64,000 nucleotides of DNA from Candidatus Sericytochromatia bacterium (lineage in GTDB: Bacteria > Cyanobacteriota > Sericytochromatia > S15B-MN24 > JAQBPE01). Shown in pieces: positions 1 through 64,000 of the stretch; within the stretch, counting starts at the first letter, position 1, and each line of letters opens with the position of its first letter. The DNA is taken from contig JAYKJB010000067.1 of NCBI GenBank assembly GCA_035285325.1, positions 1 through 64,000 of the forward strand, given 5' to 3'. The position numbers were made by a program, and so were the translations under genes. The notes below the pieces were generated by a model. The model had not been told where the DNA came from, searched no databases, and saw only the letters and a list, made by a program, of their open reading frames with translations.

Positions 1-33
1 CAGGATGGCGTAATCGATCCAGTGGGCTTGCAC
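1..33 (-). CDS. 5' end of a truncated gene, CvpA-like N-terminus (partial)
   Basis: Reading leftwards, a GTG codon at 33-31 is preceded by GGAG eight bases upstream and opens a frame of eleven codons (VQAHWIDYAIL) that runs off the window edge. The hydrophobic opening with an Ile-Asp-Tyr turn resembles the first residues of CvpA-type membrane proteins, but eleven residues cannot prove a family. The gene diverges from the DoxX-like gene to its right, so the AT-rich stretch between them probably holds both promoters. Confidence 0.35.
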   Translation of the reverse strand, partial: MQAHWIDYAIL

Positions 34-182
34 GAGACAATCTCCAGATGAAGGGCGCAGCGTCATGATGAAGAGAGGGCCACCCACATGGCCAGCGCAC
101 GCTTGTTCGTGTCTGTGCGCCCGACAAGCGTCTTGGGAGGCGCTTCTTGGCGATCAGCTGCGCCATTTGCCCCCCGCTTATA

Positions 183-206
183 TAACCATTGCTTAATTTA
201 TTCTTA
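183..206 (+). promoter_or_regulatory. AT-rich upstream element, copy 1
   Basis: The 13-mer TAACCATTGCTTA at 183-195 is followed after five bases by TTCTTA at 201-206. The same two words with exactly the same spacing occur at 15843-15866, upstream of another gene. In DNA of about 70% GC this is unlikely to be chance. It lies 107 bases before the DoxX-like start and could be a promoter or a regulator site. The rest of the 34-312 gap shows a TATGAT hexamer at 271-276 and nothing else I recognise. Confidence 0.4.
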
Positions 207-312
207 GGCTTTTCTTTCTCTCGGACCCTTTGCTGCCCCCCCCCGTCTCGCCGAGGACCCTGGCTTCAGGTATGATGAAGCTGTCATCATTGTTTCGAGG
301 TTCCTTTTCCCG

Positions 313-762
313 ATGCCCTCTCATAGCCTGACTTCTGCCTCACGCCCGCCGCTGGTCAGCATGGTCGACCTGGGTCTGCTCTGCGTCCGGCTTGGCCTGG
401 CCGCCGTGTTTATGTTTCACGGTGCGCAGAAGCTGTTCGGCTGGTTCGATGGTGCGGGCATGGCCCAGCTGATCGGCGGCTTTGGGCCCGTGCTGGGCTA
501 CCTGATCGCGATCGGGGAGTTTTTCGGCGGGCTCGGTCTGCTGGTCGGATTCCTGAGCCGTTTCTCCGCGGGGAGCCTGGTGGTCATCATGGGCGGGGCG
601 ATCGCCCTGGTCCACGGCCAGAATGGCTTTTCGATGGCCAACAAGGGCTATGAATACAACTTCACCTTGCTGATGATGGCCCTGGCGATTCTGCTGGCGG
701 GACCGGGGCGCCTGGCGCTCACGGAACTGCTGCCGCCCGGCCTGCGCAAGTACCTGACCTGA
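313..762 (+). CDS. DoxX family membrane protein
   Basis: A 149-residue inner-membrane protein with four hydrophobic segments (about 22-42, 58-80, 84-104 and 115-133), the length and layout of the DoxX family. The family signature is visible as FHGAQKLFGWF at 35-45 after the first helix, and a GYEYNF turn precedes the last helix. DoxX-type proteins are linked in other bacteria to thiol/sulfur redox stress and quinone-associated oxidoreduction, but the exact role here is not shown. The ATG at 313 has GAGG about 12 bases upstream; an internal ATG at 361 would remove a polar 16-residue tail and is a possible alternative start. The gene stands alone between a divergent gene to the left and a convergent kinase to the right. 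Confidence 0.85.
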   Translation: MPSHSLTSASRPPLVSMVDLGLLCVRLGLAAVFMFHGAQKLFGWFDGAGMAQLIGGFGPVLGYLIAIGEFFGGLGLLVGFLSRFSAGSLVVIMGGAIALVHGQNGFSMANKGYEYNFTLLMMALAILLAGPGRLALTELLPPGLRKYLT

Positions 763-818
763 ACGCCCGGGTGCGGCTCGCAGGCCTCTGCGAGCTGCTG
801 GGTATCCGGCGGGAGAGG

Positions 819-1853
819 TCAGGCGGGTCGCAGGTCTGGTTGCAGCAGCAGGCCTGACCAGGCTTCCTGTAATTCCTCGCGCGTGGTGACGCTCGTCCCG
901 AAACGGCGCACCACGATGCTGGCGGCCACGTTCGCCATCACGATCGCCTCCTTGAAGCTGGCCCCGGCGGCCAAGGCCAGCGTCAGGGTGCCCACCACCG
1001 TGTCGCCCGCGCCGGTCACGTCGAACACCTCCGAGCGGTTGAAGGCCGGAATGGTCGTCACCGAGCCGTCGGCCTCGAACAGGGCCATGCCGTTGCCGCC
1101 GCGCGTGATCAGCATGCTGCGGGAGGCGGCCGCCGCCAGCAGGTCACGGCCGGCCCGCATCAGGCTGTCGGCATCGGTGATCGGAAAGCCGACCACGTTC
1201 TCGGCTTCGGGTTGATTGGGCGTCAGGATCCAGGAGCCCGGGAAGCGCGCCAGGTCGCCCTGAGAGTCGACCGTGACGATCGTGCCGTGCTGCTCGGCCA
1301 GGGCCAGCACGCCCGCGATCACGCGCGGCGTGAGGACGCCGTTGCCGTAATCCGAAAGCAGCAAGGCATCCAGCTGCGGCAGGCGAGCTTCGATCGCCGC
1401 CAGCAAGGCCGATTCCAGTTCCGGGGTCATCGGGCCCCGTTCCTCGCGGTCGATGCGCACGATCTGCTGCGTCACGCTTTGCTGGGAGGAGGCCGAGATG
1501 CGGGTCTTGGTGGTGGTCGGGCGGGCCGGGTCAACCAGGGTCGCCACCGTGCCGACGCCTCGTCCTTCCAGCACGGCGCGTAACTTCGGCCCCATGGTGT
1601 CGTCGCCGACCAGTCCGGCCATCTGCACCTGGCCGTCGAGGCTCGCGATGTTGGCCGCGGCATTGGCCGCACCTCCGGGATAGACCACGCTCTCCCGGTG
1701 TTTCAGGATCAGGACCGGGGCCTCGCGGGAGATGCGCGCCACCTCGCCGCTGAGGTATTCGTCGGCGAACAGGTCGCCCACCACCATGACCCGCGCGCGT
1801 GGGAAGGCCGAGAGCAAGGCATCGAAGCGGGCGGTGGAAAGGTTGAAAAGCAT
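819..1853 (-). CDS. rfaE1: PfkB-family kinase, RfaE1-like (D-glycero-beta-D-manno-heptose-7-phosphate kinase)
   Basis: A 344-residue ribokinase-fold kinase. The N-terminal VMVVGDLFADEYLSG stretch, GGAANAAANIAS at 60-71 and the PfkB signature DVTGAGDT at 278-285 (catalytic Asp about 284) match the kinase half of HldE/RfaE, which phosphorylates heptose 7-phosphate at C1 on the way to ADP-heptose for lipopolysaccharide. The nucleotidyltransferase half is absent, so this is the split (RfaE1) form and a partner would be elsewhere. The frame remains open to 1976, but the extra 41 residues are Pro/Arg-rich and unlike the family, so I start at the ATG at 1853. A sister PfkB sugar kinase is the main alternative. 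It would supply the surface-polysaccharide cluster a few kilobases away. Confidence 0.82.
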   Translation of the reverse strand: MLFNLSTARFDALLSAFPRARVMVVGDLFADEYLSGEVARISREAPVLILKHRESVVYPGGAANAAANIASLDGQVQMAGLVGDDTMGPKLRAVLEGRGVGTVATLVDPARPTTTKTRISASSQQSVTQQIVRIDREERGPMTPELESALLAAIEARLPQLDALLLSDYGNGVLTPRVIAGVLALAEQHGTIVTVDSQGDLARFPGSWILTPNQPEAENVVGFPITDADSLMRAGRDLLAAAASRSMLITRGGNGMALFEADGSVTTIPAFNRSEVFDVTGAGDTVVGTLTLALAAGASFKEAIVMANVAASIVVRRFGTSVTTREELQEAWSGLLLQPDLRPA

Positions 1854-2135
1854 GACCGGATTCTCGTGGCGAGGCCTCGTCGAGGTCGGCGGGGCAGGGA
1901 ACACCTCCGCACCATAGCAAGGCGCCTTTGGCGCTGGCAAGGGGGTCGTGCGCGTCGGCCACCTCGTCCGGCTCACTTCGGCACTCCGTGCGTTGGCTGG
2001 CCGTGCAGGCCGCTGACTTTAGATGCCTTCCGTGTCACGGGAGCGAATGGCTCGGGTATGAAGCGTCTCGTGGCGGCAAGCGCCCGTCACGTGGCTTCGA
2101 CATGGTATCGGGTTCTGTGCAGAAGGGGCTGTTGG

Positions 2136-2720
2136 ATGTCGCTTTCCCGCGCGTGGCTTCCTAGAGGGCTGTATCGGGGGGGGGCCGCACTGGCCCTGAT
2201 GCTGCTCCTGGCTGGGGGGGTATTGCCCCCTGCTCGGGCGGCTGACCTGCCCACGGCCGCCACCCAACCGACGCCGGAGGTCCCGGCGTTCGACCCCAAC
2301 GCGATGGCGATTCGCGGGCAACAGCTGCAGTTACACCAGGGCCTGGCGCTTGGCACGCTGGGCGCCATGGCGGCCACCGCTGGCCTGGGGTGGTGGCGCG
2401 CGCGTGGTGGCGCCGCCGGCGAATGGCGGGATGTACATCTGGCCATGGCGGGTCTGACCACGGGGCTTTACCTGGCCACCGGCACGCTGGCTTTCACCAC
2501 GCCGCCGCAGACCCTCTACCCGGAAGATAACCCCTGGAGCTCGGCCAATCTTCATCGCAACCTGGCCTGGGTCCACGGCGCCGGGATGCTGACCACCGTG
2601 GGGCTGGGCTTGACCAGCGCGATCGTCGGTGGCGACGTGGTGGCGCGCCATGGGGTAGCGGCCTGGTCGACCCTCAGCCTGATGGCCCTGTCGGCTGGGC
2701 TGGTGGCGTTCGGTCAGTAA
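2136..2720 (+). CDS. Small integral membrane protein of a YceI/cytochrome operon
   Basis: A 194-residue protein with a signal-like N-terminus (hydrophobic segment about 12-35) and then three or four membrane segments. Conserved-looking polar residues include a His in HQG, a His in RDVHLAMAG, and a WVHGAGM segment; paired His in helices would suit a small b-type haem or quinone site, but this is inference. AGAAGGGG ends about seven bases before the ATG at 2136, which fixes the start; the open frame further upstream overlaps the kinase on the other strand and has no protein-like composition. It is followed 17 bases later by a YceI-like gene, then a cytochrome c-like lipoprotein and another membrane protein, all on one strand, suggesting a membrane redox set. 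Confidence 0.7.
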   Translation: MSLSRAWLPRGLYRGGAALALMLLLAGGVLPPARAADLPTAATQPTPEVPAFDPNAMAIRGQQLQLHQGLALGTLGAMAATAGLGWWRARGGAAGEWRDVHLAMAGLTTGLYLATGTLAFTTPPQTLYPEDNPWSSANLHRNLAWVHGAGMLTTVGLGLTSAIVGGDVVARHGVAAWSTLSLMALSAGLVAFGQ

Positions 2721-2737
2721 CCGGAAGGAGCTCGCTC

Positions 2738-3340
2738 GTGTTCAAACGCTCGATGGTTTTGTGTGCCCTGTCGGCCTGGTTGGCCGCAGCGACCAGCGTG
2801 CAGGCGACCAGTCTGGATGCCAGCTATGCCTTCGGGGCGGACAGCACGATCGACTACCACCTGGTGCATCCACTGCATCGGGTCAAGGGCGTCTCACACG
2901 GCCTGAAGGGGCGGATCGTGGTCCTCAAGGACCGTCTGCAGACGCCCATGACCCTGGAGTTGCCGCTGATCAGCTTTCGCAGCGGCAATGCCAACCGGGA
3001 CGGCAACGCGGCAGCCACCCTTGAGGTGCAGAAGTTTCCCCTGGCGACCCTGCTGGTGCAGCGCTTCGAAGAGAAGGAACGCGCGTCGGTGGGCGATGCC
3101 CTGCGCGTGGCCGGCGTCGCCCACGGCCAGCTGAGCTTGCACGGGGTGAGTCTTCCCGTGGCGATTCCGCTCACGGCCCTGGCGCGCCCCGGCGGCGTGA
3201 CGGTGGAGGCCGAATTCGACGTCTCGCTGACGGCGCACGCCATCCCGCGCCCCTCCTTGCTGTTCAATCCGGTGGAGGACAACGTGAAAGTCGTCGTCCA
3301 CGGCGTGGCCCATCCGGCCGCGGCCAACCCGTCACCCTGA
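2738..3340 (+). CDS. YceI-like periplasmic protein
   Basis: A 200-residue protein with a Sec signal peptide (cleavage about VQA-TS, residue 23) followed by a lipocalin-like beta-rich body. The segment with KGVSHGLKG, the DGNAAATLE core and the late VSLTAHAIPRPS strand follow the YceI pattern, in which an extended barrel binds polyisoprenoid lipids. The start is GTG at 2738 with AAGGAG seven bases upstream. It sits between a membrane protein and a c-type cytochrome lipoprotein. YceI genes are commonly next to cytochrome b561-type membrane proteins, and that fits this layout. The ligand is not determined by the sequence. Confidence 0.75.
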   Translation: MFKRSMVLCALSAWLAAATSVQATSLDASYAFGADSTIDYHLVHPLHRVKGVSHGLKGRIVVLKDRLQTPMTLELPLISFRSGNANRDGNAAATLEVQKFPLATLLVQRFEEKERASVGDALRVAGVAHGQLSLHGVSLPVAIPLTALARPGGVTVEAEFDVSLTAHAIPRPSLLFNPVEDNVKVVVHGVAHPAAANPSP

Positions 3341-3360
3341 TCCGAGAAGAGGACTTGCCC

Positions 3361-3813
3361 TTGTTCACCCGCACCTGGCTTCTTTCCGCCGTCGGCCTGT
3401 TGACGCTGTGGGCCTGCACCCCCTCCCCCTCGACGCCTGCCGCGTCTGCTGACAAGCCCGCTGCAGCGCCGGTGGCGACGCCCACGGCACCACCCGCCCA
3501 GGGAGCGGCCCCGGCCACCCCCTCCGCAGCCTCCGGGACGGCCCCGGTGGCGGTCTCGTTCAAGGCGGATGTGGCCCCGGTGCTCAGCCGCTCATGCGCC
3601 GGATGCCACTCGGCTGGTGGCTCCGCTGCCGGCAGCTGGACGGCGTTCGATGCCGCGGGGCAGGCCAGTCACGCGGGGGTCACGGGTCAGCTGGCGCGGG
3701 TGATCAGCAACGTCTCGACCGGTCGCATGCCCAAGGGGGCTGCGCCGAAGCTCTCCCCCGCAGAGGTGGACACGCTCAAGCGTTGGGAAGCCGCCGGCGC
3801 CCCGAACAATTGA
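3361..3813 (+). CDS. Small c-type cytochrome lipoprotein
   Basis: A secreted single-haem cytochrome-like protein of 150 residues. A lipobox (LWAC, Cys about 19) is followed by a Pro/Ala/Thr-rich linker to about residue 62, then a small domain with the haem site CAGCH at 79-83 and a Met in STGRMPKG (about 123) that could be the distal ligand. The C-terminal LSPAEVDTLKRWEAAGAP is the usual closing helix of planctomycete-type or cytochrome-C_PPC-like domains. Two TTG codons are candidates; GAGAAGAGG ends eight bases before the one at 3361 and only two before that at 3355, so I choose 3361. It likely carries electrons between the neighbouring membrane proteins and a periplasmic partner. Confidence 0.78.
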   Translation: MFTRTWLLSAVGLLTLWACTPSPSTPAASADKPAAAPVATPTAPPAQGAAPATPSAASGTAPVAVSFKADVAPVLSRSCAGCHSAGGSAAGSWTAFDAAGQASHAGVTGQLARVISNVSTGRMPKGAAPKLSPAEVDTLKRWEAAGAPNN

Positions 3814-3820
3814 GCGCATC

Positions 3821-4222
3821 GTGATGAGGTCACGCGGTCTGGCGATCGCCGGCTGGACGGCGGCCCTGCTGGCGGCCGGGCTGCACGGCGTCAGCCTGTC
3901 TCGCCGCATGCCGCTGGATGGGCTCCAGCTGGGCCTGCTCGCGCTGGCGTTCGCGCTGACGGCGCTGGCTTTTGTCGGGCTGGTGCTGGCCTTGCAGCGC
4001 GAGGTGCTGGCGGGCGAGGCCCTGAGCGTGGCGATCGGCGATCGCCTGCCGCGCTGGGGCCGCTGGCTGCTCGGGCTGGGCTTCGTCTACGTGGCGCTGC
4101 ACCTGCTGGATGGCGTGCGCGGCAGTGGCGAGGGCTTCTCGTTCGACCGCACCTTCACGGCCGTGCTGGCCTGGCAGGCCCTGGCCACGGCGCTCTTCCA
4201 CACCGGCGTGCGGGGTCGCTAG
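3821..4222 (+). CDS. Four-helix membrane protein, unknown function
   Basis: A 133-residue protein with four hydrophobic segments (about 7-25, 34-57, 77-93 and 108-126) and no recognised domain. Two His residues, LHGVS near the first helix and LHLLDG in the third, are compatible with haem or metal ligation, but nothing proves it. GTG at 3821 and ATG at 3824 are both possible starts, eight to eleven bases after the cytochrome stop, so it is probably cotranscribed with the upstream redox genes. Its TAG stop lies within the four bases CTAG shared with the stop of the convergent glycosyltransferase gene. Confidence 0.65.
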   Translation: MMRSRGLAIAGWTAALLAAGLHGVSLSRRMPLDGLQLGLLALAFALTALAFVGLVLALQREVLAGEALSVAIGDRLPRWGRWLLGLGFVYVALHLLDGVRGSGEGFSFDRTFTAVLAWQALATALFHTGVRGR

Positions 4223-5424
4223 CGCGCGCTCCAGAGGTACTTGCCCATCCGCAGCGGCAGGCTCCAGGCGCGCGGCAGGCGGTCGAGGCGCTGCTGCAGC
4301 GCCTGCCGCAGGCGCAGCCCGGGCGCGGCCGCCAGTCGCTCTCGTTCGGCCTCGGCATAGGCTTGCCAGGCCTGGTCCGACCATTCGGTCAGTGCCGCGC
4401 GATCCGGGCTCGGCTGGTGCGCCAGCCGGCTGAACAGCCCCTGCCAGAAGGTCTGCGAGGCCTCGGGCCAATCCGGCCAGCGCGCGGCCGTTTCCAGCGC
4501 CCCCTGTTGCAGGCGGCCCAGCAGGGCGGGGTCTTCCTGCAGGCGCCGCACGGCGGCCACCACGCCCGCCTCGTCGTGGCAGGGCAGCACCAGGGCGTTG
4601 TGCTCGGGCACGATGTATTCCTCGTGGCCGGTCACCTGGTAGACGACGGCCGTGCCGCCGCAGTGGAACATCTCCAGCGGCGGGCCGAACATGCCCTCCA
4701 CCAGGCTCAGTTTCACGAGCACGTCGCAGGCCCGGTAAATGGGCGCGACCGCCGCGATCGGCACGCGCGAAAACAGGCGCGCCACGCCCGGGAAGGCGGG
4801 CAGGTCGCTGGCGGTGAGCAGCCAGGTTTCCGCGACCCTGGCCTGGCGCATGAGCGCCAGCGTGCGCCCGACGTTCTTGAAGGGCACGCCGAAGGGGCCT
4901 TCCACCAGCACGCGCAGCCGGCCGGGCGGCAGGCGCGGCGCGGCGCTCGGCCCCTCGGGCCGGTACAGGTCCTTGCGCACCCCGTTCGGCGCCAGGGCCA
5001 GCGGCTGGTTGTGCTGCCTGGCCAGGTGGGCTTGGATCCAGCTGGCTTCGGTGATGCCGGGCAGGCCCCAGTCGTAAGTGGCCTCCACCAGCCGGCGCAG
5101 CGGCCGCTCCTCCGGGGGGTAGAAGCGCGACTCGATCGACTGGACGAAATAGGCATAGCGCTTGGCCGGGATGCGATGCAGCTCCAGCGCGGTCTTCCAC
5201 CAGGTGGCGATCGCCAGGTCGAACTGGGTCTCGGCCAGCGCCGCGAGCGGGAACAGCGGCAATTGCCGCAAGGCCGGGTGCCAGTCGCGCATGGCCGGCG
5301 TGTAGGGCAGCAGCGCCACCAGCGTCACGCTGTGGCCCTCCGCCACGGCGGCCAGCGCGTGCTGCAGGATCACGTAGGTGCCGCCACTGATATCGATGGA
5401 GCCGATGAAAAAGGCGATCCTCAC
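4219..5424 (-). CDS. GT-B glycosyltransferase (family 4 type)
   Basis: A 401-residue cytoplasmic glycosyltransferase and last gene of the wzm-wzt operon. The N-terminal FFIGSIDISGGTYVILQ loop is the acceptor-side Rossmann start; the C-terminal half shows KNVGRTL at 183-189 and the donor-site E-x7-E motif with Glu243 and Glu251 (SLVEGMFGPPLEMF), as in retaining GT4 enzymes that use nucleotide sugars. The start ATG overlaps the stop of the HAD-type gene by four bases (ATGA), implying translational coupling. Its product presumably adds a sugar to the exported polysaccharide. Which sugar cannot be read from the sequence. The last 50 residues are Arg-rich and may associate with the membrane. Confidence 0.86.
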   Translation of the reverse strand: MRIAFFIGSIDISGGTYVILQHALAAVAEGHSVTLVALLPYTPAMRDWHPALRQLPLFPLAALAETQFDLAIATWWKTALELHRIPAKRYAYFVQSIESRFYPPEERPLRRLVEATYDWGLPGITEASWIQAHLARQHNQPLALAPNGVRKDLYRPEGPSAAPRLPPGRLRVLVEGPFGVPFKNVGRTLALMRQARVAETWLLTASDLPAFPGVARLFSRVPIAAVAPIYRACDVLVKLSLVEGMFGPPLEMFHCGGTAVVYQVTGHEEYIVPEHNALVLPCHDEAGVVAAVRRLQEDPALLGRLQQGALETAARWPDWPEASQTFWQGLFSRLAHQPSPDRAALTEWSDQAWQAYAEAERERLAAAPGLRLRQALQQRLDRLPRAWSLPLRMGKYLWSAR

Positions 5425-7460
5425 CGGCGCAGGACCTCCGGGCGCAGGCGGTACCAGCGATAGAGGGTTGCCAGCCAGGCCCCGCCGCGCTCCCGACAGC
5501 GCAGCCAGGGCCAGAAGCCCAGCTCGCCGCGGGGGCGTGTCCGCAGCAGCTGCCAGGCGAATCGCGCTTGCGCGAGCAGCGTGTGGCCCGTTTCGCCCTG
5601 ATCGAAATGGCTCCGTTCGAAGACGCCGAAATTTTCGAGGTGAAAGATCGTCTGGAACCAGTGACGCTCCGCGGGCGTGGCCGCAAACACCATGCGGGCG
5701 TGGTGGCGCGTGGTTTCGGCGTACAACCAGTCCGGGGCGTAGATCTGGCGTTGCAGGTCCTCGTCCAGCCGGTTGAAACGGCTCACGAGCTGCGCTTGCA
5801 GGGGGGCTACCCGTTGCTGGTACAGTGCGGCCTCCTCGAAGGGGCTGCGCCGCACCAGGCCACGACCGTCCTCGCCCCGCGCGTAGCCGCTGGCTGCACC
5901 GTGATCGGCGCCGAGCGCCACCTCGAAGAGGGCACGATTCTCATTGAACACGGCCGCTTGGGGCGCGCTCCCCTGGTTCAGATCGAACAGCAAGCCGTGC
6001 TTCTCGTTGCCCGGGCCGGCCGCGCCCGGGGCCACCAGGCCGAGGTAGTAGCCCGTGACCTGGCGGAAACCCAGCTCGGGTGCCTGGGCCAGGAAGCGGC
6101 TCAGATGATCCTGGATCGTGCCCTTCCAGCCGACGTCCACCAGCACCAGCCGCTCGTCGGCTTGCTGCCGGGCAAAGCCGGCCAGGTAGGCGCTCAGGCC
6201 GGCCTGGCTGGCTGCCCGGGCCCGGGCATAGGCCGCCTGGAAGGCCGGCAGCGCCCGCAGGCGCGCCCAGGCCTCGCTGCTGGGGAAATCCGCCTCGCGC
6301 CGCGTCCAGTCCAGGCCTGGCGGGTCGCCCCAGTCGGGCCATTCCGCCTCCAGCCCCAGGCTCTGCAGAAATTCCAGCGGGGAGATGCGGCGATACTGGC
6401 GGAACAGGGTCTCGAAGGTCTCGTGTTCGAGCGGCCCGAGCGAGGGCAGGAAGGTGGCGCGCCGCGAGGCCTCCAGGTAGTGGCTGCGGATCGCGAAGGG
6501 CGCCTGCGGGTAACGGCGGGCCTGATAGGCGTCGAACAGGCGCTTGAGCAGCTGCCCCTCGCGTGCCAGAAAGAAGACGTCCCGCACGCCGTCGCGCAGC
6601 AAGCGGTCCGCGAGCGCCTCGGTGAAGCAGAACAGCGACAGGGCCAGTTCCGGGAAGACCGAGCCCTCGGTCGGGGCCAGCGCCTCGGCGATCAGGGCGG
6701 CACCGGCGCGCGGGGCCCGCGCGGCCCGGGACCAGGCGGCGTAGTCGGCCTGGCGCGCGCGCCGATCCAGATGCACGGCCTGCAGGCCGTGGGCGCGGGC
6801 GTTCTCGAAATCGGCCTCGGCGTTGTCGCCCACCATCACCAGCTGCGCCGGGGGGGCTTGCAAGGCCGCGATCACCCCCGGCCACTGGCGTCCGCTGCGC
6901 TTGGTCAAGCCGGTATCGGCGGAGACGATGACGTGGTGGAAATGCCGCTCGAGGTCGTGGAAGCCCAGCAGCTGCCGCAGCCAGGGGGCCGGCATGTAAA
7001 AGTCGCTGACCAGGCAGCAGGGCAGCCCTTCCTGGCGGGCCTGCTGCAGCAGCGCCAGGCCTTCCGGGTCGGGGATGGTCAGGGCGCACTCCGTCGTCAC
7101 TTCCAGCGCCTCGCCCCAGGCCAGAAACTGCGCCTGCGACACGCCGGCCCCCGGCGGCAGGGCCTCCCAGAGCGCCCGCAGCGCCTCCGGCAGGCTGAAC
7201 TCCAAGTCGAGCCCGCGTGCCTGGTTGGCCTCGCACAGCCGGCGCTCCAGCGCGGCGCGCCGGGCATAGAGGGCCCCCCCATCGAGGCCCAGCGGCAGGA
7301 TCCGGCTCAACCGCTCGCACACGAGCCGCTTCACGTCCTCCGGATGGACCCGGCGCGCCAGCAGCGTGTCGAACAGGTCCAGGCAGAGCCACTCCGGGCG
7401 CGCCTCGGGCAGCTGGGTCGCCAGGGGCTGCCCTGCTGGCTGGTCGGCCGACCGGTTCAC
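5421..7460 (-). CDS. HAD-superfamily protein with long C-terminal domain, polysaccharide cluster
   Basis: A 679-residue protein. Residues 24-240 form a HAD fold: motif I LDLFDT with Asp28 and Asp31, motif II Ser152 in VSDFYMP, motif III Lys187 in TGLTKRSG and motif IV MVGDNAEAD with Asp212 and Asp217, so the phosphate-handling site is complete. The following 430 residues (VFFLAREGQLLKRLFDAY, LVLVDVGWKGTIQ) match the large HAD-type proteins often seen in O-antigen and capsule clusters, whose chemistry is poorly known. It overlaps both neighbours by four bases (ATGA at both ends), so it is coupled to the methyltransferase and the glycosyltransferase. A role in removing or transferring a phosphate on the glycan is plausible but inferred. 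Confidence 0.78.
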   Translation of the reverse strand: MNRSADQPAGQPLATQLPEARPEWLCLDLFDTLLARRVHPEDVKRLVCERLSRILPLGLDGGALYARRAALERRLCEANQARGLDLEFSLPEALRALWEALPPGAGVSQAQFLAWGEALEVTTECALTIPDPEGLALLQQARQEGLPCCLVSDFYMPAPWLRQLLGFHDLERHFHHVIVSADTGLTKRSGRQWPGVIAALQAPPAQLVMVGDNAEADFENARAHGLQAVHLDRRARQADYAAWSRAARAPRAGAALIAEALAPTEGSVFPELALSLFCFTEALADRLLRDGVRDVFFLAREGQLLKRLFDAYQARRYPQAPFAIRSHYLEASRRATFLPSLGPLEHETFETLFRQYRRISPLEFLQSLGLEAEWPDWGDPPGLDWTRREADFPSSEAWARLRALPAFQAAYARARAASQAGLSAYLAGFARQQADERLVLVDVGWKGTIQDHLSRFLAQAPELGFRQVTGYYLGLVAPGAAGPGNEKHGLLFDLNQGSAPQAAVFNENRALFEVALGADHGAASGYARGEDGRGLVRRSPFEEAALYQQRVAPLQAQLVSRFNRLDEDLQRQIYAPDWLYAETTRHHARMVFAATPAERHWFQTIFHLENFGVFERSHFDQGETGHTLLAQARFAWQLLRTRPRGELGFWPWLRCRERGGAWLATLYRWYRLRPEVLRR

Positions 7461-8452
7461 GCGTGCCCCCCCGGGGAAGGCCCCAGGCGCCGCGCAGCCA
7501 GGGCCGCGTCGCGCTCCTGGATCAGGGCCTCCAGCTGCTGCATGATGGCCCAGCGTTCCTCCAGCAGGCGTGCCTGGCTGGCGATCGCCCCGTCGCGGTC
7601 CTGGATCATGGCCTCCATCCGCTGCATGACCCCCCAGCGCTCCTCCAGCAGGCGCGCCTGGGAGGCGATCGCCGCGTCGCGGTCCTGGATCATGGCCTCC
7701 ATCCGCTGCATGATCCCCCAGCGCGCCTCCAGCTGGTGTGCCTGATCCTGCACCTGCCGGCCCAGCAGGGCGGCCTCGGCCTGATGCCGGTAGTATTCGA
7801 GCCAGTCGGCAGCGCCGGTTTGGATGAAGTCGCGCAGCCGGCGATCGCCCTTGGGGAACAGCAGCCCGAGCCCGTAGCTGTGCTGTAGAAATTCCAGATG
7901 CGGATGCTGCGCGCGCAGCTCGGCCCAGTAGCGGGCCGAGCCGTAGCCGCAGTCGGGCGCCACGTCGTGGAACAGGATCACCCCGTCCGGCGCGAGGGCG
8001 TCGCGCCAGGCCTCGTCATCCGCCCGCGTGGCCGCGTAGTCGTGGCACCCATCCAGATGCAGCAGGTCCACACTGCCGGGCGGCACGCCGGCCCGAGCCG
8101 CGGCGAAGCTTTCGCGGCGTAGCTGCAGCGACAGGTCGGCAAAGTGAGCCTGGCGGGTGCGTTCGACCAGCGCGAAAACGGACGCGTCGTAGGGGCCCGT
8201 GTGGGCATCGCCAGCCCAGGTGTCGACGGCCGTGATCGCCAGGTCGAGGCGGTGGTCCTTGGCGGCCTGGGCGAAGGTGAACAGCGAGCAGCCGTAATGG
8301 CTGCCCAGTTCCACCAGCGTGCGCGGGCGCATCCAGACGACCCAGTCGTACACGAAGGCGCGATGGCCGGCCCAGGGCGAGACGGCCAGCATGGGGTTGA
8401 GCTGGTCGGCCTCGAAGCAGGCGGCGTGGCAGCGCCAGGGACGTTCGCTCAT
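7457..8452 (-). CDS. SAM-dependent methyltransferase with heptad-repeat coiled-coil tail
   Basis: A 331-residue protein in two parts. Residues 1 to about 215 are a class I methyltransferase of the Methyltransf_24 kind: LVELGSHYGCSL (46-57) is the SAM-binding glycine loop, VDLLHLDGCHDYA (128-140) the acidic strand and ILFHDVAPD the next strand. Residues 244-327 are a coiled coil built from two near-identical 28-residue units (244-271, 272-299) and a diverged third; 28 residues is exactly four heptads. It lies between wzt and a HAD gene with four-base overlaps on both sides. In E. coli O9a the chain-terminating methyltransferase WbdD ends in a coiled coil that sets polymer length; this architecture is reminiscent, but the kinase domain of WbdD is missing. 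Confidence 0.82.
   Translation of the reverse strand: MSERPWRCHAACFEADQLNPMLAVSPWAGHRAFVYDWVVWMRPRTLVELGSHYGCSLFTFAQAAKDHRLDLAITAVDTWAGDAHTGPYDASVFALVERTRQAHFADLSLQLRRESFAAARAGVPPGSVDLLHLDGCHDYAATRADDEAWRDALAPDGVILFHDVAPDCGYGSARYWAELRAQHPHLEFLQHSYGLGLLFPKGDRRLRDFIQTGAADWLEYYRHQAEAALLGRQVQDQAHQLEARWGIMQRMEAMIQDRDAAIASQARLLEERWGVMQRMEAMIQDRDGAIASQARLLEERWAIMQQLEALIQERDAALAARRLGPSPGGHA
7472..7723 (-). repeat. 84-bp in-frame tandem repeat in the methyltransferase tail
   Basis: Two nearly identical 84-base units (7723-7640 and 7639-7556) and a third, more diverged unit (from 7555) encode the heptad repeats. Each of the first two units contains one GCGATCGC octamer (7665 and 7581). Direct repeats of this size can expand or contract by slippage or recombination, which would add or remove four heptads without shifting the frame. 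Confidence 0.85.
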
Positions 8453-9738
8453 GCGGGGTACTCCGCCTCGGTCAGGGCTTCCAAGGGCACGTTGAACAGG
8501 CCGTGAACCGGCACGCCCGGGTCATTCTCCAGCACGACCACATTGTGGGCCCAACATTCGATCTGGTGGTGGAGCGCGTCCTGACCGTCGCCCAGGCCGA
8601 AGGTCAGGCCGACCCGATCGGGCGCGATGGTCGGCCAGCGCAGGCTGAAAGCCAGTTCGTGCTGGCCGGCGGGCAGAGGCGCCAGCGGCTGGGGCCATGA
8701 GGCCGTGTTGTCGCCGAACAGCACGGTACCGAAGCGGTCTTGCGCCTGGTAGCCGAGGATGGGGGCTGTCAGCGGTGCGTCGAGTTCCAGCCGCACCCGC
8801 CAGCTGACGCGCTCGCCCGGGGCCACGCGGCGGCGGGTCGGATCCCCGCCCACCGCACAGGCAAAGGCCGTGATGCGGGCCTGCTGTCGGCCGCTGCGGC
8901 GGGACTCGGGAATGGCCTCCCAGCTCTCGCTCAGGGCGGTCGGAGCAGGCGCGGGGGGCATCGCGGGGGAGGCTGGCCGGCTCAGCCCGCGGCACCGTCG
9001 CTGGTAGGCCGTGATGGCATCCGAGGGGCCGCCCGCGAACACCACGCGGCCCCCTTCCAGCACCAGCGCCCGGTCGGCCAGGCGCGCCACGGCCGCCATG
9101 TCGTGCGTGACCAGCAGCTTGGTGCAGCCGGCCAGGACCGTCTCCAGGTGATGAAAGCATTTCTGCTGGAACAGGAAGTCGCCCACGGCCAGCGCCTCAT
9201 CGATGATCAGCACCTCGGGACGGGTGTGCACGGCCACCGCGAAGGCCAACCGGACCAGCATGCCGCTGGAGTAGGTGCGCACGGGCTGGTCGAGGAAGTC
9301 CCCGATCTCGGCGAAGGCCGCGATCGCCTCGAATTCGGCCGCCAGTTCATCCGGCCCGAGCCCGAGCAGGGCCGCATTCAACTGAACGTTTTCCCGCCCC
9401 GTGAAGTCCGGGTTGAAACCGGCACCGAGTTCCAGCAAGGCGGCCACCCGCCCGCCGACCTCGGCGGTGCCTTCCGAGGGCGCCAGCGTGCCCACCAAGA
9501 GCTGCAACAGGGTGCTCTTGCCGCTGCCGTTGCGTCCGATCAGCGCCAGCGTCTCGCCCCGCTGCGCCGAAAAACTCACGTCACGCAGGGCCCAGAAATC
9601 GTGCGGCGAGGCTCCGCCGTCCCCCCACAGCACCTCCTTGAGCCGCGCGAGGCCGGGCGCTTGCAGGCGGTAACGTTTGCCTAGCCCGTGGACGCGGATC
9701 ACGGGGGGGCTGGCCGCGCCGGCTGGTTCACAGGACAT
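8449..9738 (-). CDS. wzt: ABC polysaccharide exporter, ATP-binding subunit with C-terminal glycan-binding-like domain
   Basis: A 429-residue ABC ATPase. Walker A GRNGSGKST lies at 68-76, the signature YSSGM around 156-160, Walker B VLIIDE ending at 181 and the switch His in LLVTHD at about 212. The nucleotide-binding domain ends near 250 and is followed by about 140 residues resembling the Wzt C-terminal beta-sandwich, which in known systems recognises the modified non-reducing end of the O-polysaccharide before export. I use the ATG at 9738 because GAGGG stands seven bases before it; the longer reading from 9765 overlaps the permease by 38 bases. It overlaps the methyltransferase by ATGA. 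With wzm it forms the inner-membrane exporter. Confidence 0.92.
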   Translation of the reverse strand: MSCEPAGAASPPVIRVHGLGKRYRLQAPGLARLKEVLWGDGGASPHDFWALRDVSFSAQRGETLALIGRNGSGKSTLLQLLVGTLAPSEGTAEVGGRVAALLELGAGFNPDFTGRENVQLNAALLGLGPDELAAEFEAIAAFAEIGDFLDQPVRTYSSGMLVRLAFAVAVHTRPEVLIIDEALAVGDFLFQQKCFHHLETVLAGCTKLLVTHDMAAVARLADRALVLEGGRVVFAGGPSDAITAYQRRCRGLSRPASPAMPPAPAPTALSESWEAIPESRRSGRQQARITAFACAVGGDPTRRRVAPGERVSWRVRLELDAPLTAPILGYQAQDRFGTVLFGDNTASWPQPLAPLPAGQHELAFSLRWPTIAPDRVGLTFGLGDGQDALHHQIECWAHNVVVLENDPGVPVHGLFNVPLEALTEAEYPA

Positions 9739-10534
9739 CCGCGAACCCTCGCCGGGTGCGTTCAAAAAAGGCGTAACCGGCCGCGGCGATCAGGCCGGAC
9801 CCCAGCCAGAGCGCCCCGACGCTGCCGGGATCCGGCCATTGCTGCCACAGGACGATCGCCCGCGTCTGTTCGATCAGCGCGGTGAGCGGGTTGAGCGCCA
9901 GCCAATCGCGATAGGGCACGGGCACGGCCGCGAGCGGATAGAAGACCGGGGAGAGGAACAGCAGCAGGGTGGTCCCCAGCCCCACCACCTGACCCACGTC
10001 GCGCAGGTAGATGCCGAGGGCCGAAAGCCCCCAGCCGCAGCCGAGGCACAGGCCCGCCAAGGGCACGAGCAGCAGGGGCAGCGTCAGCAACGCGGGTCCC
10101 AGGCCCGCCCGGGTCAGGCTCAGATAGGCGAGCAGCAGCAGCAAGCCAAGCCCCGCGTGGTACAGGGCCGTGCCCAGCGGCACCCAGGCCAGGAGCGCCA
10201 GCGGAAAGACCACCTTTTTCACATAGTTCGGATGGTTCAGCACGAGTCCTGGCGCGCGCGCCAGGCACTCGGCCAGCACGCTAAACGGCAGCAGGCCGCA
10301 ATACAGCGCGGCGGCAAAACCCGCCTGCCCCGGCATGGCCTGGGGCCAGCGGGACGGAAAGACCATCCCGAAGACGAAGGTGTAGACCGCCAGCAGCAGC
10401 AGCGGCTGCAGCAGGGACCAGCCCAGCCCCAGCCAGCTGCCGCGATAGCGAGCCGCCACATCGCGGCGAACCAGCTGGGCGAGCAGGGGCAGGTGCCGCC
10501 AGGGGGGCGGCGGGCGATCGCGCCGGGCGGTCAT
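9728..10534 (-). CDS. wzm: ABC-2 type polysaccharide export permease
   Basis: A 268-residue permease with six hydrophobic segments and the ABC-2 family signatures: an N-terminal amphipathic RRDVAARYRGSWLGLGWS stretch, PLLLLAVYTFVFG, the NYVKKVVFPL loop and the SPVFYPL segment before NPLTALIEQTRAIVL. This matches Wzm/TagG-like proteins that move undecaprenyl-linked polysaccharide across the inner membrane. It is the first gene of the minus-strand operon; its stop lies within the start region of wzt (11-base overlap). The 195 bases upstream, shared with a divergent FAD oxidoreductase gene, should hold its promoter, but no clear consensus is seen. Confidence 0.92.
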   Translation of the reverse strand: MTARRDRPPPPWRHLPLLAQLVRRDVAARYRGSWLGLGWSLLQPLLLLAVYTFVFGMVFPSRWPQAMPGQAGFAAALYCGLLPFSVLAECLARAPGLVLNHPNYVKKVVFPLALLAWVPLGTALYHAGLGLLLLLAYLSLTRAGLGPALLTLPLLLVPLAGLCLGCGWGLSALGIYLRDVGQVVGLGTTLLLFLSPVFYPLAAVPVPYRDWLALNPLTALIEQTRAIVLWQQWPDPGSVGALWLGSGLIAAAGYAFFERTRRGFADVL

Positions 10535-10729
10535 GGCCGGGCGCCTGCGCCAGCGGTGGCGCCTGGAGAATCGAAAGCCATCTGCATCGGGCAGCCAGAC
10601 ATGCGACAGGAGGTCCGTGCGGTGCCGAGAAGCTCGGCGGGCGTTTCACGATCCCACGTTTGATCCAGCAGGGCAAGCACCGCTGGCGCCGCGCTTGCGG
10701 CCTCTCCCCCCAGCCCGCATCATGGCCGC

Positions 10730-12097
10730 ATGGCGGCGACAGACACGGTGCGGGTGGCGATCATCGGGGGCGGCTTCAGCGGCACGGCGGTGGCGTGGCA
10801 GTTGCTCCGCCTTGCCGCGCCCGAGCACGCGCTCGAGCTGACCCTGATCGAACGTCAGCCGGCGGCGCTCGGACGCGGCGTGGCTTATGCCACGCGCGAC
10901 CCGTTGCATCTGCTGAACACGCCGGCCGGCGAGATGAGCCTGGACCCGCAGGACCCTCAGGACCTGCTTCGCTGGTGGGCAGCCGCCGGCGGGGAGGCTG
11001 ACGCCCGGGCGTTTCTGCCGCGCGGCACCTACGGCGACTACCTGGTTTCGCGTCTGAACGAAGCGGTCGAGGCCTCGCCGGCCCGCTTCCGAGTCGTACC
11101 GGGGGAAGTGGTGGGCCTCTTGCCCGAGCCGGGCGGGTTTCGCCTGCGCCTGGCGGATGGGGCCTGCCTGAATGTCGAGCAGGTGGTGCTCGCGCTGGGC
11201 TTGCGACCGCCCGGGTCCGGAGCCTGGGGGCTGACGTGGCCGGAACAGGCGCCCTGGTTCGAGCCGGATCCCTGGGCGCCCTCGGCCACGCGGCCCCTGC
11301 CCGCCGGGGAGGAGGCGTTGCTGCTCGGCACGGGCCTGACGGCTATCGACGTGGCGCTCCGCTTGCTGGGTCGTTCGGAGGCGGGACGGGTCACCTTGCT
11401 ATCTCGGCGCGGTCAGGTGCCGCCCGCCTGGCAGGTGGTGGGGGTGGGGGGCGGCCTGGATGTGGCGGCGTTGCCCACCCGGATGTCGCAGCTGTGTCGC
11501 CAGCTGCGCGCCCAGGTGGCCTGGGAGGCGCAGCGCGGAGCCAGCTGGCAGGCCGTGCTGGACAGCTGGCGCCCTGACCTGAACGCGCTCTGGCAGCGCT
11601 TGCCGCTGGTCGAGCGGCGGCGCTTCCTGCGCCACGCCAAGGGCTGGTGGGAGCAGCATCGGCAGCGCCTGGCGCCGCCGGTGGCGGCGGCCTTTGAACG
11701 CGCCCGCGCCGAGGGGCGCCTGGTGGTGCAACCGGCGCGCGTGCAGCGCTTGCGCCCGAGCGGTGAGGCGGTCACGGTGGAATGGCGATCGCCCCACGGC
11801 CTGGAATCCCGGCAGGTCTCGCGGGTGGTGGTCTGCACGGGGCCGGATGGCAACCACCGACGTAACCGTCACCCGCTGGTGCTCGACCTGCTGGGCACCG
11901 GCCTGGCGCGCCTCGACCCGTTGCATCTCGGGCTCGACGTGGATGAGGTGGGCTGTCTGCGGGACGAGGACGGCTTACCATCTCGGGGACTGTGGGCCCT
12001 GGGCCCGCTGCGCAAGGGGGGCGCGTGGGAGTCGACCGCGGTGCCGGAACTGGCCCGACAGGCCGCGGCGATCGCCCACGCGCTGCTGCCTGGCTAG
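10730..12097 (+). CDS. FAD/NAD(P)-binding oxidoreductase (NAD_binding_9-like)
   Basis: A 455-residue flavoprotein. An N-terminal dinucleotide fold with AIIGGGFSGTAVAWQLL (GGGFSG about 13-18) binds FAD; RGVAYATRDPLHLLNTPAGEMSL (in part) is the typical second block of the family that also includes HI0933/YdhS-like proteins, and LLLGTGLTAIDVALRLL near the middle is a second nucleotide-binding strand. The C-terminal GLWALGPLRKGGAWESTAVPE closes the FAD site. The substrate is unknown. No convincing ribosome-binding site precedes the ATG at 10730, so it may be leaderless or start slightly elsewhere. It diverges from the polysaccharide operon and converges on a 60-residue small protein whose stop shares the same CTAG. 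Confidence 0.8.
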   Translation: MAATDTVRVAIIGGGFSGTAVAWQLLRLAAPEHALELTLIERQPAALGRGVAYATRDPLHLLNTPAGEMSLDPQDPQDLLRWWAAAGGEADARAFLPRGTYGDYLVSRLNEAVEASPARFRVVPGEVVGLLPEPGGFRLRLADGACLNVEQVVLALGLRPPGSGAWGLTWPEQAPWFEPDPWAPSATRPLPAGEEALLLGTGLTAIDVALRLLGRSEAGRVTLLSRRGQVPPAWQVVGVGGGLDVAALPTRMSQLCRQLRAQVAWEAQRGASWQAVLDSWRPDLNALWQRLPLVERRRFLRHAKGWWEQHRQRLAPPVAAAFERARAEGRLVVQPARVQRLRPSGEAVTVEWRSPHGLESRQVSRVVVCTGPDGNHRRNRHPLVLDLLGTGLARLDPLHLGLDVDEVGCLRDEDGLPSRGLWALGPLRKGGAWESTAVPELARQAAAIAHALLPG

Positions 12098-12276
12098 CCC
12101 CTCAGGGGGGCCGGCGTCAGGCCCACCGCTTCCAGCGGGAAGGCCTGCGGCACCAGGCTCCTCAGTTCAGCCAGTTCCAGTTCCCAGAAAAAGGCCGCGC
12201 GGGCATCGCGCGGATCGCTGCACGGGGACGGGGCCGCCTGGGCAGGAACGGCATAAGACAGATATTCGTTGGTCAT
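12094..12276 (-). CDS. Small protein with very strong ribosome-binding site, unknown
   Basis: A 60-residue frame (MTNEYLSYAVPAQ...) preceded by a perfect AGGAGGT seven bases before its ATG, one of the best ribosome-binding sites in the window, which argues for translation. It has one Cys (about 19), an amphipathic helix-like middle (FFWELELAELRSLV) and a Pro/Gly tail. No signal peptide or domain is recognised. Its stop overlaps the stop of the FAD oxidoreductase gene in a shared CTAG. A modified-peptide precursor is conceivable but there is no maturase signature beyond the nearby flavoprotein. I leave the function open. Confidence 0.5.
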   Translation of the reverse strand: MTNEYLSYAVPAQAAPSPCSDPRDARAAFFWELELAELRSLVPQAFPLEAVGLTPAPLRG

Positions 12277-12529
12277 GGCGCATACCTCCTGCAGTGACGC
12301 GCGGGGGGACGGTTTTGACGATAGGCGGGCTTCATGGCTTGGCCATCATGCAAACCGACGAAGCTGCCTGGCTGAAATGGCCAAGGGTGCGCGAGTGAAT
12401 TCTGGGGGGCCGTCCCGAGCGAGTGGATTGAAGCGCGATGTTTCAGGGTAAGCGACCAGCAGAGGGACCTTCGGGCTTGCGAACGAGGCGTTTGCCAGCT
12501 GCTTGGCCCGATTGTCGGGAGGAGATGCA

Positions 12530-13186
12530 ATGGACCCCGTGGCTCCGGTTGGCTCCGTGACCGCTCCGTTGATGAATCTTCCACCATCGCCGGTGGGAAC
12601 GCGCCCGCTCGATCCTGCCGTGTTGGAACGTCTCCCGCCTCCGCCGCCGCGCCCCCGTCCATCCGCCGGGCCGGCCCTTCGCAGGACCCGCCAGGGGATG
12701 GTGGCGGTGGATGGCAATTCGATCTGGGACGGCCTGAATGCGGCAGTGGCCGGTGCCGATGAAACCACCGATTGGCGCCGCGGCACCGATTCGCTGTCTG
12801 AGACCGATCCCACCGAGTCCGCTGCCCGGGCGGAGCGAGCCCGTGCCGCCTGGCGGCGCAAGAACCGAATTGAGACCTTGAGGCAACTCATCGCCAAGCT
12901 GAAAGTCAAGATGGCGACCCTCGGTCTGCGCCTGCAGAAACTGGGCAAGCAATTGGGCGTACTGCAAGGGAAGCTGGCGGTGATGCGGGGCAAGCTGAGC
13001 GCAGCGATTAATGCCAAGGCATCGCCTGAACTGATCGCCAGTCTCAAAGCCAGGATCAAGGGGTTGGAAGACCAGGTGGTGCGCATGACCCAGGACATCT
13101 CGACGGGGGAATATCAGATGGCGCAGTTCACAGAGGCGATGGGGGCCGCCACCACCGAACTGGACGCCCTTCTCGCCGCTGGTTAG
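12530..13186 (+). CDS. Coiled-coil protein with Pro-rich N-terminus, unknown
   Basis: A 218-residue protein. GGGAGGAG lies just before the ATG at 12530. The first 55 residues are rich in Pro and Val; residues about 95-200 form a long Lys/Leu-rich helix with heptad spacing (LRQLIAKLKVKMATLGLRLQ). No signal peptide, membrane segment or known domain is evident, so it is likely cytoplasmic and possibly structural. It ends nine bases before the SMUG1-like gene and might be cotranscribed with it. The preceding gap (12277-12529) contains only a weak ATGGC-TTG-GCCAT inverted repeat. Confidence 0.65.
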   Translation: MDPVAPVGSVTAPLMNLPPSPVGTRPLDPAVLERLPPPPPRPRPSAGPALRRTRQGMVAVDGNSIWDGLNAAVAGADETTDWRRGTDSLSETDPTESAARAERARAAWRRKNRIETLRQLIAKLKVKMATLGLRLQKLGKQLGVLQGKLAVMRGKLSAAINAKASPELIASLKARIKGLEDQVVRMTQDISTGEYQMAQFTEAMGAATTELDALLAAG

Positions 13187-13194
13187 CGACTCGC

Positions 13195-13983
13195 TTGGCT
13201 GCCTCGCATCCGGTATCGCTTGCGCTGCAACAGGCCGCCGCGGAACTGTCCCACGCGGTGCAGGGCTTGTCTTTCGCGCCCCCTGTCACCCACGTCTACA
13301 ACCCCTTGGAATACGCCCGCTCCTGCCACCTGGCCTACCTTGAACGCTACGGGCAGGGTCGCAAGCGGGTGCTTTTTTGGGGGATGAACCCGGGCCCCTA
13401 CGGAATGGCACAGACGGGTGTGCCTTTCGGGGAAATCGCCTCCGTGCGAGACTTTCTGGGGCTCGAACAGCCGGTCGGAGCGCCCCTCAGCCCCCATCCG
13501 GCGCGTCCGGTGCTGGGCTTTGCCTGTCCCCGCAGCGAGGTCTCGGGGCGGCGCTGGTGGGGGGCGATCGCCCGTGCCTTCGGAGACGCCGATGCCTTCT
13601 TCGAGGACCATCTGGTGCTCAACTACTGTCCCCTGATGTTCCTGGAGGCGAGCGGCCGCAACCGTACGCCGGATCAGTTACCGGTTCGCGAACGCGCCCC
13701 CTTGCTGGCCGTCTGCGATCGCCATATGCGGCGGGTCGTGGAATTGCTGGAACCGGCCTGGGTGATTGGCGTGGGCCATTTCGCCGAAGCCCGGGCGCGC
13801 CATGCCCTGGCGGGCATGGCGCTTGGCATCGGCCGCGTCAGCCATCCGAGCCCGGCCAGTCCGGCCGCCAACCGTGGCTGGGAGGCCTTGTTTCTGGAGG
13901 AGCTGGCCGCGCTTGGCCTGAGCCCTGCGGCGGCCGCTCACCAGCCGGTGCGGAAGCTCTCGAGCGGCCCGACCACCTCCTGA
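13195..13983 (+). CDS. SMUG1-like uracil-DNA glycosylase
   Basis: A 262-residue base-excision enzyme. The catalytic-site motif GMNPGPYGMAQTGVPFGE starts at 63 (family form GMNPGPxGMAQxGVPFG), a central LNYCPL strand occurs at about 142-147, and the second motif HPSPASPAANRGW at 217-229 places the catalytic-loop His. These match single-strand-selective monofunctional uracil-DNA glycosylase, which removes uracil and oxidised pyrimidines. The start codon is probably TTG at 13195, without a clear Shine-Dalgarno sequence. The last 46 bases overlap the end of the protease gene on the opposite strand. The C-terminal 30 residues extend beyond the usual domain. Confidence 0.86.
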   Translation: MAASHPVSLALQQAAAELSHAVQGLSFAPPVTHVYNPLEYARSCHLAYLERYGQGRKRVLFWGMNPGPYGMAQTGVPFGEIASVRDFLGLEQPVGAPLSPHPARPVLGFACPRSEVSGRRWWGAIARAFGDADAFFEDHLVLNYCPLMFLEASGRNRTPDQLPVRERAPLLAVCDRHMRRVVELLEPAWVIGVGHFAEARARHALAGMALGIGRVSHPSPASPAANRGWEALFLEELAALGLSPAAAAHQPVRKLSSGPTTS

Positions 13984-15590
13984 CCAGCCGGGCTCACGGC
14001 GTGGACGCGATACTGGTAGATCGTCCAGGGCTTGAGGCCGGCCAGGCGCACCTGCTGCTGACGCCTCGGTTGGCCCCCCTCCGTGGGGCTGCGTTGCTCC
14101 AGCTCTGCGCCTTCGCCGTACCGGACCTCACCTCGGGCGGGCAGGTTGGTGCGCCAGCGAATGCGGGCCCGCGTGCCGGAAGCCATGGCGCGGATCGCTT
14201 CGAGCCGAAGATCGGGTTCGGGCGGGGCGGTGGGGCGGACCACGGGGGTGGGCCGAGGGGCCACCGGGCTGGGCGAGGGCGCTGGTTCCTGCGCGGGGGG
14301 GGTCGGCCGGGGGCTCTCAGGCGTCGGCAGCGGGCTGGGGGAGGGTTCCGTCGTGGGGAGCGGCGTCGGACTGCCCGAGGCGGCCTGCACGGCGGCCCAG
14401 GCGTCGAGGCGGCGCAGCGCGGGGTTGGCTTCGAAACCCCGGACCGGCTGCCCGGTGCTCAGCAGGGTTGAGCGAACCTGTGCCAGGCCCCAGTCTGGTC
14501 GCAGGGCGCGCACCTGAGCCGCCACGGCGGCGACGTGCGGGCTGGCCATGCTGGTGCCGCTCAGCGACACGTAACCGCCGCCGAGCTGGGTGCTGAGGAT
14601 GCGATCGCCGGGGGCGGCGATCTGGACCCAGCGACCGAAATTGGAAAAGCTGGCGCGCGTGTCTTTGGCCGTGCTGGCGCCGACGGACACCACGCCGGGG
14701 TAGGCTGCCGGGTAGCTGAGGCTCTCACTGCCCTCGTTGCCGGCCGCCGCCACCACCAGCACACCGGCCTGCTGGGCCCGTTCGATGGCGGCTCGCAGGG
14801 TCTGGCCATCGGACGAACCGCCCAGGCTCAGGTTGATGACCCGAGCGCCCGCGTCGACGGCGGCGAGCACGCCATCGGCAATGTCGGACATGGCGCCTGA
14901 ACCCTGGGCATCCAGCACTCGGATGGCCAGGATCTTGGCCTGTGGCGCGACGCCGGCCACGCCGACGCCATTGTTCAGGCGGGCCGCGATCGTCCCGGCG
15001 ACGTGGGTGCCGTGCCCCTGCTGGTCTTGCGGGTCGCGGTCACCATCGACGAGGTCGCTGCCGGCCACGATCTGACCCTGCAGGTCGGGATGACGCTGGT
15101 CCACCCCGGTATCCAGCACCGCCACGGTGACGCCGCTGGCCTGGGCCTGGGGCCAGGCCTGTTCAGCGCGGATCGTCGGAATGGCCCACTGCTTGGGCAA
15201 TTGCGGGTCGTTGCTCTCGCTCATGGCAAAGCGGTAGTCGGGTTCGGCCCAGGCCACGGCGGGGTCCTGGCGAAGCGCCCTCAGCAGGGCATCGCGCTGG
15301 GTGAGGCTGCCACTGCGCAGGATTTCGGCCCGGGCCAGGCGCAGTTGGCGCACCTGCTGGGCCAGGGCCCGTGCCCGCGCCTGGCGATCGGCCCGGTAAC
15401 GCACGACCACATCGAGCGGCTCGTCCAACGCTTGCAGGCGATACTGGCCCGCCAGGGGGGGCGTCTTGGTGTCGCTGGCCTGGGCGGGGGGGCGGGCGGC
15501 CGGCAGCTGACCGGGGGCCTGGCAGGCCGTCAATGCCAGCGCGAGGAGCACGGGCAGGCGGTCTCGAAGGAGGGAAACGTGTCGTTGCAT
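13938..15590 (-). CDS. Subtilisin-like serine protease lipoprotein with C-terminal Fn3-like domain
   Basis: A 550-residue surface or periplasmic protease. Lipobox LTAC gives Cys23 as lipid anchor; residues about 50-120 look like an inhibitor I9-type prodomain; the S8 domain carries Asp160 (AVLDTGVD), His193 (GHGTHVAG), oxyanion Asn285 (AAGNEG) and Ser347 (GTSMASPHVA), so the triad is complete. A Pro/Ser/Thr-rich linker (about 405-465) joins a C-terminal fibronectin III-like domain (ARIRWRTNLPARGEVRYG). AAGGAAAT lies about 11 bases before the ATG. It converges on, and overlaps by 46 bases, the DNA glycosylase gene. The likely role is extracellular or envelope proteolysis. Confidence 0.93.
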   Translation of the reverse strand: MQRHVSLLRDRLPVLLALALTACQAPGQLPAARPPAQASDTKTPPLAGQYRLQALDEPLDVVVRYRADRQARARALAQQVRQLRLARAEILRSGSLTQRDALLRALRQDPAVAWAEPDYRFAMSESNDPQLPKQWAIPTIRAEQAWPQAQASGVTVAVLDTGVDQRHPDLQGQIVAGSDLVDGDRDPQDQQGHGTHVAGTIAARLNNGVGVAGVAPQAKILAIRVLDAQGSGAMSDIADGVLAAVDAGARVINLSLGGSSDGQTLRAAIERAQQAGVLVVAAAGNEGSESLSYPAAYPGVVSVGASTAKDTRASFSNFGRWVQIAAPGDRILSTQLGGGYVSLSGTSMASPHVAAVAAQVRALRPDWGLAQVRSTLLSTGQPVRGFEANPALRRLDAWAAVQAASGSPTPLPTTEPSPSPLPTPESPRPTPPAQEPAPSPSPVAPRPTPVVRPTAPPEPDLRLEAIRAMASGTRARIRWRTNLPARGEVRYGEGAELEQRSPTEGGQPRRQQQVRLAGLKPWTIYQYRVHAVSPAGQEVVGPLESFRTGW

Positions 15591-15842
15591 CGGGGACGGA
15601 TTTCCTTTGCTCGAATGCCAGATCTGGCAGGTGGTTCGGGTCGAGGTGGGGCAGGCCGGAGAATGACGTGGCCCGCTCAGGACTCGCTAACCCGGCGTGA
15701 CGTCCTGCCCCACGCGGCAGCCGAGCCTTGGGGCTCTCGCTGGCGCGTCCGGGGAACCTGGTTCTGTACGCTTGAAACCATTGGTTTTGACCGCTTTTCT
15801 GGCTTTATCAGGACTTGAGTCCTGTAAAATTTAAACAATTAT

Positions 15843-15866
15843 TAACCATTGCTTACGTGCTTCTTA
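15843..15866 (+). promoter_or_regulatory. AT-rich upstream element, copy 2
   Basis: TAACCATTGCTTA at 15843-15855, five bases, then TTCTTA at 15861-15866, identical in sequence and spacing to 183-206. It lies in an AT-rich island (about 15820-15870) roughly 70 bases before the chosen start of the next gene, the right place for a promoter or activator site. Confidence 0.4.
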
Positions 15867-15937
15867 ATAGGGTTCAGGCCAGGGTTGGGCCACATACCCA
15901 TCGGGTGGGATGGAGCGTGATCGTGGAGGTGGGCGCG

Positions 15938-17095
15938 ATGGTGCGTGCGTTGGATGCTGGGGCTGTTCGCGCGGAGGGGGGCGGACGGGGCCCTGAGGGG
16001 CCGAGTCGGCCGGCTGCACCCGAGGCGCCAGCCCAGGCACTCCTTCCCGGCGATGTGCGGGTGCGCACGCGGGAGGAGCGGGACGCCCAGCCGACCTACC
16101 GGCCCCCGTCGTTGCGCGAGCAGATCGCGATCGCCGAACGCCTCATGGGCAAGCCGGCCCGCTTCAAGACGGAGGAGGCGCGCCAGGCCTATCTGGCCTC
16201 CCTGGAAAATGGCCTTCCCCAGGAGGCTTTCGACCCACAGGGGTTCCTGGCCCAGCTGGGGCTGGTCGGGGTTCGTTCCGGAGGCCGGACTGACCGGGGG
16301 TTTCTCCAGACGCTCCAGGCCATGCCCGAGTATCGACCGACCACGACCTATCAGGGCGAAGAGATCTGGGCTCAGCAGCGGGCCTTCGACCTGGCGAGGG
16401 CCCAGCCTGATCTGTTCCTGGGGCTGACCAGTCTGACCAATGCCATCGTGGAAGCCCCGGCAGCCTTGCGCGAAGCGTGGCGCCAGCCCCTGCCGGTACG
16501 GCAGACCCCGCGTCCCACGGGCGAATCGCCCCAGCAGCGCTATCGCGACGCGCTCAAGCGCGTGGGCGATCTGAAGTGGCGCTTCGGTCCCGACTTTCAT
16601 TACGGGCTGCCGACGCTGCCTGGTGCCGAGCATCCGCGCTACGGCACCCTCACGATCGCCCGCTCGCTGGGCTTCTCGGAGGACACGGCCAGGCGACTCG
16701 CCAGCCACAGTCAGGGCATCGACGACAACACCACCCCGTATAGCAAGACCGGCCCGTCGCCCTTTCAGGGGATGCCACGCCACTTCAATCTCGACCGGGA
16801 CGCGCAGGACAGCCGGCTGGTGTATGCCTCGCAGCACCTGGCGAGGGCCATCGAGATGGCCCGCCTGGGCGCCTTCGAGGAGGCGGAAATCGAGCTCGGA
16901 TGCGGATTGCATTCCTTGCAGGACGTCTTCGCCCACGGGCAGATCAGCCCCAGTGTCCACGGCGTGATCGGCGAATTTCCCGATGAGGTGGATCTGCACC
17001 CGGTCGCGCTGTACGAGGCCACCCTCGGGACGGCCGCCTACCTGGCCGCCTACCTCGAGGGCATCACCCGGCCGGCGCCCGAGACCCCTCGCTGA
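15938..17095 (+). CDS. Helical protein with phospholipase C-like metal-binding motif
   Basis: A 385-residue protein without a signal peptide. The N-terminal third is Pro/Arg-rich. The C-terminal half is helical and contains LGCGLHSLQDVFAHGQ (His325, Asp329, His333) plus upstream ASHSQGIDDNTTPYS and GMPRHFNLDRDAQDS; the HSLQDxxAH pattern is that of zinc-dependent phospholipase C/S1-P1 nuclease-type folds, so a metal-binding hydrolase is likely but the substrate is unknown. GGAGG eight bases before the ATG at 15938 supports this start; a longer open reading from 15815 would translate the AT-rich promoter island. It has no obvious functional partner in neighbouring genes. Confidence 0.66.
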   Translation: MVRALDAGAVRAEGGGRGPEGPSRPAAPEAPAQALLPGDVRVRTREERDAQPTYRPPSLREQIAIAERLMGKPARFKTEEARQAYLASLENGLPQEAFDPQGFLAQLGLVGVRSGGRTDRGFLQTLQAMPEYRPTTTYQGEEIWAQQRAFDLARAQPDLFLGLTSLTNAIVEAPAALREAWRQPLPVRQTPRPTGESPQQRYRDALKRVGDLKWRFGPDFHYGLPTLPGAEHPRYGTLTIARSLGFSEDTARRLASHSQGIDDNTTPYSKTGPSPFQGMPRHFNLDRDAQDSRLVYASQHLARAIEMARLGAFEEAEIELGCGLHSLQDVFAHGQISPSVHGVIGEFPDEVDLHPVALYEATLGTAAYLAAYLEGITRPAPETPR

Positions 17096-17466
17096 GGGGG
17101 CGGGACGGTCTCACTCGGCGCGGCTGAAAGAATAATTGTAAACTTTTGTTAAGCATTTGGGCGCCTCTCGTGGGTCCAAGCCGCTTGACGCCTCAGCGTT
17201 CTGGAGACAAGCGTCTGAAACCCAGATGCCGGCTTCCCTGGCGTGTGTTTCGGGCGTGGCCGCGGCCCCTCCTCATGTCACCAAAGGTCGGCGCGGCGCG
17301 CCCTGCCCCCAGGGAAGCGGCGGACGCTCGTCACTCCTTTTTCGACCTTTTTTGTCCATGATTGCCCGACTGGAAAATTCGAGCCTATACTCGTCGGGTC
17401 CGTCGGCGAGCCCAGGTCGCCTCCCTCAGGAGGGTCGGCCGCTGCCCTGCCCAAGGTGTGTGTTTG
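17096..17466 (+). other. Intergenic region with AT-rich island
   Basis: This 371-base gap has no convincing gene. Around 17128-17157 an AT-rich run (AATAATTGTAAACTTTTG and following) stands out against GC-rich flanks and is a plausible promoter of the histidine kinase gene, although more than 300 bases separate them. No terminator-like hairpin with a T tract was found. Confidence 0.4.
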
Positions 17467-18294
17467 ATGACTTCCCTGACTCCGGTGAGCGTCTCCCTGT
17501 CCCCGTCGCCGCGGGCGTGCGACCCGCCACTCGGCGGGCCTTCCCCAAGCGCCGCCCGCCCTTGTCGCCATCCAGGCAGACACAAGGCTCCGAGTCGGCA
17601 CGATGAGGTCAAGGCCCAGGTGCTGGCCTTACTCGCCCACGAGCTGCGCACGCCGCTGCAGCTGGTCACGGGCTTGCAGGACACGCTGGAACTGGCCTTG
17701 GAGGCTCAGGAAGAGAGCCACACCGTGGCCGGGGTCTTGCAGAGCCTGCGCGAAGCCCAGGCGCAGCTGAGCGCGGTGATCGGTGATGTGCTGACGGCCG
17801 CGGCGCTGGCCACCGGGCAGACCTCGCTTCAGCGGGAGCGCTTCTGCCTGGCGATGATGGGACGCGATGTGCTGACGCTGCTGGCACCGCGGGCGCAAGC
17901 CAAGGGCCTGCAGCTGACCCTGCGCCTGCCGTCCGAATTGCCCCTGCTGCAGGGGGATGAGCCGCGCCTCGGCGATGCGCTCTCGCGGCTGCTCGGTCAC
18001 GTGATCGATCTGGCCCCGCCTGATTCCGTCGTGAGCCTGCGCGGCTTTCTCATGCCGGGGCGGCTGGGCGTCTCGGTGGACGATCGCAGTGAATGTTTGC
18101 TGACGCACGTGCAGCCGCCTTTACCGGTTTGCTGGCACGAGGTGGAATCCCTGGATGTGCGGAAAGGTCCGGGCCTCGGGTTGGGGCTGTTCATTGCCCG
18201 ACGGATCATCGAGGCCCACGGGGGCCGGATCGGCCTGCGGGCCGTGGCGGGGGCGGGCAACTCCTTCTGGTTCACCTTGCCCTTGCCGGCCTGA
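17467..18294 (+). CDS. Histidine-kinase-like protein with degenerate ATP-binding boxes
   Basis: A 275-residue soluble protein. The H box LLAHELRTPLQ (His58) and dimerisation helix are intact, and the G2 region KGPGLGLGLFIARRIIEAHGGRI (233 onward, in part) is well kept. The N box, normally ending in NAxK/RF, reads LLGHVIDLAP with His178 in place of Asn, and the G1 box keeps Asp (205/206) but has lost its glycines (VDDRSECL). ATP binding is therefore doubtful, and the protein may sense or scaffold rather than phosphorylate. There is no sensor domain or membrane segment; the first 45 residues are Pro/Ser-rich. No response regulator is adjacent. It is followed 52 bases later by a TolC-like gene. 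Confidence 0.8.
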   Translation: MTSLTPVSVSLSPSPRACDPPLGGPSPSAARPCRHPGRHKAPSRHDEVKAQVLALLAHELRTPLQLVTGLQDTLELALEAQEESHTVAGVLQSLREAQAQLSAVIGDVLTAAALATGQTSLQRERFCLAMMGRDVLTLLAPRAQAKGLQLTLRLPSELPLLQGDEPRLGDALSRLLGHVIDLAPPDSVVSLRGFLMPGRLGVSVDDRSECLLTHVQPPLPVCWHEVESLDVRKGPGLGLGLFIARRIIEAHGGRIGLRAVAGAGNSFWFTLPLPA

Positions 18295-18346
18295 TCGCAC
18301 GGCGGTGACCCCCACGTGTCGCCTGCCGCACCTGGATGAGGGGCCC

Positions 18347-19624
18347 ATGCCCGTCTGGTTCCTTTGCGCGTGTCTGCTGGGGATGCCGCTGCCGGTCGAG
18401 GCGGCGCCCTTGGCCCTGGAAGCCCTCGTGGATGTGGCGGTGGCGCGTCACCCCGCCATCACGGCCGCTCGGGCCCACGCCGCGGCGGCCGCCGCGCAGG
18501 CAGCCGCCGCGCGGGCGCCCTACTGGCCCCAGGTTTCGGGTGAGGCCGCGACCGCGCTGACCACCAATGTGTCGCCCTCTCAGACGGCGGCGCAGCCATT
18601 TCAGCTCTCGGCCGCTGGCGTTCAGCTCCGACAACAGCTGTTTGACTTTGGCCGGACCGCCCAGCGCGCGGCGGAGGCCGATGCGCAGGCCGCGGCCTGG
18701 CAGGGCGAGGTGGAGATCGCCATGGTGGAGGCCGCCTGCGCCACCCGGCGAGCCTATTTCGACTGGGCCCGCGCGCGGGCCGAGGCGCGTGCGGCCGAGG
18801 ACGGTTTTCAGGCTGCCAGCGTGGTCTATCGTCAGGCCCTGGCCTTCTGGGAGGCGGGCCGCCGGCCCAAGATCGAGGCCGTGCGGATCGAGGCCGATCG
18901 CGAGGCGGCCCGGGGGGATCTGGCCCTTGCCAGGTCCGCGGCCGAGGGTGCCCGGCGGGCCCTGGCGGCGTCCCTGGCGCTCGATGAAATACCGGCTGGC
19001 GAGCCGGTTTTTTCGGGGTTGCCGGCGCTGGTTAACCAGCCGCTGGTCGACCTGGTGGCGCGGGCCATGACGCGTCATCCTGCGCTGGTGGCTGCCGCTT
19101 GGCAGGCCGAGGCCGGGACCGCGCGGGCGCACGCCGCAGCGCGTTCCGGCTGGCCGGAACTGGTGGCCGATGCCTCTTATGGGGTGCGGGTGCGGGACGC
19201 GTCGCCCGCCCCCCTCTGGTCCAGCGGCGTGAGTCTGTCGCTGCCGTTGTTCACGGGGTATGCCCTGACCCGTCGCTGGGAGGCTGCTCGGGCCGAAGCG
19301 GAGGCGGCCGCGGCGCTGCAGGCGGAGCGCGCCCGCCGCGTGCGGCTGGAGGTGGAGCAGGCCTACTGGGGGTTGCGCGGGGCACGCGATCGGCGACCGG
19401 CGGCCGCGGCGCGCTTCCGCGCCGCACGAGAAACCTGGCGCCTGGCGCTGAGGCGCTATCGGGATGGGGTGGGCCAGGCGGTCGAGCTCACGGACGCGCG
19501 CGCCCTGTGGGGGGTGGCCGAAGTGGCCGAGGTGCGCGCGGAGGCCGAGCTCCATCGGGCCGTGGCCGAGCTCTGGCGTGCCTTGGGGGAAACTGGTCGC
19601 GAACGTTCCCTGTCACCGCCGTAA
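18347..19624 (+). CDS. TolC-family outer-membrane efflux protein
   Basis: A 425-residue protein with a Sec signal (cleavage about VEA-AP, residue 17-18) followed by long Ala/Arg/Glu-rich helices and two repeat halves. The ALEALVDVAVARHPAI opening, SLSLPLFTGYALTRR beta-strand element and repeated LRRYRDGVGQ-like helices are hallmarks of TolC/OEP subunits, which form trimeric outer-membrane export ducts. The ATG at 18347 follows GAGGGG closely; an in-frame GTG at 18305 is possible. No membrane-fusion protein or transporter gene is next to it, so its partner inner-membrane complex must lie elsewhere. Confidence 0.88.
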   Translation: MPVWFLCACLLGMPLPVEAAPLALEALVDVAVARHPAITAARAHAAAAAAQAAAARAPYWPQVSGEAATALTTNVSPSQTAAQPFQLSAAGVQLRQQLFDFGRTAQRAAEADAQAAAWQGEVEIAMVEAACATRRAYFDWARARAEARAAEDGFQAASVVYRQALAFWEAGRRPKIEAVRIEADREAARGDLALARSAAEGARRALAASLALDEIPAGEPVFSGLPALVNQPLVDLVARAMTRHPALVAAAWQAEAGTARAHAAARSGWPELVADASYGVRVRDASPAPLWSSGVSLSLPLFTGYALTRRWEAARAEAEAAAALQAERARRVRLEVEQAYWGLRGARDRRPAAAARFRAARETWRLALRRYRDGVGQAVELTDARALWGVAEVAEVRAEAELHRAVAELWRALGETGRERSLSPP

Positions 19625-19775
19625 GCGTCGCGACCAGCGCGAGCGGGAGAGGACGGCAGCCGCCCTTGCGGTCCGGGGGCGCAGGCTGCCCGCAGGGCGC
19701 TCGGGCCGCATCCGATTCGCCACGGGATGAGGCTCGGGAGGCAAGTTCTCGCCCGTTCGGGCGGATAACCGGTTC

Positions 19776-20807
19776 ATGACGAGGCCTTACCATCGGCGCA
19801 TGCGCCAGCACGTGCTTTCCTGTCTTTGCCTGACCACCCTGCTGACGGCCTGTGGTCAGGGGCGTGTCCTGGTGCCACCGGCCAGGCCGGCGACCAGTCA
19901 GACCGGGATCTGGCGCGCTCAGGAAGAGCCTTTGGCGGCTGGGCGACGCCTGCCGGAGCTGCGTTTGCCGCTCACGGAGGCTGGCTTCCGGCGCCTCCAG
20001 TCGGCCTTGCCCTGGCGCGCGGAAACGTCACGCCTGGATTACAGTTACGACTGCTGGGACGGGGAGCGATTCCGGCGCATGCAACAGCCCGAGGCGCCCA
20101 GACTACGCTTGAAACTCAAGGGCGAGAAGACCGAGTGGCAGGTTTCGCGGGGGGTGGAGCGGGTCACGATTGCGCCGGTCGGCTTGCCGGTCACCCTCTC
20201 GATCGTGGAGACCTGGGAGGGACGCCTCGCGGATGACGCCGCGGGGGCGCTCCGGCTCGCCACCCAGGCTTTCTTTTTGCGACTCGATCTCGGGGGCCCG
20301 CCGCTGCTGGCCAGCGCCCGCGACGTGGATCGCCAGTGGCGTGCCCTGCCCGCCTGGGCAGGCCAGCAGCCCTTTGGGGGGCCGGCCCAGGCGGCTTTGT
20401 TCCCCAGCGCCATGAAACGTCGCAACGGCTGGACGGTCACCCTGCCGCGAGAAGAGGTGGGTGGCGGCCTGAAGCTGGGCCTGCACTTTGACGAGAGTCG
20501 CGATGACGCGGGGCGTTGGCGGGAGCGTTTCGAGATCGAGGCCGAGCCGGAGGAACGGTCCTCCCGGGAACAGCTGGTGGCGGCCGCCGCGGACTTTGGC
20601 AAGTTGCTGGCGGCATCGGGGCTGACCACCGACGAGGTCGGTGGCGAGACGCCAGATGCCACCCTCTTCACGGCCCAGCAGTTGCGTCAGAGTGACGCCT
20701 TGAACCCGTTTTTGCCGGCCCACCTGGGCCTCCAAGGTTCGACGGGGACGGCGCGGGGGACTTACCAGCCGGCGTCGCGCAAGATGTTGTCCGCTTCGAT
20801 GATGTAG
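19776..20807 (+). CDS. Lipoprotein, possible CYTH-like barrel
   Basis: A 343-residue secreted protein with a lipobox LLTAC (Cys26). The body shows alternating charged beta-strands such as RLRLKLKGEKTEWQVSRG and RERFEIEAEPEERSS followed by a helix (LVAAAADFGKLLAASGL), an arrangement recalling triphosphate tunnel (CYTH/VTC-like) folds, but the ExExK signature is not seen; I treat this as a weak resemblance. ATGs at 19776 and 19800 are both possible. The final 46 bases overlap the ankyrin gene on the opposite strand. No partner gene is evident. Confidence 0.65.
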   Translation: MTRPYHRRMRQHVLSCLCLTTLLTACGQGRVLVPPARPATSQTGIWRAQEEPLAAGRRLPELRLPLTEAGFRRLQSALPWRAETSRLDYSYDCWDGERFRRMQQPEAPRLRLKLKGEKTEWQVSRGVERVTIAPVGLPVTLSIVETWEGRLADDAAGALRLATQAFFLRLDLGGPPLLASARDVDRQWRALPAWAGQQPFGGPAQAALFPSAMKRRNGWTVTLPREEVGGGLKLGLHFDESRDDAGRWRERFEIEAEPEERSSREQLVAAAADFGKLLAASGLTTDEVGGETPDATLFTAQQLRQSDALNPFLPAHLGLQGSTGTARGTYQPASRKMLSASMM

Positions 20808-21802
20808 CGGGAAAACAGGCTCTCTCCCCGCGCATCCTGGACGTTCTTGGCCCGACCGAGGTCGCGGCGCGCCCGGGAGAGGTCTCGCCCCTTCATCAGA
20901 TTGGCATACATGGCATTCAGGTACTTGCCGACTTCCACGTCGGGGTCGTTCAGCGTGCCCATGGCGTCCCAGCCGATGTGCGTGGCGGTGGCGGCCACGT
21001 AACTGGAGTAGTCGGCGCGGAAACGATAGCTCTCATCGGCCAGACGGCTGACGGCCCAGGATTTCTTGGCCACCACCGCGCCGTGGTTCTTGTCGAGCGG
21101 TTTCGACCGATAGCTGTCATAGATCGGCGGCAAGACAGGCGTTTGCGAAAACTCGCCGACCATCCCGGCCTGGCCGTCCCAGCCTGGCGCCGCCGGTGCC
21201 GCCAAGCTGCCCGGCGGCCTCACGGCCCCGGCCCCCCAGCTGCCCGGGCCGCCTGTCGTGGTCCAGCTGGGCGGTGCCACGGGATACACGGCCCCCATGC
21301 CTGGCGAAGCCGGGCGCGCGGCCAGCGGATTCGGTTGATTCATGGCTTCCCGCAGAATGGCGTAGACCCGATCGTTGCCTCCGGCCCGGGCGAGCGTCAG
21401 CGCATTGGCCCCGCGGGGGTCCGTGACGTAGGGGTTGGCCCCGCGCCGTAGCAGCAGTTCCACCACCCCGGCATGACCTTCCTGGGCCGCCCACATGAGC
21501 GGCGTGTAGCCCGTCCGGTCGGCCGGGTTGACGGCTGCATAGCGGCCGATCAGAAACTCCACCACGTGCAGGTGTCCGTGTTGCGCCGCCCACGTCATGG
21601 GCGTGTAGCCCTCCTCGTCGCGCCAGTTGACGTTCCCGCCCGCCTCGACGAGGTCGCGCACACGCCACAGTTGCCCGTGGGCCGCTGCCGCCATCAGTTC
21701 GCGATTCACGTCACCGGCCGCGTTGACGTGCGCGACGGCCGGCGCAGCGACGCCAGCCACACTCAGGATCACCGCGATCGCCAGCACGTGTTGGAAGACC
21801 AT
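20762..21802 (-). CDS. Exported ankyrin-repeat protein
   Basis: A 346-residue protein with a clear Sec signal (cleavage about AVA-HV, residue 24-25). Residues about 30-150 hold four ankyrin repeats, for example GYTPMTWAAQHGHLHVVEFL and GYTPLMWAAQEGHAGVVELL, a protein-binding solenoid. A Pro/Gly-rich linker (about 155-235) leads to an unrecognised alpha-helical C-terminal domain with YNAM-type helices and a final Trp. GAGGAG eight bases before the ATG fixes the start. The periplasmic location is unusual for ankyrin repeats and suggests binding to an envelope protein. Confidence 0.85.
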   Translation of the reverse strand: MVFQHVLAIAVILSVAGVAAPAVAHVNAAGDVNRELMAAAAHGQLWRVRDLVEAGGNVNWRDEEGYTPMTWAAQHGHLHVVEFLIGRYAAVNPADRTGYTPLMWAAQEGHAGVVELLLRRGANPYVTDPRGANALTLARAGGNDRVYAILREAMNQPNPLAARPASPGMGAVYPVAPPSWTTTGGPGSWGAGAVRPPGSLAAPAAPGWDGQAGMVGEFSQTPVLPPIYDSYRSKPLDKNHGAVVAKKSWAVSRLADESYRFRADYSSYVAATATHIGWDAMGTLNDPDVEVGKYLNAMYANLMKGRDLSRARRDLGRAKNVQDARGESLFSRYIIEADNILRDAGW

Positions 21803-21953
21803 CTTGCAAACTCCTCAGGTCGCCGGCGATGCGGCCGGTTGGCCACACCTCCGCCCGGCCTTTGCATACCCCCCGGCGGGGCCTGTATCACAAGTGTTAT
21901 GTGTCTTCAAGCCGCTCGTCACGCGGGTTTGCGCAACGTGCCACTGGCTGGCA

Positions 21954-23255
21954 TCAACGGGCACTCAGCAAACGCACCAGACGGGCCAGCTGACGCCGCT
22001 GTTCCGAGGAACCGGTGGCCTGAAGGCCCCGCGCCATGCTGTGCAGGGCCGGTTTGCCGGCCTGCCGCAAGACCTCGTCGTCCAGGCGCCCGAGCAGCTC
22101 CAGCGTGACGCGCTCTCGTTGCGCGTGCGGAAATCGATCCAACACGTCTGGCAAGGACGCGGGTGTCAGGCGCACCGCCGCCGTGGCGGCGGCGGTGGCC
22201 AGGGCCGCTCGGGCAGGCTGCCCCGCCTCTCCTGGGGCGACGGTCTCTGCCAGGGCCAGGCAGGCCTCCCGTACGGACGGTGAGACCCGGGCCAGGCGGT
22301 CCTCCTCCAGACTCAGGGCGAAGCGGCCATAATCATCCAGGTGCGCGATCCATTCCGGCAAGACGAGCTCGGCGTGCGTTCGGATCAGCGAGGCCACCAA
22401 TCGTGGCAGCAGGGGGTCCTGGGGATCGTGGCGGTGGGTGTCCCTCAGCATGGTGGCGCGACGTTCCGGTCCGAGAATGTCCAGCTCGCGGCCGTGGCGT
22501 TCGCGTTCGGGATCGCGCAGGAAGCCGGGCTCGACCGGTTCGACAGGCTCGCTGGTGGGTGGCTGGGCTGGGGGGACGGGGGGCGTCGCCCGGGTGGGCG
22601 TCGGACGCGGCGCTGGTGGGCGCCGCGGAGGCGCCCCGCCGGCCCCCAGCGCTGCCAGCAGGCCGCTGCGGTATTCAGCCAGCTGCCGGGCGGCCCCCTC
22701 TTGGAGGTGGCTCGCGTCGGCCTCTTCCATGACGTGTGCTTCCGCTTGCTGCAGGCGAGCAAGACACGCTTGCAGCTCGGCGTAGCGAAAGCGACCATCG
22801 GGCTGCAGCAACCCCCCCGGGGGGGGGAGCGGGCCCAGGGTTCGTGCGAGCTGGTCTTCCAGGTCGGGACGTGCGGCCCACTTCCGCGCGAGCGCCTGCG
22901 CCAGGGCCGCCAATCGATCGAGCGAGATTTGCTTGGGGTTCGCTTGTCCGGGCGGGCCATCCGGAATGTGGGTCAGTTCCGTGCGCAGGCTTTCCAGCCA
23001 GGCTTCATCTTGCTGGCGCGCGGCCTCTCGGGCCGCGGCGTCGGCCGGAACCACAGGGTCGAGGGCGGCCAGGGCGATCGCGTCGTGCGCCTCCTGTTCG
23101 CGTTGCTTGGCCCGTGTGGCCTCATCCAGTCGGCCCGTTTCCGCCAGCAAGGGCCCGGACAGCGTGCCGGCGCGCACGCGGGCGTTCAGCTCGCGCTGGA
23201 GGGCCAGGACTTCCCATTCCGGCACCCTGGCTCGTTCGATCGGATCTTCCGCCAT
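21954..23255 (-). CDS. Large alpha-helical protein, unknown function
   Basis: A 433-residue protein without signal peptide or membrane segments. It is mainly helical: a charged N-terminal half with coiled-coil-like stretches (residues 1-215), a Pro/Thr linker (about 220-255), and an Ala/Leu-rich C-terminal half with two-helix repeats. No domain is recognised. A GAGG close upstream of the ATG supports the start at 23255. It diverges from the CDF transporter gene with a short shared upstream region. Confidence 0.6.
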   Translation of the reverse strand: MAEDPIERARVPEWEVLALQRELNARVRAGTLSGPLLAETGRLDEATRAKQREQEAHDAIALAALDPVVPADAAAREAARQQDEAWLESLRTELTHIPDGPPGQANPKQISLDRLAALAQALARKWAARPDLEDQLARTLGPLPPPGGLLQPDGRFRYAELQACLARLQQAEAHVMEEADASHLQEGAARQLAEYRSGLLAALGAGGAPPRRPPAPRPTPTRATPPVPPAQPPTSEPVEPVEPGFLRDPERERHGRELDILGPERRATMLRDTHRHDPQDPLLPRLVASLIRTHAELVLPEWIAHLDDYGRFALSLEEDRLARVSPSVREACLALAETVAPGEAGQPARAALATAAATAAVRLTPASLPDVLDRFPHAQRERVTLELLGRLDDEVLRQAGKPALHSMARGLQATGSSEQRRQLARLVRLLSAR

Positions 23256-23338
23256 GATTGCCTCGGTTCCTCTCGCTCCTCGCTTACCCGCGCGGGCCGG
23301 GCCTGCATCCCGCCCCGGTGCGTTTGACGAGCCTCCTC

Positions 23339-24328
23339 ATGCGGGGCAAGATGGCGGAGGTCTTGCCCCAATCGAACGAGGGGAGCAACAGCGCGGTGTG
23401 GGATCCACGTCGAATTGCCATGGCCGCCAGCATCGCCGCGGCAGGGATCATGCTGGTCGGGAAACTGGGAGCCTGGTGGCTGACTGGTTCGGCGGCCATC
23501 TTTTCGGACGCGATCGAATCCGTCATTCATCTGGTTGCCACCGGGGTGGCCACGTTCGGCCTGTGGTGGACGACCCAGCCCGCGGATGAGGACCATCCCT
23601 ACGGCCACGGCAAGTTTGCCTACTTCTCGGCCGGATTTGAGGGGGCCCTGATCCTGGTGGCGGCCCTCTCGATCATCGCGACCGGGGTGCGGGCGCTGAT
23701 CGTGGGACCGGCCCTGCAGGAACTGGGGTTGGGCCTGCTGATCACGGCCGCCCTGGCGCTGCTCAATTTGTTTCTGGGGCTGTACCTGGTCCAGGCCGGT
23801 AAGCGCCATCAGTCGCTGGTGCTGGTGGCCAATGGCCAGCATGTGCTGACCGACAGCTGGACCAGTGCCGGCGTGGTGGTCGGCGTGGGCCTGGTCTGGC
23901 TGACGGGGGTGCTGTGGCTCGACCCGTTGGTGGCGATCGCCGTGGGGCTGAACATCGTCTGGACCGCCTGGCGCTTGCTGAAGGCGAGCTTCGAGGGACT
24001 GATGGACCGCACCCATCCGGATGAGAGCAACCGCCTGGATGCCTGCTTGCGGCAGGCGCAGGCGGAGGGTCTGATTGTGGGGTATCACCAGGTGCGCCAC
24101 CGGCGCGTGGGGCATGAGGTCCTGATCGAGGCCCATCTGCTCTTTCAGGACGAGGCCAGCCTGCAAGCCGCCCATCGCGTGGCGGGGGTGGTGGAGCGTC
24201 GCATCGGTGCCCTGTTCCCGGGTGAGAACGTCACGGTGACGACCCACCTGGAGCCGGCCTGTCACGACGACGAGCATCCCGAGAGCCATGCAGACTACGG
24301 GCCGCCGACGGTCGACTCGCTGGCCTGA
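23339..24328 (+). CDS. Cation diffusion facilitator (CDF) metal exporter
   Basis: A membrane transporter of about 329 residues exporting divalent metals such as Zn, Co, Cd or Fe in exchange for protons. Six membrane segments are visible. Metal-site motifs are FSDAIESVIHLV in helix 2, HPYGHGKFAYFSA after helix 2 (CDF signature) and LTDSWTSAGVVVG in helix 5. The cytoplasmic tail forms the usual alpha/beta domain and ends with a His/Asp-rich ACHDDEHPESHAD stretch that could bind metal. The open frame begins at 23258, but homologous sequence starts later; ATGs at 23339 or 23351 are the likely starts, neither with a strong ribosome-binding site. It diverges from an unknown helical gene. Confidence 0.9.
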   Translation: MRGKMAEVLPQSNEGSNSAVWDPRRIAMAASIAAAGIMLVGKLGAWWLTGSAAIFSDAIESVIHLVATGVATFGLWWTTQPADEDHPYGHGKFAYFSAGFEGALILVAALSIIATGVRALIVGPALQELGLGLLITAALALLNLFLGLYLVQAGKRHQSLVLVANGQHVLTDSWTSAGVVVGVGLVWLTGVLWLDPLVAIAVGLNIVWTAWRLLKASFEGLMDRTHPDESNRLDACLRQAQAEGLIVGYHQVRHRRVGHEVLIEAHLLFQDEASLQAAHRVAGVVERRIGALFPGENVTVTTHLEPACHDDEHPESHADYGPPTVDSLA

Positions 24329-24336
24329 AACCCGCA

Positions 24337-24352
24337 CAGATCGGCAGATCTG
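24337..24352. promoter_or_regulatory. Inverted repeat CAGATC-GGCA-GATCTG
   Basis: A perfect 6-base inverted repeat with a 4-base spacer, nine bases after the CDF stop. It is not followed by a T tract, so it is either a weak terminator or an operator for the TPR gene starting about 170 bases downstream. Confidence 0.3.
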
Positions 24353-24518
24353 GCCCTGTTATCGTCATACGCAAAGACGTTCAGAGCGGTGCTTCCTTGA
24401 TGAGGGGCGAGGACCGTGAGCGGCCTCACGCCTGGGTTGTCGCGATCATCACCGCTGAAAGCGGCACCAGATCTTACACTGGCGAAGTCGCCCTCGGAGT
24501 TCTTTGTATCGCCGCGCC

Positions 24519-26036
24519 ATGCCAATGACCGATCATCCTCACTATCGCCAGGGTCGCACTTGCCTCGAACGGGAACGTTACGAGGACGCGCTGGAGATCT
24601 TCACCGAATTGCTGGAGGCAAGCCCCGGCGAGCCTGACCTGCACCTGCAGCGTGGCAAGGCGCGCGGCGCCCTCGGCGATCTGGTCGGAGCGACCGAGGA
24701 TTACGGGGCCACCTTGCTGGCCGGTGATCTGGAACAGTGCTATGAAGCCCGCTTGCGGCGCGGCCTGATCTTCACCGAGCAACTGGCGCTGGCCGACGCC
24801 CACCGCGATTTTTCGGCGGCCGCCACGCTCTGCGGCAAACGGTTGGCTCCTTACCACCATCGTGGCTGGGCGCGCTACCTCGACGGCGACCTGCAAGGTG
24901 CGGTGGAGGATTACACCGAGGTCTTGCGGCGTCGCCCCGACCACGTGCCGACCTGGTACCTGCGGGGGCGGGCCCGCTTTGACCAGGAGGATTTCGACGG
25001 CGCGATGGCCGACTTCCTGGTGGCCATGGTGCTCAAGCCGGAACATCCGGAAGCGGGCTTCCAGTTTCAGATCGCCGCCGAGGTGGCGGCTCGTCATGAG
25101 CGGGGCCCCCTGTACGCGGGCGACGCTGGAGATCCCACCTGCGCGCCGCCCGATGACTGGCAAGGGTTCATGGCGCGGGCGGAGGCGCGCCGGCACGCCG
25201 GCGACTGGCTGGGTGCCATGGCCGATTATTTCGGGGCCTTGCGTTGCCGGATCAACTGCCCGGAGGCTCGTCTGGGCGTCGCCATGGCCCGCGAGGGCCT
25301 GTTGCAGGAGGCGTCCGCACGGGTGGCCGCTGAGCGCATCGAGGCCGTCCCGAGTGACATTCGGGCCTTTGTGCGACGGGCGGATGCCCTGCGTCGCCTG
25401 GGGCGCCCCGAAGACGCCTGTGCGGTCCTGCTGGCGGCGCGTCGCGTCGACAGTCGCGATCCGGAAGTCCACGCTGAACTGGGCCTGACGCTGGCCTGCT
25501 GGCTGGGCGATCTGGCCGGTGCGTTACCACATTTCGACGAGGCCCTGCGGCACGAACCCAACCACGTAGAAGCCCGGCGCCATCGCGCGATCGCCCGGCG
25601 GGAGCTCGGACGGCTGGCCGACGCCATCCAGGATTTCGACATGCTGGAGCAACTGATTCCCGGCGACCGGACGCTGTATCTCAACCGGGGGCTGACGCAC
25701 GAGGCTTCTGGTGATTGGTCGGCGGCGGAGCGGGACTACGGCTTGGGGCTGCGCGTGGTCGCGGACCACGTCGGTCTGCTCTGGCGCAGGGCCTGTGCGC
25801 GGCTGGCGTTGGGTCATCAGGAACTGGCCCGACTGGACCTCGAACGCGTCCTGGCGCTGCGGCCTGAGGTGTCCGGCCTGCTGGCCAGGGACGCCCAGAG
25901 TGGTGGGGCCGGCAGTGCACGGGCCGATCTCGAGGCGGCCCTGGTGGCGTTCGCCCGCTTGCGCCCTGAGGTGGTGGCTGACCAGATGGCGGACTATCGG
26001 GCCTTGCTGAGTAGTCGCCGGCCGCGCGCCTGCTAG
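24519..26036 (+). CDS. TPR-repeat protein
   Basis: A 505-residue soluble protein made of about a dozen tetratricopeptide-like helix pairs: examples are YRQGRTCLERERYEDALEIF, HHRGWARYLDGDLQGAVEDY and LYLNRGLTHEASGDWSAAER. TPR arrays mediate protein-protein contacts; there is no enzymatic domain, signal peptide or membrane segment. Starts at ATG 24519 or 24525 are likely; a TTG at 24504 with GGAG four bases upstream is an alternative. It ends eleven bases before the end of the convergent MshEN-like gene. The partner is not identifiable. Confidence 0.82.
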   Translation: MPMTDHPHYRQGRTCLERERYEDALEIFTELLEASPGEPDLHLQRGKARGALGDLVGATEDYGATLLAGDLEQCYEARLRRGLIFTEQLALADAHRDFSAAATLCGKRLAPYHHRGWARYLDGDLQGAVEDYTEVLRRRPDHVPTWYLRGRARFDQEDFDGAMADFLVAMVLKPEHPEAGFQFQIAAEVAARHERGPLYAGDAGDPTCAPPDDWQGFMARAEARRHAGDWLGAMADYFGALRCRINCPEARLGVAMAREGLLQEASARVAAERIEAVPSDIRAFVRRADALRRLGRPEDACAVLLAARRVDSRDPEVHAELGLTLACWLGDLAGALPHFDEALRHEPNHVEARRHRAIARRELGRLADAIQDFDMLEQLIPGDRTLYLNRGLTHEASGDWSAAERDYGLGLRVVADHVGLLWRRACARLALGHQELARLDLERVLALRPEVSGLLARDAQSGGAGSARADLEAALVAFARLRPEVVADQMADYRALLSSRRPRAC

Positions 26037-26047
26037 GCGGGTGAGGC

Positions 26048-26461
26048 TCAGGCCTGCTGTTGATACATCAGGAGCACATCCAGCTGGGGCCGTTTGAGCT
26101 TGCCGGAGCGGACCATCAGTTCGCCCAGGCGTTGCCGGGAATGGCGCTGCTCGTCGAGCAGGCTGACCAGCTCGGCGGGCTTGAGCACCCCACGCTCCAG
26201 CGCCACCAGGCCCAGCGGCTTGCGCGCAGACGGCACGGCCGCCAGCTTGCGCTGCAGCGACACGTAGCGGGCCAGCGAGGCGACCGGCAACAGGCCCTGC
26301 TCCAGCACCACCTGTCCGAAGGCGCGGGGGTAGCCGCCCTGGCGATGCCAGTTCCACGCGCGCAGGGCCTGATCGAGTCGGTCTCCCGTCAGCACCCCTT
26401 CGAGATACAGGATGTGGGCCAGCAGGGGTTTCTTGCGGGGCAGTTCGGCAGTTCCGGCCAT
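26048..26461 (-). CDS. Small protein with GspE/PilB N-terminal-like (MshEN) helical repeats
   Basis: A 137-residue soluble protein with two or three copies of the helix pattern found in the N-terminal regulatory domain of type II secretion/type IV pilus ATPases: FGQVVLEQGLLPVASLARYV, LGLVALERGVLKPAELVSLL and LGELMVRSGKLKRPQLDVLL. Free-standing copies of this domain can bind cyclic di-GMP in other bacteria, which would suggest a signalling adaptor, but the binding residues are not verified. GGAAGA stands a few bases before the ATG. The AT-rich stretch at 26529-26546 between it and the divergent DUF885 gene is a likely promoter area. Confidence 0.68.
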   Translation of the reverse strand: MAGTAELPRKKPLLAHILYLEGVLTGDRLDQALRAWNWHRQGGYPRAFGQVVLEQGLLPVASLARYVSLQRKLAAVPSARKPLGLVALERGVLKPAELVSLLDEQRHSRQRLGELMVRSGKLKRPQLDVLLMYQQQA

Positions 26462-26549
26462 GATGGTCTTCCAGCTCGTTCGGTGGGGCTGCGGGGGTTA
26501 TCGCGCGGTCTTCGCGCCACGGTGCGAGAATTAATCAACCTTTAACAGC

Positions 26550-28292
26550 GTGATGTTGGATCAGGGCCATCTGGGTGATCGCGGTCAGGCCGGCGAGCGC
26601 AGAGGCGTAGCGGAAGTGAGTGACGGCGTGCTGGTAACCCCATCGGCGGACGAGGAATTTGCAGCGCTGGCGCAGCGCTACCACGAGGCGCAGATGAAGC
26701 GTCACCCCACCTGGGCCACGGCCCTGGGGGTGCATGCGCATGATGGCGTGCTGGAGGATTTCACCCTGGCGGGCCAGGCCGACGCCGTGCAAGCGTGGCG
26801 CGAATTTCGCTTCGCCTTCGAGGCCTTCGATCCGTGCGATCTCAGCCCGGTTCACGCCCATGACCGGGAGTGGCTGCTGGCCCATATCAGCGGCGCGATC
26901 GAAACGGCCACCGTCGTGCGTCCCCTGGAACGTAACCCGGACGCTTACGCCAGTGCCTTGACCGAGAGCGCCTTCAGTCTGGTGAATCGACAGTTCGCAC
27001 CGCCTGAGGAGCGTTTGGAGGCCCTGCTGGGCCGGATGAGCGCCATGCCCGGGGTGCTGCGGGAGGCGGAGGTCAACCTGGCCCAGCCCCCCCGGGTGTA
27101 CACCGAGATCACCCTCGCGCAGCTTCCGGGCAATCGCGCTTTTTTCGAGACCACGGTGTCGGAGGCTTTTGCGGGCCTGCTCTCGGAGGCGCAGACGCGC
27201 AGGCTGGAGGCCGCTTGTCAGGACGTCGTGGCCGCCTTCGAGCGCTTCGAGGGCTTCCTGCGGGAGACCCTGTTGCCTCGCTCGAACGGCTCGTTCGCGC
27301 TGGGGGCAGATGCCTTCGCGCGCAAGCTGTACCACGACGAGCTCGTGGAGATCCCCCTGGCCCGGTTGAAGGCGGTGGGCGAGGCGGACCTTCGGCGCAA
27401 TCAGGCGGAATTGCGGCAGCTGGCGGAAACGTTGCAGCCCGGCACGCCACCGGCGCAGACGCTGGTCTTGCTCGGGCGCGACCACGTGCCGGCCGCGTCG
27501 CTGCTGGACACCACCCAGGCCATGCTGGAAGAGATCCGGGGCTTCATCGCCGCGCGTGACCTGCTGAGCTTGCCTGCCGACAAGCCGCTGCGGGTGGTGG
27601 AAACCCCGCCCTTCATGCGGGCGACGGTGGCCGCCGCCATGGACACGCCCGGGCCGTTCGAAGGCGTCTCCACCGAGGCTTTCTACTACATGACCTTGCC
27701 CAATCCGACCTGGCCGCTCGCCGAGCAGGAGGCTTACATGGCGCAGTGGACCGAGGCGGGGCTGAGCAATCTGTCGGTGCATGAGGCCTATCCAGGCCAT
27801 TACGTGCAATTTCTGTTGATGGGCGCGTTTCCTTCCTTGACCCGGCGCGTCCTGTGGGCGCCCTCCAATGCGGAGGGCTGGGCGCACTACTGCGAGGCCA
27901 TGATGCTGGAGCAGGGCTTTCGCGACGATCTGCCGCGCTACCGCATCGCCATGTTGCAGGATGCCCTGCTGCGCAATGCGCGCCTGATCGTCGGCCTCGG
28001 TCTCCACACCGAGGGCATGACACTGGACGAGGCGCAGGCCTTTTTCGAGCGAGAGGCCTTTCTGGCCCGTCCGGTCGCGCAGGCCGAGGCTTGGCGGGGG
28101 ACGCTCGATCCGACCTACGGTTACTACACGCTGGGCAAGCTCATGCTTGCCAAATTGCGGGAGGACTATGCGGCCCTGCAGGGTGCTCGCTTCTCCTTGC
28201 GGGCCTTTCACGACGCCTTTCTGGCTCAGGGGCCGCTGCCGATCCCCCTGATCCGGGAAGCGCTGCTGGGCACCCGTGATGGCTTGCTCTAG
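26550..28292 (+). CDS. DUF885 family metallopeptidase-like protein
   Basis: A 580-residue, mainly helical protein. The zinc-binding motif HEAYPGH at 411-417 and the downstream EGWAHYCEAMM helix (third ligand and support) identify DUF885, a family related to M32/M3-like carboxypeptidases with uncharacterised substrates. The N-terminal YHEAQMKRHPTWATALG and the late YGYYTLGKLMLAKLRED helix are also family features. There is no signal peptide, so it is probably cytoplasmic. GTG 26550, ATG 26553 or a GTG about 66 bases further are possible starts; no good ribosome-binding site decides. AT-rich sequence immediately upstream suggests a promoter. Confidence 0.88.
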   Translation: MMLDQGHLGDRGQAGERRGVAEVSDGVLVTPSADEEFAALAQRYHEAQMKRHPTWATALGVHAHDGVLEDFTLAGQADAVQAWREFRFAFEAFDPCDLSPVHAHDREWLLAHISGAIETATVVRPLERNPDAYASALTESAFSLVNRQFAPPEERLEALLGRMSAMPGVLREAEVNLAQPPRVYTEITLAQLPGNRAFFETTVSEAFAGLLSEAQTRRLEAACQDVVAAFERFEGFLRETLLPRSNGSFALGADAFARKLYHDELVEIPLARLKAVGEADLRRNQAELRQLAETLQPGTPPAQTLVLLGRDHVPAASLLDTTQAMLEEIRGFIAARDLLSLPADKPLRVVETPPFMRATVAAAMDTPGPFEGVSTEAFYYMTLPNPTWPLAEQEAYMAQWTEAGLSNLSVHEAYPGHYVQFLLMGAFPSLTRRVLWAPSNAEGWAHYCEAMMLEQGFRDDLPRYRIAMLQDALLRNARLIVGLGLHTEGMTLDEAQAFFEREAFLARPVAQAEAWRGTLDPTYGYYTLGKLMLAKLREDYAALQGARFSLRAFHDAFLAQGPLPIPLIREALLGTRDGLL

Positions 28293-28324
28293 AGGGCGTT
28301 GCTCCCGGCGTCCAGCTTCCGCGC

Positions 28325-28804
28325 TCAGGCAATGGGCAGGATCTGCCCTGCGACGTACCAGGCGCCGCCGGCCACGTGCAGCACGCCCGGGCCTGATTGC
28401 TCCAGCACCTGGGCCAGGCGTTCGGCCAGCCGCCAGGCTGCCTCGTTGCCAGCCACCCGTGGAACCACCAAGGTGAGAATAAGACGCGTCTCGGCCAGCT
28501 GGCGCAGGGCCAGCGCCCGGGGCGGGCTGACTGGCAGGCGCTGCAGGGCGGTCCGGGCGCGCTCCAGTTCGAGATCGGGCAGGCGCCACGCTTCGCGGGT
28601 CACGTGCTCCAGCTCAAGCACCACCGGGGGCGCGCCGTCGCGCCAGGCCCAGCTCAGCGTGTCCCAGTGGATGTCGTCGGCCGGAATGTCGAGGTGATCC
28701 GGATGCAGGCTGCCCCAGCCGTCGCTGCTTCCCAGCCCTTCGCGCAGCTGCTTGGGCGTCGGCGGAGCCGGGGCGTTCAAAAAGATCGTGTAATCATGCG
28801 GCAT
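28325..28804 (-). CDS. Conserved-looking protein of unknown function
   Basis: A 159-residue protein starting at ATG 28804, where AAGGG is six bases upstream; the longer reading to 28837 adds eleven residues without support. It opens with PHDYTIFLNAPAPPTPKQL and contains PPVVLELEHVTREAW and a final GVLHVAGGAWYVAGQIL strand, giving an alpha/beta pattern without signal peptide. I do not recognise the family. It is convergent with the DUF885 gene and divergent from the peptidoglycan-binding protein gene. Confidence 0.6.
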   Translation of the reverse strand: MPHDYTIFLNAPAPPTPKQLREGLGSSDGWGSLHPDHLDIPADDIHWDTLSWAWRDGAPPVVLELEHVTREAWRLPDLELERARTALQRLPVSPPRALALRQLAETRLILTLVVPRVAGNEAAWRLAERLAQVLEQSGPGVLHVAGGAWYVAGQILPIA

Positions 28805-28936
28805 GGCGGCCCTTGCTGGGGGAATTGCCAGTTTCACTGGCGCGCGGGGAAGCCTTCCAGTATGCTAATCGCTCGCTGGCTTGGTGCCAATCCACTCCAC
28901 CACTGCGGACGCCGTCCCGCTTCACCAGGAGGAAAG

Positions 28937-30037
28937 ATGTCCAAGAAATCGTTGCCGACGCTGGCCCTCGCGCTGGCCACCGTGTTTGTGACCGCCCTGC
29001 CCGCTCAGGCGTATCTGAACCCGACGCCGGTACGTGACACGGAAGCGGACGCGGTCCATGGGGAGGCCCTCAAGCACGGTCATCATCTCAAACTCGACGG
29101 GAAGTATGGCCCGCTCACGGAAGCGGCCGTTCGTCGGTTTCAGACGACACACAAGCTGAAGGTGGACGGCATCATCGGCACGGAGACGCGCAAGGCGCTG
29201 GGGTTGCCTGCGGGCGAAGCCCTGCGCCCGGGCCTGATGAACAATGATGAGGTCCGCACTGCCCAGCGCTTGCTCAGCCATCACGAGCACATCTGGCACG
29301 AAGCGGCCAAGGCCAAGCCGGCTGAAGCCAAGCCCGCACCGGTGGCGGCCAAGCCTGCGGCACCGGTGGCCCGTCCCGCGGCTCCGGTTGCGGCCCCCAA
29401 GGAAGCTGCGGCACCGGTGGTGATTCCCGCCGCCCCGACCCCCGAGCCGTGGACGCCCGCGCCGGTGGTGGTCGCGCCCTCGGCCGATGCGGCCGCGGCG
29501 ATCGCCCGCTCGTCGTTCTTCGTCTACGGTGGAAACTGGTTCCTGCCCAAGTTCTCCAGCGCCTATGACTTCGACTGGACCATGACCAAGCCGGCCTACA
29601 TGGCAGGCCTGTCGCTGTGGGCCGACGACTACGGTCTGGCGGGCGACTACACCGCGTTGCCGGCCTTCTTCGTGGGGCCGACCCAGGTGCTGGCCGCTGG
29701 GGCCATGTATGACGGTCAGGTGCGCTGGCGTGACGCCGCAGACCAGCAGCGGCTGGGGCTCGGCTACCGCAACCTGTCCGGCAATCACCTGGGCACCGTC
29801 AGTTACGCCTTCGACCTGCCGCTGGTCGGCAACGCACTGACCGTGCGGGGCACGGCGCTGGGCGGCACGAACTTCGGCGCCGGCTGGATGGCCGATGGCC
29901 GTCTGGGTCTCGGGCTGGGTTTCGGTCCCTTCCTGCTGGATGGCGGCTGGCGCGCGATCGGCCTCAGCGGTTTTGCGGGCACCAACCAGCTGGTCTGGAC
30001 CCAGGCTCCTTACGCCAACCTGGGCCTGAAGTTCTAG
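28937..30037 (+). CDS. Exported peptidoglycan-binding protein with beta-rich C-terminal domain (paralogue 1)
   Basis: A 366-residue envelope protein. A perfect AGGAGG precedes the ATG. Sec signal cleaved about AQA-YL (residue 25); a PG_binding_1 three-helix domain at about 35-95 (GKYGPLTEAAVRRFQTTHKL); a Pro/Ala/Lys linker (about 118-185); and a 170-residue C-terminal region of alternating aromatic/Gly strands (VRWRDAADQQRLGLGYRNLS) that ends in GLKF, as in outer-membrane or surface beta-proteins. The architecture suggests tethering between cell wall and outer membrane. The next gene encodes a paralogue with the same layout. Confidence 0.83.
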   Translation: MSKKSLPTLALALATVFVTALPAQAYLNPTPVRDTEADAVHGEALKHGHHLKLDGKYGPLTEAAVRRFQTTHKLKVDGIIGTETRKALGLPAGEALRPGLMNNDEVRTAQRLLSHHEHIWHEAAKAKPAEAKPAPVAAKPAAPVARPAAPVAAPKEAAAPVVIPAAPTPEPWTPAPVVVAPSADAAAAIARSSFFVYGGNWFLPKFSSAYDFDWTMTKPAYMAGLSLWADDYGLAGDYTALPAFFVGPTQVLAAGAMYDGQVRWRDAADQQRLGLGYRNLSGNHLGTVSYAFDLPLVGNALTVRGTALGGTNFGAGWMADGRLGLGLGFGPFLLDGGWRAIGLSGFAGTNQLVWTQAPYANLGLKF

Positions 30038-30059
30038 GCTTCGGTTGTTGGATCTGACC

Positions 30060-30097
30060 AAGGCTCCGAGGTCCCTGAGTCGGGACTTAGGAGCCTT
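30060..30097 (+). terminator. Stem-loop after paralogue 1
   Basis: AAGGCTCC (30060-30067) pairs with GGAGCCTT (30090-30097), and an inner GTCCC/GGGAC adds a second stem. It begins 22 bases after the stop codon. Only a short T run follows, so it is a probable but not classical intrinsic terminator, separating the two paralogous genes. Confidence 0.55.
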
Positions 30098-30193
30098 GTC
30101 ACTGGTCAAACGGCGAAAATTTCCGCTATGCTGTTGCCGCCGCGAATCCGGGCGGTATTGGATTGCCTGCTGGGCCGCGATGGGTGGTGCTTG

Positions 30194-31420
30194 ATGCGCG
30201 CATTTTCCTCCTGTTTTTTGGCTGTCTCGATCTGGCTGGCCGCCTGGGGCGCCCCTGAGCCGGTGGAGGCTTATGCCCAGGGCCATCAGTCCCGGTATGG
30301 CAGCGTGCGCCAGGCCCCACGGGCTTACCATCGCTTGCGGCGCAAGCGTCAGGCCCTTCGGCTGGCGCCACGTCAACCTTCGCTGCGGGTCGATGGTCAT
30401 TTTGCGCTGAACACCGACCGCGCCGTCCGGCAGTTTCAGGCCCGTCACGGCATCGCGGTGACGGGGCAGGTGGGGACCATCACGCAGCGGGCGCTCGGGC
30501 TGCCACCGGGGCCGGTGCTGCGCTTGGGGCAGCGGGGCCGACGGGTCTCGGCGCTGCAGATCGCACTCATCCGCAGCGCCTACTGGCGTTTGCCGCTGCG
30601 CGCGCTGCCGCTCGCGCCGACGGTGGCCCCGCTGGCCAAGGCGCCCGCGCTGCTGCTTCAGCCGCCGCCTGTGCCGGCTCGCCCGAGTGCGCCCGAGTTG
30701 CCGGCCTCGACGGCGGGCAAGCCGCTCTCCCAGTGGGCCGCTCAGGCCCCTGCGCCGCCCTCGTTTCCGCCCTTCGTTGCCCCGCCGCCGCCCCGCCCGA
30801 ACCCGCGGCCGGCCGAGTACAACGAGACGGTGCCCCTGCCCGTTCCGGCTCGCCCGATCGAGGTGCCGGTACGTGCCGAAATGCCGTCCGACCGTCAGGA
30901 GATTCGCCAGGCGACCGGCAGCCAGTTCGAATTGCGCGCCGCCGACTGGCTCGTGGCGACGGGTGACAGCCGCACGATCGTCGATTTGGCCCGACCCGGC
31001 TGGAACGGGGGATTCTCCTACTGGCGGGGGAACTGGGGGCTCGGTGGGGGGTATGGATTGCTGTCGGACGGTTTGCAACTGATCGACGCCAATCTGCGCT
31101 GGCGCGATGACGCAGAGCGCTTGAATCTGGGGGTGGGCTGGCGCGGCGTCACGCAGGGGAACGTCGGTTCCAGCCTGCTGGCGGCCGATGTGGGGTCGCT
31201 CTTGCCGCTCTACGCCGATGGCCCCGCGCTGGATGTCTCGGCCGGATGGGGGCTCGGCATTCCGGGCGGTCTCTTCGCCGAGGGGTATCTGGGGCTTCTC
31301 GGTCGGCTGGGCCCGCTTCGTTTGCGTGGTGGCTATCGGGGCCTCTTGACCACCGGCGTGACCACGCCCAACCTGTCCGTTTGGCAGGGGCCGCAACTGG
31401 GCCTGACGCTGCCCCTTTGA
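30194..31420 (+). CDS. Exported peptidoglycan-binding protein with beta-rich C-terminal domain (paralogue 2)
   Basis: A 408-residue relative of the preceding protein: Sec signal (cleavage about VEA-YA, residue 26), PG_binding_1 domain (RVDGHFALNTDRAVRQFQAR), a long Pro-rich linker, and a C-terminal strand-rich region. The shared C-terminal signature is LRWRDDAERLNLGVGWRG versus VRWRDAADQQRLGLGYRN in paralogue 1, which shows that the unrecognised domain is homologous in both. The ATG at 30194 is preceded by GGTGG; the frame open from 30128 adds a non-signal-like extension. Envelope tethering is inferred from the layout. Confidence 0.8.
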   Translation: MRAFSSCFLAVSIWLAAWGAPEPVEAYAQGHQSRYGSVRQAPRAYHRLRRKRQALRLAPRQPSLRVDGHFALNTDRAVRQFQARHGIAVTGQVGTITQRALGLPPGPVLRLGQRGRRVSALQIALIRSAYWRLPLRALPLAPTVAPLAKAPALLLQPPPVPARPSAPELPASTAGKPLSQWAAQAPAPPSFPPFVAPPPPRPNPRPAEYNETVPLPVPARPIEVPVRAEMPSDRQEIRQATGSQFELRAADWLVATGDSRTIVDLARPGWNGGFSYWRGNWGLGGGYGLLSDGLQLIDANLRWRDDAERLNLGVGWRGVTQGNVGSSLLAADVGSLLPLYADGPALDVSAGWGLGIPGGLFAEGYLGLLGRLGPLRLRGGYRGLLTTGVTTPNLSVWQGPQLGLTLPL

Positions 31421-31689
31421 GCGCGGCGCGCGCATACGTTCGAACTCGCCGCGCGGGCGATGGCGTGGGAGAAGGGCGCGCCTTGGCCTTTGCCCCGCCA
31501 ACAGGGGCACGCGGCCCCGAGGCAGGGGCGCTCTCCCCAGGGTCTTTTAAACAGTTATTTCCGCGATATTAAATCCTTTTTAAACTACCGGCGGCAAAAG
31601 GGGCGCAACATGAGGGCCCGGCAGCGTGACAATGGCTGCATGGCTTCTCCCGATTTTGTTTGCCGCGGCCCCTTGGAGGGGGCGTCTTC
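31421..31689 (+). promoter_or_regulatory. Intergenic region with AT-rich island before the GH1 gene
   Basis: The 269-base gap contains an AT-rich island at about 31545-31590 (TTTTAAAC, GATATTAAATCC and TTTTTAAAC runs) in otherwise GC-rich DNA. It lies 100-145 bases before the GH1 start and probably contains its promoter. No other feature was found. Confidence 0.35.
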
Positions 31690-33132
31690 ATGACCAGGTG
31701 GTTTTCCTCTCGTGGGGTTGGGCGCGCGCTGGCAGGTCTGTCGGTTTGCTTGTCGTTGCTCGCCTGTGGGCGCGCTGGCTTGTTGCCTGCCGCCTCGTCC
31801 GCCGGTTCCCAGCGGCTGGCCGTGCGGCAGGTCAGCGATCCGGCGGCGCCGTTTCCGGGCGACTTCTTGTGGGGGGTTGCCACCTCGGGCCACCAGAGCG
31901 AGGGGGGCGATCAGACCAGCAACTGGGCGGCTTGGGGACGTGCTGGCAAGGTGGCGCAGCCGATCGGGCCCGCCATCGATTTCTGGAATCGCTACGAGGA
32001 AGACCTTGACCTGGCGGCCGGCTTGGGCCTCAAGGCCTTTCGCTTCAGCCTAGAGTGGGCGCGTATCGAGCCGGAACCGGGCGTCTTCGACCCACAGGCC
32101 GTCCAGCACTATCACGACCTGCTGACCGCCGTGCGGGCTCGGGGCATGACCCCGATCGTGACCCTGGTCCATTTTTCTTATCCCGCCTGGCTGGATCAGG
32201 CCGATCCCCAGGGGCGGCGGGGCTGGGAGTCAGACCGCATGCCCGAGCAGTTTGCTCGCTTTGCCGGCTGGGCCGCCCAGGAATACGGCTCGGCTGTGGA
32301 CTGGTGGTTGACGATCAATGAGCCGAATACGTATGCGCTGGTGGGCTACATGGCCGGCATGATGCCCCCGGGCAAGGTCAATCCGTGGGCCTACGCGGCC
32401 GTGATGGCGAACATCTCGAAAGCTCACAAGGCTGGCTACGAGGCCATTCATGCCCACGATACCGTGGCCCGGGTGAGCATCAATCCGATCGTGATTCACG
32501 CGCGCAACGCGGATCCGGATTACCCGGGCGAGCGCGAAGAGAAGCTGGATGGGCCCCTCAACAAGGGTTTTTACGTCGACGTTCTGAGCTTTTTCGACCA
32601 GTTTGCGCCGCGCCGCACCGGGACGAGCGGTACCCCCGCGGCTCCGCAGGCCAAACGCCATCTCGACTTCATGGCGTTCAACTATTTCTATGCCGTGAAG
32701 GCCCACGAATTGCCCCTGATTGGCAATTACGAGCGCTGGCCCCTGTATCCGGAGGGTCTCTACGAGGTCGCCAAGAAACTGCACGGCCGCTATCAGTTGC
32801 CCTTGATGGTGACGGAGAACGGCATGCCGACCCCCTCGGACAACCCTCGCCCCGATGGCTGGACTCGGGAAGCCTACATCGTGAACCACCTGCTGCACCT
32901 GCGCCGGGCCATGGCCGAGGGGGTGCCGGTACTCGGCTACATGCACTGGACCTTGGTCGACAACTACGAGTGGGGCTCCTATGAGCCGAAGTTCGGCCTG
33001 TTCGGGGTCGATCGCCGGGACCCCCAGCTGCGCCGCTTTCCCACCGCCTCCGCCGCCGTGTACGAGGCGATCGTCAAGCAGAACCGCATTCCCCCCTACC
33101 TGCTGGAACGCTATCAGGGGCGTCGACGCTAG
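31690..33132 (+). CDS. GH1 family glycosidase lipoprotein
   Basis: A 480-residue beta-glycosidase predicted to be exported and lipid-anchored: lipobox LLAC (Cys26) after a signal peptide starting at ATG 31690, preceded by GGAGGGGG. The (beta/alpha)8 domain follows with the acid/base Glu211 in TINEPNTY and the nucleophile Glu376 in MVTENGMP, plus the N-terminal FLWGVATSGHQSEGG and the late GYMHWTLVDNYEWGSYEPKFG signature (in part). Cleavage of beta-glucosides or related glycans outside the cytoplasm is the expected role; most bacterial GH1 enzymes are cytoplasmic, so the lipoprotein form is notable. Confidence 0.92.
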   Translation: MTRWFSSRGVGRALAGLSVCLSLLACGRAGLLPAASSAGSQRLAVRQVSDPAAPFPGDFLWGVATSGHQSEGGDQTSNWAAWGRAGKVAQPIGPAIDFWNRYEEDLDLAAGLGLKAFRFSLEWARIEPEPGVFDPQAVQHYHDLLTAVRARGMTPIVTLVHFSYPAWLDQADPQGRRGWESDRMPEQFARFAGWAAQEYGSAVDWWLTINEPNTYALVGYMAGMMPPGKVNPWAYAAVMANISKAHKAGYEAIHAHDTVARVSINPIVIHARNADPDYPGEREEKLDGPLNKGFYVDVLSFFDQFAPRRTGTSGTPAAPQAKRHLDFMAFNYFYAVKAHELPLIGNYERWPLYPEGLYEVAKKLHGRYQLPLMVTENGMPTPSDNPRPDGWTREAYIVNHLLHLRRAMAEGVPVLGYMHWTLVDNYEWGSYEPKFGLFGVDRRDPQLRRFPTASAAVYEAIVKQNRIPPYLLERYQGRRR

Positions 33133-33326
33133 CCGTCTGGCGCGTCCGCCGACGGCACCGCGGAGTGTGGTGAGGCCGGGTCGCTTGACCGCGGTGTGGC
33201 GCTCGGCTGTTGCAGGGCGTGGTTCACCCTCGTGGCACGCGCCTGGTTCTGGTGTATCATGGCCCCGCCTGCTGGCGCGGGTCTTCGGTCTCGCGCTCGC
33301 TCTCGACCCGGAAGGAGGCTGCCTGA

Positions 33327-33785
33327 ATGAACGCCGTGGTGGTCAAGGATCTTCGCAAGGACTATCCCCGCAGCCCCTATGAGACGCTCGGGGGGATCCC
33401 CTGGCTCGCGCGTCTGATCGACAAGGTGCGCGCGGCGCAGGCCGGACAGCTCGGCGAGTACATGGCCTATCCCTGTGGCGGCGATCGCCACTTTCTGGCC
33501 ACGGCGGGGGTGGAGCCAGAGGCCCTCAAGGCCGTGATTGAGAGCGGCCAGAGCGATGAGGCCATTGCCGCGTGGCTGAAATCCCAGATGTCGGCCGGCT
33601 GGGAAACGCGCTTCGAGGCGTATCAGCTGCAGGCCCGCGGGCCCGTCTCCGGTGATTATGCGACGTGGCTGGCCGAGGCCAAGGCCAAGCTGGCGGCCGA
33701 GCGGCCCGAACTCGACCTGCGTGCGGCCGACAACTTCAACCGCCTGATCTGTCTGGAGGAAGGGCATCCGCTGCCGGATGTATGA
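33327..33785 (+). CDS. DUF5069 domain protein
   Basis: A 152-residue soluble protein. DLRKDYPRSPYETLGGIPWL at 8-27 followed by ARLIDKVRA and GEYMAYPCGGDRHFL match the DUF5069 family, which has no assigned function. GGAAGGAGG precedes the ATG at 33327. A TATCAT hexamer at 33255-33260 may belong to its promoter. It is followed nine bases later by a TM2-like membrane protein and then a fasciclin lipoprotein, so the three probably form an operon. Confidence 0.82.
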   Translation: MNAVVVKDLRKDYPRSPYETLGGIPWLARLIDKVRAAQAGQLGEYMAYPCGGDRHFLATAGVEPEALKAVIESGQSDEAIAAWLKSQMSAGWETRFEAYQLQARGPVSGDYATWLAEAKAKLAAERPELDLRAADNFNRLICLEEGHPLPDV

Positions 33786-33794
33786 AGGGGCGCC

Positions 33795-34133
33795 ATGAGC
33801 GAGTCTGGTGAGTCGAAATCCCGCCGCAAGCCCTGGCTGGCCAGCCTGCTGTGCTTGGTCTGGCCGGGTGTGGGCCAGCTGTACAACGGATCACCCCTCA
33901 AGGGGGTCGGGTTGGCGGGGGTCTCCTTGCTGTGTCTCTGGGGCATGGGTGAGGCCCTCAACGCCACGGTGCCGGTGCTGAGCCAGTCGGGCCGCCTCGA
34001 CGATGCCACCCTGATCGCGGCGGGCGAGGCGCTCAAGCCGGCGCTGGTCTGGTCCTTGCTGTTTCTCGGGGTACTGGTGTTCAGCCTGCTGGATGCGTAT
34101 CGGGGAGCCCGGCCAGATGCGCGGAGGCGCTGA
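33795..34133 (+). CDS. Small TM2-like membrane protein
   Basis: A 112-residue protein with a Lys/Arg-rich start, then WPGVGQLYNGSPLKGVGLAG, the turn between the first two helices of TM2-like domains, and a third hydrophobic segment around 82-100. TM2-like proteins are of unknown function. The last 17 bases overlap the beginning of the fasciclin gene, consistent with one transcript. Confidence 0.7.
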   Translation: MSESGESKSRRKPWLASLLCLVWPGVGQLYNGSPLKGVGLAGVSLLCLWGMGEALNATVPVLSQSGRLDDATLIAAGEALKPALVWSLLFLGVLVFSLLDAYRGARPDARRR

Positions 34134-35328
34134 GGCCGGGCCTCGCGCTCGCTGGGGTCAACGCCTTGCGCTGATGGCCCTGCTCGGGCTGGGGGTCGCC
34201 TGCACGCGTGCCAAGGAGACCACGGCGCTCCAGGCCCCGATCACGCCCCGCGCGACGGAGACCCCCTTCGCGCTCCTGCCCACGTTCCGTCCGACCGCTA
34301 CCCCAATGCCGGCGCCGCCGCTCGCCCCCGCCCCCTTGCCGGTCAACCCGCCTGTCGCGACGCTGCCGCCCGGCGACCCATTGACGGCCTTGCCGGTTCC
34401 CGTCATCCCCTGGATCGTGGCCAGTCAGCCCAACCGGGTGGCCAGCCCGACGGTGGTGGCCACCAGCCCCGCACTGAGCGGTTTGCTGGCTGCTCAGGTG
34501 GCGGCGCATCCGCGACTCAGCACCTTGACCGGCCTGCTCCAGCGGGCCGGGCTCGACACCACCCTGAGCAGTGCCGGCCCCTTCACCCTGTTCGCGCCCA
34601 CGGACCAGGCCTTTGCGGCGCTGCCGCCGGCGGAACTCGGTGACCTGCAGCGAGATGAGAACCGCGCGCTGCTGACCCGGATCCTGCGTTATCACGTGGC
34701 GCTCGGCAGCTTGCCGCGGGCGGCCCTGACGTCGCCGCAGCTGCAGACGGCCGAGGGCTGGATGTTGACCCTGCAGAACACCGCGGGCACGCCCACGATC
34801 AGCGGGGCGGACCTGGTGGCCGTCGACCAGCGCGCCAGCAACGGGGTGCTGCACCTGGTGGATCGGGTGCTCCGGCCCCCCGATGTGCTGCCGGTCGCCA
34901 CCAGCGTGGTGGCGCTGGTGGATGCCCGGCCGGAGCTCTCGACCCTGCGTCTGCTGCTGACCGAATCCGGCGTGGTGGCGACCTTGCAGACGGCCACCTC
35001 GCACACCTTGTTTGCGCCGACCAATGCGGCCTTTGCCGCCCTGCCGGCGGCCGGTCTGGCCGCGCTGCGCCAGCCGGCGAATGCGGCCAGCCTGACCTTT
35101 CTGCTCCAGTATCACGTGGTGGCGGGCGCCCAGCGTTCCGGCAACCTGCCCGGGCGGACCTTTCCGACGCTGGCCGTCGCGGCCCCCGGGCTGCCCGCCC
35201 AGACGGTCACGATCGCCTCGGGGGCCGTTTCCAACCAGCCGATCGCTCGCTATGACCAGGTGGCCAGCAACGGTGTAATGCACGTGATCGACGGGGTGCT
35301 GTTGCCCCCGGGCTTCACGCTACCCTGA
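34117..35328 (+). CDS. Lipoprotein with two fasciclin (FAS1) domains
   Basis: A 403-residue protein with lipobox GVAC (Cys29), a Pro/Thr linker and two FAS1 domains (about 125-265 and 270-400). Each has the family boxes: FTLFAPTDQAFAALPPAEL and RILRYHVALG in the first, HTLFAPTNAAFAALPAAGL and FLLQYHVVAG in the second, and each ends with GVLHLVDRVL or GVMHVIDGVL. FAS1 domains mediate adhesion and polysaccharide binding. ATG 34117 is chosen as it follows a GGGGAG and gives a good signal peptide; the gene overlaps the upstream membrane-protein gene by 17 bases and the convergent gene by 9. Confidence 0.9.
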   Translation: MRGGAEAGPRARWGQRLALMALLGLGVACTRAKETTALQAPITPRATETPFALLPTFRPTATPMPAPPLAPAPLPVNPPVATLPPGDPLTALPVPVIPWIVASQPNRVASPTVVATSPALSGLLAAQVAAHPRLSTLTGLLQRAGLDTTLSSAGPFTLFAPTDQAFAALPPAELGDLQRDENRALLTRILRYHVALGSLPRAALTSPQLQTAEGWMLTLQNTAGTPTISGADLVAVDQRASNGVLHLVDRVLRPPDVLPVATSVVALVDARPELSTLRLLLTESGVVATLQTATSHTLFAPTNAAFAALPAAGLAALRQPANAASLTFLLQYHVVAGAQRSGNLPGRTFPTLAVAAPGLPAQTVTIASGAVSNQPIARYDQVASNGVMHVIDGVLLPPGFTLP

Positions 35329-35949
35329 GCGCCGCCACCACTCGATTCCTGCGGCGTTGAGGCCGATCAGCACGGAGCCGCCAATCAACCCGCCGGCGGG
35401 GCCCATGATGGCGCTGGCAATTCCCCCGATGATGACGGCCAGCGCTCCGTTGATCGCCCCGTTGAAGGTGGCCCGCAGCGTGCGTTGGGCCAGGGGTTCT
35501 TCGGGCGTGGGCGGCGTCGCGGGAAGGGGCGGGGCAGCCGTCGTCACCGGGGCGGTCGGGGGGACGGTTTGAGGCGATGTGGCGTCACAGGGCGGCGGAG
35601 CCGCCTGCCCGCGTGCGCGAGTGGGCTTCGGCCGGACCGGGGCCAATTCCGGGCACTCCTCCGGCTCATCGGGGCGGGGGGAAGCGTCAGCTCCTTCTAC
35701 CTCAAGCCCGCCGTCCGCCTCCTCGCCTGCCTCGTCCGCGACCAGACCCGTCTCGGCGATCGCCTCCAGCAGGTCGGCCAGTTGCCGCTCCCGCGCCTGG
35801 ATGCGCTTCAGGGCCTCCGATAGGCGAATTTCGTCCTCCAGGCGTGGCGGCTTGGGGCGCGCGTCGCGCGGCTGGGCCAGGCCGCCGCGGATGTCTCGCG
35901 CAGGGGCGAGGGGAAGGCGGCGATCCGGGGAGAGGCGATGCGAGGTCAT
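35320..35949 (-). CDS. Protein with disordered N-terminus and glycine-zipper membrane segment
   Basis: A 209-residue protein: an Arg/Glu-rich helical start (to about 75), an acidic/Pro-rich middle (75-150) and a C-terminal hydrophobic GALAVIIGGIASAIMGPAGG segment with GxxxG spacing before WWRRSG. AAGGAG eight bases before the ATG supports translation. No family recognised. The C-terminal helices may insert into a membrane. Confidence 0.6.
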   Translation of the reverse strand: MTSHRLSPDRRLPLAPARDIRGGLAQPRDARPKPPRLEDEIRLSEALKRIQARERQLADLLEAIAETGLVADEAGEEADGGLEVEGADASPRPDEPEECPELAPVRPKPTRARGQAAPPPCDATSPQTVPPTAPVTTAAPPLPATPPTPEEPLAQRTLRATFNGAINGALAVIIGGIASAIMGPAGGLIGGSVLIGLNAAGIEWWRRSG

Positions 35950-36064
35950 GACAGGCTCCTTCCAATTCCAGGCAGGCAGCGCATGGCGCCGCCGGTGAGG
36001 GGCGATGAGATCCAGCCTGAACCAGGCACCCTGCGGGGCTCAGGCGCATCCAGAGCGGGTACGT

Positions 36065-36610
36065 TCAGCGGGCTGTGACGTGCGCCTGGCGCAGAGATTC
36101 CAGACAGATCAGTCCCAGGGCCCACAGGCTACGGGCCGAACTGCCCGGGTCCACCCAGGGCAACCAGCGCGAGACGAGCGCCTTCCAGCGGGGGGCTCTC
36201 GGCGCACGGGTACGGAGCCGGCGCCCTGCGTCGGGGCGCGCGGTGACGGGCCGGCGCGCCGCTGCGGGTGGCTGATCGAGACGGCGCAGCAAGGCGGCTC
36301 CGCCCGCCATCAAGGCGGAACTCAGGCTCAGCAGGGCCTGACGGGCACGCGGGTTCGGCCCCGGCAGGCGCCATTGCAGCTCTGCCATGGCGCGTTGCAA
36401 CTGGGCCGCCAGGCTGGGTTTCGCGGGCCGATGGCCGCTCTTCCAGCGTTGCAGGCTCTCCGCCAGTTCGCCCAGCGCCCGCAGTTCGTCCCAGCGACGG
36501 GGCGCCCAGCTGAGTTGGGCCTCGTCGAGGCAGGCCAGCAGGGTCAGCGCCTCGATCGGAAAATCCGTCGCCTCGGCGGCCTGCGGCCGCGTCACCAGCA
36601 AGGTGTCCAT
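36065..36610 (-). CDS. Unknown helical, Arg-rich protein
   Basis: A 181-residue protein preceded by an excellent GGAAGGAGGAG five to six bases before the ATG. It is helical with several Trp and Leu-rich segments (ALTLLACLDEAQLSWAPRRW) and a basic Pro/Arg stretch around 112-140. No domain or signal is recognised. The AT-rich palindrome at 36696-36711 lies upstream and may control it. Confidence 0.6.
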   Translation of the reverse strand: MDTLLVTRPQAAEATDFPIEALTLLACLDEAQLSWAPRRWDELRALGELAESLQRWKSGHRPAKPSLAAQLQRAMAELQWRLPGPNPRARQALLSLSSALMAGGAALLRRLDQPPAAARRPVTARPDAGRRLRTRAPRAPRWKALVSRWLPWVDPGSSARSLWALGLICLESLRQAHVTAR

Positions 36611-36695
36611 TCCACTCCTCCTTCCGCGCGGGCCAACCGTGCCCGCCTGAAAGGGTTGTCGCGGTCCGGCGCGTCAGCCTTTCGACATTTAACAC

Positions 36696-36711
36696 ATATT
36701 TTATAAAATAT
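36696..36711. promoter_or_regulatory. 16-bp perfect AT palindrome
   Basis: ATATTTTATAAAATAT is a perfect palindrome with no G or C in a genome of about 70% GC. It lies between the stop of the MFS gene (36714) and the start of the unknown gene at 36610, both on the minus strand, inside a wider AT-rich island starting near 36683. It may be an operator and promoter core for the downstream gene. Confidence 0.45.
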
Positions 36712-36713
36712 AT

Positions 36714-38219
36714 CTAAATCCGATCCGGGCGGCGGGCGGTTTCCGGCATGCGCAGCGCGATCCAGGCCCCAAGCCCTGCCACCAGCACGCCCGCGGCGAA
36801 GACCATGGCCAGCGCCGTCCGCAGGCTCGCCTGGATGGCGGCCAGCGCGTCGGGGGGCAGTCCAGCCAGGCCAGCCGGCGTCAAAATCGCGCGCGCATCG
36901 GGGCGACCGCCGACCCCGAGCGCGGCCCCTTGGGCCGCCAACCCGGCATCGAACTGGTGGACCAGCAGCGCGCCGAGCACGGCCACGCCGAAGGTGCCGC
37001 CGATGCTCCGGAAGAACTGCACCAGGGCCGTCGCGGAGCCCAGCTGGCTGGGCGGGACGGCGCTCTGGGCCGCCAGCAAGAACACCGGAAAGGTTGCCCC
37101 CAGGCCGAGTCCCAGCGCAAAGACCGCGGTGGCGATCGCCGCCGCACCGCTGGCCTGCCAGGTGCAGGCGAGCAAGCCGAGGGCCGCGCCGGTGGCCAGC
37201 AACAGCCCCCCCAGCGCCAGCGGACGGTGACGATGCCAGCGGGAGGCCCAGTGGCCGCTGGTCGACGAGCCGCCCACCATGCCGAGCATGAAGGGCGTCA
37301 GCAGCAAGCCGGCGTGAGTAGGCTGAAGGGCCAGCAAGCCCTGGGCCAGCAGCGGCAGGAACATCGTGTCGCCGAACAGCACGATCCCGCTCATGACCGA
37401 AGCCCCGGCGATGCTGCGCATGACCGGGTTGGCGAACAGGGCGGGCGGGATGATCGGTTCAGCGGCGCGCTGTTCGGTTTTCCAGAAGGCCATCGTGGCC
37501 GCCAGGCCGCCGATGGCCAGCGCCACCGACAGCGGGCTGTTCCAGGGCAGCTGACTGCCGCCCAAACTGGCCAGCAAGAGCAGCGGCGTCAGGGCCGTCA
37601 CCAGCAGGAGGGCCCCCAGCCAGTCGAGGCGGATCGGGCCCGGGACGGGCCGCGAGGCGGGCAAGGTGAGCGCCACGGCCACAAAGGCCAGCAGGCCGAC
37701 CGGCACGCTGAACCAGAAGGACCAGGCCCAGCCGAACGATTCGGTCAGCCAGCCTCCCGCCAGTGGGCCAATCAAGCTGGAGGCCCCGAAGGCCGCACCG
37801 ATCAGGCCCTGAATCCGCCCCCGTTCGTGCGGCGGATAGAGGTCTCCCACGATCGCGAAGGCCAGCGGAAAGATCGCGCCGGCACCCAGGCCCTGGCAGG
37901 CGCGCAGGGCGATCAGCTCAGGCATCCCGTGCGCGAAGCCAGCCGCCAGGGAACTGGCCACGAAGGTCGCAATGCCCGCCAGAAAGAGACCACGGCGCCC
38001 ATACAGGTCCGACAGTTTGCCCAGGATCGGCACCGACACGGTCGAGGTCAGCATGTAGGCCGTGAAGACCCAGCTGTACAGCGCCATCCCACCCAGGTCC
38101 GCCACGATGCTCGGCAGCGCGGTGCTCACCATGGTCTGGTTCACCGAGGCCAGGAACAGGGCCAGAAAGACGCCCACCATGGCCAGGTGGGGAGGGGCGG
38201 GACGCATCGCCCTCAGCAT
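36714..38219 (-). CDS. MFS drug exporter, DHA2-like (14 TM)
   Basis: A major facilitator of about 501 residues with some fourteen hydrophobic segments. Motif [12 protein letters not shown] follows helix 2, the helix 1 sequence [17 protein letters not shown] is typical of EmrB/QacA proteins, and a motif C-like [14 protein letters not shown] occurs in helix 5. It should export drugs or organic cations by proton exchange. The reading frame extends to 38438, but family-like sequence starts near ATGs at 38219 and 38207. It is divergent from the copper ATPase, so the short upstream region (38220-38271) is shared. Confidence 0.88.
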
Positions 38220-38271
38220 ACCAGGCGGGCCCTGCCTTTGGGGCGCTCGCAGGTGCCTGTTCCCTGCTACC

Positions 38272-40554
38272 ATGGCGACCACCATGACGAAGCCCGAGCC
38301 TGCTGCTGCCCCCCACGAACTGACCCTGAGTGTGCGTGGCATGACCTGCGCGGCGTGCGCCAACCGGGTCGAACGGGTGCTGAGCCGGGCACCTGGGGTG
38401 GCCCAGGCCCACGTCAATCTGGCCACCGAACGGGCCACCGTCCATTATGATCCGGCCGGCACGGACCCCGGGCAGCTGGCGGCGGCCGTCGCGGCGGCGG
38501 GCTATCCGGCCGAGCCGTGGGAGGTGGCGGACCCATGGTCGGCGGCGACGGCCGCGCGGGACGCCGAGGCGGCGGCCCACGCGGTGAGCGAGCGTCAACG
38601 GGAGCGTCGTCGGCTGTGGTGGGCCTGGGCCCTGGCCACCCCGGTGGTGCTGGGGGCCATGGGCCTGCATGGCCCCTGGGGCCATCTCCTGCCGAGCGCG
38701 TTTCACAGCCCGCTCTGGCAGCTCGCGCTGACGGCCCCCCTGGTGTTTGGCGTGGGGGCTCCTTTTTTCCAGCAAGCCTGGAAGGGCCTGCGTCACGGCA
38801 GCTGGAGCATGGACACCCTGGTGGCGCTTGGTACCGGGGTGGCCTTCGCCTACAGCCTGATGGCCACCTTGTGGCCCAGCTGGCTGACCAGTCGTGGATT
38901 TGCGGCCGACGTCTACTATGAATCCGCCGCCGCCATCGTGGCCTTCATCCTGACCGGGCGCCACGCCGAGTCGCGGGCGCGTCAGCAGGCCAGCGGGGCG
39001 ATTCAGGGCCTGCTGGCGCTGGCCCCGCAGCAGGCCTGTCGCCTGGGCCCCGCCGGGGAGGTGGCCCTGCCCGTCCACGAGGTGCGGGTGGGCGATCGCC
39101 TGCGGGTGCGTCCGGGCGAACGCATTCCGGTCGATGGGCTCCTGCTGGAAGGCGATGCGCACGTCGACCAGGCCATGCTGACGGGGGAAAGTGAACCGGT
39201 TCACAAGCGCGTGGGCGATGAGCTGGTGGGGGGCACCCTGAACCAGCGCGGCACGCTGGTCATGGAAGTCCGCCGCGTCGGTGGGGACACCGCCTTGGCC
39301 CAGATCGTGCGCCTGGTCGAGCAGGCGCAGGGCTCGAAGGCGCCGATCCAGCGCCTGGCGGATCGCGTGGTGGCCGTGTTCGTGCCGGCTGTGGTGGCCA
39401 TCGCCGGTGTGACGGCCCTGGCCTGGCTGGTGCTGGCAGGCCCGGCTCAGGCGGTGCTGGCGGCCGTTTCCGTGCTGATCATCGCCTGTCCCTGCGCCAT
39501 GGGGCTGGCCACGCCCACCTCGGTCATGGTCGGTGCGGGCAAGGGGGCGGAGCTCGGCGTGCTGTTCAAGACGGCTGGCGCCCTGGAGGCGCTGAGCCAG
39601 GCCCAGGTCGTGCTGTTCGACAAGACCGGCACGCTCACGCTCGGGCGCCCCGTCGTGACGGACGTCCTGCCCGAACCTGGCTGGCAGGCGGAGGAACTGC
39701 TCAGGGTCGTGGCGGCGGTCGAGGTGGGCTCGGAGCATCCGCTGGGACAGGCCCTGGTGGCGCACGCGCGCGCACTCGGCCTCGCGCTGCCTGAGGTCCA
39801 GGCCTTCGACAATCGGACAGGTCGTGGCGTGAGCGGCGTGGTCGATGGTCGGCCCGTGCTGGTGGGCAATGCCGCCTGGATGCAGGAGGCCGGTGTCGAG
39901 CTGACAGGTCTGGAGGTGACCCTGGCGGCCCTGGCCGACACCGGCAAGACCCCCTTGCTGGCGGCGGTGGCAGGTCGCCTGGCCGGGCTGGTGGCGTTGG
40001 CCGATGCGCCCAAACCGGGGGCGGCCGAGGCGGTGGCCGCGCTGCAGGCGGCGGGCCTCGAGGTCGCCATGTTGACGGGGGATCACGCCCGCACGGCCGC
40101 AGCCGTGGCGCGCACGCTTGGCATCGCGCGCGTGGTGGCGGAGGTGCGCCCGGGGGATAAGGCCGCCGAGGTGCAACGGTTGCAGGCGGAGGGGCACCGC
40201 GTCGTCATGGTAGGAGATGGCCTCAACGATGCCCCGGCCCTGGCGGCGGCCCATGTGGGAGTGGCGCTCGGCAGCGGCACCGAGGTGGCGATCGAGGCCG
40301 CCGACGTGACCCTGGTGGGGGCGGATGTCGGGGCGGTGGTGACGGCCTGGCGACTGGCGCGGGCCGTGATGGCCAACATCCGACAGAACCTGTTCTGGGC
40401 CTTTGCCTACAACGTGGCCGGCATTCCGCTTGCCGCCGGCTTGCTGTATCCCTGGACCGGTCAGCTGCTGTCGCCGGCGATCGCCGGCGGTGCGATGGCC
40501 GCAAGCTCCGTGTGCGTGGTGCTCAATGCCCTGCGCCTGAGGCGCTTTCGCTGA
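38272..40554 (+). CDS. copA: Copper-translocating P-type ATPase
   Basis: A 760-residue P1B ATPase exporting Cu(I). One heavy-metal domain with [10 protein letters not shown] (Cys26, Cys29) is followed by eight membrane helices with the ion-site CPC (Cys406-Pro-Cys408), the phosphorylated Asp450 in DKTGTLT, an SEHPLG nucleotide-binding motif, TGES in the actuator domain, and GDGLNDAP at 648-655. The open frame begins at 38062, but the ATG at 38272 (or 38284) starts the conserved protein. Downstream, after an 80-base gap, is a Usp-CBS gene and then a convergent CopZ-like chaperone. No copper-responsive regulator is present in the window. Confidence 0.95.
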
Positions 40555-40634
40555 GCCTTGCCTGATTGTTCGGGCGGGCGCGGCTTGCGGCTACGCTGAA
40601 CCGGGTTGGGGAAGCGAGAAAAGGAGCCCGAGGC

Positions 40635-41513
40635 ATGCGTCTGCTGATCGGTATGGATGGGTCTGCCACGGCCTGGCACGCCCTGGAAGAGTCGATGCGA
40701 TTGCTGCCGCTGGGCCAATCCGACGTGACCGTGGCGACGGTGGCGCCCCTGATTGCGGTCGTCGACGATCCGTTGGCCTACGGGGGACCGCATCCCGGGA
40801 TTTACCGGGACATGCGGGAGGCGGCGCAACGTGATCTGGATGCCGCGCTGGCGGCCCTCAAGAGTGCCGGCATCGAGGCGCAGGGGGTCCTGCGAGAGGG
40901 CGACCCGGCGGCTGAACTGCTGAGCCTGGCCGAGGAACTCAAGCCGGACCTGATCATTGTCGGCAGCCACGGCCGGGGCCCATTGGGCCGCCTGTTTCTG
41001 GGCAGCGTGTCGGATGCCCTGGTGCATCGCCACGGCGGGGCGGTCTTCGTCGTGCGCCATCCGCAAGACGTCTTCGCCACGGACGGAGAAGCCCCGGTGC
41101 TCGGTTACATGCAGCCCCAGCCCCTCTGTGTCACGACCGAGACGCCGGTGTCGGAGGTGGCTCGCCTCATGCGCGACCGCCAAATCGGCTTCTTGCCCGT
41201 GCTCTCGGAAGGGCGCCTGGTGGGGGTGTTGACCGATCGGGATCTGGTGCTGCGCGTGCTGGCCGAGCCGCGCGAGGGGGTATCGCCGCAGGCTGGGGAT
41301 GTCTGCAGCCGGGAGCCGGTCTGGGTGACGCCCCGCATGCCGATCGAGGAGGCCGCTCGCTTGATGACGCAGCACCACGTGCGTCGCGTGGTCGTGATGG
41401 ACGGGACCGCCGTGGTGGGGGTGCTCTCACTCGATGACATGGCGCGGCAGCTGGCCCCTGCCGCGGTGCACACCCTGAATCGCCTCGCTCAGCCAAGCCC
41501 GCTCGGGCGTTGA
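40635..41513 (+). CDS. Universal stress protein fused to a CBS-domain pair
   Basis: A 292-residue soluble protein. Residues 1 to about 145 are a UspA domain with MRLLIGMDGSATAW at the start and the nucleotide-loop GSHGRGPLGRLFLGSVSDAL; two CBS motifs follow (PVSEVARLMRDRQIGFLPVL and PIEEAARLMTQHHVRRVVVM), which bind adenine nucleotides. AAGGAG nine bases before ATG 40635 fixes the start. The protein probably senses energy or stress state. Its gene lies 80 bases after copA and may be read through from it. Confidence 0.9.
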   Translation: MRLLIGMDGSATAWHALEESMRLLPLGQSDVTVATVAPLIAVVDDPLAYGGPHPGIYRDMREAAQRDLDAALAALKSAGIEAQGVLREGDPAAELLSLAEELKPDLIIVGSHGRGPLGRLFLGSVSDALVHRHGGAVFVVRHPQDVFATDGEAPVLGYMQPQPLCVTTETPVSEVARLMRDRQIGFLPVLSEGRLVGVLTDRDLVLRVLAEPREGVSPQAGDVCSREPVWVTPRMPIEEAARLMTQHHVRRVVVMDGTAVVGVLSLDDMARQLAPAAVHTLNRLAQPSPLGR

Positions 41514-41521
41514 GCGCTCGT

Positions 41522-41725
41522 TCAGGCCGTGGCGGTGGCCACGTAGCCTTCCTCCTCCACGGCCGCCAGCAGGCGCGGCAGGTCTGCCTGGCCCTCCACC
41601 TGCGCCCGCCCGTCGGTCAGCGACACCGTGACGCGTTCCACGCCCGGAACGGCGCTCAGGGCCGCCGTCACGGCGCGGACGCAGTGATCGCAGCTCATCC
41701 CCGTGATGGTCAATTCGAGTGTCAT
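41522..41725 (-). CDS. copZ: Heavy-metal-associated chaperone, CopZ-like
   Basis: A 67-residue HMA domain with the Cu-binding GMSCDHC loop (Cys12, Cys15) followed by the beta-alpha-beta core and GYVATATA at the end. It would carry Cu(I) to CopA, whose own HMA domain is present upstream. GGGAGG eight to nine bases before the ATG at 41725 supports the start; the frame to 41773 is not needed. The gene is on the strand opposite to copA, convergent with the Usp-CBS gene, so it is not in one operon with its partner. Confidence 0.88.
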   Translation of the reverse strand: MTLELTITGMSCDHCVRAVTAALSAVPGVERVTVSLTDGRAQVEGQADLPRLLAAVEEEGYVATATA

Positions 41726-41891
41726 GGTGGCATCCTCCCGCTCCCCATGGTAGCGCATCGGGCGCTGGCGCACCCGGCGGCGTCACGGGAGGAGCCGGCG
41801 GCAGGTCCCGACGGGTGGGTACAATGGGGGCGATGCCCGACCGACCCACACGCCGCTGGCCTGCTGCCTTTCCCGTTGGGAGAGGGGGGCT

Positions 41892-43184
41892 GTGAACGCG
41901 CGGCAAACGCTGCTCGACTGGCTGGTGCCCGACACCATTCGCGCGACCCTGCCGACCATGCTGGCCTTGCCGCCGTTGCCGCCAGCCGAGGCGCTCTGGG
42001 CGCTGGTCTGGCTGCTGGGGGTCGCCGGGCTGCTGATGCAGAGCCTGGCGCTCTTCAAGAGCGCCCTCGGTCGCTTGGTCAGCCGTCACCTGCCCAGCTG
42101 GTGGCTGGACACGATCGTGGCCCACCGCGTGGTGCAGCGCCTGGTCTGGATTTTTCCCGTGTTGCTGGTCAATCGCGGCGTGTTGCTGGTCCCGACCCTG
42201 ACCCCGCCGGTGATCGACTGGCTGCAACGCTTCACGCTGGCCTGGCTGGCGATCGTGACGGCCCGGACGCTGGGGGCCGCCACCGACGCGGCGCACGCGA
42301 TCTATCAGCACCATCCGATGGGGCGCGGCACCCCGATCAAGGGCTACGTCCAGATCAGCAAGCTGCTGCTGTACCTGTCGGCGGTGTACCTGGCCGTCTC
42401 GGCGCTGGCAGACCGCAGCCCCTGGTACTTCCTGAGCGGCCTGGGGGCCCTGACGGCGCTGTTCCTGCTGATCTTCCGGGACACCCTGCTGTCGTTCGTG
42501 GCGGGCGTGCAGATGGTCAACAACGACCTGGTGCGCGTGGGGGATTGGATCCAGATGCCGCAATTCAACGCCGATGGCGAGGTGATCGACATCGCCCTGA
42601 ACGCGGTGCGGGTGCAAAACTGGGACCGCACCATCACGGCCATTCCGGCCCATAAATTCCTTGATCACGCCTTCACCAACTGGCGCGGCATGTTCGACAG
42701 TGGCCATCGCCAGATCCTGCGCACGATCTACCTCGACATGGGCACGGTGCGTTTCCTGCAGCCCGAGGAAATCGAGCGCTTCGGACGCTTCTTCCTGCTG
42801 GAGGACTACATCCGGGAGAAGCAGCAGGAGATCGAGACCTGGAACGCCGCCAACTGGCCCGAGGACCATGCCGACATTCTGGCCAATGGTCGCCATCTCA
42901 CCAACATCGGCACCCTGCGGGCTTACATCCGGGAATACCTCAAGCGCCACCCGCAGATTGACGCCAGCGCGACCCTGGTGGTGCGACAGATGGAGCCCAC
43001 TCCCCACGGGGTGGGGCTGCAAATTTACGCTTACGCCAACGAGACGGCCCTGAAGGATTTCGAACGCGTGCAGTCGGACATCTTCGACCACATTCTGGCG
43101 ATCGTCCCCGAATTCGAATTGCGTCTGTTCCAGCAGCCCAGCGGCTCAGACCTCCAGGCCCCACGCCGGGATGCGGCGTTGTGA
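41892..43184 (+). CDS. Mechanosensitive ion channel, MscS/YbdG-like
   Basis: A 430-residue membrane protein. Five hydrophobic segments precede the pore helix and beta domain, in which GLGALTALFLLIFRDTLLSFVAGVQ, NNDLVRVGDWIQMPQFNADGEVIDI and NWDRTITAIPAHKFLDHAFTNWRGM (in part) match the large MscS family member YbdG. It should open under membrane tension to release osmolytes. The start is GTG at 41892 with GAGAGGGGGG just upstream. No functional link to the metal genes is apparent. Confidence 0.9.
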   Translation: MNARQTLLDWLVPDTIRATLPTMLALPPLPPAEALWALVWLLGVAGLLMQSLALFKSALGRLVSRHLPSWWLDTIVAHRVVQRLVWIFPVLLVNRGVLLVPTLTPPVIDWLQRFTLAWLAIVTARTLGAATDAAHAIYQHHPMGRGTPIKGYVQISKLLLYLSAVYLAVSALADRSPWYFLSGLGALTALFLLIFRDTLLSFVAGVQMVNNDLVRVGDWIQMPQFNADGEVIDIALNAVRVQNWDRTITAIPAHKFLDHAFTNWRGMFDSGHRQILRTIYLDMGTVRFLQPEEIERFGRFFLLEDYIREKQQEIETWNAANWPEDHADILANGRHLTNIGTLRAYIREYLKRHPQIDASATLVVRQMEPTPHGVGLQIYAYANETALKDFERVQSDIFDHILAIVPEFELRLFQQPSGSDLQAPRRDAAL

Positions 43185-43290
43185 AGCTGGCCTCACCTGG
43201 CCTGGATGCGCATCGTCCCGTCGGCGGGAAGCCGTGCCGGCGATGGCTGGCCATCGGGGGCGCGCCACGCCGCGGTTCGTTCGTGTCGAC

Positions 43291-46200
43291 TCAACCGGCG
43301 CCGGATAGCGCCAGGGCGTCCTTGTAGGCCTGCTCCACGTCGCCGGAGGGGGTCAGGCTCAGACGGCGATTCAGTTCCTTGCGGTGGTCCCAGTAGGTCG
43401 TGCGCACGCGCTCCGGCGCCCGTCGCAGGGCATGGTATTTCAGGGCCAGCATCACAACGTCGTCATCGCAAGGCGCGATCGCGATCGCGCGCTCCAGACA
43501 CTGACGGGCCTCGCTCTCATCGCCGGTGTAGACGAGACGCTCATGCATCCATTGCAGCGCCTGGATGGCCTGGCGCCGATAGCCCTCGCGTTCGGCCTCG
43601 AAGTACGGTTCGAAGAAAGGCTCATCCAGCAGGCCGCCGCGGTACAGCGTCAACGCCTCTTGCAGGCTCACGACCGCATCGTCCGGCTGGCTGTCTCGGG
43701 CTCGCAGCCCCGCCTGCAAGGCGAGGCTGAAGGCATGCACGTCGCAGTGCTGGAGCTGCGCAGGCGGCAATACATAGCGGTCGTCTTCGAATTTCACGAA
43801 GGCAGAGCGGGCTCCGTCTTCGAGGTCCGCTTCGAGACTCCGGCGCAGGGCGGTGATGCACATCTGCACCCCCGCGAGGCGCGGATTCTGGTCTTCGATC
43901 AGGCTGGCTAGGCTGGCCGCGGGCAGCCCCCGTGGCGTCAAGGCCAGCGCCGCCAGCACGACCTTGGCCTTCCGGCGGGGCCAGCTCTGCAGCAAGATGT
44001 CGTCGAGCCGCACCTCGAAGCCACCGAACAGCATCACCTTCAGGCGCCCGGCGGCGGGCGTGACCGCCACGTGGGTGGGCGCAGGCGGGTTCAGATCCCG
44101 CCACAGCAGGGCGTCCTGGCGTCGCAAGAATTCAAAGCCGTGGCGGTCGATCAGGGCTTGTGCCGTGGTCAACGCCGTCTGCGCGTCGCTGGTTTGCCCC
44201 GCGCGAGACTGGGTGGCGGCCGCGTACAGCAGGGCCTTGACCTGGGGCAAGGGCGCGCGCACCGCTTCCGCATCCCGGGCGATCGCCGTCAGTTCCGTCT
44301 GGGCCGCCTGGTGGTCACCGCTCAGGCTCAGCGCCCGGGCCCGCGTCAGGCGCAGGGCCAGATCGTGGACGCTGCTGCGGTCGAGTTCGCCCGGGGCCGG
44401 GAGCAAGGCGAGCGCGTCCGCCGGGCGCTCGCGCTGAAGGGCCAGCCAGGCCAGGCGTTCGAGCGGGAGCTTTTTGCCGAGGGGAAATCCAGCCTGTTCG
44501 AAACGAAGCGCGGCGCGCTGCAGGTGTTCCTCCGCCAGCCGCCATTCGCCCTGAGCCAGGTAATAACCACCGAGCACGTAAAGCGCCCCGGCCCGGTCGT
44601 GCCAGTCGAGGGCGTCCTCCCAGCTTTCAGCCAGCCCGCGCAGGGTGCCACCGGCGGCGTCCATGTCGTCGCCCAGCACGTCGAGGTGGGCCCGCAAGAT
44701 GCGTCCATAGAGCGCTTCGGGTTGAAAGTTCCAGTCCCCCGCAAGGCCTTGCATGGCCTCCACATGCAGGCGTGCCCGCGGGAAGTTGCCCCGGTTGAGC
44801 ATCAGGGTGAACAGGTTCATGTGCGCGATGCAGGCGCACTGGGCCATCTCGACGTGGGCCGCCACGGGCATGGCCAGCACCGCCTCGTTGGCCGCCTGCC
44901 AGCCGTCGAGATCGCCCCGCTGGTCCGCGGCCAGGGCATCGGCCAGATGCAGGTCGGCCCGATCCTCGGCGGCTGCGCTCAGGGCGATCGCCGCCTCCAG
45001 TTCGTCGCGCCAGCGCGCCGCGGCCGGGTCCTCCTGGGTGATGGCGGCGGTGTAGAGCCGCACCAGCGCCTTGGTGGCTCCCGCCTGCGCGCCCTCGGCG
45101 CGAAAACCCGCCAGGGCGTCTTGCCAGTGCGCCACCGCGCGGCCACTCTCGCCCGCCCGCCAGGCCAATCTTCCCCAGTAAAACGCGACCCAGGCGGCTT
45201 GGGGGAGCTGAGCCGGAAAGGCGGTCAGCCAGCGTTGCAGGGTGGCCTGGGCACCCCGCGCCAGCAGCGCGGGGGCCTCCCGGCAAAGCACTTCGATCGC
45301 CTCCTGCCAGGCGTGTCCCTCGATCAGGTGCGGAAAGGCCAGCTCGGCCTTGTGGCGTGCCAGGTAGTGGCGCCCGGCCCGCGCGTGCAGGCCGCGCAGA
45401 TCTTCCGGCGACAGGCGACGCACGGCCTCGCCGGTCAGGAAGTCGCGCAGGTAACTGGGGAAGCGATACAGCGCATCTGCCTGGCGTTCGAGCAGGTGGG
45501 CATCGACCAGTTCTTCCAGGCTCGCGAGCACGTCGGGAAGCTCGCAGGCCGCCTCGCAGGCCGCGGGGGTGATCGCGAGCAGCAGGGCCGCCCGCAGCAT
45601 GAACGCCTGCAGCCGCGCCGGCTGCGCCCCGAGCATCTCCTCGGCGATGTAGCGCAGCAACTGGGCGCTGCTCACGCGGGGGCCCTCGCCGGCGGCCAGC
45701 TTCAGCGGGCCGGTTCCGCGCACGGTGCCAGGCGTGGGCGTGGCGCGTGAAACCACGTAGCTCACGCCGGCCGGCCAGCCCTCGTACATCCGGACACTGT
45801 CGGCAAAGTCGTCGGGTAGCGGCTCCCGGCGAAGCGCATGCCAGATTTTGGTGGCTTCTCGCTCGGAAAAACGCAGCTCGTTAGGTCCGAGTTCGCGCAG
45901 ATGGCCCTGGCCGATCAGGCGCTCCAGCGGGGCGCTGAAGCGGACCCGCGAGGCGATCATCACGTGTACGCCCGCCGGCAGCTTGTCGAAATGGAAGGCC
46001 AAGCCGCGCAGCAGTTCAGGGGCGTGGTTGTGCAGGTGGTGGGCGTCGTCGATGAACAGGATCACGCCCGGTTGGGCATTGTAGGCGGCCCATTCCCGCA
46101 ACGCGACCTGCCAGAGGACGCGCGGGTCGAGCTGGGGGTTGCCCAGCAGGGCTTGCGTTTCCTGGCCGAAGCTTGGCACGTGCTGTCGCACGGCCGCCAG

Positions 46201-46443
46201 CAGGTGCAGAAACACGTTGCGCGGATCCGCATCCAGGGCGTCGGCCGTCAACCAGGCACAGGTGTAGCCCAGGGCTTCGGCCAGCTCGGCTTGGGAGATC
46301 AGGGCCTGGCTCTTGCCGTGGCCCGGCCCGGCCAGCAAGAGGGTGACGGGGGGCAGCCCCTGCTCCGGCCACAAGGCGCGGGACAGAAAGCCAGGCGCTC
46401 GGGCGGGCCGGGTGATCTTGCCCTGTAGAATCCAGTCGACCAT
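43291..46443 (-). CDS. MalT-like ATPase with C-terminal SARP/BTAD DNA-binding module
   Basis: A 1050-residue cytoplasmic regulator. An N-terminal STAND-type NTPase has Walker A GPGHGKS at 39-45 and Walker B VILFIDDAHH (Asp132/133); a winged helix-like segment and a long TPR-like region (about 400-780) follow; the C-terminus (about 800-1050) has a winged-helix GRLKVMLFGGFEVRLDD, the LRRSLEADLED recognition part, and a BTAD domain (DVHAFSLALQAGLRA). In AfsR-type SARPs the DNA-binding part is N-terminal, so the order is reversed here. It would respond to an unknown inducer by oligomerising and activating transcription; the target gene is not evident. Confidence 0.86.
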   Translation of the reverse strand: MVDWILQGKITRPARAPGFLSRALWPEQGLPPVTLLLAGPGHGKSQALISQAELAEALGYTCAWLTADALDADPRNVFLHLLAAVRQHVPSFGQETQALLGNPQLDPRVLWQVALREWAAYNAQPGVILFIDDAHHLHNHAPELLRGLAFHFDKLPAGVHVMIASRVRFSAPLERLIGQGHLRELGPNELRFSEREATKIWHALRREPLPDDFADSVRMYEGWPAGVSYVVSRATPTPGTVRGTGPLKLAAGEGPRVSSAQLLRYIAEEMLGAQPARLQAFMLRAALLLAITPAACEAACELPDVLASLEELVDAHLLERQADALYRFPSYLRDFLTGEAVRRLSPEDLRGLHARAGRHYLARHKAELAFPHLIEGHAWQEAIEVLCREAPALLARGAQATLQRWLTAFPAQLPQAAWVAFYWGRLAWRAGESGRAVAHWQDALAGFRAEGAQAGATKALVRLYTAAITQEDPAAARWRDELEAAIALSAAAEDRADLHLADALAADQRGDLDGWQAANEAVLAMPVAAHVEMAQCACIAHMNLFTLMLNRGNFPRARLHVEAMQGLAGDWNFQPEALYGRILRAHLDVLGDDMDAAGGTLRGLAESWEDALDWHDRAGALYVLGGYYLAQGEWRLAEEHLQRAALRFEQAGFPLGKKLPLERLAWLALQRERPADALALLPAPGELDRSSVHDLALRLTRARALSLSGDHQAAQTELTAIARDAEAVRAPLPQVKALLYAAATQSRAGQTSDAQTALTTAQALIDRHGFEFLRRQDALLWRDLNPPAPTHVAVTPAAGRLKVMLFGGFEVRLDDILLQSWPRRKAKVVLAALALTPRGLPAASLASLIEDQNPRLAGVQMCITALRRSLEADLEDGARSAFVKFEDDRYVLPPAQLQHCDVHAFSLALQAGLRARDSQPDDAVVSLQEALTLYRGGLLDEPFFEPYFEAEREGYRRQAIQALQWMHERLVYTGDESEARQCLERAIAIAPCDDDVVMLALKYHALRRAPERVRTTYWDHRKELNRRLSLTPSGDVEQAYKDALALSGAG

Positions 46444-46525
46444 GACGCCATGGTTGTACCCAGGCAGCCTGGGCGCGCCCCCTGGACTGGACAGGCAGGT
46501 CCAGGAGCCTTCGCCCCGTCAGGCG

Positions 46526-48349
46526 TCAGCGGCAGGGCGACAGCGTGCCACTGGCGGTCGGGCGCGGACACGGGCTGCGGAAGGTGAGGGGCAGTTCGAA
46601 GACGGGGGCGGGTGCCGCCGCATCGTAGCCAGCGATCACCTGCCTGACGGCCTCCTTGTTGCCGTTATAGCTGAGCAGCAACCGCATCAAGATCGCGTCC
46701 ATGGCCCGCGTCAGACGGGAGGAGGCATAAGCATGGCCGAATTCTGCGGTGGGCATGCCGATGGCGGCAAACACCTCGCTGGCGCGCAGCAGCCCGGGGT
46801 CGCTGTTGTTGGCGATGTACTCGGCCAGCAGGAAAGCCCCCACGTCGGCTGCCTTGCGGATGCTGTATCGACCCGGTTCGCAGGCGTTGGCCGCACGGAA
46901 GAAGGGCAGCTCGTCGAACAGGGTGGGTTGGGCTTCCAGTTTGGAGGTGGCAGCCGTTCGTCCTTCTTTCAAGACCTCGAGCAGGACCGTCAGGGCGGGG
47001 CGCCCGCTGGTATTGGGGGAGGTTTTGCCTTCCACGGCCGGGGTCGGAATCACGATGCCAGCCAGGTCGATCGGCGCCAGGACCGTATCGGCCATCCGAT
47101 GCGCCAGCACCGCCACCGCGGTGGCGCGGGCCGGGTCTGCCGTGACGCCGGCTGCCTGGCCGGCGCCGTGGATCTCCTCGATCATCTGGGTCAGGGGCGT
47201 CACCAGGGGCGCAGGCAGGCCGTCTCCCGTCTGGAACAGGCAGGTGATCTGGGCGGGCGGTGTGGTCAGCACGGCGGCCAGCCGCGCGGCGAAGACCTCG
47301 CGGACGAAGCGGGTCATCAGGGCGGTGTCCTCGTCCACCACCGCCGCGTCCTGGGCCTGCACCGGCGTCAGCAGGCCATACCGGGTGCGCGCGTCCGCCA
47401 CCTGGGGCACTTCGGCCAGCACCATGACATTGCCGGCTTCCTCCGGGGGCAGATGGAACTCGTAACCGCCCGACAGGTTGGTGTAGATCGAATAGACTGG
47501 TTTGCCGCTGGGATCTTGCCCGATGGGCAATAGCTGGCCCGTCCGCAGCGAGCGCACGGCGACGCGCATGCCCGCGGCCGGCAGCAAGGTGCCGAAGCCA
47601 GGTCCCCGCTCGCCGCTGAGCACCTGGACGCCCCCTTCCGAGGCGTCGGCCAGGCGATATTTCACCTTGCCGGTCAGGCCGCCCCCCGCGTTGCTGATCA
47701 GGCCCGCGCCCCCGTTGCTGATCAACCCGGCGCCGCCATTGCTGATCAACGATCCACCCTGGTCGCCGATCAGGGCCCCGCCCTGGTCGCCGATCAGGTT
47801 GCCTTGCGCCAGCGCGATCGGTTGCCCGGCCTGGTCCAGCAGGTGGGCCTCGGCGCGAATCTCCTCGCCATTCGGGCCGAGAATTCGCGTCTTGCTGACC
47901 ACGGGGGTGCCGTCCGGGTTCAGCAGGCGGGTCTTGCTGACCACGGTGCTGCCATCGGCCTGGGTGAAGCGGGTTTTGCTGACCACGCCGTTGCTGTCCA
48001 CGATCGCCAGGTCGCGGCCGGCGGCGAGGACCGAACGAGCCCCGAGGGCGATCGCCGTGCCGGCCTCGGTCGCGGCCATGTAGCTGGCGTCCAGCACCAC
48101 CGAGCCGGCCAGGCGCGTGCTGGCCCCCGGCAGCGGAGCCAGCAAGGCCGCCGCCGTGCTCGGCGTCTGAGCAGGGGCCTGGCTGGCCGCGACGGGCTTG
48201 ACGGCTCCGCCCGCGAGCGGCGTCCCGTTCGTCGCAGGCTGGGGGGGCCGCGACGCTGGCGGGCGCGTCGGCGTCAGCGCCGGCCCGTGACAGGCGCTGG
48301 CGGTGAGCGGCAACAGCAGGGCCAGACAGAGACGGCTCGCTTGGGTCAT
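46526..48349 (-). CDS. Repeat-containing lipoprotein, unknown function
   Basis: A 607-residue lipoprotein (SAC lipobox, Cys20; start ATG 48349, GGGGAA upstream). After a Pro/Ala linker it carries three 14-residue VVSKTR repeats (VSKTR at 123, 137 and 151) and, from 185 to 224, five 8-residue repeats with LI and GG (LIGDQGGA, LIGDQGGS, LISNGGAG and relatives). Next is a domain with SGGYEFHLPP, reminiscent of carboxypeptidase regulatory-like folds, and a large helical C-terminal region of unknown fold. Short LI..GG repeats look like a beta-helix or beta-roll rung. The role may be surface adhesion, but this is not established. Confidence 0.8.
   Translation of the reverse strand: MTQASRLCLALLLPLTASACHGPALTPTRPPASRPPQPATNGTPLAGGAVKPVAASQAPAQTPSTAAALLAPLPGASTRLAGSVVLDASYMAATEAGTAIALGARSVLAAGRDLAIVDSNGVVSKTRFTQADGSTVVSKTRLLNPDGTPVVSKTRILGPNGEEIRAEAHLLDQAGQPIALAQGNLIGDQGGALIGDQGGSLISNGGAGLISNGGAGLISNAGGGLTGKVKYRLADASEGGVQVLSGERGPGFGTLLPAAGMRVAVRSLRTGQLLPIGQDPSGKPVYSIYTNLSGGYEFHLPPEEAGNVMVLAEVPQVADARTRYGLLTPVQAQDAAVVDEDTALMTRFVREVFAARLAAVLTTPPAQITCLFQTGDGLPAPLVTPLTQMIEEIHGAGQAAGVTADPARATAVAVLAHRMADTVLAPIDLAGIVIPTPAVEGKTSPNTSGRPALTVLLEVLKEGRTAATSKLEAQPTLFDELPFFRAANACEPGRYSIRKAADVGAFLLAEYIANNSDPGLLRASEVFAAIGMPTAEFGHAYASSRLTRAMDAILMRLLLSYNGNKEAVRQVIAGYDAAAPAPVFELPLTFRSPCPRPTASGTLSPCR
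47678..47797 (-). repeat. Five 24-bp coding repeats (LIxxxGGx)
   Basis: Residues 185-224 of the lipoprotein are encoded by five consecutive 24-base units, the middle ones nearly identical (LISNGGAG twice, LIGDQGG twice). This is a clean in-frame tandem repeat. Confidence 0.85.
47861..47986 (-). repeat. Three 42-bp coding repeats (VVSKTR)
   Basis: Residues 122-163 of the same lipoprotein are three 14-residue units each opening with VVSKTR followed by a D/N-G turn (ADGST, PDGTP, PNGEE), the pattern of short beta-hairpin repeats. Confidence 0.8.
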
Positions 48350-48683
48350 GGGTGAAGGTTCCCCGTTGAACGGAGAGCGCAAGGGGCTCCCTACAGAACT
48401 ATCTTCCCGGGTGGCTCCAACAACGCGGCGTGTGAGGGTTAAAAGCAAGCAAAATCGTGTCAGGAAATCTTGAGGGCGATCGTCCGGCTCCCCGGCAGCA
48501 CCGCCGGCCGCTCAGACGAGCGAATCTCGCGGTGAACGCGCCTGCTCATCCGTGCCCGGCGGGGCGGCCTTAAGCCAGGTTTTGGCAATTCAACCACTTT
48601 CTGTTGGGCCGGTGTTGGCACGGGGCCCCACAACCCGATCCAGGACCCCGCCGCGGGGTTGCGTGTTGAGAGGAGCCAGCCCC
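48350..48683 (-). other. Intergenic region between divergent genes
   Basis: The 334-base gap between the repeat lipoprotein (minus) and the small Gly/Ala-rich protein (plus) shows an AT-richer patch around 48435-48460 (GGTTAAAAGCAAGCAAAATC) which may be a promoter for the lipoprotein. No gene or terminator is convincing. Confidence 0.35.
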
Positions 48684-49133
48684 ATGCCCGTCCCGTCGAT
48701 TTCTCCCGCCAGCCCGATTCAGCGTCCGGCGCCTCAGCAGGCCTGGGCCGCCTCGTCGCCGGGCGGCGGCGGCACGCCGGCGAGCGGCGACCACCTGGCC
48801 CTCTCGGATGCGGCGCTGGGAAGCGTGGTCGGCACCGTCGCGGGCACCTCGGCCTCGGTGCTGTTGCGCGTTCACCCCGGACTCGCCGTGGTGGCCGGCA
48901 CGGTCGCTGGCGCGGCGGCCCTCGTGATGGCCGGGCCCGCGCTGCGAGAAACGGTGATCGGGCGTCACACCTTGGCCGCGAGTTTTGGTTCCATGGCGGG
49001 CGGCGGGGCGCTGGCCATCGGCGCCCTGACGCTGGGCGCCACCAGTGGGGCCGTGGTGGCGGGGGCAGGTCTGGCCGGTGCCGCTCTGGGGGCTTATGGG
49101 CTGGCCAGGCTGGTGTCGCTGGTGACCGACTGA
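48684..49133 (+). CDS. Small Gly/Ala-rich hydrophobic protein, unknown
   Basis: A 149-residue protein starting at ATG 48684 with AGGAG eight bases upstream. A Ser/Pro/Gly-rich 40-residue start is followed by four or five Gly/Ala-rich hydrophobic segments (VVGTVAGTSASVLL, GALTLGATSGAVVAGAGLAGAAL), consistent with glycine-zipper membrane helices. No family is recognised. It precedes an LTxxQ lipoprotein by 191 bases. Confidence 0.6.
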   Translation: MPVPSISPASPIQRPAPQQAWAASSPGGGGTPASGDHLALSDAALGSVVGTVAGTSASVLLRVHPGLAVVAGTVAGAAALVMAGPALRETVIGRHTLAASFGSMAGGGALAIGALTLGATSGAVVAGAGLAGAALGAYGLARLVSLVTD

Positions 49134-49324
49134 TTTCTGGCCCTTGCTTCGGACGCGCAGGTCCTCCACTACGCGAAAATGCCTACGGCGCATTGCGAGA
49201 ACTGGCGCATCTTGGCGCTCGTTGGTGGGATATAAGATGAGAGGGTCGCCGCAGGAAAGGTTCTGCCCGAGGCGGCTACCCCCAGCGACGGTTCACCCGC
49301 GCGACCGAGACGAGGAGCACCTTC

Positions 49325-50533
49325 ATGACGACCCGCTTGTGCAAGGCCATCGGTTTGGCCCTTACCCTCAGCGTGTTGCCCGGTTGTGGCAGCACGGCCC
49401 TGTTCGATGCCTCGACGCTGGGCCTGGATGCGGTGCTCCAGGTGCGCCGGGCCACTGTCTCCACGGACGCGGCCCAGGTGGTCGGTCAGGAATTTGCTGG
49501 TGATCGGATGCTCAAGGGCGCCCCGGGCGAGGCCGCGAAGAACGGGATGCGCGGCGCTGGACCGCGTGGGGCCAAGGGTCCTGGAGGACGGGACGGTTTC
49601 GCGCGGGAAGGTCACGGTCCTGAGGGCCCACGCGGCGGTGAACACGGGCCGAAGGGCTTCTTCCCCGGGTTCGAAGCGATGAACCTGACGGAATCCCAGC
49701 AAGCGCAGTTGAAGGCGATCGCCGAGAGCGAGCGGGCCGCCCATCCCACCCCCGATCCTGCCAAGCGGCCGGAACATCCGGGCCAGCAAGTGCAGGCCCT
49801 GCTGACCGCGCAGACCTTGGATGTCGAGGCCCTCAAGGCAGCCCTGAACCAGGCGCCCCCGGCCCCGCCCGACCACGCAGACCAGCACGAGAAGACCTTG
49901 ACGGCTGTGCGAGCGGTGCTGACGGCTGAGCAGATCAACACCCTGGTGGCCCGGCTTGAAGCGGCGCCGCCTCAAGGCGATCGCCCCGCCCCCCCGCAGG
50001 GGAAGGCGCCCGAGCGCCCAGACCCGGCTCAGCGGGTGGATGCGCTGGCGCAGACACTCAACCTGAACGCCGAGCAAAAGGCGGCCCTGCTAGCGTTCGA
50101 GACGGCCAAAGCCGCCGCGCACCCGGCGCCTGACTTCGACAAGCGGAAGGCCGACCACGAGGCGCATCGTGCCGCCCTGATCACCTTCTGGAAGACCGGC
50201 GACGCCAGCGGGCTCGCGGCCGCTCGTCCAGCACCCCGGACGCCTCCCGCCTTCCCGGTGGACGCATTGGTCAAGCTGGCCACCAGCCTGTCGGCCGAGC
50301 AGCGGGGACAGCTGTTCGCCGCCCCCGCGATGGGCCCTGGCGGCCCGAAGATGCCTGGTATGAGGGGTCCGGGTGGTCCGAAACCGCATGGCATGAAGAT
50401 GCCCGGCGGTCCTGACGTGATGGGCCCTGCCGGGATGAAGGCGCATGGCAAGGGTGGTGCCAGGGGACCTCACCACGACGGTCGCCGGATGCCGCCCGCC
50501 GCGCCGGCTGAGTCCACCGCTACGCAAGGCTGA
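49325..50533 (+). CDS. LTxxQ (Spy/CpxP-like) lipoprotein with collagen-like Gly/Pro/Met tail
   Basis: A 402-residue lipoprotein (lipobox LPGC, Cys21). Four LTxxQ-like motifs are spread over the body: LTESQQAQL, LTAEQINTL, LNAEQKAAL and LSAEQRGQL, the signature of Spy/CpxP periplasmic chaperones, which normally have two. Gly/Pro-rich segments occur at about 65-115 and especially in the last 60 residues (repeating GPGGPKM/PGG/HG), rich in Met and His and therefore able to bind metal. GAGGAG eight bases before the ATG; a TATAAGAT -10-like box at 49231-49238. Stress-related chaperoning or metal binding is suggested but not proven. Confidence 0.78.
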   Translation: MTTRLCKAIGLALTLSVLPGCGSTALFDASTLGLDAVLQVRRATVSTDAAQVVGQEFAGDRMLKGAPGEAAKNGMRGAGPRGAKGPGGRDGFAREGHGPEGPRGGEHGPKGFFPGFEAMNLTESQQAQLKAIAESERAAHPTPDPAKRPEHPGQQVQALLTAQTLDVEALKAALNQAPPAPPDHADQHEKTLTAVRAVLTAEQINTLVARLEAAPPQGDRPAPPQGKAPERPDPAQRVDALAQTLNLNAEQKAALLAFETAKAAAHPAPDFDKRKADHEAHRAALITFWKTGDASGLAAARPAPRTPPAFPVDALVKLATSLSAEQRGQLFAAPAMGPGGPKMPGMRGPGGPKPHGMKMPGGPDVMGPAGMKAHGKGGARGPHHDGRRMPPAAPAESTATQG

Positions 50534-50559
50534 TCGTCCGCGTTTCCTGAACGCATGCC

Positions 50560-50591
50560 AGGCTCGCTCCCGCCACCGCGGGGGCGAGCCT
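50560..50591 (+). terminator. Intrinsic terminator after the LTxxQ gene
   Basis: AGGCTCGC (50560-50567) pairs with GCGAGCCT (50584-50591), the stem extendable through CTCCCGC/GCGGGGG, followed by TTTGCGG. It lies 27 bases after the stop codon. Confidence 0.65.
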
Positions 50592-50655
50592 TTGCGGGCT
50601 GGGGACCTGCCTTGAGAGATCGGCAAGGGGCCCGTTCTGCACGCCCTTAACGCAT

Positions 50656-50687
50656 CAAACGCCCAACCCGTCAGGGAAGGGCGTTTG
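50656..50687 (-). terminator. Stem-loop downstream of tRNA-Phe
   Basis: CAAACGCCC (50656-50664) pairs perfectly with GGGCGTTTG (50679-50687), a 9-bp stem with a 14-base loop, immediately downstream of the tRNA on the minus strand. There is no strong T tract beyond the stem. Confidence 0.5.
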
Positions 50688-50694
50688 GAGAGAG

Positions 50695-50767
50695 TGGCCA
50701 GAGGCAGAATCGAACTGCCGACACTGCAATTTTCAGTCGCATGCTCTACCAACTGAGCTATCTGGCC
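50695..50767 (-). tRNA. tRNA-Phe (GAA)
   Basis: A complete 73-nt cloverleaf: acceptor stem GGCCAGA/TCTGGCC with discriminator A, D arm GCTC...GAGC, anticodon stem TGCGA...TTGCA around loop CTGAAAA (anticodon GAA), five-base variable loop, and T arm with TTCGATT. The CCA end is not encoded. It stands alone, not within an rRNA operon. Confidence 0.97.
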
Positions 50768-50937
50768 TCAGCTGAGTCACGATTGTAGCAGCAGGTTCCG
50801 GTTACCGGCAAGGGTCAGCGCGCGTCCGCGCGTCACCCTCCGGCGACCGCTCTCGCCGGCGGAGCAGCAGGGGCTTCTCGCCCTTGCTGGGTCCGGACCC
50901 GGAGTGCCCGGCGAAGCGGACAGCCCCGAGTCTCCGC

Positions 50938-51249
50938 TCAGCTGGCCAGCCGCGGTGCTGCTGCCGGCAGGGTGTCCCAGCCGTGTTGATCGAGGTGGTT
51001 CTTCAGACGTTCGATGGCCGTTTCGGCCCGCATGGCGCGGAACTGGATGGCCGGGTTTTCCGATAGGGCCGCCACGAAGATCGGGCGATCGCCGAACACG
51101 TCGATCGACAGGTCGAATACGATCAGCTTGTCGCGCAAAAAATAGAACCCGAAGCGGATCAAGGGCCGGCCCTCCGGACAACGGCGGGCACCGGCCTCCT
51201 TGCCGGCGCACCCTCGCCTGGGGCAATTTTCGGCATCACGCGGGCGCAA
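50938..51249 (-). CDS. Small protein with N-terminal Cys cluster, unknown
   Basis: A frame of about 103 residues starting with a TTG at 51249 (the frame stays open further upstream, so the true start may be earlier). Cys residues in NCPRRGCAGK and RRCPEG could bind a metal; a strand-rich core follows (IRFGFYFLRDKLIVFDLSID), then an Arg/Glu helix and a Pro/Ala tail. Its composition is far more protein-like than overlapping frames. No ribosome-binding site is clear and the family is unknown. Confidence 0.45.
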   Translation of the reverse strand: MRPRDAENCPRRGCAGKEAGARRCPEGRPLIRFGFYFLRDKLIVFDLSIDVFGDRPIFVAALSENPAIQFRAMRAETAIERLKNHLDQHGWDTLPAAAPRLAS

Positions 51250-51318
51250 CTTGAGGCGCCCGCTTGGTGCGATGGTGACGCTCGTCCTTCGACGGGCGGG
51301 ATAGGTCAGGCCGTGGGG

Positions 51319-52401
51319 CTACTTGCCCGAGGTCGTCAGGCTGAACTGGTGGACCGTCCGGCTGCTGCCATCCAGCACCAGCAGGTTGCCCTGATTCCCC
51401 AGGGCGATCGCCCTGGCCTGGTTGACGTTCTCGAGTTCCAGGTTGACGTCCAGACCGTCGCCTTCCAGCTTGACCTTGTTGGCCGCGCTAATCGTGTAGC
51501 GCAGGTCCCGGCTTTCGTCCTTGATACGTTCAGGGAGCGCGAAGGAACTGCCGGGCGCCTTTTTCACGAAGGTCCCGTTTTCATTGAAGGTGTAGCGGTT
51601 CGTGCCATCGGCCACGACCACCTGCCCCGCTTCGATCGCCAGGCTGGAGGCTGCTTTCGGCATTTTGCTGAAGACCGAATCGCCGATCCGACTCAGCTCG
51701 TCCCCGGTGGCGGCGTTGTACACCACCACGGCCGCGCGGTCGAACCAGAATTTCTTGTCGATCACGCCCAGCACATAGACGCGATTGCCGTAGACCGTCA
51801 GGGATGCCACCGACTTGAAGGCCGGGCCCCCGAAGGTCCCCTCGTGGCGCAGCCGCGGGCCGCTGCCGCTCTCGCCAGTGCCGCCAGCCGTCTCCCGGCT
51901 GAGCTTGAATTCCTTGTCGGCCAGTGGCTTCTCGCTGGAGAACACCACGTTGTGGCGCGAGATGGCCTTGAAGCCGTCCGCCGTGACGTCAACCCAGATC
52001 TGCGAATCCATGATGCCCGTGAACTCAAACGTGCCTTCAGCATTGGTGAGCGTCGTCTGAGGGCCGATCGAGACCTTGGCCTTGGCGAGGGGGCGTCCTT
52101 CCAGATCACTCACCAGCCCGCGCAGGGTGAAGCCTTGGGCGTTCGGTTGCGGGGTCATGGTGCCGGTACCCGGGATGGCGCCGCTGGCCACGGGGGGCGT
52201 GCTCGGCAGCCCGATCGGGTCGCTGGGACTCGGGTTGAGCGCGGAACCGGGCGCGAAGTCCTGAGTGCCGTCATTCGCCGGCAGGATGGTGTCATCGTAG
52301 GTGCCATCGCCTGGCAGGGCCGCCTGATTGGCTGCTCCGCCGCCGCACCCCGCGATCACGGCGCTGACCAGAAGGGCTGCAAGCGACTGTTTGCTCAACA
52401 T
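51319..52401 (-). CDS. Lipoprotein with carboxypeptidase-regulatory-like domain and beta-propeller-like C-terminus
   Basis: A 360-residue lipoprotein (lipobox IAGC, Cys19; start ATG 52401 with GAGG eight bases upstream). Residues about 90-165 form a CarboxypepD_reg-like beta-sandwich (LRGLVSDLEGRPLAKAKVSI, GTFEFTGI), after a Pro/Ser linker. The C-terminal half has repeated blade-like strands (SLTVYGNRVYVLGVIDKKF, QGNLLVLDGSSRTVHQFSL) as in partial beta-propellers. Surface binding is plausible. An AT-rich run at about 52475-52515 upstream is a likely promoter. Confidence 0.78.
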   Translation of the reverse strand: MLSKQSLAALLVSAVIAGCGGGAANQAALPGDGTYDDTILPANDGTQDFAPGSALNPSPSDPIGLPSTPPVASGAIPGTGTMTPQPNAQGFTLRGLVSDLEGRPLAKAKVSIGPQTTLTNAEGTFEFTGIMDSQIWVDVTADGFKAISRHNVVFSSEKPLADKEFKLSRETAGGTGESGSGPRLRHEGTFGGPAFKSVASLTVYGNRVYVLGVIDKKFWFDRAAVVVYNAATGDELSRIGDSVFSKMPKAASSLAIEAGQVVVADGTNRYTFNENGTFVKKAPGSSFALPERIKDESRDLRYTISAANKVKLEGDGLDVNLELENVNQARAIALGNQGNLLVLDGSSRTVHQFSLTTSGK

Positions 52402-52660
52402 GCGGAGAACCTCATTCACACAGAACACTCCATTGACACCTGCAGAAGTTATCGCCGCTCGCGGGCAAAACCGACTTAAAAACAGACAGAATTTAGGTTA
52501 AAAAATCAAAAATCAGGCCTGCCGCCCACCGACGGCGCTCGCCGTGGATGATTCGGAGGCGTGGAAGCTCCGTGAATGGCCCAGCCGAGGGTCGTCAGGG
52601 CCGGCGACGCTGCTTGCGATCAGCGTTGCGACGAGACAGAGGCCGACGCTCGGAACTGCG

Positions 52661-53455
52661 TCAGCGGCCGTTCCAGGCAATTTCGAGCTGGCTGCGCTGT
52701 CCGACTTCCATCTCGTCCGTCCGGCTCTGGGCGCGCCCCGCCACCACGACGCCATCCAGGATCGCGATGCCGGACGTGCAAGCCCCCTTGCTGCCGATGT
52801 CGAGCGCCACCACCGTGATCACGTTGTTGCCGGGTTGCAAGCGCAGTTTGGCGATCGTGCCTTCATTGGTCAGGCGGACGTTTTCCAGGCCTGGAACCGG
52901 CTGGCCATTCAGCAGGATCTGGATGCGATCGCCGTCTTCCTCGATCTCGTCCCAGAAGCGGATGCGGATCTCCTGCGCGGCCACTGTGGCATCGGCCTTG
53001 GGGGGGGCGGGGGCCGGGGCCGGTGGTGCTGCCGGGATGAGGCTGACAGGCTGCACCACCGGCCTGAAGGGCGGGATCACGACCGGCGCGGGCGGCGCCG
53101 GAGGCAAGGGCGGCGGCGCTGGGTTGAGCGGGCGAATCGGTGGCGGCGGCGGTGGCGGTGGTGGCAGCGGCGCGGCAGGCGCCACGATGGCCAGGGGCGC
53201 GGGCGGCGGTGGCGGTGGGGTGTAAGCCCGGGAGGGCCAGTCCGAGGTGGAGGGGTAGCCAGCGCTTGGCCGCGACGCCGTCAGGCCTGGCGAAAGCTGA
53301 AGCATGTCCCTCTGGGATTGGGTGACCGCTGCACCAGCAGGCACGAGCGACACGGCCAAGGGGGGGACCGCCTGAGGTATGCCGCCGCGCGCAGTCAACC
53401 AGGACAGCCTGCCCTGATTGGAAAGGTTGGCGATGGTGGTGACCAACGGGGTCAT
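52661..53455 (-). CDS. Pro-rich protein with C-terminal beta domain, unknown
   Basis: A 264-residue protein without a recognised signal peptide. Residues about 78-150 are nearly pure Pro/Ala, and residues about 160-260 form a compact domain with strands IRIRFWDEIEEDGDRIQILL, AKLRLQPGNNVITVVALDIG and ACTSGIAILDG, a beta-sandwich-like fold. Family not recognised. The low-complexity segment spans about 53005-53225 and could be an unstable stretch at the DNA level. Confidence 0.62.
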   Translation of the reverse strand: MTPLVTTIANLSNQGRLSWLTARGGIPQAVPPLAVSLVPAGAAVTQSQRDMLQLSPGLTASRPSAGYPSTSDWPSRAYTPPPPPPAPLAIVAPAAPLPPPPPPPPPIRPLNPAPPPLPPAPPAPVVIPPFRPVVQPVSLIPAAPPAPAPAPPKADATVAAQEIRIRFWDEIEEDGDRIQILLNGQPVPGLENVRLTNEGTIAKLRLQPGNNVITVVALDIGSKGACTSGIAILDGVVVAGRAQSRTDEMEVGQRSQLEIAWNGR

Positions 53456-53549
53456 GCGGCGACGATCCTTTCGCGAAGATTATCGCGCGTCTGGCGTCGG
53501 GTCTTTCTTAATTCGAGGCAAAATAAACAGTAAGAATGTCGAGACAGCG

Positions 53550-53945
53550 TCAGGCCCGACGTTCGCGAAGGGCCTCGTGCGAGCGTTCCTGGACGAGCTT
53601 GGCGTGTTGATTCGCCTGATGATGCGCAGCCGCTTGGCGCGCCTCCAGGGCCACTTTGGCGTCTCGCCGGCGTCGTCCCTTCTCGTGCTCGCGCATCTGT
53701 TCCAAGCAGGCCGCAACACCAAAACACTGCAGCAGGCCTTCCACCAGTTCGCTCACGGCCCGCAGGGTGGCTGAATACCACGGGATTGGCGCTTCTTCGG
53801 CCACGTTCTGCTTTGCTTGAGCCGTCCAGGCGTCCGTGAAGCGCTTCGTTGCCCTCGAAACCGGGCCTTGCGCCAGGGGGGCGTCCACCTCGATCGCGCC
53901 GGATGGGGCATTTTTGGCCGCTGGGTTGAGGGGTAAGAGTGCCAT
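53550..53945 (-). CDS. Helical protein of unknown function
   Basis: A 131-residue protein with GGAGG eight bases before the ATG at 53945. The C-terminal half is a long charged helix (MREHEKGRRRRDAKVALEAR) rich in Ala, Gln and His; two Cys occur in LLQCFGVAACLEQ. No domain or signal. It sits at the edge of the low-GC module starting near 54 kb. Confidence 0.55.
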   Translation of the reverse strand: MALLPLNPAAKNAPSGAIEVDAPLAQGPVSRATKRFTDAWTAQAKQNVAEEAPIPWYSATLRAVSELVEGLLQCFGVAACLEQMREHEKGRRRRDAKVALEARQAAAHHQANQHAKLVQERSHEALRERRA

Positions 53946-54025
53946 TCCGTCTTCCTCCGGCGAACCATTCGGCCCTGGGATGATCGAATTGTCCCGCGGG
54001 AGCGCAAAAACTGACGTGTCTTTAC

Positions 54026-54042
54026 GAAAACATCACGTTTTC
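54026..54042. promoter_or_regulatory. Inverted repeat GAAAAC-ATCAC-GTTTTC
   Basis: A perfect 6-base inverted repeat in an AT-rich patch 114 bases before the YkgJ-like gene. It could be an operator or part of a promoter; there is no further support. Confidence 0.3.
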
Positions 54043-54155
54043 TTCAATCTTGGCTGGTGAGGTCTCGTGGCTGATGCCTTGAGACCAGATTTCAGCGGGG
54101 TTTAGCCACAAAATGAGCAGGGAACAAGGCAAACGCCCCCCACGTCTGCAACAAA

Positions 54156-55784
54156 ATGAGGCGGCCCTTGGCACTTCTGTCCGACGATCTGGCTGCTCGC
54201 TTCGAGACGCTCTTTCAGGCGTTTCTCGGCTTCGCTTATCACAACCGCGGCGGCCTGGCGACCTTGGCGTTGTATCACCCGCGCGCCATGCTCTCCTGGG
54301 GGGGCAAGGTGGTTCCGGCCTGTGAGATGGACGCGGATTCCTACGGTCTGGCGCTCGCTCAGCAAGCCGACGATCGGGAGCTGGCCGGGGAGGGCCGCTT
54401 CGCGCCGATTTTTGAGCAGGTGCGCCTGGCGGGGGGTGTCCAGGATGGCGAGGAGCGAGCGGTCACCTGGTTCGACGCCCAGGAAATCACCAGCGGGCGT
54501 TCGCTGGCGATTGGAGTGGGGTTCGAATCTCACGAGGGACTCTGGGGGCTGGCGTGGTTGACGCTGGCCGATCATCCTCAGACTTGGAATTTCGAAGCGG
54601 GTCGTGCCCAGGCGATCGCCGATTACCCTTATGCCTTGTCACGCGGCCTGGGTGCTCCGCGCACCTGGTTGGACCTGTCCTGGCACCGCCTGTATGGCCA
54701 TCCCACGCCCGCATTGATGGCTCTGCCAGAGGCCCAGTTCAGCTGTCACGGCTCGGGGACTTGTTGTGACATCCTGTTCGGCGTGGAAGTCGAGGCAGGG
54801 GGCCAGGCCCTGATCGATGCGATTCCCTGGGAGCACGTGCATCCTCCCCTCAAAGGTACGCTGCTGCCCGTGCGGGAGGATGGTCGCCTCCAACTCAAGC
54901 CCGTGGGAGAGACCTGCCGATTCCTCGATGAGAATCGCCACTGTCGTATCCATGCTTACCTGGGGCGCGCCGCATTTCCCGTCTGTTCGCAATATCCCGT
55001 CCGCTGGACCTTCACCCCTGAGGGGGCTGCCATCACGGCTTCCATGATCTGTGGGAGCGCACGAACGCGTCTGGGGCCGCCCCTCGCTTCGCGAGTGGAT
55101 GACATCCACGGCCGGATGGCGCTCTTCCCGGAGGCCTTAAGCCCCCCCTTTCGGCTGGAAGAAGGAGGAAAGGACGACTGGGACGCCTATCGCGAGGCAG
55201 AGGCATTCGTGCTCGAGGTGTTGGCCCGTCGCGATCTGAAGATTGAGCGGCGCCTGTGGCTCGCGTGTCTTTACCTCAGTGCGCTGGATGTGGGGAAGCA
55301 GGCAGATTGGTCGGAACTGGAGTCCGTGGCAGACCCCACCCATCCAGTCGCCCTCTCCACGCGTCTTGGCGTGGTCGAACTGATTGCGTCGCTCATGATG
55401 GACCTGAGGGAGGGGCCACTGGAACTGGCGCCGGATGACCCCGAAACGGAGGACGTCCTTACTTACCTGTGCAGAAGCATCGTCTTCTCCAAACAGTTTC
55501 TGGAACGATACAGTCTGCGAATGGCCCTGAACGTGGCCGCCTTCACGGTCGTACTGGTTCGCCTGATCCGTCGCCGATATCCGGAGGCAGCCTGGAGTGA
55601 TGCCTCGATCCTCGTTCAAGCCATCGGAAAAATCTCCCATGGACCGTTGCTCAACGTGTTGAAACACGCTTCAGAACTCGAGTCGATGCTCGTAGCCCGC
55701 GATTTCACGGCGTGGTGCATCGGAGGGGAGGAACCGCAGCCGGCGGAAACAGCTTCTGCGGAAGGTGAAGCAGGAAGGCTTTGA
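54156..55784 (+). CDS. YkgJ/FliB-like cysteine-cluster protein
   Basis: A 542-residue soluble protein. Its centre holds the zinc/iron-chelating cluster of the YkgJ family: FSCHGSGTCCD (Cys197, 203, 204), CRFLDENRHC (Cys254, 263) and AAFPVCSQYP (Cys277). The same domain makes up flagellin lysine-N-methylase FliB. The 190-residue N-terminal region and the helical C-terminal half are not recognised. The start ATG at 54156 lacks a good ribosome-binding site. Its stop overlaps the next start (TGATG), so the GNAT gene is translationally coupled. Protein methylation of a neighbouring structural protein is a reasonable but unproven idea. Confidence 0.75.
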   Translation: MRRPLALLSDDLAARFETLFQAFLGFAYHNRGGLATLALYHPRAMLSWGGKVVPACEMDADSYGLALAQQADDRELAGEGRFAPIFEQVRLAGGVQDGEERAVTWFDAQEITSGRSLAIGVGFESHEGLWGLAWLTLADHPQTWNFEAGRAQAIADYPYALSRGLGAPRTWLDLSWHRLYGHPTPALMALPEAQFSCHGSGTCCDILFGVEVEAGGQALIDAIPWEHVHPPLKGTLLPVREDGRLQLKPVGETCRFLDENRHCRIHAYLGRAAFPVCSQYPVRWTFTPEGAAITASMICGSARTRLGPPLASRVDDIHGRMALFPEALSPPFRLEEGGKDDWDAYREAEAFVLEVLARRDLKIERRLWLACLYLSALDVGKQADWSELESVADPTHPVALSTRLGVVELIASLMMDLREGPLELAPDDPETEDVLTYLCRSIVFSKQFLERYSLRMALNVAAFTVVLVRLIRRRYPEAAWSDASILVQAIGKISHGPLLNVLKHASELESMLVARDFTAWCIGGEEPQPAETASAEGEAGRL

Positions 55785-56713
55785 TGGAAACACCCTTGCC
55801 CCATCCCCCGGATCCGCGATTGGCCTTGCTGCAAGACTTGGGTTGGCGAAGCGTTGAGACGGGTGATGCGCCTCGGCTGGCGCGCTGGTTGAAACGTCAG
55901 CCTCGCTGCGCCCCGCAGGTTCTGCAATCACGCCTGAGCCTCTTGTTCGAGAGCAGATTGCAGGATGCCATGGAAATGGGGCAGGATGCCGCTTCGTTGG
56001 GGTTCTGGGTGCTTGAGGATCAACGGGAGGAACCCTTGGCCATCTTGCTCGCACGCGGCGCGGTGGAGGTTTTTGCGCCCGACATGGCGGCCTGGCCGCA
56101 GGTGCTTGGCTTTCTGGATTGCGCACTGCCCGAGGTACCGGCCCTGTTTGGAGAAACCCCATTTGTGGCCTATGCGCTGTCCACCTTGCGGCAACTGCCG
56201 GGGCGTGTGACGCGAGATGAGCCCATGCAGGTGTTGACCTTGGGGCGTGACGGGGGGCGGTCGGGTGCCATCGATCCCGCCTTCAGGCCGGCGCAGCCGG
56301 GTGAACTGGCCGAGGTGTTTGACCGGGGGGCTGCGATGCGGGAAGAGGAACACGGCTTGCCTGCTGGCAGTATGCGGACCGATGGAACCTTGGAGCACCT
56401 CGCCAACCTTCTCCTGAAGGAGCGAGTGTGGGTGCTGGAGGTTGATGGGCAAGTGGTTTACCAGGTAGAGATGGGTCACCAGACGACGGATTGGGTGTCG
56501 CTAGAGGGGGCCTGGACGGTTCCGGCCTGTCGCGGTCGTGGCTTCGGACATCGGGGCTGGCAGGCGGCTTGTCGCGCTGCGCTCGAACGGGCACCGGGGG
56601 TCACGGCCTGGACTCGCGAGACCCATTTCGCCCAGTTGCGCGTCATGGCCGAGGCCGGTATGCAGTTGTGCGAGCCAGGTTGGCGTCTGATCTGCTGGGA
56701 GCCGAGGAGCTGA
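55784..56713 (+). CDS. GNAT-family acetyltransferase
   Basis: A 309-residue protein whose C-terminal half has the GNAT core: a strand EGAWTVPACRGRGFG containing the acetyl-CoA loop R-G-R-G-F-G followed by a helix (HRGWQAACRAALE), then WTRETHFAQLRVMAEAGMQ as the motif B region. The N-terminal 150 residues are an unrecognised alpha/beta extension, as in two-lobed GNATs. GGAAGG precedes the ATG, which overlaps the previous stop codon (TGATG). It could acetylate a protein or a small amine; pairing with a YkgJ-like protein suggests a modification cassette. Confidence 0.8.
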   Translation: METPLPHPPDPRLALLQDLGWRSVETGDAPRLARWLKRQPRCAPQVLQSRLSLLFESRLQDAMEMGQDAASLGFWVLEDQREEPLAILLARGAVEVFAPDMAAWPQVLGFLDCALPEVPALFGETPFVAYALSTLRQLPGRVTRDEPMQVLTLGRDGGRSGAIDPAFRPAQPGELAEVFDRGAAMREEEHGLPAGSMRTDGTLEHLANLLLKERVWVLEVDGQVVYQVEMGHQTTDWVSLEGAWTVPACRGRGFGHRGWQAACRAALERAPGVTAWTRETHFAQLRVMAEAGMQLCEPGWRLICWEPRS

Positions 56714-56719
56714 GTTTGT

Positions 56720-56736
56720 GCGCCCCCCGGGGGCGC
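56720..56736. terminator. GC-rich hairpin between convergent genes
   Basis: GCGCCC (56720-56725) and GGGCGC (56731-56736) form a compact hairpin between the GNAT stop and the end of the convergent coiled-coil gene. No T tract, so function is uncertain. Confidence 0.35.
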
Positions 56737-56744
56737 GGCAAGCG

Positions 56745-57494
56745 TCAGCCTGTTGAATTGAATCCGCTGCGGGACCGCTCGGATTCGAGGCGCTGGGTCG
56801 GCGTGTGAGCTTGGCCGGGAAACAGGGACTGTTTCGCCAAACTGAGGGCCTCCACGCCCTCTGGAATGAGTTTCAGGGCGGTGTGGACCCGATAGGCCAG
56901 ACCCGAGAGATGCGGCACCTTGAGGGCCTTGAGGAGGGTCAAGCGAGTGGCTCCATCTTGGGTGTTCGACAGCTCCGTCAAGCGGGTCTCAGACTGCCGC
57001 AGTTCTTCCTCGAGTGTTCCCACGTCCGTCACAAATCGCTCCCAGGCTGAACGTCTTTGAGGGTCTGCCAGCCAGACTTGCTGCTGGGCAGACCAGGATG
57101 CTGGTGCACGGCTTTGCTTGCCCTCCAGGCCCGCTTTCACCCAAGCACGCAGTGCCCTGAAGGTATGCATATCGAGCTCGATCGTACGAAGTTTGATTTC
57201 GAGGTCATTGGCCTCGTACTGAGCGGTTTTGGTGGCAACCGGGGGTTCGTAAAGATTGGAATCGAGAGGAAAGGCCGCCAGGTTCTCCAAGGCAACCATC
57301 AGCAGCCGACGCTGGAGGCGCAGGATGGTGGCCGATTGAGGCGTCAGGTTGCGCTCGGAGAGGGCTGCCTCCGTCCCCGCCAACAGCGTTTGATAGTCAT
57401 CGCGCTGCTTGGCCAGTTGCATCTGGGCCTTGTGATAACTGCGAGCCAAGTCTTGCCAAGAGGCCAGTTCCTCCGGTGTCAACTTCCTTGGCAT
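56745..57494 (-). CDS. Coiled-coil protein, last gene of the small-helical-protein cluster
   Basis: A 249-residue soluble protein, Gln/Leu-rich and almost entirely helical (LARSYHKAQMQLAKQRDDYQ, ILRLQRRLLMVALENLAAF, EEELRQSETRLTELSNTQDG). No signal, membrane segment or recognised domain. GAGAGG/GGAG lies before the ATG, 12 bases after the stop of the upstream coiled-coil gene, so they are cotranscribed. A chaperone or structural role in the putative secretion/filament module would suit, but this rests only on position. Confidence 0.62.
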   Translation of the reverse strand: MPRKLTPEELASWQDLARSYHKAQMQLAKQRDDYQTLLAGTEAALSERNLTPQSATILRLQRRLLMVALENLAAFPLDSNLYEPPVATKTAQYEANDLEIKLRTIELDMHTFRALRAWVKAGLEGKQSRAPASWSAQQQVWLADPQRRSAWERFVTDVGTLEEELRQSETRLTELSNTQDGATRLTLLKALKVPHLSGLAYRVHTALKLIPEGVEALSLAKQSLFPGQAHTPTQRLESERSRSGFNSTG

Positions 57495-57506
57495 CTCCAG
57501 ATCCTC

Positions 57507-58568
57507 TCAGTTCTTGAAGATGGAGCGCAGGCGCTCTCCCAGGGTGTTCGAGCCCGGAGAGGCTGATTTCGCGGCGCCTGGCGCGCCAAGATCAGGGTCA
57601 TCTGGCGAGAGGGAAACCAGGATCTGGCGAATTTGGGGATCGATCTCGCTGTTTTCGAAGGCCAGCGTATCGGCCAGAGGTTGATTATCGTCAAGCGCCG
57701 CCAAGGCGCGACGGACCAGATAGACCTTGCCCGCCAGCTGGCGCAGGCCACCCGTCGACTCTTCCATTCCCCGCGCCAGTTCGCCCGGCGAGTCTCCCCG
57801 AAGCGCGTCGACTGCCAGCTCCACATCCGCTACCCGGTCGTACAGCACCCGGAGCTTCTGACGCCCCTCGTCGGTCGTCACGTAGGCGTTGAGGTTCCCT
57901 GCCAGCCTGTCCTCTCCGAGGTCGGTATGGCCTGGCTGGGGGCCTGATGGGCGGCGTGACAGACCAGGTGGCGGGGGCGCCCCGGGCCCCGGAGAACGCG
58001 GGGCGACACCCGGGCGAGGGGGGAGCCCGGGACGAGCGGGAAGGGCCGGCGTGGGTCTCGGCGCAGAGAGAGAACCGGTTTTCCCCTGCGGACCGGGCGG
58101 CTTCGCCCCTGCTTGCAGGGCTCCCGTTCGCGCAGGCCCGCGGCCCTCAGGGGCGGAGGCTGGGGCCTGGATGAGACCCAAGGCCACGCCCAAGGCGCGA
58201 CGCACCGGTTTGTAGCGCGCAAGATTGGCCTCGATGCAAATGAACTGGGTGTACAGGGCCAGTTCACCGATCTGCTGTTTGATGGTCGCAGGAATCGGCT
58301 TCTGGAGGTCGAGGGCATTGATGGCCTCGGCCATCTGCAGGTTGGTTTCCGCCCCGCGAAACCGCAATTCGACGGAGAGCAGCTTCGCATCTCGCGTTTC
58401 GGAGGCGGGTTCATTCAGCAGGCGTTCGCGCTCGAGCTTGATGTGGTCGTATACCGCCTTACATTGCGCGAGGGTCGTACGAATCGCCTTGGCCGTGGTG
58501 AGGAGCTGTTGCTTGGTTCTTTCGAGTTCAGCCTCAACTTGCTTGAGGCGTGCCGAGTGATCCTCCAT
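57507..58568 (-). CDS. Coiled-coil protein with Pro/Gly-rich middle, helical-protein cluster
   Basis: A 353-residue protein: an N-terminal coiled coil (1-70, SARLKQVEAELERTKQQLLT), a helical segment to about 130, a Pro/Gly/Arg-rich linker (about 140-215), then a helical C-terminal domain (RQKLRVLYDRVADVELAVDA) and a short basic tail. GGAGGGG stands just before the ATG. It lies 30 bases downstream of the 75-aa inner-rod-like gene. It could bind or gate other members of the module; no family is recognised. Confidence 0.6.
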   Translation of the reverse strand: MEDHSARLKQVEAELERTKQQLLTTAKAIRTTLAQCKAVYDHIKLERERLLNEPASETRDAKLLSVELRFRGAETNLQMAEAINALDLQKPIPATIKQQIGELALYTQFICIEANLARYKPVRRALGVALGLIQAPASAPEGRGPARTGALQAGAKPPGPQGKTGSLSAPRPTPALPARPGLPPRPGVAPRSPGPGAPPPPGLSRRPSGPQPGHTDLGEDRLAGNLNAYVTTDEGRQKLRVLYDRVADVELAVDALRGDSPGELARGMEESTGGLRQLAGKVYLVRRALAALDDNQPLADTLAFENSEIDPQIRQILVSLSPDDPDLGAPGAAKSASPGSNTLGERLRSIFKN

Positions 58569-58598
58569 GGATACCCCTCCTCACGTGGGCCATTATCC

Positions 58599-58826
58599 TC
58601 AGGGCTGCAATTGCTGGATGTTGGATATCATGATGTTGACGAGGTCGACGGCAAATTGCAGGTCGATCTGTGCCTGTCCCATCGTGACTTGCATCTGTAA
58701 CAACTCAGGGGACGTGGTCGAGCCGTTGGTCGCCTTTTCCACGGTATCCAGAGCCTTGCGGCTCGCATTCTGCTGAAAGGATTGGCTCGTTCTCAGTCCC
58801 GCGGCGACAGCAGCATATACGCTCAA
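58599..58826 (-). CDS. 75-aa helical protein resembling T3SS inner-rod / FliE C-terminus
   Basis: I start at the TTG at 58826 because AAAGGAG lies seven bases upstream; the longer frame adds a non-conserved tail. The C-terminal half (SPELLQMQVTMGQAQIDLQ, then FAVDLVNIMISNIQQLQ) has the amphipathic pattern of type III secretion inner-rod proteins (PrgJ/YscI) and of the flagellar rod protein FliE: an acidic-polar cap, LLxxQ, then an alternating helix with a central Val-Asn and a C-terminal Gln/Leu end. Length fits. A computed profile comparison is needed; I rate this as pattern resemblance only. Confidence 0.5.
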   Translation of the reverse strand: MSVYAAVAAGLRTSQSFQQNASRKALDTVEKATNGSTTSPELLQMQVTMGQAQIDLQFAVDLVNIMISNIQQLQP

Positions 58827-58980
58827 AACCAGACTCCTTTCGTCCTTGCCCCCATATACCCGACGGCCAATTCGAACTATCGCGAAACCGGGATGCTGGG
58901 CCGTTTCCGGATCGGCGGAGGGCAAGTAAAGCGGGGGCCAGCTGGCGCTAGCCCCCGGACTTCACATTCAGTTGAGCTGC

Positions 58981-59232
58981 TTACCGGACGGTGTTGGCAG
59001 CCTTTTGCGCTTCACGCAGCTGTTCCCGAAGTTCCTTCAGGGAATCTGCCCGGCGCTTGAGGTCTTCCAATTGCACCTGGAGTTTCATCAGGGTGGCTTG
59101 GTCCGTGCCCTTTGAAATCTGGTTACCGATATTCTGCATTTCGGTGTTGATTTCGCCTTGCACCTTGGCGAGGTTCTGGGCCGATGCCAGGAAATCTTGC
59201 TGGTTGCTGCTGGTGCTAAGAGGGGTTCCCAT
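58981..59232 (-). CDS. 83-aa two-helix protein resembling a T3SS needle subunit
   Basis: A strong AAGGAGG lies nine bases before the ATG. The protein has a Ser/Thr/Gln-rich polar start, helix 1 (DFLASAQNLAKVQGEINTEM), a short polar turn with Lys-Gly-Thr-Asp, and helix 2 (TLMKLQVQLEDLKRRADSLK) ending in basic residues. Needle subunits such as PrgI/MxiH are 80-83 residues with the same helix-turn-helix plan and an L..xQ..L helix after a P/D-rich turn. No cysteine, signal peptide or membrane segment. A coiled-coil cytoplasmic protein is the alternative. Confidence 0.5.
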   Translation of the reverse strand: MGTPLSTSSNQQDFLASAQNLAKVQGEINTEMQNIGNQISKGTDQATLMKLQVQLEDLKRRADSLKELREQLREAQKAANTVR

Positions 59233-59388
59233 ATCGACTATCCTCCTTGTTGAGACCTTGACACTGGAGCGCTTGGTGGGCGCTCAGCCGCGCTACACAA
59301 TCGTTATATACCGCTGGGGGGTCTGAAACCTGTTTGACTTAATGGACTTTTAAAACTTAGCGAATGATCTGGAGATGGGCCCGGGTGA

Positions 59389-60564
59389 TCAGGGGCGTGG
59401 AGGCGAAGCCAGGATCTGCTGAATGGCCGCCTTGGCGGACTCCTGCGCCTGGATGGTGCGGCCAGGGTTCTGAGAGACCGCAAGCAGGTGGCGGAGGGTA
59501 TCCATCTCTCGTGCGCCCATCTGGCCGAGCAGCTGGCAAGCTCCCACGATGGTCTCGGAGCTGGTTTGGGTCGCGATGTGGGTCACCAGAATTCGCACCA
59601 CTTCTTGTCTGAGCGGGCTGTTGGCACGAGGGTCCGGCCCGAGAGCGGCGCGAATCTGGTTCAGAGCCGCCACGCCCGATCGGGTGTCGCGATTGAGCTC
59701 GAACTCCAAGGAGCGGAGGTAATCGGGCGTGACCGCAGGACCAGCGGCTGCAACACCCGCCTGGTTGCGCTGGTTGTTCATCTGCACAATCAGGTTGACC
59801 GCCGTCTGATTCACTTCCAAGGGGTAGCCCGGCGACCGCTGAATCATTTCCAGGTAAGGCAACAGTTGGGGATTCTGGAAAGAGGCCAGCGCAACTAGCG
59901 CCTCCTTCACGCTGGCATCCCGTTGGTGATAGGCGTGATTGAGCAGGAGGTTGTAGACGGGTTCCTTGTATTGTGGGTTGCTCTGCGACAGCGCCATCAG
60001 CTGGCGAATGGCGTTGACGGAGGCCTGTCCTCCATTGCCGAGTTCCGCTTGGGCCCGCTCCATCAGGAACGGGGCGTCGGCCGGGTTGGGGGGCGCGATG
60101 CCCGGGTTGTAGGTCGGTGCCGGCATGGCCTGCTGTGGCGGCATGACCGCAGCTTGAGGGAAAGCCTGCTGGGCGTAGCCGGGTGCGGCCTGAGGGGATA
60201 CCGGTTGTTGCGCCATCTGGCCCATCACGCGCATGGCTTCGTTGGCCAGTTGGATCACCTGGGGATCTTGCCCGGGGGCGGCTACCATGGCCTGTAGGCG
60301 CGGAATGGCGTCCTGGGGCGGCATCTTGGTCAAGCTCACGATGGCGCGATACCGATCGCTCACGTTGGGCGACTGCATCATCTGATCGGTCTGTTGTAAC
60401 AACCTGGGGTCGACGCCCGTTCCCCCGATGGGAGAGGCAATCGATAGCTGGTCACCCGCAATGGAGGGACTGGTTGTTCGGTTTGATTGAGTCGACTGCT
60501 GGAACAGGCGAAACTTGGAAATGGTCCCGTGGTTGACCCCGCTCGAGGCGGTAAAGTCCGTCAT
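59389..60564 (-). CDS. HEAT-like alpha-solenoid protein
   Basis: A 391-residue soluble protein starting at ATG 60564, GGAGGG eight bases upstream. After a Ser/Thr/Gln-rich N-terminal 60 residues come helical pairs of HEAT/ARM type (SDRYRAIVSLTKMPPQDAIP, SVNAIRQLMALSQSNPQYKE, VKEALVALASFQNPQLLPYL). A Gln/Pro/Ala-rich linker (about 120-165) divides the solenoid. HEAT proteins act as scaffolds or chaperones. It stands between the 90-aa protein and the needle-like protein and could be their scaffold or chaperone. Confidence 0.68.
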   Translation of the reverse strand: MTDFTASSGVNHGTISKFRLFQQSTQSNRTTSPSIAGDQLSIASPIGGTGVDPRLLQQTDQMMQSPNVSDRYRAIVSLTKMPPQDAIPRLQAMVAAPGQDPQVIQLANEAMRVMGQMAQQPVSPQAAPGYAQQAFPQAAVMPPQQAMPAPTYNPGIAPPNPADAPFLMERAQAELGNGGQASVNAIRQLMALSQSNPQYKEPVYNLLLNHAYHQRDASVKEALVALASFQNPQLLPYLEMIQRSPGYPLEVNQTAVNLIVQMNNQRNQAGVAAAGPAVTPDYLRSLEFELNRDTRSGVAALNQIRAALGPDPRANSPLRQEVVRILVTHIATQTSSETIVGACQLLGQMGAREMDTLRHLLAVSQNPGRTIQAQESAKAAIQQILASPPRP

Positions 60565-60603
60565 GAAAATTCCCTCCAACTGACCGGCCTGGGAGAACGG
60601 TGC

Positions 60604-60876
60604 CTACCGGCCCGAGAGCCCCACCGCATGAATGGCATCTTTCGCTTCTTTCAGGGCGCGCAAAAACGCTGCCATCGCCTCGCGATAGCGACCCGGTTCT
60701 TCTTGCGCTTGTTTCTGACCCTGCGTGCGCAGATCCAGCCCCAAGAACTGATTGGGAATGCCGAATCCGGCGATATGAACCCCCCCGACGTAGCTCGCGT
60801 CGACCGCGGATTTGTCCAGTCGCTGCGCGTTCTGCGTGAGTTGATCGATCATGGCGTTGGGCTTGATGGTACTCAT
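60604..60876 (-). CDS. 90-aa protein, first gene of the helical-protein cluster
   Basis: AAGGAGGT six bases before the ATG is a near-perfect ribosome-binding site. The protein has a short helix start (IDQLTQNAQRLDKSAVDASY), a Gly-rich strand (GGVHIAGFGIPNQFLGLDL) and a C-terminal helix with Arg-Glu-Ala repeats (REAMAAFLRALKEAKDAI). No family is recognised. The 158-base gap upstream contains AT-rich sequence (about 60920-60985) and probably the promoter of the whole minus-strand series. Confidence 0.6.
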   Translation of the reverse strand: MSTIKPNAMIDQLTQNAQRLDKSAVDASYVGGVHIAGFGIPNQFLGLDLRTQGQKQAQEEPGRYREAMAAFLRALKEAKDAIHAVGLSGR

Positions 60877-61034
60877 GGCGAACCTCCTTCTGGATCGCGA
60901 GATGGCCGCTTAGAGCCTCTGATCAAATTATTCCATTCGCCAGCGGTGAACTTGCGCTGATGAGGGAGAATTAACTGACATTTAATGCCGGCTTCTCAGC
61001 ATGCCCGCCGTGGCCCGGCGGACGTGAGGGCGGC

Positions 61035-62807
61035 TTACCTGTATTGCCAGATGTCGCCATTCGCACCGACGCCGAAGCCGCGAAAGCGGGGCGGCGTGGC
61101 AGTGAGGTCATAATTGATCTGAAAGGCCGAGATCGTCTGGGGTGAGAGGTCGTCGCGGCGCCACGTCTGGCCTCCATCCTTGGTGTCGTACACCCGTCGC
61201 GAGGACAGGAAGACATTGTTGGTGTCGACGGCCGAGATGTCGCTGATGCTGGACACCTCGAAATAGGCTCCGTTTCCGTTCGCCTCGCGGTTGCGATACA
61301 AGTAGGCCTTGCTGCGCGTGAAGGTGGGGGTGTCGCTCTGGGCATTGCTGGAACGGTAGAGCGTCCCGCCCGTGGTCCCGATCCACAGCCCATTGGCATC
61401 GACGTGGCTGATGGCGGAGGCTTCCCCGTCGCCCACATCCCCTTTGAGCACCGGTTCGGTTTCGACGGCCGGTCCACCGACCGTCAAGGTTTGCACCCGG
61501 CGCCAGCGCAAGGCCGGTGTGGGGTGGTCCACGTCCAGTTTGAAGATGCCGTCGCCGACGAAGTAGAACACCGTGCTGTCGCCCGTCAGCCCCGTGCCGG
61601 CTGCGATCTTTTTCGGCCAATCAAACGGACGGTCGGCCGGGAAGGTTGGCTGCTTGACCCACGAGTTCCGCACGCCCGAGGCGTCCGTCAGGTTGGCTGA
61701 CTCGGTCCGGAAGCAGTTCCCCAGGAAATCACAAAAGGTGATCTTCTGCTCGTTCGTCACGACCATGGCGGTGATTTTGCCAGGGATTTCCCGCGGGCCG
61801 ATCTGTTCCCAGGTTCGTCCTTCGTCCTTGGTCCGGAGGACACTTCCGTCGCCGCACGCGACAAAGCCCACGCTGTCGCTGACAAAGTGAATCTGCAGGA
61901 CGTCCGCCGTTCCGATGCCGGTGTTGCGCAGTTCCAGCGTGGGGGGATCTTTTTCTGTGCCCTTGGTGGCGTCGTAGAACAGCACGCTGCCGGTGCCGCC
62001 ACCGAACCAACCACGCTCGTTCTTGGGGAGGTGGAGGCAATACCAGTTGGGCCGTACGGGAATCTTGCTCGGTGCGTAAAGAAACCAATTTTCCGCAGGC
62101 GGCACCGGGACGTCCGGTTGAGGGGGCGGCGGCGACGCGACTGGACGGGGTGAGGGGGGCAAGATCTGAGGCGGCGGCGTCAGGGTGGGGGCCGCGATGG
62201 GTTGCAAGGGGGGGACCAGGATGGCGGGGGCTGGCACGGGGGTGGACACAGGTTGCTGAAACGGTGCGGCCGTTGGAGAGGGAGAGGCCGGAACCGCGTT
62301 CGGGTTAAGGGGCACGATGGGAGGATTGGGGGCCACGTTGAGCGGAGACGGCAACGCAAAGGCGCCAGCTGCCTGGGCGTTGCGAACTGACAGGGAGACG
62401 GGCTGAAGCGAGATGCCCCCCTGGTTGGCAACCTGCCCCTGCGGATTGACCGTGAACGACTGGTTGCCCGCGACCTTGTTGCCGGTCCCGTTATCCACCT
62501 CCACCAGGGCCGTGTAGGTGCCCGCCGCAGCCGGCACACGCCAGGAAACGGACCGGCCGGTGGTCTGGCTCAAATCACCGCCGTTGACCTGCCAGCGGAA
62601 GCTGAGCGCACGGTTGCGGGGGTCGGTGGCACGAGCGGTCAGCAGCACGAAGCGATCGCCTTGGTTGACCAGGTCGATGCCAGCCAGTTGCGGTGCCTCT
62701 GAGGCGTTTGCGGTGCTGACGCCAGTCCCCGTGGGGCTTTCCTCCGCACACGCCGCCACCCCCAGCAGCAAGGAGACGAACCCCAAGGTCACAATACAGC
62801 GACGCAT
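61035..62807 (-). CDS. Ycf48/BNR-like beta-propeller lipoprotein
   Basis: A 590-residue lipoprotein (VAAC lipobox, Cys20). Residues about 30-115 are an Ig-like/PKD-type beta-sandwich (SFRWQVNGGDLSQTTG, VEVDNGTGN); a Pro-rich linker runs to about 235; and the C-terminal 350 residues have propeller-blade motifs of the Ycf48/BNR type (GRTWEQIG, GDGSVLRTKDEG, VYDTKDGGQTWRRDD). Photosystem-assembly Ycf48 has the same fold, but photosystem genes are absent, so a general surface or secretion role is likelier. It begins six bases after the flagellar-family gene stop, implying one operon. Confidence 0.8.
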   Translation of the reverse strand: MRRCIVTLGFVSLLLGVAACAEESPTGTGVSTANASEAPQLAGIDLVNQGDRFVLLTARATDPRNRALSFRWQVNGGDLSQTTGRSVSWRVPAAAGTYTALVEVDNGTGNKVAGNQSFTVNPQGQVANQGGISLQPVSLSVRNAQAAGAFALPSPLNVAPNPPIVPLNPNAVPASPSPTAAPFQQPVSTPVPAPAILVPPLQPIAAPTLTPPPQILPPSPRPVASPPPPQPDVPVPPAENWFLYAPSKIPVRPNWYCLHLPKNERGWFGGGTGSVLFYDATKGTEKDPPTLELRNTGIGTADVLQIHFVSDSVGFVACGDGSVLRTKDEGRTWEQIGPREIPGKITAMVVTNEQKITFCDFLGNCFRTESANLTDASGVRNSWVKQPTFPADRPFDWPKKIAAGTGLTGDSTVFYFVGDGIFKLDVDHPTPALRWRRVQTLTVGGPAVETEPVLKGDVGDGEASAISHVDANGLWIGTTGGTLYRSSNAQSDTPTFTRSKAYLYRNREANGNGAYFEVSSISDISAVDTNNVFLSSRRVYDTKDGGQTWRRDDLSPQTISAFQINYDLTATPPRFRGFGVGANGDIWQYR

Positions 62808-62813
62808 GGGCGG

Positions 62814-63623
62814 TTACCGGATCAAGTTGACGGTATCGTCCACCGTTTTGTTGAACTCGGTCAGCATATCCTTGAAGATCTTGTAGGTTTGGGTCGCGGT
62901 GAAGGACTCTGCCTGGTGAATGGTCAGCCAACCCACCCGATTGGGCGTTTCGATCGAGCGGGGCTGAACGAAACCCACATTCGGTTGTCGCCCGTTAGGG
63001 AAGGCGCTGATGGGCCCGGAGAGGGGCGTGACGGCGTAGGTGGTCGTGCCGAAGCCGCTGTTGCCGAGTTGGCTAGCGTCCGGAACGGTGGCCAGGGAGA
63101 CCGTGGTCAGGTCCACAGATCCATTGCCCGGGTTTCGGATCAAGGGGGGGGGACCGATGGTGCGTCCATTCGCGTCCAGCGCTACCCGGCCTGATCCCCC
63201 GATCACAAACAGGCCGTCCCCGTTGACCAGGCGTCCCTGCCCATCATAGCGAAACGAGCCGTTGCGGGTGAGATGAACGCGTGCACCGGGGCGGTCGTTC
63301 TCAGCAACCATGAAGAATCCAGGCCCCAAGATGGCCAGCGAGGCTGGGTTGTCGGCCGGGTCAATGGTTCCCTGTTCAAAGTTCAACGAGGTGCCTTGGA
63401 GCGCCAGGGTGTCTCCCCCGCGACTGAAGGCGCCTTGAGAGCCCGCTTGCTGCGTGGCTTCAGCGGCAGCGCCGCGGGTGGTGCCCCCGGTCGAGCCGAT
63501 GTGAAGGCGGCGTCGGTTGTAGCCCGGCAGCAGCAACCCTTGCATATTCTGCACCAGGTTTTGCTGCATCGCGTCGATGGCCCGGAAGCCCGCGAGCACG
63601 CCGTAATGAAAGTTGGAGCTCAT
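62814..63623 (-). CDS. Flagellar basal-body rod/hook family protein (FlgF/FlgG-like)
   Basis: A 269-residue protein. The N-terminal AIDAMQQNLVQNMQGLLLPGYNRRR corresponds (in part) to the rod-protein signature in which an Asn-rich loop precedes xPGY/F; LNFEQGTIDPADNPASLAIL, GFFMV and LTRNGSFRYDGQGRLVNGDG are the central D1-type signatures; and the C-terminus (IHQAESFTATQTYKIFKDML, NKTVDDTVNLIR) is the closing helix. Axial proteins of this family build flagellar rod and hook. No other clear flagellar gene lies in the window. The start ATG is at 63623. Confidence 0.88.
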   Translation of the reverse strand: MSSNFHYGVLAGFRAIDAMQQNLVQNMQGLLLPGYNRRRLHIGSTGGTTRGAAAEATQQAGSQGAFSRGGDTLALQGTSLNFEQGTIDPADNPASLAILGPGFFMVAENDRPGARVHLTRNGSFRYDGQGRLVNGDGLFVIGGSGRVALDANGRTIGPPPLIRNPGNGSVDLTTVSLATVPDASQLGNSGFGTTTYAVTPLSGPISAFPNGRQPNVGFVQPRSIETPNRVGWLTIHQAESFTATQTYKIFKDMLTEFNKTVDDTVNLIR

Positions 63624-63757
63624 GCTGACAGCCGATCGGGTGAGGTGGAGACGCTATGATCAGCTTACCCGTGAGGATGCGCCCTTTATCCGCGATCGCC
63701 GTCACGGAGCGCCCCTGCGCGCCGGCACGCGAGGCCGTGGACGATCGCCGCGCCGCC

Positions 63758-64000
63758 TCAGGACGGCGGGGTTTCTCGGGCCTCGGCGGGCGGGCGGTTG
63801 GAGCGTTTTTTCAGCTTGACCGTCGGCGCGGCCTCCGCAGCCGCAGGATTGGGCAAGGGGCCCGTGCCGCGGTTCGAGAGCGCCAGATCGAGGTAATTGC
63901 CTGCCAGCGGCATGACGCGGGCGATCGCGTCGTGCTCCCGTTTCTGGGTGGCGAGCGTCTGTTTGAGCAGGCTGGCGGTGTAGCGGGCCTTGAAACGGAG
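63758..64000 (-). CDS. C-terminal part of a truncated gene, possible YjfB-like motility protein
   Basis: A minus-strand frame enters from the right edge and stops with TGA at 63760-63758; 80 residues are visible. It begins in a helix (LRFKARYTASLLKQTLATQK) continuing with HDAIARVMPLAGNYLDLAL, then a Lys/Arg/Pro-rich low-complexity tail (KLKKRSNRPP). The LLKQTLxxQK...P.AGNYLDL pattern is reminiscent of the short YjfB-like putative motility proteins, but only the C-terminus is available, so this is tentative. It lies upstream of the flagellar rod-like gene in the same orientation. Confidence 0.45.
   Translation of the reverse strand, partial: LRFKARYTASLLKQTLATQKREHDAIARVMPLAGNYLDLALSNRGTGPLPNPAAAEAAPTVKLKKRSNRPPAEARETPPS

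Follow-up and report, generated by a model that had tools for sequence, protein, structure and literature searches.

The window, a 64,000-nucleotide stretch of contig JAYKJB010000067.1, belongs to a genome of the class Sericytochromatia (Cyanobacteriota), a non-photosynthetic relative of cyanobacteria. Six genes follow one another on its minus strand from 60876 to 56745, preceded by a gene of the hook/rod family and a lipoprotein gene. Reading along the minus strand, the features are:

62814..63623, minus strand: hook/rod-family axial protein of 269 aa, "A6" family (PF22692 over cut-off; trees; orthologs)
61035..62807, minus strand: large lipoprotein of 590 aa with PKD-like and YCF48/BNR-like repeats (lipobox-like sequence; PF14870 over cut-off)
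60604..60876, minus strand: small protein of 90 aa with a predicted C-terminal helix (strong Shine-Dalgarno sequence; homologs in relatives)
59389..60564, minus strand: HEAT-repeat solenoid protein of 391 aa (PF13646 over cut-off)
58981..59232, minus strand: helical-hairpin protein of 83 aa, needle-like in size and layout (AlphaFold2 model; homologs)
58932..58957, minus strand: intrinsic-terminator-like hairpin after the 83-aa gene (11-pair stem, then a T-rich tail)
58599..58826, minus strand: helical-hairpin protein of 75 aa with a TTG start and a FliE/SctI-like C-terminal helix (PF17001 match under cut-off; AlphaFold2 model)
57507..58568, minus strand: coiled-coil protein cc1, 353 aa (orthologs in five relatives)
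56745..57494, minus strand: coiled-coil protein cc2, 249 aa (homolog at the equivalent position in G001)

An earlier note on this DNA had listed the six open reading frames, most of them with strong ribosome-binding sites, and all six were located. Good Shine-Dalgarno sequences precede the 90-aa and 83-aa genes (AAGGAGG in both), the 75-aa gene (AAAGGAG) and the first coiled-coil gene (GAGGAGG). The frame of the 75-aa gene stays open upstream of its TTG start. Terminator-like sites in the region are no more numerous than in shuffled sequences. The HEAT-like solenoid proposed in the note is borne out by a match of the 59389-60564 protein to HEAT_2 (PF13646; 29.7 bits, cut-off 27.7), and cc2 matches no Pfam family significantly. 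The sequence ...LLLGVAAC in the 61035..62807 product resembles a lipobox, and this protein is probably an outer-membrane lipoprotein. As the note had said, no export apparatus genes were seen in the window; the export genes that it expected elsewhere are present at other loci in the genome.

These loci belong to two flagellar-type export systems, here A and B, found in nearly every genome of the class. The existence of system B as a second export system is well supported. The FlhA tree separates into two clades with full support, and two copies are found of FliP in nearly all genomes, of FliF in most and of full-length FlhB in the majority (the window's own assembly yielded no full FlhB-B; FlhB-B is present in relatives). 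System A is a normal flagellum and looks complete in the window's genome. System B comes with a separate set of FlhA, FliP/Q/R, FliF, FliE, FlgB, FlgC, FlgF, FlgG, FlgH, FlgI, FlgD and hook-like protein, with FlgH and FlgI encoded at the B1 locus. FlhA-B scores 756 bits as FlhA and 579 bits as SctV, and the FliP, FliQ and FliR of system B likewise match the flagellar families better than the injectisome ones, so that the gate is not of the SctV/R/S/T type. The definition of a non-flagellar type III system asks for the core secretion genes and for the absence of flagellum-specific ones (Abby and Rocha 2012, PMC3459982), and the system B locus, which carries FlgB, FlgC, FliE and more, falls outside that definition. 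We therefore reject a classification of system B as an injectisome, because flagellum-specific genes are present and the gate proteins score as flagellar.

The base of system B differs from that of a flagellum in one striking respect. FliF-B is fused to the middle domain of FliG (FliG_M; PF14841 over cut-off in four of four proteins tested), and all full-length FliF-B proteins that were read have similar C-terminal tails. Canonical FliG occurs at most once per genome and adjoins FliF-A in G000; the window's genome yielded no second FliG with a torque domain, and FliF-B itself carries FliG_M only. None of 39 genomes from outside the class that carry flagellar genes, drawn from many phyla, has the fusion; in them the tail, if it matches, corresponds to a separate FliG-sized open reading frame beside FliF. 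The base of system B apparently lacks torque parts and is apparently non-rotary. Some relatives have weaker FliG_C matches in other open reading frames, which are unexplained, and MotA/MotB-like genes lie in the system A cluster of G006. Flagellin genes adjoin FlhA-B in G000 and G001, so that a filament of flagellin on system B is conceivable. YjfB_motility genes are found beside FliR-B in G006 and also upstream of the 83-aa ortholog and cc1 in G003.

The gene at 62814-63623, described in the note as flagellar axial-family, does belong to the hook/rod family, with 34.3 bits against the D1 domain profile PF22692 (cut-off 27). It was also tried as FlgF and rejected by both score and tree: the match to TIGR02490 (E 2e-18) reaches 66.8 bits, far under the equivalog cut-off of 178.5, and a grouping of A6 with FlgF is rejected (p-AU 0.021). 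In unconstrained trees the A6 proteins cluster with the system B hook-like proteins (support 100/98), and the same grouping is obtained after the addition of 25 outgroup proteins (100/100). The collection scan with the axial family used a three-sequence alignment, a nine-sequence one being too diverse. On these sequence comparisons, A6 is a lineage-specific family with system B's hook-like proteins as its sister group. The alternative that the module serves the ordinary flagellum, in which case A6 would be one more variant of the hook/rod family and the small helical proteins would act as flagellar export chaperones or regulators, draws on the family membership of A6, on the complete-looking system A and on a grouping of A6 with FlgE that is not rejected (p-AU 0.087). 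We nevertheless consider it unlikely, given the trees just described and the class genomes outside the order, where flagellar and system B genes occur without a clear A6.

The two small hairpin proteins are where the note had seen a needle-like and an inner-rod-like protein. The AlphaFold2 model of the 83-aa protein is a helical hairpin (H8-40/H45-82, pLDDT 79), in keeping with the needle-subunit size and layout claimed for it; its length falls in the needle range of about 70-90 aa, and a two-helix hairpin of this size is itself a generic feature. The protein has no match to the Pfam needle model PF09392. In G003, the ortholog immediately upstream of cc1 has PF09392 as its top Pfam match, below threshold (E 0.0054, 17.3 bits, cut-off 29.4), and this is the one suggestive small-protein match among 18 genomes, none of which has a match over the cut-off. 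PF09392 also gives weak matches in control genomes. When the 83-aa family and the G003 protein were searched against PDB sequences, only generic coiled coils and flagellin came back and no solved needle, and Foldseek searches of the PDB with the small-protein models gave nothing under E 0.001. For the 83-aa model the closest fold is that of the FliJ/SctO-like CdsO (E 0.16, 14% identity, not significant), a generic antiparallel-hairpin likeness that would also suit a role as a flagellar export chaperone. The likeness of the 83-aa protein to the needle family is thus suggestive only.

The 75-aa protein is likewise modelled as a helical hairpin (H3-35/H40-73, pLDDT 71). Its sole Pfam match is the inner-rod family PF17001, at E 0.0019 and 19.0 bits (cut-off 32.4), a score as high as that of the FliE-B of the same genome (18.2 bits). 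With FliE and SctI (PF02049/PF17001) it shares a C-terminal helix pattern, yet the score is under the cut-off, PF02049 is silent and hhalign with FliE is not significant, so that the rod/FliE-like helix described in the note stands as a pattern but not as a family assignment. The G001 ortholog has no match to PF17001, and a PDB sequence search with the 75-aa family found nothing. Across the class, PF17001 gave four matches, three at FliE-B genes and one partial in a larger open reading frame, in a six-frame search that did not recover the window's own 75-aa gene. Here too, the likeness to the inner-rod family is suggestive only.

The 75-, 83- and 90-aa families were compared by hhalign with FliE and with one another, a profile-profile test of the kind proposed in the note, and no comparison was significant. 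Of the proposed identities of the two proteins, the hairpins of needle and rod size are borne out, with all profile scores under cut-off and no significant profile-profile or fold match. A true injectisome needle complex, in which the 83- and 75-aa proteins would be SctF and SctI by descent, would account for the size and layout of both and for the leading Pfam families of the 75-aa protein and of the G003 ortholog of the 83-aa protein, but we regard it as improbable, since every score is far under the family cut-offs, the window's 83-aa protein has no match to PF09392, no solved needle is matched, the needle model weakly hits control genomes as well, and system B keeps its flagellar-type gate and flagellum-specific genes.

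Conservation of the gene order, a check suggested in the note, is full in the sister genus, where the entire set is syntenic (G001; L027), and partial in other families of the order. A6 is the most widely kept member, with orthologs in eight other genomes of the order, and a lipoprotein of the same general kind, read from translations, lies next to or near it in G001, G006, G007, G004 and G008. The G004 lipoprotein carries NHL. Homologs or likely homologs of the 90-aa protein occur in the same neighbourhood of G001, G006, G004 and G007, and in G001 two HEAT-type genes flank it. The 83-aa protein has homologs in G001, G003 and G006; the three copies in G006 differ from one another by synonymous nucleotide changes only. 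Orthologs of cc1 are present in G001, G003, G006, G004 and G007, adjoining the 83-aa ortholog in G003 and G006, and the 75-aa ortholog and cc2 homolog occupy equivalent positions in G001. The 75-aa protein was recovered only in the two f1 genomes. The full synteny in G001 and the solely synonymous differences among the G006 copies argue that the cluster is more than a chance assembly. A surface locus for a lipoprotein or adhesin, with coiled-coil helpers in the cytosol, no relation to type III export and the axial gene as a chance neighbour, is improbable: the lipoprotein does stay close to A6 in most genomes, coiled-coil and HEAT proteins are widespread and export of the small proteins is a prediction, but the axial gene is the most persistent member and shares full synteny with the rest of the set in G001.

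We favour, with a probability of about one half, the reading that the cluster from 63623 to 56745 is an order-specific axial/extracellular and helper module of system B. The tie of the axial protein to the system B lineage, the conserved order and the hairpins make a role in an axial structure plausible. This agrees with the note's proposal that the set may form or service such a structure; the likeness to needle and rod subunits is suggestive, and the likely partner is flagellar-type, with an unusual base, rather than a classical injectisome. System B would build a non-rotating tube across the envelope, of which A6 may form or cap a part. The 83-aa hairpin is predicted to be an exported, abundant filament- or needle-type subunit and the 75-aa hairpin a putative FliE/SctI-like adaptor; the lipoprotein may anchor or decorate the structure at the outer membrane, and cc1, cc2 and the HEAT protein are proposed cytosolic chaperones, the last a chaperone or adaptor. 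System B may serve in secretion, in adhesion or in contact between cells. In the window's genome no physical linkage joins the module to the genes of system B; in G005, A6 and FliP-B lie on one contig, about 41 kb apart.

A more far-reaching possibility, which we put forward tentatively and with some doubt, is that in Sericytochromatia a flagellum without torque parts became a non-rotary type III machine independently of the known injectisome lineage, that in one order this machine acquired a hook-like protein of its own and a needle/rod-like pair, and that the result is a living flagellum-injectisome intermediate. Injectisomes are held to be descendants of the flagellum that lost flagellum-specific genes (Abby and Rocha 2012, PMC3459982). 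A class-wide system B that kept rods and rings and has a FliG_M-only FliF would be a further case of change from a flagellum to an injectisome-type machine. It would put flagellar and needle-like features side by side, so that the order of events in the transition would become testable, and non-photosynthetic cyanobacterial relatives would gain an unsuspected secretion or contact organelle. In the papers searched, such a system is not described for Sericytochromatia. We also considered a hat-shaped structure of the inner membrane that is associated with the flagellar type III system and set it aside, as the description consulted (PMC9380563) contains nothing that links it to the module's gene set.

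Compared with known systems, system B shares with the bacterial flagellum its gate, FliF, FliE, rod and ring genes, FlgD and a hook-like protein, and A6 is of the hook/rod family. It differs in the apparently torque-less FliF-FliG_M arrangement, in hook-like and A6 proteins that make a family of their own, and in the small helical proteins that the module adds. From the injectisome it is set apart by its flagellar-type gate scores, its retained flagellum-specific genes and the sub-cut-off likeness of the small proteins to SctF and SctI, while sharing with it needle- and rod-sized helical-hairpin proteins encoded side by side and an apparently non-rotary base.

The window lies on contig C67 in a draft genome (G000; 3.83 Mb, 98.6% complete) placed in class Sericytochromatia of the non-photosynthetic Cyanobacteriota. 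The earlier note had described six consecutive minus-strand genes here with mostly strong ribosome-binding sites. This is confirmed, and the six lie within a series of eight consecutive genes, all on the minus strand (the module):

62814-63623, minus strand: hook/rod-family protein, 269 aa (the axial protein), first in the module
61035-62807, minus strand: lipoprotein, 590 aa, with PKD and YCF48/BNR-like repeats
Third, after the lipoprotein, minus strand: 90-aa protein
59389-60564, minus strand: HEAT protein, between the 90-aa and 83-aa genes
Between the HEAT and 75-aa genes, minus strand: 83-aa protein
Between the 83-aa gene and cc1, minus strand: 75-aa protein
57507-58568 and 56745-57494, minus strand: coiled-coil proteins cc1 and cc2, last in the module

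The strong ribosome-binding sites are at the small genes, and a terminator-like hairpin lies 3' of the 83-aa gene. Nearby, 54156-55784 encodes a cysteine-containing 542-aa protein without a Pfam family, whose likely homologs, read from translations, also flank the module in relatives G001 and G006. Just past the window end lies a gene for a protein that by eye is von-Willebrand-D-like (L018:7547-9607, C67).

The same gene order was found in G001, from the same family; there it runs axial protein, lipoprotein, HEAT-like, 90-aa homolog, HEAT, 83-aa homolog, 75-aa homolog, cc1 and cc2, and partial sets occur in four other relatives. G006, a member of a different family, holds the 83-aa homolog, cc1, lipoprotein, 90-aa-like and axial genes inside ~9 kb, together with two genes that by eye are von-Willebrand-D-like (L028:11557-12504 and 12765-14093). 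Its 83-aa homolog is present in three copies, two at the module and one elsewhere, that encode an identical protein and differ only by synonymous nucleotide changes. G004 and G007 cluster the axial, lipoprotein, cc1 and 90-aa-like genes, and in G003 the axial gene is separate, the 83-aa ortholog lying directly upstream of cc1 on a different contig. Axial orthologs occur in eight genomes of the order besides G000, and the 75-aa protein was detected only in the two genomes of family f1. The cluster and its conservation are well supported; because order or homologs are kept in these relatives, the module is real and under selection, yet modular and unevenly kept.

Of 18 class genomes, 17 have FlhA-type genes, which split with full support into clades A and B. 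Nearly all class genomes carry two FliP, and most carry two FliF and two full FlhB. System A of G006 has FliM/N, MotA/B-like, FliI-like, FliE and FlgE genes and is therefore a normal flagellum. System B, the second flagellar-type export machine, is divided between two loci:

Locus B1: FlgF, FlgG, FlgA, FlgH, FlgI, FlgJ, sigma factor, FlgB, FlgC, FliE, FliF, FlhA
Locus B2: FlgD, hook-like protein, three SPOA-domain proteins, FliO, FliP, FliQ, FliR

Here FlhA-B, FliF-B, FliP, FliQ, FliR, a FliN-like protein, FliE, FlgD and the hook-like protein were family-tested; the remaining names were read from translations. The system B gate proteins score higher as flagellar than as injectisome; FlhA-B reaches 756 bits to FlhA, slightly below the cut-off of 772, versus 579 to the injectisome counterpart.

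In G000, locus B2 opens with a third, A-type FlhA (C54:29-2137, L009), and a contig-end-truncated A-type FlhA lies at the end of C102 (L012); the extra copy may reflect duplication in this lineage or a problem in the assembly. Four paralogs match mainly the cytosolic C-terminal domain of FlhA (C5:64686-67477, C19:17670-18779, C65:1960-2589 and C21:1917-2438; L013, L015, L016 and L017); two adjoin PilT-like or GspE-N-like genes, and that on C21 adjoins a coiled-coil protein weakly similar to cc1 (E 0.025). A separate FlhB C-terminal fragment (C102:37680-37898, profile positions ~262-335) exists beside the full FlhB genes, with equivalents in most class genomes. Flagellin genes adjoin FlhA-B, one in G000 (L010:15409-16398) and two in G001 (L112:2498-4462).

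FliF-B has a C-terminal FliG middle domain (PF14841 above cut-off in 4/4 tested), with a matching tail in every full-length FliF-B sequence read. In 39 flagellar-gene genomes outside the class, a FliF-B query matches ordinary FliF in most, and where the tail matches, its target is a separate FliG-sized ORF adjoining FliF. The existence of a second export system of flagellar type, carrying a FliF-FliG_M fusion, is well supported. System B looks non-rotary, because FliF-B carries FliG_M with no FliG_N or FliG_C and no class genome has more than one canonical FliG (in G000, adjoining FliF-A). Weaker FliG_C matches lie inside ORFs of ~700-760 aa in G003 (C13), G004 (C20), G005 (C4), G007 (C229) and G008 (C4), with none in G000.

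Several observations bear on a link between the module and system B. In a tree of axial proteins, the one encoded in the window and its orthologs share a clade with the hook-like proteins of B2 (support 100/98, and 100/100 once 25 proteins of other phyla are included), separate from FlgE, FlgF and FlgG. Grouping the axial protein with FlgF was rejected (p-AU 0.021); constraining it to FlgE was not (p-AU 0.087), and the tree has long branches. A YjfB_motility gene adjoins FliR-B in G006; in G003 one lies upstream of the 83-aa ortholog. The closest physical linkage is in G005, where one contig carries both the axial gene and FliP-B, ~41 kb apart. Assignment of the window's axial protein to system B is moderately supported.

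The proposal that the small proteins resemble needle and inner-rod subunits held in part. AlphaFold2 predicts both as helical hairpins, the 83-aa protein with H8-40 and H45-82 (pLDDT 79, shallow alignment of three sequences) and the 75-aa protein with H3-35 and H40-73 (pLDDT 71, two sequences). Fold searches with these models gave no significant match, the best for the 83-aa model being FliJ/SctO-like CdsO (E 0.16). The sole Pfam match of the 75-aa protein, PF17001 (YscI inner rod), falls below cut-off (19.0 versus 32.4 bits); FliE-B of G000 scores 18.2 bits against this family, three of whose four matches across the class are at FliE-B genes. PF09392 (needle) does not match the window's 83-aa protein; its best match in G003 is the 83-aa ortholog beside cc1, for which it ranks top among 24,736 families (E 0.0054, 17.3 bits, profile positions 8-69 of 71). 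Because further helical families score close behind and PF09392 also gives weak matches in control genomes, this needle likeness is suggestive, not proof. We infer that the 83-aa protein may be an exported filament or needle-like subunit and the 75-aa protein a FliE/SctI-like subunit, with HEAT, cc1 and cc2 as putative chaperones.

Taken as a whole, the module and system B would form a non-rotary, envelope-spanning tube. Non-flagellar T3SS, by published definition, exclude flagellum-specific genes, and system B is not one because such genes are present (PMC3459982). System B thus differs from non-flagellar T3SS in keeping flagellum-specific genes, yet it may work in a similar way.
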